Source: a virus | Length of the DNA: 20,334 bases | Virus record (IMG/VR): IMGVR_UViG_3300031857_001734 | Location: 1-20,334 of that record | Reading direction: 5' to 3' (one strand) | The notes under the pieces: generated by a model | Seen by the model: only the letters and a program-made list of their open reading frames with translations | What the model was told of the DNA's origin: nothing | Database searches by the model: none | Program-made: the position numbers and the translations under genes | In this document: positions 1 to 20,334 of the stretch, piece by piece | Position numbering within the stretch: position 1 is the first letter of the stretch | Layout: every line of letters begins with the position of its first letter

Positions 1-245
1 CCGAAGATGCTATTCAGACAGCCCGAGAGTTAGCCACGCATGCGTCTGACATTAGACATTTGCAAGATGACATGGACAAGATGTTGGAAAACATGAAAAC
101 CATGCAAGCAACGCTGACGGCTATTGATAAAACATTGTCTGAAGCCAAAGGTGGTTGGAGAATGTTGATGCTGTTGGCAGGTGCAAGTGGTACTGTTGGG
201 GCGGGGGTAGTTCAACTCGTGCATTGGTACTCAGGAGGCAAGTGA
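1..245 (+). CDS. Partial coiled-coil, single-pass membrane protein
   Basis: The gene runs in from the left edge; the first complete codon is at base 3 and the reading frame is open to TGA at 243-245, so the true start lies outside the window. The visible 80 residues fall into two parts. The first is a polar heptad-like helix (ARELATHASDIRHLQDDMDKM and onward) that should form a coiled coil. The second is a hydrophobic segment near the C-terminus (WRMLMLLAGASGTVGAGVV), followed by a short tail HWYSGGK. This layout, soluble coiled coil then one C-terminal membrane helix, resembles XhlA/haemolysin-type small phage proteins, but that is a resemblance of architecture only. The stop codon shares a base with the next start (TGATG), which implies cotranslation with the basic protein downstream. 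Function is unknown; a holin accessory or membrane anchor is possible. Confidence 0.7.
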   Translation, partial: EDAIQTARELATHASDIRHLQDDMDKMLENMKTMQATLTAIDKTLSEAKGGWRMLMLLAGASGTVGAGVVQLVHWYSGGK

Positions 246-589
246 TGCCTAGCACGAGTAAGAAGCAACACAATTTCATGGCGGCGGTGGCTAATAGTCC
301 AAAGTTTGCCAAGAAAGTAGGAGTCCCGCAGTCTGTGGGCAAAGAGTTTACAACTGCGGACAAAGACCGCAAATTTTCAAAAGGTGGTGATACTATGGCT
401 TCCAAAATGAATGCTGGCTTCATGGCAATGATGGCTAAGAAAAAAGGCGCTCCTGCTAAAAAAATGGCTGGTGGCGGTATGGCAATGGGCAAGGTCAAGA
501 CAGCGGCTCCTAGCAAAGACGGTATTGCTGAAAAAGGCAAAACCAAAGGCAAGATGGTTAAAATGAACATGGGCGGCAAAGCCTGCTAA
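245..589 (+). CDS. Small basic protein with C-terminal tag and terminal Cys
   Basis: This 114-residue protein starts at ATG 245, inside the TGATG overlap with the preceding gene; the longer upstream frame would run through that gene's coding sequence. It is very rich in Lys, Gly, Met and Ala. The N-terminus MPSTSKKQHNFMAAVANSP resembles the opening of many small phage proteins of the MPxxSKxQ type (DUF3008-like, from memory). Residues 72-82 contain KKMAGGGMAMG. Residues 92-104 (DGIAEKGKTKGKM) are nearly repeated at the end of the next protein. The only cysteine is the last residue, C114. It lies just before the connector genes, so a virion-associated, DNA-binding or internal head role is plausible, but no function is established. 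Confidence 0.75.
   Translation: MPSTSKKQHNFMAAVANSPKFAKKVGVPQSVGKEFTTADKDRKFSKGGDTMASKMNAGFMAMMAKKKGAPAKKMAGGGMAMGKVKTAAPSKDGIAEKGKTKGKMVKMNMGGKAC
518..556 (+). repeat. First copy of DGIAxKGKT tag-coding sequence
   Basis: Encodes DGIAEKGKTKGKM at the C-terminal side of the gene at 245-589. It matches the segment at 1016-1054 in protein (10 of 13 residues identical) and in DNA, with an identical run GACGGTATTGCTG at the start of both. This suggests a duplicated C-terminal module rather than chance lysine richness. Confidence 0.7.
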
Positions 590-598
590 GGGGTCGAC

Positions 599-1060
599 AT
601 GAAACGACGTTACGACGATGGCGGTGAAATAGACGCGCTGGAAGAGGCGAATAAACGCGAAGACATGGGGTTGAAGAACCCTAACGCCAAAGAATATGGC
701 GAGTCTGGCACCTCTTACACGACAAAAGCCGAGCCTAAAACAAAGCCTAAAACAAAGCCTAAAGCCGTAAGAAGAGGCTTTGACGAGCCTGAGCCTAAAC
801 TTATTGACGCCTCTAATATTAGAAGTGGCCGTCGTGATTTTGAAGAGTCACAAATGGCCTCCTCTGACAAGACCAAAATGTCTGTATCAGAGCGTGCCAA
901 GGCAGCCCGTGAGAGCGCTAGAAGCGGTAGTGGGTCAACCGATAAGCGTTCTGTTAACGAGCGCATTCGTTCTGCTATGGGCATGAAAAACGGCGGTTCT
1001 GCCTCTTCACGCGCTGACGGTATTGCTGTTAAAGGCAAGACCCGTGGGAAGATGTGCTAA
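599..1060 (+). CDS. Basic/charged mini-protein sharing the DGIAxKGKT tag
   Basis: A 153-residue, highly charged and probably disordered protein. It starts with ATG 599, nine bases after the previous stop, with an AAGGGG ribosome site at 588-593. Residues 5-11 read YDDGGEI. Residues 46-56 are a short Pro/Lys/Thr tandem repeat (PKTKPKTKPKA). The middle is Ser/Arg/Lys-rich, and residues 140-153 are DGIAVKGKTRGKMC, the same tag as in the upstream protein. The sole cysteine is again the final residue. I recognise no enzyme or fold. Its position between a membrane protein and the connector genes, and the shared tag, suggest that it works with the upstream protein, perhaps as a virion-packaged or DNA-associated protein; this is inference. 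Confidence 0.75.
   Translation: MKRRYDDGGEIDALEEANKREDMGLKNPNAKEYGESGTSYTTKAEPKTKPKTKPKAVRRGFDEPEPKLIDASNIRSGRRDFEESQMASSDKTKMSVSERAKAARESARSGSGSTDKRSVNERIRSAMGMKNGGSASSRADGIAVKGKTRGKMC
733..763 (+). repeat. Short tandem repeat (12-base unit, about 2.6 copies)
   Basis: The unit GCCTAAAACAAA occurs at 733-744 and 745-756 and is followed by a partial third copy, GCCTAAA. It encodes the PKTKPKTKPK linker of the charged mini-protein. Such a repeat could vary in length by slippage while keeping the frame. Confidence 0.8.
1016..1057 (+). repeat. Second copy of DGIAxKGKT tag-coding sequence
   Basis: Encodes DGIAVKGKTRGKMC at the extreme C-terminus of the gene at 599-1060. It pairs with the copy at 518-556. 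In this copy the tag is the end of the protein, while in the first copy ten more residues follow. Confidence 0.7.
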
Positions 1061-1063
1061 ACC

Positions 1064-1339
1064 ATGATGGCCAGCCGCGGTATGGGAGACATCTCCCCTT
1101 CTAAAATGCCCAAGGGTAAGAAGAAGGCCCGACGGGACGACACCGACTTCACGCAATACGCTGAAGGCGGCAAAGTAAATGCGGCTGGCAATTACACAAA
1201 GCCTAGTCTTCGCAAGAAGATTGTGTCTCAAGTAAAAGCCGCAGCTACGCACGGCACTGGCGCAGGTCAGTGGTCTGCTCGTAAAGCACAGCTTGTTGCC
1301 AAGAAGTACAAGGCGGCAGGCGGGGGTTACCGAGATTGA
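1064..1339 (+). CDS. Small basic phage protein (QWSARKAQ type)
   Basis: A 91-residue basic protein; ATG 1064 and ATG 1067 are both possible starts and no strong ribosome site separates them. Residues 16-24 are a Lys/Arg cluster (PKGKKKARR), and 32-38 read YAEGGKV. The conserved block is NAAGNYTKPSLRKK, then GAGQWSARKAQLVAKKYK, ending AGGGYRD. From memory this block recurs in small proteins of many aquatic phages, always without an assigned role. The high positive charge fits binding to nucleic acid or to an acidic virion surface. The next gene begins on a TTG that overlaps this stop by four bases, so the two are probably made together. Confidence 0.8.
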   Translation: MMASRGMGDISPSKMPKGKKKARRDDTDFTQYAEGGKVNAAGNYTKPSLRKKIVSQVKAAATHGTGAGQWSARKAQLVAKKYKAAGGGYRD

Positions 1340-1569
1340 AAGCGCCCCAAAAATCATTGAAGGACTGGGGCGACCAAAAATGGAGAACCAAAAGTGGTAA
1401 AAAATCTTCTGACACGGGCGAGCGATACCTTCCTAGTGCTGCGATTAAAAGCCTCAGCCCTGCTGAGTACGCTGCGACAACGCGTGCGAAACGTGCTGGC
1501 AAAAAAGCCGGAAAACAATTCGTAGCACAACCCAAAACGATTGCAAAGAAAACGGCAGGCTTTAGATGA
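1336..1569 (+). CDS. DUF5872-like small basic protein, TTG start
   Basis: A 77-residue Lys-rich protein. The start is TTG 1336 within the TTGA overlap with the previous gene; no ATG lies in frame before the conserved part, and residues from the first codons onward look family-like. Key stretches are SLKDWGDQKWRTKSGKKS, TGERYLP, the SPAEYAATTRAKRAGKKAGKQF region and a C-terminal IAKKTAGFR. This order of motifs matches DUF5872-type proteins as I remember them, which occur in aquatic phages and some giant-virus or algal genomes and are of unknown function. The stop overlaps the next ATG (ATGA), which ties this gene to the head-tail adaptor downstream. Confidence 0.75.
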   Translation: MKAPQKSLKDWGDQKWRTKSGKKSSDTGERYLPSAAIKSLSPAEYAATTRAKRAGKKAGKQFVAQPKTIAKKTAGFR

Positions 1570-2495
1570 CCACTTCAGGAACCGCAGCGTTTAACCTTGA
1601 CCTTACTGAGTTGGTTGAGGAAGCGTTTGAACGCGCCGGTTCGGAGTTGCGTACGGGCTACGACTTACGTACTGCCCGTCGTTCATTGAACTTGATGTTT
1701 GCGGATTGGGCAAACCGTGGCGTCAACATGTGGACGTTTGAGCAGGGGACAATTAACCTGACTCCGGGTCTGAACACCTATGCCCTACCTGTAGATACAG
1801 TGGATCTACTTGAGCATGTGATTCGCACGGGCGCGGGTAGCGCGTCCACACAGGCTGACCTGACCATCACGCGTATCAGTGTTTCTACTTACGCCACAAT
1901 CCCCAACAAACTGCAACAAGCCCGACCTATTCAGGTGTGGTATCAGCGTTTGGATGGCCAGACTTCTTCTATTGGTACCACGCTTAACGGCGGAATCACT
2001 GCCACAGACACCACAATCACGTTGACTTCCACTGCGGGCTTGCCTGCTACGGGGTTCTTGTTAATTGAAAACGAGACTATCCAGTACGGCTACATCTCTG
2101 GCAACGTACTTAACAACTGTTTCCGTGGGCAGAACGGCACAAACGCAGTACAACATTCAACCGGCGTGTCTGTGTACACACAGAATTTGCCCTCTATAAC
2201 CGTTTGGCCAACACCAGACAACAGTACAACGTATCAGTTTGTTTACTGGCGCATGCGCCGTATTGATGATGCTGGTGGCGGTGTACGCACGATGGATGTG
2301 CCTTTCCGCTTTTTGCCCTGTATGGTGGCCGGTCTTGCTTACTATTTGGCTCTTAAGATTGAGAATGGCGCTGAGCGCTTGCCGGTCTTAAAGCAACAAT
2401 ATGACGAAGCTTGGCAACTTGCCGCTGATGAAGATCGTGAGAAGGCTTCGGTTCGTTTTGTTCCGAGGCAAATGTTTATTGGTAGCGGTACGTAA
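1566..2495 (+). CDS. Head-tail adaptor, P22 gp4-like, with inserted beta module
   Basis: This 309-residue protein probably binds under the portal and extends the DNA channel, like the P22 gp4 tail accessory factor and related adaptors. Support comes from the helical N-terminus (LTELVEEAFERAG, then TARRSLNLMFADWANRG), the beta segment FEQGTINLTPGLNTYALP, and the C-terminal ITVWPTPDNSTTYQFVYW followed by RIDDAGG and the helical VAGLAYYLALKI. Residues about 135-205 look like an extra domain: a Gly/Thr-rich beta module (TDTTITLTSTAG, then CFRGQNGTNAVQHSTG). It splits the core between RPIQVWYQR and LPSITVWPTP, which are usually close together in this family. It starts at the ATGA overlap with the upstream mini-protein and ends directly against the next ATG. 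Confidence in adaptor function is good; the gp4 versus SU10-type assignment is less certain. Confidence 0.8.
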   Translation: MTTSGTAAFNLDLTELVEEAFERAGSELRTGYDLRTARRSLNLMFADWANRGVNMWTFEQGTINLTPGLNTYALPVDTVDLLEHVIRTGAGSASTQADLTITRISVSTYATIPNKLQQARPIQVWYQRLDGQTSSIGTTLNGGITATDTTITLTSTAGLPATGFLLIENETIQYGYISGNVLNNCFRGQNGTNAVQHSTGVSVYTQNLPSITVWPTPDNSTTYQFVYWRMRRIDDAGGGVRTMDVPFRFLPCMVAGLAYYLALKIENGAERLPVLKQQYDEAWQLAADEDREKASVRFVPRQMFIGSGT

Positions 2496-2885
2496 ATGGG
2501 CAATCGGTTTGCTTCTGGTAAGAACAGTATCGCCATGTGCGATAGGTGTGGCCAACAGTACAAATTGACGGCTCTGAGACAAGAAGTTATCAAGACAAAG
2601 CTTTACAATTTGATGGTGTGTGATACGTGTTGGGATCCCGATCAGCCGCAGTTGCAGTTGGGTATGTATCCAGTGGATGATCCGCAGGCAGTGCGTAACC
2701 CACGTAAAGACACAACGTACGTTACGGCAGGCACAAACGCTAGTGGCAATTTGACTGGCGGTTCGCGGGATGTTCAGTGGGGGTGGGCACCGGTAGGTGG
2801 GTCGAGTAATTTTGATGCGGCGTTGACACCAAACTACTTGGTGGCAACGACATTTGTTGGTACAGTTACAGTAACAGTTACTTAG
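2496..2885 (+). CDS. Small protein with CxxC...CxxC zinc-ribbon-like pair
   Basis: A 129-residue protein starting immediately after the previous stop (TAA then ATG, no spacer). Cysteines C15 and C18 (MCDRCG) and C42 and C45 (VCDTCW) form a CxxC-23-CxxC arrangement typical of a small zinc ribbon. Conserved-looking text follows: WDPDQPQLQLGMYPVDDPQA. The second half is Gly/Thr/Asn-rich beta-type sequence ending in alternating Thr/Val (VGTVTVTVT), which resembles virion surface proteins. It lies within the connector block between two adaptors, so a small virion component is the most economical reading. An alternative is a regulatory zinc protein, but the C-terminal half does not look like one. 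Confidence 0.7.
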   Translation: MGNRFASGKNSIAMCDRCGQQYKLTALRQEVIKTKLYNLMVCDTCWDPDQPQLQLGMYPVDDPQAVRNPRKDTTYVTAGTNASGNLTGGSRDVQWGWAPVGGSSNFDAALTPNYLVATTFVGTVTVTVT

Positions 2886-2894
2886 GAGTTAGTT

Positions 2895-3065
2895 ATGAAA
2901 GACAAGACACAAGACATGAAGATGATTAAATCTGCTGTCGGTAAGCACGAGAAAAATATGCACCCCGGCAAAACGCCTACAAAGCTTGCCAAGGGCGGTA
3001 AGACCAATGAGATGATGATGCAGTATGGTCGCGGTATGGCCAAAGTTAAGAATCAGGGGAAATAA
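2895..3065 (+). CDS. 56-residue basic mini-protein
   Basis: The start is ATG 2895, with an AGGAG ribosome site at 2884-2888; the stop is TAA 3063-3065. The protein begins MKDKTQDMKMIKSAVGKHEK, has KLAKGGKTNE at residues 30-39, and ends MMMQYGRGMAKVKNQGK. The Lys/Met-rich composition and the KGG motif resemble the mini-proteins at 245-1569. From memory, very similar short proteins sit beside adaptor genes in uncultured aquatic phages. No function is known. The clear ribosome site and tight packing (one base to the next ATG) make it a convincing gene despite its length. Confidence 0.75.
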   Translation: MKDKTQDMKMIKSAVGKHEKNMHPGKTPTKLAKGGKTNEMMMQYGRGMAKVKNQGK

Positions 3066-3066
3066 C

Positions 3067-3264
3067 ATGGCCAAGATTAACAATCAACCCGCCTCTATAA
3101 ACCCCGGCACACCTCCAAACCGCAGTAAAGCCGATACCGTGAATATGTCTATTGGCAACATCAGCAAAAACGCTGGTAACGAAACCACTAAGACATCCGG
3201 TATTGTCACCCGTGGTAACGGTGCGGCAACCAAAGGCACGATTGCCAGAGGCCCAATGGCATGA
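3067..3264 (+). CDS. 65-residue Asn/Thr/Gly-rich mini-protein
   Basis: ATG 3067 was chosen because an upstream in-frame GTG at 3025 lies inside the previous gene. An AGGGG ribosome site lies a few bases before the chosen ATG. The product begins MAKINNQPASINPGTPPN, is polar throughout and ends RGNGAATKGTIARGPMA, an ending seen from memory in other aquatic-phage mini-proteins. There is no membrane segment and no cysteine. The stop overlaps the next ATG (ATGA), so it should be cotranslated with the second adaptor. A role in head-tail joining or as a packaged small protein can only be guessed. Confidence 0.7.
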   Translation: MAKINNQPASINPGTPPNRSKADTVNMSIGNISKNAGNETTKTSGIVTRGNGAATKGTIARGPMA

Positions 3265-3926
3265 ATTACACCGCACTCAGCGCTGCTATTCAAGCGTATA
3301 CGGAGAACACGGAAGCAGATTTCGTGGCTAATATTCCCGTGTTCGTTCAGCAAGCTGAGCAGCGTATTTACAACAGCGTTCAGTTTCCGTCTATTCGTAA
3401 GAACATGACGGGCGTGGTGTCCACCACAAGTACGTACCTGTCTGCACCAGACGATTATTTGGCTACGTATTCGTTGGCGGTCATTGACGCTACTGGCAAC
3501 TACGAGTACCTGTTAAACAAAGACGTTAACTTTATTCGTCAAGCGTATCCAAGCGCTAGCGATGTAGGTTTGCCAAGGTATTACGCTTTGTTTGGCCCAA
3601 CAGTCAGCGGTAGCACAATCACAACTGAGTTGACGTTCATTCTGGGGCCAAAGCCAGATGCCAACTACACCGTTGAGTTGCATTACTACTATTACCCCCA
3701 GTCGATTGTCACCGCTTCAACTACATGGCTTGGTGATAACTTTGATTCTGTGCTTTTGTATGGCTCTTTGGTTGAGGCTTACACCTACATGAAGGGTGAG
3801 CAGGACATGATGGCGCTGTACAACCAGAAGTTCATGGAAGCATTAGCACTTGCAAAACGTTTGGGCGATGGTATGGAGCGTCAAGACGCTTATCGTTCTG
3901 GTCAGTTCCGTCAGAAAGTAACTTGA
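3261..3926 (+). CDS. Second adaptor protein, SU10-adaptor type
   Basis: This 221-residue protein resembles the SU10-type phage adaptor family. It has a helical start (YTALSAAIQAYTENTE, then VFVQQAEQRIYNSV) and a beta strand pair around LSAPDDYLATYSLAV. Then comes LPRYYALFG, followed by an amphipathic beta run ending in VELHYYYYPQSI, and a helical C-terminus (DSVLLYGSLVEAYTYMKGE onward). This order parallels the gp4-like protein at 1566-2495, so the two may be distant paralogues forming successive rings below the portal. It starts in an ATGA overlap. The alternative is that this is the true adaptor and the upstream protein is the head-closure factor; sequence alone does not decide. Confidence 0.75.
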   Translation: MNYTALSAAIQAYTENTEADFVANIPVFVQQAEQRIYNSVQFPSIRKNMTGVVSTTSTYLSAPDDYLATYSLAVIDATGNYEYLLNKDVNFIRQAYPSASDVGLPRYYALFGPTVSGSTITTELTFILGPKPDANYTVELHYYYYPQSIVTASTTWLGDNFDSVLLYGSLVEAYTYMKGEQDMMALYNQKFMEALALAKRLGDGMERQDAYRSGQFRQKVT

Positions 3927-3927
3927 T

Positions 3928-4347
3928 ATGGCGATTGTCCAAACTCAAACCACTAGCTTTAAGGCGCAGTTGTATCAAGGTATTCATGACCTGACGACCG
4001 ACGTTATCAAGATTGCCTTGTATACGGCTAACGCTAATTTGAATGAAGACACAACTGTGTACAGTTCAACTGATGAAGTGGCCAACACGGGCACTTACGT
4101 CGCTGGTGGGGCACAGCTAACTCCCATCACAATAGGCACGTCTGGATACACAGCTTACGTGGGCTTCCCAAACATCTCGTGGACAGGCGCAATCACAGCT
4201 AGGTGTGCTTTGATTTACAACGTCACACAGGGTAACAAGTCTGTAGCCGTGTTGGATTTTGGTTCAGACAAAACTTCTACAACCACGTTCACCATTACCA
4301 TGCCAACCAACGGCCCAACCACTTCATTGATTAGGAGTTCAAATTGA
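3928..4347 (+). CDS. Putative virion surface/decoration protein (copy A)
   Basis: A 139-residue beta-rich protein starting at ATG 3928, one base after the previous stop. It opens MAIVQTQTTSFKAQLYQGIH and then has IKIALYTANANL, TYVAGGAQLT and IYNVTQGNKSVAVLDFG, and it ends in TFTITMPTNGPTTSLIR. The protein at 4556-5044 contains the same landmarks in the same order, so the two are paralogues. Size, Thr/Ala/Gly richness and position after the adaptors fit a head-decoration or tail-surface protein. From memory, similar proteins are annotated only as phage structural or hypothetical. I infer a virion location and cannot specify the site. Confidence 0.7.
   Translation: MAIVQTQTTSFKAQLYQGIHDLTTDVIKIALYTANANLNEDTTVYSSTDEVANTGTYVAGGAQLTPITIGTSGYTAYVGFPNISWTGAITARCALIYNVTQGNKSVAVLDFGSDKTSTTTFTITMPTNGPTTSLIRSSN
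4333..4337 (+). promoter_or_regulatory. Ribosome site fixing a TTG start
   Basis: AGGAG lies six bases before TTG 4344, inside the end of copy A of the surface protein. It is the main evidence that translation of the 63-residue protein starts at this TTG rather than at a later ATG. Confidence 0.7.
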
Positions 4348-4535
4348 TTGTTACGACAACCAAAGGCGACATGGACGATTCCTTGCTTGAAAAGCGAGAA
4401 GGTTCATTAGATAATGACAACGAGTCAACCACATGGGTGGAGTATTGGTTGGATGGTGAACTTGTCCACCGTTCGGTGCACGTTCAATTGAAGAAATCGG
4501 TGGGGCTGAAAGTCGAAGCCGCATCTTTCGGTTAA
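4344..4535 (+). CDS. Small acidic protein, TTG start
   Basis: A 63-residue protein whose TTG start sits in a TTGA overlap with the previous stop and has an AGGAG site at ideal spacing. The first half is acidic (TKGDMDDSLLEKREGSLDND). The second half is more ordered: TTWVEYWLDGELVHRSVHV, then a basic strand KKSVGLKVEA. The WLDGELVHRSVHV phrase recurs, from memory, in tiny proteins next to phage structural genes. It separates the two paralogous surface proteins. A chaperone or minor particle protein for them is possible. No enzyme motif is visible. Confidence 0.7.
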   Translation: MIVTTTKGDMDDSLLEKREGSLDNDNESTTWVEYWLDGELVHRSVHVQLKKSVGLKVEAASFG

Positions 4536-4555
4536 TTTTTTAAAGGAGCCTCATC

Positions 4556-5044
4556 ATGGCAAATACTCAAGCAATGTGTACATCATTCATGGAAGAAATT
4601 CTAGAAGGCGTGCATAATTTCACGACCGGTACAGGCAACACTTTCAAAGCCGCGCTTTTTGTTGCCACTGCTAACACTTCTTCAAGTACAACTTTGTGCG
4701 CCAGCGTAACTGCTTATGCAACAACGGTTAATACAATTCCCGAAGTGTCAGGTACAAATTACGTAGCTGGGGGCGTAACAGTAACAAACGGCACATCGCC
4801 TTTGGCTACAAACACTTCTACTACGGCGGGCACTGCCTATTGGACTCCCAGTGCTAGTTTGACATACACAAACGTAACATTGACTACGGCATTTGATACT
4901 GTGTTGATTTACAACTCATCGGCTTCTAACAAGGCTGTTAGCGTTCATACCTTTGGTTCACAGACCGTGACTGCCGGTACGTTTACGCTGACAATGCCTG
5001 CTAACACAACATCTACTGCTCTGATCCGTTTGGCAACAACCTGA
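4556..5044 (+). CDS. Putative virion surface/decoration protein (copy B)
   Basis: A 162-residue paralogue of the protein at 3928-4347, with a strong ribosome site (AAAGGAG at 4542-4548) before ATG 4556. Shared landmarks are TSFMEEILEGVHNFTTG against the copy A start, KAALFVATANT, NYVAGGVTVT, VLIYNSSASNKAVSVHTFG and FTLTMPANTTSTALIR. Copy B carries an extra Thr/Ser-rich stretch in the middle (about residues 40-60). The strong ribosome site suggests higher production than its neighbours, as expected for a many-copy surface protein. Its stop at 5042-5044 lies two bases before a hairpin that masks the next gene's ribosome site. Confidence 0.75.
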   Translation: MANTQAMCTSFMEEILEGVHNFTTGTGNTFKAALFVATANTSSSTTLCASVTAYATTVNTIPEVSGTNYVAGGVTVTNGTSPLATNTSTTAGTAYWTPSASLTYTNVTLTTAFDTVLIYNSSASNKAVSVHTFGSQTVTAGTFTLTMPANTTSTALIRLATT

Positions 5045-5045
5045 T

Positions 5046-5061
5046 CCTCCTGTCTAGGAGG
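5046..5061 (+). promoter_or_regulatory. Hairpin hiding the ribosome site of the repeat-protein gene
   Basis: CCTCCT (5046-5051), a four-base loop GTCT and AGGAGG (5056-5061) form a perfect six-pair stem. The right arm is the Shine-Dalgarno sequence for ATG 5069; the left arm is an anti-Shine-Dalgarno sequence. The stem begins two bases after the upstream TGA, so a ribosome finishing copy B would hold it open. This predicts translational coupling of the repeat protein to copy B. Confidence 0.6.
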
Positions 5062-5068
5062 GCAGTAA

Positions 5069-6061
5069 ATGACAACCGCATGGGGCGCAGGGGCGTGGGG
5101 CAGTAATACTTGGGGAGGTCAGCAATCTGAAATCTCCGGTGTTGTTGCGTCTGGCTCTGTAGGCTCTGCGGGTGTTAGCGTTACTGTAGCCCTAACGGGG
5201 GTTTCCGCATCGGGGGCGGTTGGGACTGCAACTGTAGCCGAGCGATCTTTAGCGTTAACAGGGGTTCAAGCCTCTGGCGCGGTTGGTACGGTTGGTGTTG
5301 AGTTTGTTTATGAAGTACCCATAACAGGGGCCTCTGCTTCTGGTGCGGTTGGCTCTGTTGTTCAATCGGCATCTGTTGCACTGACGGGTGTCTCTGCTAC
5401 GGGTGAAGTTGGTACTACTGTAGTATCAACTACAGATGATGAGACGGGTGTTCTGGGTATTGGTGCAGTTGGCACAGTTGAGCCTAGTCTTTCACTTGAC
5501 TTAACAGGTGTAGAGGGCACAGGCTCTGTTGGCAGTGTTGCAGTTGGCACTATATCGGTAGCGTTGACAGGTGTTCAAGCCACAGGCGCAGTTGGTACAC
5601 AGACTCCGGATATTGCTCTGGCTTTGTCTGGTATTGCGGCAAGTGGCGATGTTGGCTCTGTTTCGGTTGGTACAGTTGCTGTTGCACTGACGGGTGTTGA
5701 GGCTACTGGTGAAGTTGGTGTTATTACACGCAAGTTTGTGCTTGATGGCCTTGAGGCCACTGGCTCGGTTGGTACTGCTAGTGCGGGTGTTACAGTTGCG
5801 CTGACTGGCGTGTCTGGCTCTGGACTAGTGGGTGATGATGTTCCTGTTAGATCGCTCGAATTGTCGGGTGTATCTGCAGCGGGCGCTGTTGGCACGGTGT
5901 CGATTGGCGCAAGGTTGATTGCTATTACAGGCAGTCAAGCAATGGGTAATGTTGGCAGTTTTGGCGTGTTTTATTGGTCGTTAATTGATGACAGCGAGAA
6001 CGCAAACTGGCAGAATATAAACAATACGCAGTCTTCGGGCTGGACGGTAATTTCTACTTAG
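5069..6061 (+). CDS. 14-unit TGVxAtGxVG repeat protein, probable virion fibre
   Basis: This 330-residue protein begins with a Trp/Gly-rich leader (MTTAWGAGAWGSNTWGG). From residue 23 to about 298 it consists of fourteen repeats of 18-22 residues with consensus (T/S)GVxA(T/S)GxVGxV followed by a variable, valine/serine-rich linker. It ends with an unrelated, aromatic tail (WSLIDDSENANWQNIN onward). The repeats have alternating small and beta-branched residues and no cysteine, which suggests a beta-solenoid or a chain of small beta units. It sits between a surface-protein pair and the tail fibre, so a fibre or decorating protein is likely. From memory, similar repeats occur in other marine and freshwater phages without known function. 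Translation appears controlled by the hairpin just upstream. Confidence 0.75.
   Translation: MTTAWGAGAWGSNTWGGQQSEISGVVASGSVGSAGVSVTVALTGVSASGAVGTATVAERSLALTGVQASGAVGTVGVEFVYEVPITGASASGAVGSVVQSASVALTGVSATGEVGTTVVSTTDDETGVLGIGAVGTVEPSLSLDLTGVEGTGSVGSVAVGTISVALTGVQATGAVGTQTPDIALALSGIAASGDVGSVSVGTVAVALTGVEATGEVGVITRKFVLDGLEATGSVGTASAGVTVALTGVSGSGLVGDDVPVRSLELSGVSAAGAVGTVSIGARLIAITGSQAMGNVGSFGVFYWSLIDDSENANWQNINNTQSSGWTVIST
5135..5963 (+). repeat. Fourteen degenerate tandem repeats of about 60 bases
   Basis: The DNA encoding the TGVxATGxVG units repeats with recognisable phrases such as ACGGGTGTT followed by GAAGTTGGT or GCGGTTGG. Copies have diverged at synonymous and linker positions, so the array is old or under selection for protein sequence, but it could still recombine to change copy number in frame. 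Confidence 0.75.
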
Positions 6062-6071
6062 GAGTCAACAA

Positions 6072-8162
6072 ATGACTACAGGCGCAACGGGACAACTAGG
6101 TTTAGCTCTTCCAGTACAGGGCGAGCTTTCCGGCACATGGGGCGATACCGTTAACAACGGTATTACGCAGTACACCAACATTGCTATTGCAGCCACACTG
6201 ACGCTGACAAATGATGGCGCGGTAACTCTGGCCAATACAACAGGCGATGCCTCGGCTTCCAACATCGTATCTAGCTTGACAGGCGCGGGTACGGTTACGG
6301 CTCAGTTCGCCATCGTGCGGGTTACGGGTACGCTGACCACAACTAAAGTTGTGACGTTTGGCTCGGCAGGTTCAGCCCCATACAGTAAGACATACGTGGT
6401 GGTCAACGCTGCAACGGGCGGGTCTGTAAGCTTCACTGCATACGGTGGATCAGGCGTCACTGTTGCTGTGGGCGAGAGTGCATACGTGTATTACAACGGC
6501 ACTAACATTGTAAAAGTTTCTTCAACCGTGGCTACTGGCGTTACATCTTTCCAAACGTCACTAAGCGGCTTAACCCCATCTACGGCTACAACAGGCGCAG
6601 TCACATTGGCTGGCACATTGGGTACATCTAGCGGTGGAACAAACTTAACATCATTCACATCAGGCGGTGTAGTTTACGCCTCAAGTTCTAGTGCATTGGC
6701 TACTGGCTCTGCGCTTACTTTTGATGGGACTAATAATCTAAAACTTCAAACAGGCGCTGGTGTTACATCAACATTAAATTTGAACAACAGTGACGGTAAC
6801 GGAACCCTGTCTCAAATAAATTTTGGGTATACCGCAGTTCCAAATCACGGAAACATAAAGTACACGGGCGATTTTGTTTTTAGCCTTAATGCAAACGCCG
6901 AACAAATGCGCCTAACCTCGACAGGTCTGGGTATTGGGACGAGTTCGCCTAGTGCAAAACTTAATGTGTATTCAACAGCAGGCGCAATTGTTGCCAAGTT
7001 TGACAGTAACCAAAGCGGTGGTGCGCAAATCGGGTTTTATGGTTCTGGAACTATTAACGGCTATGTTGGAACAAGCGGTAATTGGCTTGGCACTTCTGCA
7101 ACAGATATGGCAATTATTGCTGAAACAAGCAAATCCATTACGTTCTTTACTGGTGGCTCTGGAACAGAGCGTATGCGCCTCGACAGCGCAGGCAATCTAG
7201 GTCTTGGTGTTACACCGAGTGCTTGGGGAAACACATACAAAGCATTTCAAGCAGGAACGACAAGCGTTTTGGCGGGTGTTGCATCTCAGACAAATAACTA
7301 TGTATTACACAATTTTGTCAATTGTTACAATGACAATACAAACTGGGTATACATTGCTTCACAAGAAGCGGGACGATACGAAATAGCCCGTAATACTCAT
7401 AAGTGGTTCAATGCCCCATCAGGCACAGCAGGAAACGCTATCTCCTTTACCCAAGCAATGACGCTAGATGCGTCTGGGAATTTGGGTGTGGGCGTAACAA
7501 GCATGAACACAACGCTTCATGTTCAAGGTGCTGGAACAACCGATGGAAGCATTAAGTTTAACCAGCAATTAAACAGCACGGGCGCATATAACGCAACGCC
7601 AATGAGCGGAACAATGGTTGCGCTTAAATACAATACTGCTGGTGATTATGCGGGTATGGGTGGCTGGTCAATTGGTAAAGAAAACGCAACCGATGGTAAC
7701 TACGGAAGTTACTTTGCAATTCACACTAGGTTTAATGGCGCGGCTAATGGAGAAAAAGCCAGAGTTTCTTCTGATGGCGGTTTCTCAGTAGGCACAACAG
7801 CAAACCCCGGGGCTGGTGCAATCTATGCAACAGGCAACATCACTGCGTACTACTCTTCCGACATCAAGTTCAAAGAAAACGTGCGTGACATTCCTGATGC
7901 TTTGGCTACAGTGAACGCTATTGGTGGTAAGTTGTTTGATTGGAAAGACGACTACATTGAGTCCAAGGGCGGTGCTGATGGCTACTTTGTACAGAAAGCT
8001 GACTTCGGTGTGGTTGCCCAAGATGTACAGAAAGTATTCCCAATCGCTGTGCGTACCCGTGAAGATGGCTCATTGGCTGTTGACTACGAGAAACTTGGCG
8101 CACTGGCATTTGCCGCATTGGTTGAGTTGACTAAACGTGTAGAGGCATTGGAGTCCAAATAA
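6072..8162 (+). CDS. Tail fibre with C-terminal S74 autoprotease chaperone
   Basis: A 696-residue tail fibre or spike. It starts at ATG 6072 with an AGGAG site at 6060-6064. The N-terminal 55 residues (QGELSGTWGDTVNNGITQYTN) are a common phage fibre opening, probably for virion attachment. The middle is Gly/Ser/Thr-rich beta sequence with repeated fibre phrases such as MRLTSTGLGIGTSSPSAKLNV and MTLDASGNLGVGV. Residues about 595-696 are a peptidase S74 intramolecular chaperone: SDIKFKENV supplies S596 and K601, spaced five apart as in the Ser-Lys dyad of endosialidase chaperones. FGVVAQDVQKVFP and a terminal helix (LVELTKRVEALESK) follow. This domain should drive trimerisation and then cut itself off just before S596. 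The stop overlaps the next ATG (TAATG). Confidence 0.88.
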   Translation: MTTGATGQLGLALPVQGELSGTWGDTVNNGITQYTNIAIAATLTLTNDGAVTLANTTGDASASNIVSSLTGAGTVTAQFAIVRVTGTLTTTKVVTFGSAGSAPYSKTYVVVNAATGGSVSFTAYGGSGVTVAVGESAYVYYNGTNIVKVSSTVATGVTSFQTSLSGLTPSTATTGAVTLAGTLGTSSGGTNLTSFTSGGVVYASSSSALATGSALTFDGTNNLKLQTGAGVTSTLNLNNSDGNGTLSQINFGYTAVPNHGNIKYTGDFVFSLNANAEQMRLTSTGLGIGTSSPSAKLNVYSTAGAIVAKFDSNQSGGAQIGFYGSGTINGYVGTSGNWLGTSATDMAIIAETSKSITFFTGGSGTERMRLDSAGNLGLGVTPSAWGNTYKAFQAGTTSVLAGVASQTNNYVLHNFVNCYNDNTNWVYIASQEAGRYEIARNTHKWFNAPSGTAGNAISFTQAMTLDASGNLGVGVTSMNTTLHVQGAGTTDGSIKFNQQLNSTGAYNATPMSGTMVALKYNTAGDYAGMGGWSIGKENATDGNYGSYFAIHTRFNGAANGEKARVSSDGGFSVGTTANPGAGAIYATGNITAYYSSDIKFKENVRDIPDALATVNAIGGKLFDWKDDYIESKGGADGYFVQKADFGVVAQDVQKVFPIAVRTREDGSLAVDYEKLGALAFAALVELTKRVEALESK

Positions 8163-10267
8163 TGACAATCCCATCATCTGGCCCAGTTACATTCACAGAC
8201 ATCCAAACTGAGTTTGGTGGCACGAACCCGATTGCGTTGAATGAATACTACGCAGGTGGTGGCTTGGTTCCTGCGGGTACGACAGGCACGTATGGTGCTG
8301 TGCCAAGTAGCGGTCAGATCAGTGTTCAGAACTTCTACGGCACAACGGCTTACACGCCTATCTATGTTGAAGAAGTGTTTTCATCGTGGCTTTACGCAGG
8401 CAACGGCTCTACACAGGCTATCCCCAACGGTATTGACTTAGCCACTAAAGGTGGGTTGGTTTATTTTGGAAGACGATTGACAGGGGATAACCACTGGTTG
8501 ATTGACACCGCGAGAGGCGGAACAAAGTTTTTAACCTCTAACACAACTGGCGCACAAGCTGGGGCTGATAATTACATTTCCAGCTTTAACTCTAACGGCT
8601 TTACTCTTGGGACAGGGAGTGGAGAGACAAATAGTAGTTTTTCATCAGGGGGCGCATACGTTGCATGGACATTCCGCAAGCAACCAAAGTTCTTTGATAT
8701 TGTGACTTATACGGGGAATGGCGTAAGTGGAAGATCCGTTAGCCATAATCTTGGAAGCACCCCCGGGTGCATCATCATTAAAAGCACAACAAGAACTTCT
8801 GATTGGGTTGTCTATCACCGAAGTGTTGGGTCATCGGCAACTTTGATTCTAAACAGTACCGTAGCATCTGCTGACTACGGCAATAACATTTCCAGCGTTA
8901 CATCAACATCTTTTAGCGTTACGGGTGGCTCTGACAGCAATGCCAACGGCGACACTTATGTGGCCTACATTTACGCCCACAACGCAGGAGGCTTTGGCCC
9001 CACTGGTTCTGACAATGTAATTACTTGTGGCTCATTTACCACGGTTAACGTCGGTGGGAATTCTACTGGCTTAGTAACAGATTTAGGGTACGAGCCACAA
9101 TGGTTGTTGTACAAAAGATCTTCTGGTGGTGCGGCAGATTGGTCTATAGTAGATGTTAATCGTGGCTTTTGCCAACTAGAAAACCTTGTACTTGCTCCAA
9201 ACACTACTGCCGCAGAATCCAATGCCGCAGGAGGTAATTCTCAATTCCCTTCGCCAACTGGGTTTCAGCTTAATGTAGGTTCGGTTGGTAATACGTTCAT
9301 CTATATTGCAATTCGCCGTGCTCCAATGAAAGTGCCAACTGTAGGCACTAGCGTGTTTGCGCCTTTGGTGACTGCGGCTAGTGACGCTACTATTGGCACA
9401 ACCAATTTCCCAATTGATTTGCAAATTGGTGGATATCGCGCTTCAACCAATTCCACCAACAACTGGAATATGTTTACCCGGCGAATAAAAGTTTCTACCA
9501 CAAGCGATAATTCTGGTGCTGGGTTACGAACAAGCGGCACTGACGCTGAAAATACAGGACTCACTTATCCAATAAGATACAACAATACGGGTTACCAGAA
9601 CTATGGTAGTCGCACATGGTCACTTAATTTCAGCCGAGCGCCTCAGTTTTTTGAGGTTGTTTGTTATACAGGCACAGGAGTTACAAGGACTGTAAGTCAT
9701 AACTTAGGAGTTGCACCTGAGTTGATAATTATTAAAAGCAGAAGCAACAGTGGAGTTAATTATGCATGGCCTGTCTATGCCGCCCCAAGGGGGGCTACAC
9801 AGGGGGCTTATCTTAATTCTAGTGACGAATTTGCCGTAGGTTATGGAACTCCTTTTTGGAATGACACAGCACCAACAGCATCTGTTTTTACTTTAGGAAC
9901 TACTCAACAGTTAAATGGAAGTGGCTCAACCTATGTCGCCTACCTATTTGCAACTTGCGCTGGTGTTTCCAAAGTAGGCTCATACACAGGCACAGGCACT
10001 ACAAAACAAATTGATTGTGGCTTTACAGCAGGGGCAAGGTTTGTTTTAATCAAGCGTACTGACTCTACTGGTGCTTGGTATGTATGGGATACTGCCCGTG
10101 GGATTATTGCAGGCAATGACCCTTATTTGCTCTTAAACAGCACAGCCGCTGAAGTTACCAACACAGATTACATTGACACCTACAGCGCAGGGTTTGAGAT
10201 TAGTTCAACTGCGCCATCTGCCATCAATGCAAATGGTGGCTCATTTATCTTCTTGGCTATCGCATAA
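8162..10267 (+). CDS. Large DUF7483-like repeat protein, likely receptor binding
   Basis: A 701-residue protein starting in a TAATG overlap with the S74 fibre. Residues 1-61 are a small N-terminal module ending SSGQISVQNFYGTT, seen from memory at the start of many phage tail proteins. The rest is about six divergent copies of a roughly 100-residue beta unit. Each has a strand such as FFDIVTYTGNGV, then VSHNLGSTPGCIIIK, a tryptophan motif (DWVVYHR, DWSIVDVNRG, AWYVWDTARG), LNST, and a closing strand YVAYIYAH, FIYIAIRR or FIFLAIA. These match DUF7483-type phage domains as I recall them. Position between the fibre and the assembly chaperone supports a host-binding tail protein. No S74 or lyase motif is visible. 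Confidence 0.78.
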   Translation: MTIPSSGPVTFTDIQTEFGGTNPIALNEYYAGGGLVPAGTTGTYGAVPSSGQISVQNFYGTTAYTPIYVEEVFSSWLYAGNGSTQAIPNGIDLATKGGLVYFGRRLTGDNHWLIDTARGGTKFLTSNTTGAQAGADNYISSFNSNGFTLGTGSGETNSSFSSGGAYVAWTFRKQPKFFDIVTYTGNGVSGRSVSHNLGSTPGCIIIKSTTRTSDWVVYHRSVGSSATLILNSTVASADYGNNISSVTSTSFSVTGGSDSNANGDTYVAYIYAHNAGGFGPTGSDNVITCGSFTTVNVGGNSTGLVTDLGYEPQWLLYKRSSGGAADWSIVDVNRGFCQLENLVLAPNTTAAESNAAGGNSQFPSPTGFQLNVGSVGNTFIYIAIRRAPMKVPTVGTSVFAPLVTAASDATIGTTNFPIDLQIGGYRASTNSTNNWNMFTRRIKVSTTSDNSGAGLRTSGTDAENTGLTYPIRYNNTGYQNYGSRTWSLNFSRAPQFFEVVCYTGTGVTRTVSHNLGVAPELIIIKSRSNSGVNYAWPVYAAPRGATQGAYLNSSDEFAVGYGTPFWNDTAPTASVFTLGTTQQLNGSGSTYVAYLFATCAGVSKVGSYTGTGTTKQIDCGFTAGARFVLIKRTDSTGAWYVWDTARGIIAGNDPYLLLNSTAAEVTNTDYIDTYSAGFEISSTAPSAINANGGSFIFLAIA

Positions 10268-10276
10268 GGAATCATC

Positions 10277-10789
10277 ATGGAAATCAGAGTTAGATCAACA
10301 GGCGCAGTAATGTTTTGGAACGAGTTCCGTGAGCTATTGCTTACCCAAAACCCCTCCGAGTTAATTACAGTCGCGCCCCAAACCGAAGAATGGTTAGACG
10401 CACATGGCGCAGATGTTGTGCTTGAAGGGCCACAAGCCACAGGCGGTACGGTATACCAATACTCAATGCGCCAAGGCGTGGAGCAGTTAGACGGCAAGTG
10501 GTACACAAAGTACGTGCTTGGCCCTATCTTCACAGACCGCGAAGCCACAGAAACCGAGCCAGCCCAAACAGCCGCTGAACAAGAGACTGCATACAAGGCA
10601 ATGAAAGACGCAGAGCAAGCCGCAAACGTACGCAGATCACGTACTGAAATGCTCAAAGACTGCGACTGGACACAGATTGCCGACAGCACCGCAGATAAAA
10701 CTGCATGGGCAACATACCGCCAAGCTTTGCGTGATGTACCTGCGCAGACTGGATTCCCTTGGACAATCACTTGGCCTACACAACCTTAA
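10277..10789 (+). CDS. Tail-fibre assembly chaperone (Phage_tail_APC type)
   Basis: A 170-residue protein, ATG 10277, with an AAGGA site before it. The C-terminal 52 residues carry the diagnostic order RTEMLKDCDWTQIADS, then WATYRQALRDVP and TGFPWTITWPTQP, which is the hallmark of phage tail assembly chaperones of the PF16778 kind. The N-terminal part (EIRVRSTGAVMFWNEFRELL, then DGKWYTKYVLGPIFTD) is probably fibre-specific. A charged Ala/Glu linker joins the halves. Chaperones of this type act in the host cytoplasm to fold or attach fibre proteins and are normally next to their clients, here the two large proteins upstream. Confidence 0.85.
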   Translation: MEIRVRSTGAVMFWNEFRELLLTQNPSELITVAPQTEEWLDAHGADVVLEGPQATGGTVYQYSMRQGVEQLDGKWYTKYVLGPIFTDREATETEPAQTAAEQETAYKAMKDAEQAANVRRSRTEMLKDCDWTQIADSTADKTAWATYRQALRDVPAQTGFPWTITWPTQP

Positions 10790-10798
10790 AGGACTAAC

Positions 10799-11116
10799 AT
10801 GACTACGATTACTTGGACAGTTACAGCAATGGACTGCTACACGCAAGAAGGCGGCAACAACAATGTCGTCTTCACGGTGCACTGGACTTGCGCTGGTGTT
10901 TTTGCTGACACGTACGGCAGTGTGTACTCGACCTGCTCAGTGCCTGCGCCATCTGGCTCTTTTACACCCTACGCCAATCTGACTCAAGACCAAGTTCTTG
11001 GCTGGATTTATGCCAATGGTGTTGATAAAGCGGCAACTGAAGCGGCTGTTGAGCAACAGATTCAACAACAAATTGCGCCAACTGTGCAGACCCCACCACT
11101 GCCTTGGAGCGCCTGA
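10799..11116 (+). CDS. Small DUF7936-like protein of the tail-fibre region
   Basis: A 105-residue protein preceded by AAAGGA. It begins MTTITWTVTAMDCYTQEGG, continues with VVFTVHWTCAG and YGSVYSTCSVP, and ends with TPYANLTQDQVLGWIYANG, a glutamine-rich helix and PPLPWSA. From memory this is the pattern of DUF7936 proteins, which follow tail-fibre genes in many proteobacterial phages. Three cysteines (C13, C31, C46) are present. It may be a minor tail protein or a fibre cofactor; the function is unknown. The stop overlaps the next start (TGATG). Confidence 0.78.
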   Translation: MTTITWTVTAMDCYTQEGGNNNVVFTVHWTCAGVFADTYGSVYSTCSVPAPSGSFTPYANLTQDQVLGWIYANGVDKAATEAAVEQQIQQQIAPTVQTPPLPWSA

Positions 11117-11268
11117 TGGAAATTAACTTGAAGCTTTCTTTGGAAGAAGTATCTGCCATATTGCAAGTGCTTGGCGACCTGCCAACTAAGAGCAACGCAT
11201 ACCCCCTCTTGATGAACATCAAGGGTCAGGCAGAAGCACAACTTCCAAAAGAGCCTGCACCGGAGTAA
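11116..11268 (+). CDS. 50-residue helical mini-protein
   Basis: It starts in the TGATG overlap at 11116 and ends at TAA 11266-11268. The product is MEINLKLSLEEVSAILQVLG, then DLPTKSNAYPLLMNIKGQ, ending in QLPKEPAPE. It is a short soluble helical hairpin with a proline-rich tail. From memory, similar LGxLPxxxxxxLxxxI proteins are found beside fibre chaperones and lysis genes in many phages. No function is assigned. It is accepted as a gene because of its exact overlap, the family-like sequence and the absence of any competing frame. Confidence 0.7.
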   Translation: MEINLKLSLEEVSAILQVLGDLPTKSNAYPLLMNIKGQAEAQLPKEPAPE

Positions 11269-11270
11269 CC

Positions 11271-11363
11271 ATGCGGGACTGGGCTGAAGCGTTTATCGTT
11301 GCGGCCTTTGTGACTATTTTTATAGTCTGGGGAACGTTTACCCTTGTGTGGATTTGGGGATGA
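11271..11363 (+). CDS. 30-residue single-span membrane peptide
   Basis: ATG 11271 to TGA 11361-11363, with a GGAG-type site at 11262-11265 inside the previous gene's end. The peptide begins MRDWAEAF, then has one strongly hydrophobic span (IVAAFVTIFIVWGTFTLVW) and ends IWG. The acidic/aromatic head and single span resemble very small phage holins, antiholins or pinholin-like peptides. It opens the run of membrane proteins that leads to the endolysin. This is the shortest gene called here; coding potential rests on its composition and tight packing. Confidence 0.55.
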   Translation: MRDWAEAFIVAAFVTIFIVWGTFTLVWIWG

Positions 11364-11364
11364 A

Positions 11365-11817
11365 ATGATTGACATTACCAAAGCGATTGGAGCCGTTGCC
11401 GCTACCGTTGCCGCTTTAGGCGGTAGTTACACGCTTGCCGATAAGTTTGGTTGGTTTGACCGCGCAATCATTGAATGGTCGCCTGAGAACTTTAAGATTG
11501 TGGCAGAAGCTGGTAAGCCAATAAATGTGACCGTTGCGCGGATCAAGAAGCGGGACGATTGTTCTGTTGAGAGTTTCACGCCAAGCATTCGTGATGCGGC
11601 TGGTATGGTGCATGAGGCAACCACTACCGCAAGTAAGTTCAGTGGCCCAGCCGGGCCAGAGATTGACACATTTACCTATGAACTTACGATGGTTGGCAAG
11701 GAAAAGGTTACCAGCGGCAAAGCCACTTTGCTGGCGACGATCAAGTACAAGTGTCCTGAAGGGGAGCGCGTTGTACAGTACCCTCGTCATGCAAATTTAA
11801 GTTTTGAATTGAAATGA
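11365..11817 (+). CDS. Membrane-anchored protein of the lysis region, unknown
   Basis: A 150-residue protein. I place the start at ATG 11365, one base after the previous stop, rather than at the upstream GTG 11344 that would overlap the 30-residue gene. Residues 6-24 (KAIGAVAATVAALGGSYTL) are a weak membrane span or signal anchor, with the rest probably outside the cytoplasm. The remainder is mixed alpha/beta with two cysteines (DDCSVESF and KYKCPEGE) that could form a disulfide in the periplasm. Phrases such as EWSPENFKI and TTASKFSGPAGPEIDTF look family-conserved. An inner-membrane spanin-like role is conceivable from position and topology, but no long coiled coil or partner lipoprotein is evident. 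Confidence 0.65.
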   Translation: MIDITKAIGAVAATVAALGGSYTLADKFGWFDRAIIEWSPENFKIVAEAGKPINVTVARIKKRDDCSVESFTPSIRDAAGMVHEATTTASKFSGPAGPEIDTFTYELTMVGKEKVTSGKATLLATIKYKCPEGERVVQYPRHANLSFELK

Positions 11818-12308
11818 TTGATCCAATTACGGCGCTAGAAGGATTGCAAACTGCAATCAGTGTCGTTAAAAAAGCTAGTAAAGTCGCTAGTGATCTGGCA
11901 GGTCTAACGCCGTCAATAGCCAAGCTTTTTGATGCCAAGTCAACCGCTACCAAGGCCATGCTTCACGCCAAGCGTACGGGTGGCAAGTCTAACCTTGGTG
12001 TAGCGTTACAAATTGAGATGGCTTTGGATGAAGCCAAGCGGTTTGAAGAGCAGTTAAAAATGTTGTTTATGCAAGCTGGGCGCATAGACGTGTGGAATGC
12101 GGCTAAAGCCCGTCAAGCTGAACTGGACAGGGATGATGCCAAAGAGATGGCGGCTTTACACGCTGAAGAAAAAAGGCGTAAAGAGGCCGAGGCCGAACAG
12201 ATGGAGTGGGCAATTGCCATTGTGATTATTGTGATGTTTGTTGGTGCTGTTGGCTGGGGGCTTACACAAATTAACGAACTATGCGCTACCAACAGGTGTG
12301 GGCGGTGA
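11814..12308 (+). CDS. Helical protein with C-terminal membrane span, unknown
   Basis: A 164-residue protein starting in an ATGA overlap. The N-terminus MIDPITALEGLQTAISVVKK is followed by LFDAKSTATKAMLHAK and ALQIEMALDEAKRFEEQLK, a pattern remembered from proteins of cyanophages and other aquatic phages. A long charged helix (residues about 100-130) leads to a membrane span AIAIVIIVMFVGAVGWGL near residue 140, with a short tail containing two cysteines. The topology is a cytoplasmic coiled coil with a C-terminal anchor. It sits between two other membrane proteins ahead of the holin and endolysin, so a lysis accessory role is suspected; a virion or internal protein remains possible. Confidence 0.7.
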   Translation: MIDPITALEGLQTAISVVKKASKVASDLAGLTPSIAKLFDAKSTATKAMLHAKRTGGKSNLGVALQIEMALDEAKRFEEQLKMLFMQAGRIDVWNAAKARQAELDRDDAKEMAALHAEEKRRKEAEAEQMEWAIAIVIIVMFVGAVGWGLTQINELCATNRCGR

Positions 12309-12454
12309 ATGAATACCAAAAACAGTTTGACCTCTTCCTCAAAGTTTTTGTCAGGCTGTGTATTGCGTGGTGGGTGCTTGGACTGCTCCGCTTCCTGCCA
12401 GATGAGTTGGCGGGGAAAATTGTCGATAAACTACTTGGAATGATTGGACTGTAA
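12305..12454 (+). CDS. 49-residue membrane protein, GTG start
   Basis: The start is GTG 12305 inside a GTGA overlap, matching the overlap style of its neighbours; an in-frame ATG at 12281 would add eight residues but overlap the previous gene by 28 bases. The product opens MNEYQKQFDLFLKVFV, then RLCIAWWVLGLLRFLP, and ends DELAGKIVDKLLGMIGL. It has one hydrophobic span followed by an amphipathic helix, typical of small phage membrane proteins in lysis regions. The other frame starting at ATG 12309 gives a Cys/Ser-rich product with no span and is less convincing. The stop overlaps the next ATG (TAATG). Confidence 0.65.
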   Translation: MNEYQKQFDLFLKVFVRLCIAWWVLGLLRFLPDELAGKIVDKLLGMIGL

Positions 12455-12957
12455 TGCTATCTCTATTCTCAACCCTTGGCGGCTTGCTTATATCAGGCTT
12501 GCCTAAACTACTAGACTTTTTCCAAAACAAGGCTGACCAAAAGCATGAGTTGGCGCTTGCCCGTGTCCAAGTAGAACTACAGCTACAGATGATGGCTCAA
12601 GGCTTTGCCGCCCAAGAGCGCATGGAAGAGATTCGCACTGACCAGATTGCCATGCAGACAGACGCAGAAATGACTGTTGCGGCCTATGACCACGACAAGA
12701 AGATCATGGAAGAAGCCAGCCGCTGGGTAGTCAACTTTGTCGGTACGGTTCGCCCGATGGTGACTTACATCTTTGTGTTGGAACTTTGTGCAATTAACGC
12801 TTGGATTGCCTACTACGTTTACAGCCGCCCAAGTCTGGTGATGAGCATAGAAGACCTGATCCGCCTGTCCGACATCATCTTCTCCACGGATGAGATGGCA
12901 ATGCTTGGAGGCATCATAGGGTTCTGGTTTGGCTCAAGAAGCTGGAGCAAAAAATGA
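12454..12957 (+). CDS. Putative holin of the GTA_holin_3TM type
   Basis: A 167-residue protein. Residues 1-20 form an amphipathic hydrophobic segment (SLFSTLGGLLISGLPKLLDF). A long charged helix follows (KADQKHELALARVQVELQLQ and onward). Then RWVVNFVGTVRPMVTYIFVL leads into a second span (CAINAWIAYYVY), and a final GGIIGFWFGSRSWSKK closes the protein. The RPMVTY span and the GFWFGSR ending are what I remember of three-span holins of PF11351 (gene-transfer-agent and phage). It would form the inner-membrane lesion that releases the signal-less endolysin. The endolysin gene overlaps its stop by four bases (ATGA), which is strong context. Confidence 0.75.
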   Translation: MLSLFSTLGGLLISGLPKLLDFFQNKADQKHELALARVQVELQLQMMAQGFAAQERMEEIRTDQIAMQTDAEMTVAAYDHDKKIMEEASRWVVNFVGTVRPMVTYIFVLELCAINAWIAYYVYSRPSLVMSIEDLIRLSDIIFSTDEMAMLGGIIGFWFGSRSWSKK

Positions 12958-13457
12958 AACTAGGCGAAGCTGGCGCTAAGTTGATGCACCAGTGGGAGGG
13001 GTATAGGAATAAGCCATACCTGTGCCCAGCCCACATTTGGACAATTGGGTACGGCCATGTACTGTATCAAGAACAGATCAAGCTGCCCGTGGTCAGGAAA
13101 GAGGGTTACACTGGACTGTTGCGTAGCGAGTACCCACTGAAGCCGGAGGACAACCGTGTCTGGACTAAAGAAGAGATCGAGAAACTATTCGCAGATGATG
13201 TCGGCCCTACTGAACGTGGTGTTCTTAGACTTGCTCCCGCTTTATCTGGTCGTCAAGGGGCTTTCGATGCGTGTGTCAGCTTTGCCTTCAACGCCGGAGT
13301 GGGGGCTTTTCAGCGTTCTTCTATTCGGATGAAAATAAACCGTGGCGACTGGGAAGGCGCAGCCGATGCCCTCTTGCTGTATTGCATGGCTGGTGGCAAA
13401 ATACTACTAGGGCTAAAAAAGCGCAGGGACGCTGAACGCGCCTTGTTTCTATCCTAG
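12954..13457 (+). CDS. Endolysin, GH24 lysozyme with Glu-Cys-Thr triad
   Basis: This 167-residue lysozyme should cleave the MurNAc-GlcNAc bond of peptidoglycan. Motif WEGYRNKPYLCPAHIWTIGY supplies E15, C24 and T30, spaced like the T4 lysozyme triad (E11, D20, T26). Cysteine therefore replaces the usual aspartate, a variant known in this family. GYGH is at 32-35, and the C-terminal GLKKRRDAERALF motif is intact. The central region has an extra loop (about residues 40-66) before WTKEEIEKLFADDV. There is no signal peptide or N-terminal span, so export should depend on the holin immediately upstream. The start lies in an ATGA overlap with that gene. Confidence 0.92.
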   Translation: MKLGEAGAKLMHQWEGYRNKPYLCPAHIWTIGYGHVLYQEQIKLPVVRKEGYTGLLRSEYPLKPEDNRVWTKEEIEKLFADDVGPTERGVLRLAPALSGRQGAFDACVSFAFNAGVGAFQRSSIRMKINRGDWEGAADALLLYCMAGGKILLGLKKRRDAERALFLS

Positions 13458-13465
13458 GACTGCCG

Positions 13466-15556
13466 ATGCCATTACAAAAAATACTGTTCAAGCCGGGGGT
13501 CAACAAAGAAAACACCCGCTACACCACCGAGGGTGGATGGTATGACTGCGACAAAATTCGCTTCCGTCAAGGCAACCCCGAGATTTTAGGCGGCTGGCAA
13601 CGCATCTCCTCAAACACATTTAACGGCACTTGCCGTTCGCTTTGGAACTGGACAACGCTTGGCAACCTCAACCTAGTAGGCGTTGGAACTAATACAAAGT
13701 TCTACATTCAAAACGGTGGTGCGTACTTTGACATCACGCCTATCCGCGTAACCACTACGCTTGGAACAGACCCTTTCACGGGCAACGGCACAACCACAGT
13801 CACAGTGGCGGCTACAGCACACGGTGCAACTGACGGCTCTTTTGTTACTTTCAGTGGCGTTACGGGTACGTACGCATCTGTTCTAAATGCAGAGTTCCAG
13901 ATCACGCTTGTTAATGCCAACTCCTACACAATCACAACATCATCTGTGGTTGCGGCAGGGGCAACGGGTGGCTCGGCTGTTGTTGCAGCGTATCAACTTA
14001 ATGCTGGCCCTGCGTATGCTGTACCTTTGACGGGCTGGGGCGCAAGTTCATGGGGCACACCTCCTACATTTGCGCCACCTTCAACAGTTGGTACATGGGG
14101 TTATGGCGCTACGTCTACCACAGGCTTACAGCTTTGGAGCCAGATTAACTACGGCGAAGACTTGGTCTTTGGCCCCCGTGGTGGTGGCTTGTACTACTGG
14201 GACGCAACGTCTGGGCTATCTACCCGCGGTGTATTGCTCAACTCCCTTGGTGGCACGGTGTCGTTTACCAACGCATCTCCTACTGTCGTAACATCAACAG
14301 TTCTTTATACCGAAGGCGCGGCGCTTAAATTCTCTGGCGGCTCGTTACCAACGGGTATTACAGCAGGTGTTACGTACTATGTGTTTGAAGTAAACGGTTT
14401 GACGTTTAAATTACTAGACAGCGCAGGGGCGGCAGTTAATACAACTTCTTCAGGCACGGGTTCGGTGTCCACTATTGTTGACGTGCCGACTGTTCAGAAC
14501 AGCATAATTGTGTCGGACTCTTCTCGTTTTATTATTGTGTTTGGCTGCAACGACTACGGCAGTGCAACGCTTGACCCCATGCTAATTCGCTGGTCAGCGC
14601 AAGATGACATCTACAATTGGACGCCTGACCCCACTAACCAAGCAGGTTTTGTGCGGGTGTCTCACGGCTCTGAAATTGTGGCTACAGTCCAGACCCGTCA
14701 AGAGGTGCTGGTGTTTACCGACTCGTCTGTGTATTCACTGCAATACCTTGGCCCCCCTTATGTCTGGGCACCCCAACTGCTGGGCGACAACATTTCAATT
14801 CAAGGCCCCAACGCCGCTGTAATTGCTTCCGGTATTGTGTACTGGATGGGCGTGGACAAGTTCTACTCCTACGATGGCCGTGTGCAAACGCTTAACTGTG
14901 ACCTGCGTCGTCACATATTTGGGGACTTTAATCAGTCCCAAGCCGCGCAGGTGTTTGCGGGTACAAACGAAGGCTTCAATGAAGTCTGGTGGTTCTATTG
15001 CTCTGCCAATTCATTTACCATTGATCGTTACGTAATCTACAACTACCTAGAAAAAATCTGGTACTACGGCACGATGGCACGAACCGCGTGGCTGGATTCT
15101 GGTTTGCTTGACTACCCCTTGGCAGCTACGTACAGCAACAACTTGGTGTATCACGAGAATGGGCTGAACAACAATGAAACAGGAACAACTACCGCTATTG
15201 ATGCCTACATTTCATCCTCAGAGTTTGACATTGGCGACGGACATAATTTTGGTTTTGTGTGGCGCGTCCTTCCTGATCTGACTTTTGAGAACGCCGAGAA
15301 CTCCCCTACCGGTGCTACACCTTCGGTGGCCATGACGCTCTACGGCTTGGCAAATTCTGGCTCTGGCGTAACAAGCACGGCATCGCAACCTGTAGCAAAA
15401 AGTAGTACATACGTGATTACCGAGCAGTTTACCGGCATGATCTTTACCCGCATGCGCGGTCGCCAGATGATCTTTAAGATTAGCTCTAACCAGATTAACA
15501 CAGTCTGGCAGTTGGGCGCACCACGTATAGATATTCGTCCTGACGGCAGGCGCTGA
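13466..15556 (+). CDS. Tail nozzle, P22 gp10-like
   Basis: A 696-residue protein of the nozzle or DNA-stabilising kind (P22 gp10-like), forming a ring below the adaptor. The opening KPGVNKENTRYTTEGGWYDC followed by KIRFRQGNPEILGGWQRIS is characteristic of the aquatic-phage members as I recall them. The later part contains the expected propeller-type strands (FTDSSVYSLQYLGPPYVW, VYWMGVDKFYSYDGRVQTL, EVWWFYCSAN). The C-terminus is RMRGRQMIFKIS, then WQLGAPRIDIRPDGRR. Residues about 106-178 and 262-342 look like two added beta-sandwich modules (GTTTVTVAATAHGATDGSFV; GTVSFTNASPTVV). It starts eight bases after the endolysin stop, so the lysis cassette lies inside the tail genes. Confidence 0.8.
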   Translation: MPLQKILFKPGVNKENTRYTTEGGWYDCDKIRFRQGNPEILGGWQRISSNTFNGTCRSLWNWTTLGNLNLVGVGTNTKFYIQNGGAYFDITPIRVTTTLGTDPFTGNGTTTVTVAATAHGATDGSFVTFSGVTGTYASVLNAEFQITLVNANSYTITTSSVVAAGATGGSAVVAAYQLNAGPAYAVPLTGWGASSWGTPPTFAPPSTVGTWGYGATSTTGLQLWSQINYGEDLVFGPRGGGLYYWDATSGLSTRGVLLNSLGGTVSFTNASPTVVTSTVLYTEGAALKFSGGSLPTGITAGVTYYVFEVNGLTFKLLDSAGAAVNTTSSGTGSVSTIVDVPTVQNSIIVSDSSRFIIVFGCNDYGSATLDPMLIRWSAQDDIYNWTPDPTNQAGFVRVSHGSEIVATVQTRQEVLVFTDSSVYSLQYLGPPYVWAPQLLGDNISIQGPNAAVIASGIVYWMGVDKFYSYDGRVQTLNCDLRRHIFGDFNQSQAAQVFAGTNEGFNEVWWFYCSANSFTIDRYVIYNYLEKIWYYGTMARTAWLDSGLLDYPLAATYSNNLVYHENGLNNNETGTTTAIDAYISSSEFDIGDGHNFGFVWRVLPDLTFENAENSPTGATPSVAMTLYGLANSGSGVTSTASQPVAKSSTYVITEQFTGMIFTRMRGRQMIFKISSNQINTVWQLGAPRIDIRPDGRR

Positions 15557-16197
15557 TGACATCCAAGAACAGGATCATTACCCCCGCACCACCCAATTTA
15601 CCACTGGGCACGGATCAGTACGAGCGCAGGTATCAAGATCAGTTTACGAACGTTCTGCGTCTGTACTTTAACCAACTACAAAACGCGTTTGCAGAACTGT
15701 TTGGCCCAACTGGTGGTAAGTACGTGTCGAATCCATACGGGGCGTTTTCTAGCGATCAAGACCAGACGGCTGTAGCCAACACCGCAACGTTGATGACGTT
15801 TAATACCACTGACTTTGCCGATAGCGTAAGGATCGTCAACTCTGAAATTACTGTGGAGTACGCTGGTATATACAACCTGCAGTTCAGCGCTCAGTTTAGA
15901 AACACAGACACAGCCTTCCAAGATGTCTACATCTGGCTACGTCAAAACGGCGAAGACATTACAGGCTCAACAGGTTTTGTGTCTATCCCAAACAGACACG
16001 CTGGCACGGACGGGCACGCAATTGTTGGCTGGAACTATTTTTTAAATATGGCAGCAGGTGACCACGTTGAGATTTACTGGTCTGTGCCTAACGTTGCTGT
16101 AACTATCCAGCACCTTGCCGCTTCCGGCACGCCAACTAAGCCTTCTACGCAATCCGTCGTAGCTACACTTTCATTTGTGTCTGCGCTCCCAGCATGA
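15556..16197 (+). CDS. C1q-like jelly-roll virion protein
   Basis: A 213-residue protein starting in a TGATG overlap with the nozzle gene. The first 60 residues are helical (TDQYERRYQDQFTNVLRLYF, then LQNAFAELFG), likely the attachment part. The rest is a beta jelly roll resembling C1q/TNF-like phage proteins: TLMTFNTTDFADSV, ITVEYAGIYNLQFSAQFRN, VYIWLRQNGEDI, GWNYFLNMAAGDHVEIYW and a final ATLSFVSALPA. Such trimeric folds decorate heads, tails or fibre tips and may bind sugars or proteins. The gene follows the nozzle, so a tail-tip or collar location is most likely; this is inference. Confidence 0.75.
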   Translation: MTSKNRIITPAPPNLPLGTDQYERRYQDQFTNVLRLYFNQLQNAFAELFGPTGGKYVSNPYGAFSSDQDQTAVANTATLMTFNTTDFADSVRIVNSEITVEYAGIYNLQFSAQFRNTDTAFQDVYIWLRQNGEDITGSTGFVSIPNRHAGTDGHAIVGWNYFLNMAAGDHVEIYWSVPNVAVTIQHLAASGTPTKPSTQSVVATLSFVSALPA

Positions 16198-16203
16198 TAT
16201 TAT
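16175..16203 (+). promoter_or_regulatory. Possible sigma70-like promoter before the ejection genes
   Basis: TTGTGT (16175-16180) and TATTAT (16198-16203) are separated by 17 bases, with three and five of six consensus matches. This places a start near 16210 in the longest intergenic gap of the window (16198-16231), shortly before a GAGAGG ribosome site. Weak match; could be chance. Confidence 0.3.
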
Positions 16204-16231
16204 CAAACAACCCCCATTTTGAGAGGCAAAA

Positions 16232-19078
16232 ATGAGCCTACATAAGTTTGCCGAACAAGTAGCATCGCAAGGCCGCGGTGACGATTCACTGCTTGTACAC
16301 ATGACGCCGGATGAAGTCCGGAATCTACAAAGATTTGCCCAAGCTAATGGCACGACGCTGACCATCAATCCTGTTACGGGTTTACCCGAAGCCGGGCTTT
16401 TGTCTGACCTGTTCAAAGCGGTTGCCCCTATCGCCCTTGGCGCGTTCTTAGGCCCTGCTGGATTGGGCATGTCTTCCATGATGGCTGGGGTTGCCACAGG
16501 AGGTATTACAACTTTAGCTACCGGCAGTTTGTCTCGCGGCCTCATGGCCGGATTGGGTGCGTATGGTGGAGCGGGTCTGGGCGAGAGCTTTATGACGGCT
16601 GGCGGTAATGCGATGGTTTCTGGTGGTGCTCCAGTTGGTGCGGAAAACCTTGTGGGGGGCTTAAGTTCTTCTGGTGCTACGGCTGGTAGTGCCGTGTCTG
16701 TTCCGCCTATTGAGCAGATTAACCCTTCAAACTTTAATTTAGCTAAACCTGACGTATTGAGTGCGGGGGCTAAAGCCGCAGCCGCAAACCCAATGGCGTT
16801 TGCCAAACAAAACCTTGGTAACTTAGCTTACGCCGCCGCACCAATTGCCGCAGGCTTGATGGTGCCCACAACCACAAAACTACCTGATCCAAAAGACACT
16901 GGTCGTATTCGCCAGATGGCTTTTAACATCAATCCAGATACGGGCAGGCCAGACCCTCTGTACGGCATGCGCGAGATGCCGGTTGTCAAAACCAGTGATT
17001 TTGGAGACAAAACATTTAAAGGCCAGCGTGATTTGTTCTACCAACAGAACCCAAACCCATACGACATTGGCATAGGTTCTTTAAACCAGCCCCCGCAACA
17101 ACAGCAACAACCAACTCCTATGGCCGGTGGCGGCATTGTGGCTTTGGCTGGCGGTGGCGATATACCCGGATACGCCGGTAACCAAGGCAGTCTGGTAAGT
17201 GACGCCGACATCTTTAAATACTTCCAAACTCCCGGTCTTAGCGATGCAAAAATTGCTCAGGACATGCAGACTTTTGGCGTTAGCGCTGCCGACATTGCTC
17301 GTGCTACCGGTACACAAAACCAGCAAGCTGACTACGAAAAACGTTTTGTAAATACACTACTTACACCAACCACAGACTCTTCTGAGTTTCTAAAAGCTAC
17401 CGGTGCAGTTGGTTTAAAAGACCAATCACTAGCTACTGCTATGCAGAACGCGGGGTTGTCCCAAGGCGCTCAGTACGCCTTAACGCACGCCATAGATGAC
17501 AAGGGATATACAGGCGGTATTGTTGATGCAAGTACTGGAAAACCTGTTGATTTCTACAATCAAATTGGATACACCGCCGGTGCTTTGCCCGGTGACCAAG
17601 GCGGTTTAGAAGGTTTGTACGGCAATATTAACTACGGCGCATCTGGCTTACAAAATTTAATTAACTCTGGAAAAATGACTGTAGCCGAAGCGCAGAATGC
17701 CGCGCTTGCAGAATTAGAACGCGCAAAACTTAGTTTAAAAGACGTCGAAGCAGCAACCGGTAAAAAGTTTGGCGATTTGTTTACGGCAAAGAAAAAAGAA
17801 GACGATAAAAAAACTGTAATCACAGATACAGACGGTACAGGTGTAGTTACAGGCGGCACAGGTACAGGCACAGGAGTAACAACCGTTACGCCGACACCAT
17901 TTACAAGCGTGATCCCCGGAGGCTTCTACGGCAACGCCACAAACCCCGGCGACATTACGACCAACAAAGACGGCACAGTGACTGTGCATCCAAATATTCC
18001 GTATCGTCCGTATGGCGGTTTCTCCGGCATGGGTGAAGTACGGGACGCGTACACCAAAGGTGGCGGCAGCTTGGGATACACATCTCCCGTAGTTAAAACT
18101 GCGGCTGAGCATGCCGCTGCATACAACACAATGACGGATGACTCGCTGGACGCATACAACTTCCTGATGGGCAAGGGCAAAAATCTAACCCAGCGCAAAG
18201 CAGAAACACGAAATAGACCCGTATCGCAGCGGTATGACGAAGCTGTGATGGGTAGAAAGATTGGAAAACCCGTAGTTAAAACAACTGAAACAAAATTAGT
18301 TACAGGAATCCCCGGCCAGCCGCAGACTTACTTTAACGAAGCCGAGTACCTTGCGGCCAACCCTGATGTTGCGGCTGAGCTAAAGTCAGGTAAATCTAAC
18401 TTTACATCTGCGTACGAGCACTGGCTTAGATACGGCAAAGCCGAAGGCCGCAAGTTTATGGGCGATTACGAAGGCTACACAACTGCTTTGGCTTTGGCTA
18501 GTGCGGCTGGTGCAGGCGGTGGTGGAGACGGGCCAACAGGCCCTTCTGGTGGGGGTAATCCAAACAGTATTTCTGGATTTACTCCCGGGCTTGCAAATCC
18601 AAATATTAGTGATGTAAACATGAGCACCATGAGTCCTGCGGCTGCTGCGGCGGCTGCGGCTTCGGCTGCGGACAGTGCTGCTGCGGCAGCAGCAAGTGCT
18701 ACTGGCAATGCTCCCGGTAGTGACGGCTCCCCCGGTTCAGGTGCTAAAAATGGCGGCATGATTGGCTACGCTATGGGCGGCGGGCTAGGTTCTCTGGGCT
18801 CTTATTCTGATGGCGGCAGGCTTCTTCGAGGCCCCGGTGATGGCGTGTCTGACAGCATCCCTGCAACCATTGGCCGTAAACAACAACCCGCACGACTTGC
18901 TGATGGTGAGTTCGTGATACCTGCGCGTATCGTGTCTGAGTTGGGTAACGGCTCTACAGATGCAGGCGCTAAGAAACTCTACGCCATGATGGATCGTGTA
19001 CAACGTGCACGCGGTAAGACCACAGGCAAAAACAAAGTAGCGGCCAATAGCCGCGCTGACAAATATCTTCCCGCTTAA
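16232..19078 (+). CDS. Large internal virion (DNA-ejection) protein
   Basis: A 948-residue multidomain protein starting at ATG 16232 after GAGAGG. Residues 20-50 (VHMTPDEVRNLQRFAQANG, TTLTINPVTGLPEA) and a Gly/Ala-rich hydrophobic stretch at about 56-120 (LFKAVAPIALGAFLGPAGLG, RGLMAGLGAYGGAGLG) could insert into membranes during ejection. MAGGGIVALAGGG is at 297-309, and a small helical unit DIFKYFQTPGLSDAKIAQDM begins at 326. A Gly/Thr linker (about 540) and an NPDV module (YFNEAEYLAANPDVAAEL to EGRKF, 700-742) follow. A poly-alanine run is at about 801-828. The C-terminal block from 861 contains GPGDGVSDSIPATIG, LADGEFVIPARIV and AGAKKLYAMMDRV. From memory, this C-terminal block is common in aquatic-phage virion proteins. 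A capsid-internal ejection role is inferred from composition and from the two genes that follow. Confidence 0.7.
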   Translation: MSLHKFAEQVASQGRGDDSLLVHMTPDEVRNLQRFAQANGTTLTINPVTGLPEAGLLSDLFKAVAPIALGAFLGPAGLGMSSMMAGVATGGITTLATGSLSRGLMAGLGAYGGAGLGESFMTAGGNAMVSGGAPVGAENLVGGLSSSGATAGSAVSVPPIEQINPSNFNLAKPDVLSAGAKAAAANPMAFAKQNLGNLAYAAAPIAAGLMVPTTTKLPDPKDTGRIRQMAFNINPDTGRPDPLYGMREMPVVKTSDFGDKTFKGQRDLFYQQNPNPYDIGIGSLNQPPQQQQQPTPMAGGGIVALAGGGDIPGYAGNQGSLVSDADIFKYFQTPGLSDAKIAQDMQTFGVSAADIARATGTQNQQADYEKRFVNTLLTPTTDSSEFLKATGAVGLKDQSLATAMQNAGLSQGAQYALTHAIDDKGYTGGIVDASTGKPVDFYNQIGYTAGALPGDQGGLEGLYGNINYGASGLQNLINSGKMTVAEAQNAALAELERAKLSLKDVEAATGKKFGDLFTAKKKEDDKKTVITDTDGTGVVTGGTGTGTGVTTVTPTPFTSVIPGGFYGNATNPGDITTNKDGTVTVHPNIPYRPYGGFSGMGEVRDAYTKGGGSLGYTSPVVKTAAEHAAAYNTMTDDSLDAYNFLMGKGKNLTQRKAETRNRPVSQRYDEAVMGRKIGKPVVKTTETKLVTGIPGQPQTYFNEAEYLAANPDVAAELKSGKSNFTSAYEHWLRYGKAEGRKFMGDYEGYTTALALASAAGAGGGGDGPTGPSGGGNPNSISGFTPGLANPNISDVNMSTMSPAAAAAAAASAADSAAAAAASATGNAPGSDGSPGSGAKNGGMIGYAMGGGLGSLGSYSDGGRLLRGPGDGVSDSIPATIGRKQQPARLADGEFVIPARIVSELGNGSTDAGAKKLYAMMDRVQRARGKTTGKNKVAANSRADKYLPA

Positions 19079-19088
19079 GGAATAGATC

Positions 19089-20177
19089 ATGGCTACAGCC
19101 GCAGTAAAACCAACACAGTATCAAGAATCTAGTATAGGCTTTGCAGAGGACATTGCTCCCTTTGCAAGAAAACTGCTAGGTACGGCAGAGCTTTACACTG
19201 ATCTTGAGGAAAACCCGTACCAGCAGTACATGCGTGATCGTCAAGCGCAGTTCACGCCACTGCAACAGCAGGCATTCGAAAATGCAGGGTTGATGCAGAC
19301 CGCTCCACAATTGGGTGATGCTACCGCTATGGCGGGTATGGCAGGTCTTGGCGCTCTCAACACGCAGTACACGTTTAACCCATACCAGATACAGCAATTC
19401 ACGGGAACAAACACACTGCCCGGATACGACGCACAAGGTAAGTTCCAGCCCGGCACGGGCTCAGTTGGCCAGTACATGTCTCCGTACATGGACACGGTTG
19501 TTGCTCGACAGCAGGCCGACGCACAGAGACAAGGCGACATCGCTAGGCAGACACAAAATGCTCAAGCCGCTCGCTCAGGTGCTTTTGGTGGTAGCGGTAA
19601 TCTTCTTGCCAATAACCAACTCAACGCTTCTTTGATGCGTCAAAAGGGCGACATCCAAGCCAAAGGACTGCAAGACGCTTATCAACAAGCGATGCAACAG
19701 TTCAACCAATCGCAGGCTCAAAACCTAGCGGGACAGCAACTCAACGCTCAACAGCAACAGTTTGGTGCAGGGCTAGGGCTTCAAGGTTTGCAGACAGCCA
19801 TGACAGGCGCTAAGAGTTTGGCTGATATTGGTCAGACACAGTACGGCCAGAACCTTGGCCTTTTAGATGTTCAAAATCGTTTTGGTACTCAGCAACAACA
19901 GCAAGTTCAGAACGCTTTAAACACAGAGTACCAAGACTTCCTGAACTATCAGAACTACCCGTACAAGCAGATGGGCTTCATGTCTGACATGATCCGTGGT
20001 TTGCCTATGTCGCAACTATCTTCCACAATGTATCAGCAACCCCCATCAATGGTTCAACAAGCGGCGGGTCTGGGTATCACAGGTAAAGCATTGGGTGTGT
20101 TTGCTGAAGGCGGCTCGGTTGACGAGCGCCCTGCTGGTCTGGCAGACTTGGCAATCTATAGAATGGGTCAGGATTAA
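19089..20177 (+). CDS. Gln-rich internal virion protein
   Basis: A 362-residue protein, ATG 19089, preceded by AAGGAA at 19077-19082. The N-terminus has an amphipathic helix (GFAEDIAPFARKLLGTAELY) and FTPLQQQAFENAG. The recognisable core is QYMSPYMDTVVARQQADAQR, then NAQAARSGAFGGSGNLLANN and a long Gln/Ala helix (GDIQAKGLQDAYQQAMQQFN to QQQQFGAGLGLQGLQTAM), about residues 128-245. It ends FAEGGSVDERPAGLADLAIY. From memory, this SPYM...RSGAFGGSR pattern marks internal or ejection proteins of HTVC010P-like and related aquatic phages. Long helices fit an elongated protein that leaves the head with the DNA, comparable in role to the T7 or P22 ejection proteins. Its neighbours on both sides are of the same class. 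Confidence 0.72.
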   Translation: MATAAVKPTQYQESSIGFAEDIAPFARKLLGTAELYTDLEENPYQQYMRDRQAQFTPLQQQAFENAGLMQTAPQLGDATAMAGMAGLGALNTQYTFNPYQIQQFTGTNTLPGYDAQGKFQPGTGSVGQYMSPYMDTVVARQQADAQRQGDIARQTQNAQAARSGAFGGSGNLLANNQLNASLMRQKGDIQAKGLQDAYQQAMQQFNQSQAQNLAGQQLNAQQQQFGAGLGLQGLQTAMTGAKSLADIGQTQYGQNLGLLDVQNRFGTQQQQQVQNALNTEYQDFLNYQNYPYKQMGFMSDMIRGLPMSQLSSTMYQQPPSMVQQAAGLGITGKALGVFAEGGSVDERPAGLADLAIYRMGQD

Positions 20178-20180
20178 ATC

Positions 20181-20334
20181 ATGCAATTAGAAGAACTATC
20201 TAATATCTCTGACAATCTGGCGATGATGCCAGACCCTGCTTTGCAGAAGTTTGCGCAGATGCACAAACAAGACCCGTACATGGTGTCACTGGCGCTCAGC
20301 GAAAGCAATCGCCGCAAGAAGATGCGTATGGCAG
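20181..20334 (+). CDS. Start of a third, probably large, internal virion protein
   Basis: ATG 20181 begins three bases after the previous stop and the frame stays open to the right edge. The 51 visible residues include MQLEELSNISDNLAMMPDPA, LQKFAQMHKQDPYMVSLALS and ESNRRKKMRMA. The phrase MHKxDPYxVSLAxSExNRRK is one I remember from the N-termini of very large phage internal or transglycosylase-bearing ejection proteins. No catalytic domain is inside the window, so enzymatic function cannot be judged. Its position as the third gene of the ejection block supports the assignment. Confidence 0.7.
   Translation, partial: MQLEELSNISDNLAMMPDPALQKFAQMHKQDPYMVSLALSESNRRKKMRMA

Follow-up and report, generated by a model that had tools for sequence, protein, structure and literature searches.

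In several known systems an RNA structure hides the ribosome site of a downstream gene until the upstream gene is translated. A review of translational coupling (PMC12548453) describes this for the gene pairs VII-IX of phage f1 and coat-lysis of phage MS2 and for E. coli rpmI-rplT, with spacings of −4, −50 and +52 nt and with longer structures than the one reported here. As presented there, two models of coupling, RNA unfolding and reinitiation, are both left open; the review also cites a screen in which coupling efficiency showed a negative correlation with structure immediately downstream of the stop codon. The synthetic element synTCE carries a hairpin of at least 6 bp around the second ribosome site; the hairpin prevents independent initiation and is opened by the upstream ribosome. 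According to its description, synTCE worked best with stop and start at −1 to 5 nt, and coupling fell off gradually at larger distances (PMC11602170). In T4 genes 38 and 25 an intervening hairpin shortens the distance between the Shine-Dalgarno (SD) sequence and the ATG, and the spacing given for these split (“accommodated”) sites falls from 22 to 5 in gene 38 and from 27 to 11 in gene 25 (PMC3014915). A split ribosome site is also reported for E. coli thrS (PMC3936740).

The junction described here, from a group of uncultured phages, resembles the first group and synTCE in that a hairpin encloses the ribosome site of the second gene and lies within reach of the ribosome translating the first. 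The window, that is, the whole stretch of DNA analysed, is itself a virus record of 20,334 bases. At the stop codon of a gene that we call copy B, a hairpin hides the SD of the following repeat-protein gene; it is probably a translation gate, predicted to couple both genes. The features of the junction are as follows.

4541–4558, + strand: start region of copy B, less structured, serving as control
4556–5044, + strand: copy B (162 aa), lying upstream of the repeat gene and of unknown function (PHROG 644); the hairpin begins at its stop codon
5042–5044, + strand: stop codon TGA, with U and G predicted to pair with A5064 and C5063
5045–5051, + strand: left arm, the wobble-paired U5045 plus CCTCCT (5046–5051)
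5052–5055, + strand: loop GTCT, which varies among relatives
5056–5062, + strand: right arm AGGAGGG, the SD of the repeat gene, with AGGAGG at 5056–5061
5069–6061, + strand: repeat-protein gene, 330 aa, with a WG-type leader, putatively gated

The preliminary description had recognized a stem CCTCCT-GTCT-AGGAGG that buries the ribosome site of the repeat gene, and this was confirmed, the SD being the right arm. It had placed the start of the left arm two bases after the stop; only one base, T5045, lies between the TGA (5042–5044) and the hairpin (5046–5061). GCAGTAA separates the hairpin from the repeat-gene ATG (5069–5071), and the gap from stop to ATG is 24 nt. The predicted fold adds a U5045-G5062 pair and the two pairs of the stop-codon U and G.

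The local hairpin had an energy of −10.5 kcal/mol (z −2.3), and 4 of 200 shuffled sequences were equally stable. In a 126-nt context the total energy was ordinary (z 0.07), and the same local hairpin still formed. Among the 24 listed gene starts of the window, the repeat gene had the lowest energy over the 33-nt start region (−13.3, the next being −8.2). Searched at up to two mismatches, the pattern CCTCCTNNNNAGGAGG had a single match in the window, the hairpin itself, with no mismatch. By itself this is weak evidence, since 0.47 matches are expected in the window and 36 of 100 shuffles had at least one; it is the location together with the relatives that makes the evidence strong.

Two familiar kinds of element were searched for at this site and rejected. 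A covariance-model search of positions 4900–5200 against Rfam gave no match with E up to 1, which rules out a known Rfam RNA family. An intrinsic terminator, a G + C-rich hairpin with a T-run, does not fit either, as the hairpin was absent from the five terminator-like sites of positions 4300–6300.

Both copy B and its neighbour copy A matched PHROG 644 (unknown function). At 4344–4347 the copy A stop TGA overlaps a possible TTG start of a small gene (4344–4535), which is separated from copy B by a 20-nt gap, with a start region far less structured than that of the repeat gene. The gene after the repeat gene (6072–8162) is tail-fibre-like, with an S74 chaperone domain. The predicted model of copy B had a mean pLDDT of 74.7. 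Foldseek with this model gave no match at E up to 0.001, and a profile search of solved chains with copy B gave none at E up to 1. In a second structure comparison with the model (4556–5041), the ten best rows were all phage or archaeal-virus proteins, mostly tail, connector, fibre-adaptor or baseplate proteins. The top match was a Klebsiella phage KP1 chain (Z 9.5, 136 residues, 3.6 Å), and the fibre-tail adaptor of phage GP4 was also found (Z 6.6, 116 residues, 3.5 Å). It is plausible from this modelling that copy B is a structural protein near the fibres. The earlier name “surface protein” says too much, because the model only resembles fibre-adaptor and baseplate proteins, and mostly at middling Z. 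For five further repeat proteins searched against PHROGs, one weak match was obtained, for one protein.

Relatives were collected by scans with the copy B protein of the window and four other copy B proteins, by two pattern scans, and from two bacterial contigs. Each protein scan contributed the best 80 of about 600 matches, and the junction counts given below are not natural frequencies, because the relatives were chosen by likeness to the five copy B queries. For these counts a cut-off of 140 bits was used, by which weaker matches, mostly copy A, were dropped. At this cut-off the sample held 364 junction instances, with 188 distinct 120-nt contexts and 131 distinct sequences of stop plus gap. 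Two distant relatives came from the bacterial genome scan, one on a Variovorax and one on a Rhodanobacter contig, and their gaps are short. A phage collection gave just three short DNA matches. Starts in the relatives were set by rule, as the first ATG or GTG within 75 nt followed by 60 open codons. For L162 and L275 the start was shifted manually to the ATG with which the FG leader begins, and L231 and L321 (leader MLYGITAFSEAPF) were assigned to the FG group by hand. A short gap is one under 18 nt. Simple rules, written after the data were seen, sorted the architectures into the SD-hiding types Ia, Ib, Ic and Id, class II, FGopen and longopen.

Among the 188 sampled junctions, those before WG leaders comprised 60 SD-hiding hairpins (37 Ia, 10 Ib, 12 Ic, 1 Id), 56 short gaps and 8 long-gap junctions in which no clear hairpin was seen (longopen). 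Those before FG leaders comprised 38 class II junctions, 5 long gaps with an open SD (FGopen) and 7 short gaps. The others were 12 short gaps before other genes and two junctions without an assigned start, one of them short by sequence. Short gaps were thus present in 76 of the 188 junctions, and neither hairpin design was found in 13 of the 111 long-gap junctions (8 longopen, 5 FGopen). The FGopen junctions (L033, L342, L344, L348 and L360) have an SD, GGGGAGGG, directly before the ATG and outside any strong hairpin; in four of the five folds a separate hairpin lies at the stop codon, ahead of the SD.

The SD-hiding hairpins differ in their arms between the four types and still pair. In type Ia, that of the window, CCTCC(T) pairs with (A)GGAGG and the loop is free to vary, being GTCT, AAAC, CCCT, TATT, AGAT, AAAT or GCAT. 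In type Ib, GATC and GCCT pair with AGGC or GGGC and GGTC, and the hairpin also pairs bases of the stop codon and extends to the start codon. Type Ic pairs CCG[AG]CTC with GAG[TC]CGG and has GTG as start codon, and type Id pairs TCCAGCTTC with GGAGGCTGGA. The preliminary description had also seen in the left arm a mimic of the 3′ end of 16S rRNA; this was rejected, as the left arms of the other types are different (GCCT in Ib, CGACTC or CGGCTC in Ic, CCAGCTTC in Id).

Together the four types account for 30 of the 35 distinct long-gap WG sequences (15 Ia, 7 Ib, 7 Ic, 1 Id). A strict SD-hiding rule was satisfied by 24 of these 35, compared with a mean of 1.1 and a largest value of 2 in 20 shuffled sets; for the 39 FG long-gap sequences it was satisfied by 2 (shuffles: mean 4.0, largest 7). 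When halves of the same type were combined, the mean energies were −10.1, −11.5, −14.1 and −14.8, and 11 of the 12 combinations across types lay between −5.4 and −9.9. The exception was the left half of Ib with the right half of Id (−11.8). In a swap test with the 35 WG long-gap sequences, own halves gave −10.51 and swapped halves −7.07 kcal/mol, and none of 2000 permutations was as good. After thinning to 11 and 9 sequences the result was again 0 of 2000, with differences between own and swapped halves of −3.90 and −4.43, compared with −0.40 and −0.61 in dinucleotide-shuffled sets. The comparison thus points to a structure retained by compensatory change between the hairpin types.

A chance inverted repeat without function could have been entertained for the window alone, where the pattern is not rare. 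It is contradicted by the swap test, also after thinning, and by the unstructured control starts, and we consider it hardly credible.

Covariation of the pairing, proposed earlier as a check, was thus borne out between types, and within types it was not. In type Ia one pair changed on both sides; it involves base 2 of the stop codon and occurs as G-C, G-U and A-U. Two C-to-T changes remain paired as U-G, and the innermost pair is lost in 4 of 15 sequences. The count of two-sided changes in type Ia was not beyond shuffles, being reached by 190 of 500. The A-U, G-U and G-C seen at one pair of type Ic were likewise not beyond shuffles (143 of 500). Within-type covariation is unprovable here because the sequences of one type are too uniform. 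The preliminary description had named a case that would speak against coupling, relatives with the SD kept and the left arm randomised, and none was seen among the 48 Ia, Ib and Id junctions with the leader M[TA]TAWG. The same leader follows other, unhidden ribosome sites at five long-gap and four short-gap junctions. The clearest exceptions with the leader type of the window are L108, L113, L139, L149 and L151, which precede MATAWG leaders; their junctions, TACCCT[GA]ATGTAAGGTTGGT, have neither design and a weak fold (−2.9 to −3.5).

The freedom of the stems and loops bears on two further readings. An operator for an RNA-binding repressor of the repeat gene, from phage or host, would have a precedent in T4, where proteins bind hairpins in start regions, for example that of gene 43 (PMC3014915). 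In T4-like gene 43 operators the loop bases are kept, whereas here type Ia alone has seven loops and the other types share no letters, so that we regard an operator as very unlikely. A temperature switch, in which the SD-hiding hairpin melts as temperature changes, agrees with the usual anatomy of RNA thermometers, an SD within a hairpin. The SD-hiding hairpins range from −7.7 to −17.5 kcal/mol (37 °C), a spread that does not suggest one tuned melting point, and the class II relatives leave the SD unhidden; we give this reading only the slightest credence.

We also scanned viral contigs for CCTCCT-loop-AGGAGG-ATG. Among 124 distinct matches examined, 68 had a downstream ORF of at least 50 aa or open; of those 68 matches listed, 26 also had an upstream stop in reach, which in 8 lay within 10 nt of the arm. 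One of these 8, L451, belongs to the set of copy B/repeat-gene junctions. The same motif near an upstream stop was seen in L379, L398, L418, L458, L463, L476 and L493, on other phage contigs and before other downstream genes.

Before FG leaders we found the opposite design. In the 38 sampled class II relatives the order is stop, SD-like purines, hairpin, 5–8 nt and ATG. An SD core lies 5′ of the hairpin in 32 of 34 class II sequences, L016 and L275 being without such a core. Along the chain the SD is 18–28 nt from the ATG (median 24.5), and with the hairpin looped out, 5–8 nt (median 6). A strict class II rule was satisfied by 31 of the 39 FG long-gap sequences (shuffles: mean 1.4, largest 4) and by none of the 35 WG long-gap sequences, as in their shuffles (0, largest 0). 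Swapping the halves of class II made the fold worse, again with 0 of 2000 permutations as good. A MAFFT alignment of class II yielded no pair counts, the arms being inconsistently aligned. By their anatomy the class II relatives fit a putative split ribosome site of the T4 gene 25/38 type. For the window's own hairpin a split site was rejected, as its SD is the 3′ arm and none of the 35 WG sequences fits.

Such structure is absent from the start of copy B. Over 33 nt, the copy B starts in the same contigs had a mean of −3.0 kcal/mol, with 4 of 137 at −8 or lower. Long-gap starts had means of −12.6 before WG leaders (31 of 36 at −8 or lower) and −12.7 before FG leaders (37 of 39), and short-gap starts had a mean of −6.5 (15 of 61). 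Other junctions of 15–40 nt at the same loci, a control picked mechanically and including many doubtful ORFs, had a mean of −4.4, with 54 of 365 at −8 or lower compared with 60 of 74 copy B junctions. An earlier set comprised 69 distinct long-gap sequences; for 43 of them no more than 5 of 100 shuffles were as stable, and the median z was −2.4.

Of the 35 WG and 39 FG sequences, 29 and 33, respectively, folded more stably on the coding strand than on its complement. Shuffles lean to the coding strand too, but less (−0.48 versus −1.88 for WG, −1.47 versus −3.06 for FG), and the excess of the coding strand over shuffles is only about 1.4–1.6 kcal/mol. Selection as DNA rather than RNA was rejected, as the coding strand out-folds its complement beyond shuffles. 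The inverted repeat could otherwise be an element of DNA or of RNA processing or stability, for instance a recombination point for leaders, with the overlap with the SD incidental, and the repeat-gene leaders do change often at this junction. We judge this highly improbable, since the SD lies in the right arm far oftener than in shuffles, the hairpin is not terminator-like, and the strand difference points to RNA.

Translational coupling is the best reading of these sequence comparisons and the most likely role of the hairpin. The ribosome site of the repeat gene is held in a stable predicted structure: in free RNA, GGAGG (5057–5061) was almost never open in silico, and opening it cost 7.5–9.5 kcal/mol. 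As the hairpin begins at the stop codon, the structure is predicted to be within reach of a ribosome translating copy B. With the bases up to 5054 blocked, the in silico cost of opening the SD dropped to 0.2–0.8 kcal/mol; the front edge of the ribosome was taken at stop+12. If copy B were not translated, hardly any repeat protein would be made. On reaching the TGA, a terminating ribosome would lie over the left arm, and the SD would be freed just past its front edge. The repeat gene could then be started by the same ribosome, by its small subunit, or by a new ribosome before refolding; refolding would compete, because the SD is usable by a new ribosome only after the terminating one has left. 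The second protein is thus probably made only after the first. Its synthesis would depend on copy B and would probably stay below that of copy B itself, and a dependent but modest output is expected from the 24-nt gap and the cited coupling data.

The hairpin could instead be a fixed brake on initiation, with the strong SD in its stem giving a small constant output of the repeat gene without coupling to copy B. The closed SD of the free RNA would suit a brake. The published screen counts against efficient coupling, because structure after the stop codon went with poorer coupling in the results cited by the review (PMC12548453), and a gap of 24 nt is long for reinitiation by the published spacing data (PMC11602170). 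For a simple brake there would be no need for the hairpin to begin precisely at the stop codon, which it often takes in, and the short gaps of other relatives also favour coupling; we therefore consider a brake rather unlikely. For the coupling proposed in the preliminary description, the buried SD, the conserved RNA hairpin and the release of the SD by a terminating ribosome in silico all speak in favour, and the word “strict” is not upheld. That the amount of repeat protein would be tied in a fixed ratio to copy B goes beyond evidence from comparison and prediction.

The two designs stand before one and the same repeat gene, and which of them occurs goes with the type of its N-terminal leader. 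The WG and FG proteins share a TGVxASGxVG repeat body and differ in about the first 20 residues; at least three such units were present in 112 of 124 WG and 47 of 49 FG sequences, some of the others being cut by contig ends. In the classified sample, no WG junction was class II and no FG junction was of an SD-hiding type. On a tree of the 188 copy B proteins, the architecture labels need at least 38 changes, versus 99.7 with shuffled labels; they are therefore inherited, yet often changed. Only 25 of the 180 inner branches are well supported, and these alone force four changes for Ia, four for Ib, two for Ic and three for class II. Between copy B proteins of at least 90% identity, the architecture was shared by 268 of 300 pairs with alike leaders versus 34 of 114 with unlike leaders; at lower identity, pairs with alike leaders shared it in 339 of 473 and 405 of 683 cases. 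These sequence data fit a leader and its start RNA moving together, and plain descent may also be the source of the association. Tentatively, and with some doubt, we propose that an exchangeable start cassette runs from the copy B stop to roughly codon 20 of the repeat gene and is made of a leader (WG or FG) and its own RNA architecture. If so, phages would swap the N-terminal end together with the way its output is tied to the preceding gene.

Each of the two designs is known by itself, and in the open-licence full texts there was no report on these phages or on one junction alternating between both. Unlike f1, MS2 and rpmI-rplT as the review describes them (PMC12548453), the hairpin of this junction begins at the stop itself, 24 nt ahead of the start codon, and the coupling is one that we infer. 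In synTCE, as described (PMC11602170), the stop and start codons overlap and the ribosome site is in the loop, whereas at this junction the SD forms the 3′ arm and the two codons are 24 nt apart. A hairpin likewise hides the ribosome site of mobE of Aeromonas phage Aeh1 and lowers initiation, according to a mention in the T4 source (PMC3014915); mobE is a homing endonuclease gene, unlike the repeat gene. Class II resembles T4 genes 38 and 25 in the hairpin that shortens the SD-ATG distance, with the difference that its SD, often a weak one (GGGG, AGGG), follows immediately on the upstream stop, and the hairpin of the window is the reverse of that T4 design as described there (PMC3014915). In the cited literature, coupling by a hairpin at the stop codon has been described for individual model systems and for synthetic designs. 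The 188 distinct natural versions of this junction show a start-site structure kept by selection, in two opposite designs and one plain short-gap design for the same gene, and they form a natural collection in which to measure how the ratio of neighbouring proteins is set by structure next to a stop codon.

Follow-up and report, generated by a model that had tools for sequence, protein, structure and literature searches.

The gene at 5069..6061 (plus strand) of the viral DNA analyzed here, a 20,334-nt stretch that we call the window, raises the question of what a phage would build from a complete 330-aa protein of short glycine-rich repeats, and how the length of such a protein evolves. The repeat array in this protein is real: the protein contains the motif.G.{4}G.VG 14 times, whereas 5000 shuffled versions of it averaged 0.29 occurrences and never exceeded 4. 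A motif search placed the core glycines of the 14 units at residues 24, 44, 65, 87, 107, 127, 147, 168, 188, 209, 227, 247, 267 and 288, with successive spacings of 20, 21, 22, 20, 20, 20, 21, 20, 21, 18, 20, 20 and 21 residues. The array (5120..5962, plus strand; consensus xVALTGVxAxGxVGxVxV) thus showed the fourteen units and the 18–22-residue unit length of the original prediction, which had been made from the letters alone; the predicted start at 5135 is where unit 1 begins, and the predicted end at 5963 falls just past unit 14. The predicted motif TGVxATGxVG was retained in part, with G1, G6, V8 and G9 (the core G-x4-G-x-V-G) invariant across the window units and its first “T”, its “A” and its second “T” merely common. 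The mean DNA identity of 58% between unit cores, which makes present-day slippage in the window array unlikely, and the absence of any array reported at the repeat gene by Tandem Repeats Finder run on the window DNA, indicated that the array is old.

We then asked whether unit number is fixed, as the array had been proposed to change protein length with copy number. A scan of viral contigs gave 52 loci, a second scan with alignment gave 561 matches of which 80 were kept, and one extra locus was taken from a bacterial MAG contig, resulting in a set of 91 distinct proteins located nearly all on viral contigs; one relative, L136 (CAIRTT010000055.1), comes from a contig that was assigned to an Armatimonadetes MAG. 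Placement of the units by a profile and dynamic programming revealed 8 to 56 units per protein, from a short complete relative of 225 aa with 8 units (L044) to a 1206-aa relative with 56 units (L096, 898-4515), the latter carrying recent tandem duplications of 60 nt and 183 nt. Indels between close relatives measured 20–23, 39–43, 58–62, 81 and 103 residues, with one at 19, and these larger indels are whole units; the smaller ones measured 10–12 residues, approximately one repeat of the tail described below, and 1–3 residues. Copy number therefore changes protein length as proposed, and it is not fixed across the relatives. Since three other contigs encoding the same protein as the window likewise carried 14 units, each lineage seems to keep a constant unit number, with differences arising between lineages.

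The repeat gene is under purifying selection (dN/dS of 0.17–0.22 against close relatives). Its synonymous divergence from L006 and L007 was 0.48–0.61, lower than that of the adjoining phrog_644 gene (0.88–1.08) and of the start of the fiber gene (1.8–2.0), suggesting that the repeat gene may have been exchanged between lineages. The L012 contig was 99.3% identical to the window from position 5634 onward (L012:4052-9923, corresponding to window 5634-11505); before this junction, identity was about 77–86% in the aligned stretches and the upstream half of L012 resembled L011. This junction inside the array arose by either recombination or chimeric assembly.

The lengths of the units are quantised. 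Among 1240 intervals in the relatives, which share descent and do not represent independent events, spacings of 16 (5), 18 (74), 20 (769, the mode), 21 (314) and 22 (78) residues were found, and none of 17, 19 or 23, although the placement method permitted them. Each main length class had its own linker, GTVxFNFQATG for 18, GSVxVGERxVALTG for 21 and GTVTAEVVYEVAITG for 22 residues, the 20-residue class being mixed, with 65, 636, 233 and 67 distinct linkers in the 18, 20, 21 and 22 classes, respectively. In the 18 class, the alternation of hydrophobic residues held a single phase between V11 and the following L-1, which was less clear in the 20 and 22 classes, and in the 21 class a G-x-R turn takes up the odd residue. 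From these sequence patterns, coil length appears to be constrained by strand register.

Near-constant tandem units with a short-strand pattern in each unit, such as we found here (x-V-A-L-T-G-V-x-A-x-G-x-V-G-x-V-x-V), are a mark of β-solenoids, the fold originally predicted for the array. AlphaFold2 modeled the full-length window protein at a pLDDT of only 33. Five 7-unit models were built for an L096 fragment from its alignment with 102 further natural fragments; one reached a pLDDT of 62 (pTM 0.49) and four were at 41–47. The best was regular β-structure, its strand pattern varying little from unit to unit. It superimposed on the BFVD model of an uncharacterized phage protein (A0A6J5Q8S2) with a TM-score of 0.87, an rmsd of 1.9 and 42% identity, an agreement that is not fully independent because the two sequences are homologous. 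The low full-length score and the composition of the protein (58 G, 55 V, 42 A and 42 S of 330 residues) are what one would expect if the array were a flexible elastin-like linker without a fixed fold that joins two functional ends. We consider such a linker improbable, because quantised unit lengths, invariant glycines and hydrophobic alternation would be unexpected in it, as would whole-unit indels and a content of just four prolines, and because the linker signatures specific to each length class argue against disorder. An ordered β-structure of the array is therefore likely, on the sequence pattern and the moderate-confidence fragment model.

The solenoid form of that structure is the leading candidate on the models, and this part of the prediction stays putative. 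The PDB fold neighbors of the 7-unit model were mostly solenoids, headed by DUF3494 ice-binding proteins and left-handed β-helix acyltransferases, which would share with the array stacked coils of several short strands each, but none was significant (best E 0.49, TM 0.30), and neither a sequence match to β-solenoids nor a Pfam solenoid family was found. In particular, there was no Pfam match to a pentapeptide or hexapeptide left-handed β-helix family at E≤1, and the unit consensus had no A(N/D)LxX or [LIV]Gx4 periodicity. The lone PDB sequence match, to a stretch of IgA1 protease, was judged compositional. An intertwined trimeric β-structure, either a triple β-helix or a prism, whose length would still scale with the number of units, is a less likely form of the array than a single-chain solenoid, and we regard it as rather doubtful. 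A poor full-chain monomer model would be expected of an obligate trimer, the skipped spacings of 17, 19 and 23 would suit strands that keep register with those of partner chains, and trimeric β-structure is common in phage tail fibers, at whose locus the gene resides; against the trimer, the monomeric fragment already yields a regular model, and its weak fold neighbors are mostly single-chain solenoids.

The array is flanked by two caps, both anticipated as a Trp/Gly leader and an aromatic tail and both found in the window protein (leader MTTAWGAGAWGSNTWGG, tail YWSLIDDSENANWQNI). The leader cap, of the Trp-Gly type, occupies 5069..5125 (MTTAWGAGAWGSNTWGGQQ) and the aromatic tail 5963..6058 (FGVFYWSLIDDSENANWQNINNTQSSGWTVIST), both on the plus strand. 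The tail itself forms a second repeat: each has 2 to 6 Trp, and 202 of the 203 Trp-to-Trp intervals among the relatives span 11 residues. Leaders of the relatives were of the WG or MFG type, MFGIAPFAGAPFSSLAG replacing the WG-type leader in about a quarter of them. Three relatives carried an unrelated array between an MFG leader and the Trp tail (L053, 3271-3813; L054, 5593-6201; L181, 2087-3052), with the repeat ExVxxxDxVxxQxDFV or VNETETLTEAQDVLAxF and a period of 20 (z 9–16). The array is thus exchangeable for another 20-residue repeat between the same caps.

The genomic position of the gene is in the tail module, as expected for a tail fiber or another virion component. The locus is anchored in this module by a SU10-type head-tail adaptor (PF24175; 3261..3926, plus strand), followed by a first phrog_644 gene (3928..4347, plus strand), a conserved 63-aa ORF (4344-4535) and a second phrog_644 gene (4556..5044, plus strand), which in nearly all relatives immediately precedes the repeat gene. 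The order adaptor, phrog_644, 63-aa ORF, phrog_644, repeat gene was found in nearly all relatives, often with an S74-type fiber next; two phrog_644 genes adjoin in the window, and the phage records examined show one at this place. Immediately downstream of the repeat gene, the window encodes a tail fiber with a C-terminal S74 chaperone (6072..8162, plus strand) and then a DUF7483 fiber-type protein (8162..10267, plus strand), which matched DUF7483 over two stretches (E 1e-86) and whose PHROG matches are labeled virion structural protein or tail fiber protein. We rejected a tape-measure role, given the β-rich array and a locus resembling that of a short-tailed phage (SU10-type adaptor, phrog_3287).

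The weak fold neighbors also included the CsgA and FapC amyloids, which together with the ice-binding proteins would fit a secreted protein or one freed by lysis, such as an amyloid-like or surface-coating fiber, rather than a component of the particle. This is very improbable: the fold matches on which it draws are insignificant (E of at least 0.49), the leader has no signal peptide apparent by eye, and the gene keeps its place between the adaptor and phrog_644 genes and the fiber genes in nearly all relatives. Taken together, these results give good support to the view that the tail module encodes an ordered repeat protein whose length varies.

In line with the claim that similar repeats are known only as hypothetical proteins, no named family for the repeat protein was found in Pfam or PHROG, and the homologues are annotated as hypothetical. 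A tblastn search of the repeat protein against phage records gave no match; a profile search, unlike low-complexity-filtered BLAST, found homologues in named phages. Such BLAST misses the family, which may help explain why it stayed unnamed. Like the window, DSL-LC04 (WJZ48131.1), the Pelagibacter phages HTVC027P (gp68) and HTVC023P (gp68) and the Roseobacter phages CRP-345 (gp55) and CRP-902 (gp53) carry a Gly-repeat array in an unnamed, hypothetical protein, mostly with a WG, YG or FGI..AP..SL-like motif and in some cases with a Trp tail. The DSL-LC04 terminase groups with those of Pelagibacter phages (PMC10611076). Several of these homologues adjoin phrog_644 and a fiber gene, and the window neighborhood recurs in DSL-LC04 and HTVC027P. 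The arrays of HTVC023P, CRP-345 and CRP-902 are related to that of the window; the period is 22 in DSL-LC04 and HTVC023P, unlike the window array. In CRP-902 gp53 (L138:2934-3860), a phrog_28581 domain is fused to a TGVAGTGAVG array whose WG motifs lie C-terminally, and a Cys-rich 129-aa protein at 2496-2885 of the window is related to that domain (E 7e-10). The profile search gave no match in Syn9, S-PM2, P-SSM2, HTVC008M, P-SSP7, HTVC010P or CRP-603, and a weak match to HMO-2011 gp28 (E 5.8e-4) was rejected because its translation contained no array. In a literature search, no virion proteomics for the homologues was found. The tandem BACON repeats of crAss-like phages (PMC6949934) are likewise a phage tandem repeat seen as a hotspot of evolution, but BACON is a whole domain of a known family, whereas the window repeats are 20-residue coils without a family.

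The most likely, though unproven, reading of the locus is a predicted solenoid shaft in the virion: we give a probability of roughly 0.6 to the array being a β-solenoid-like shaft of a tail-associated fiber, with interchangeable arrays between conserved caps, its fold and its virion location being inferred. As a structural component of the tail module, each of the 14 units would form one coil of ~20 residues with three short β-strand segments (T10-V13, x17-L20 and V2-V8), the glycines would make the turns that separate them, and the coils would stack into a rigid solenoid-like shaft. The leader and the Trp tail would be its two ends, one anchored on the particle beside the adaptor and fibers and the other making contact with a partner protein or the cell surface; receptor contact by one end is a conjecture. 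The shaft would lengthen or shorten as whole coils are added or deleted and as the array recombines internally, and another 20-residue repeat could take the place of the entire array.

More broadly, and tentatively, the family may represent a widespread fiber system of aquatic phages, in which register-quantised coils are gained or lost whole and entire arrays, unrelated in sequence but alike in period, are exchanged within one set of conserved caps, which would let reach be tuned independently of binding by the ends. β-Solenoids generally rise by about 0.48 nm per stacked coil. If the solenoid shaft is correct, fiber length would be readable from the sequence, with 14 units giving ~7 nm and 56 units ~27 nm, and the effect of shaft length on adsorption would be directly testable with natural variants.
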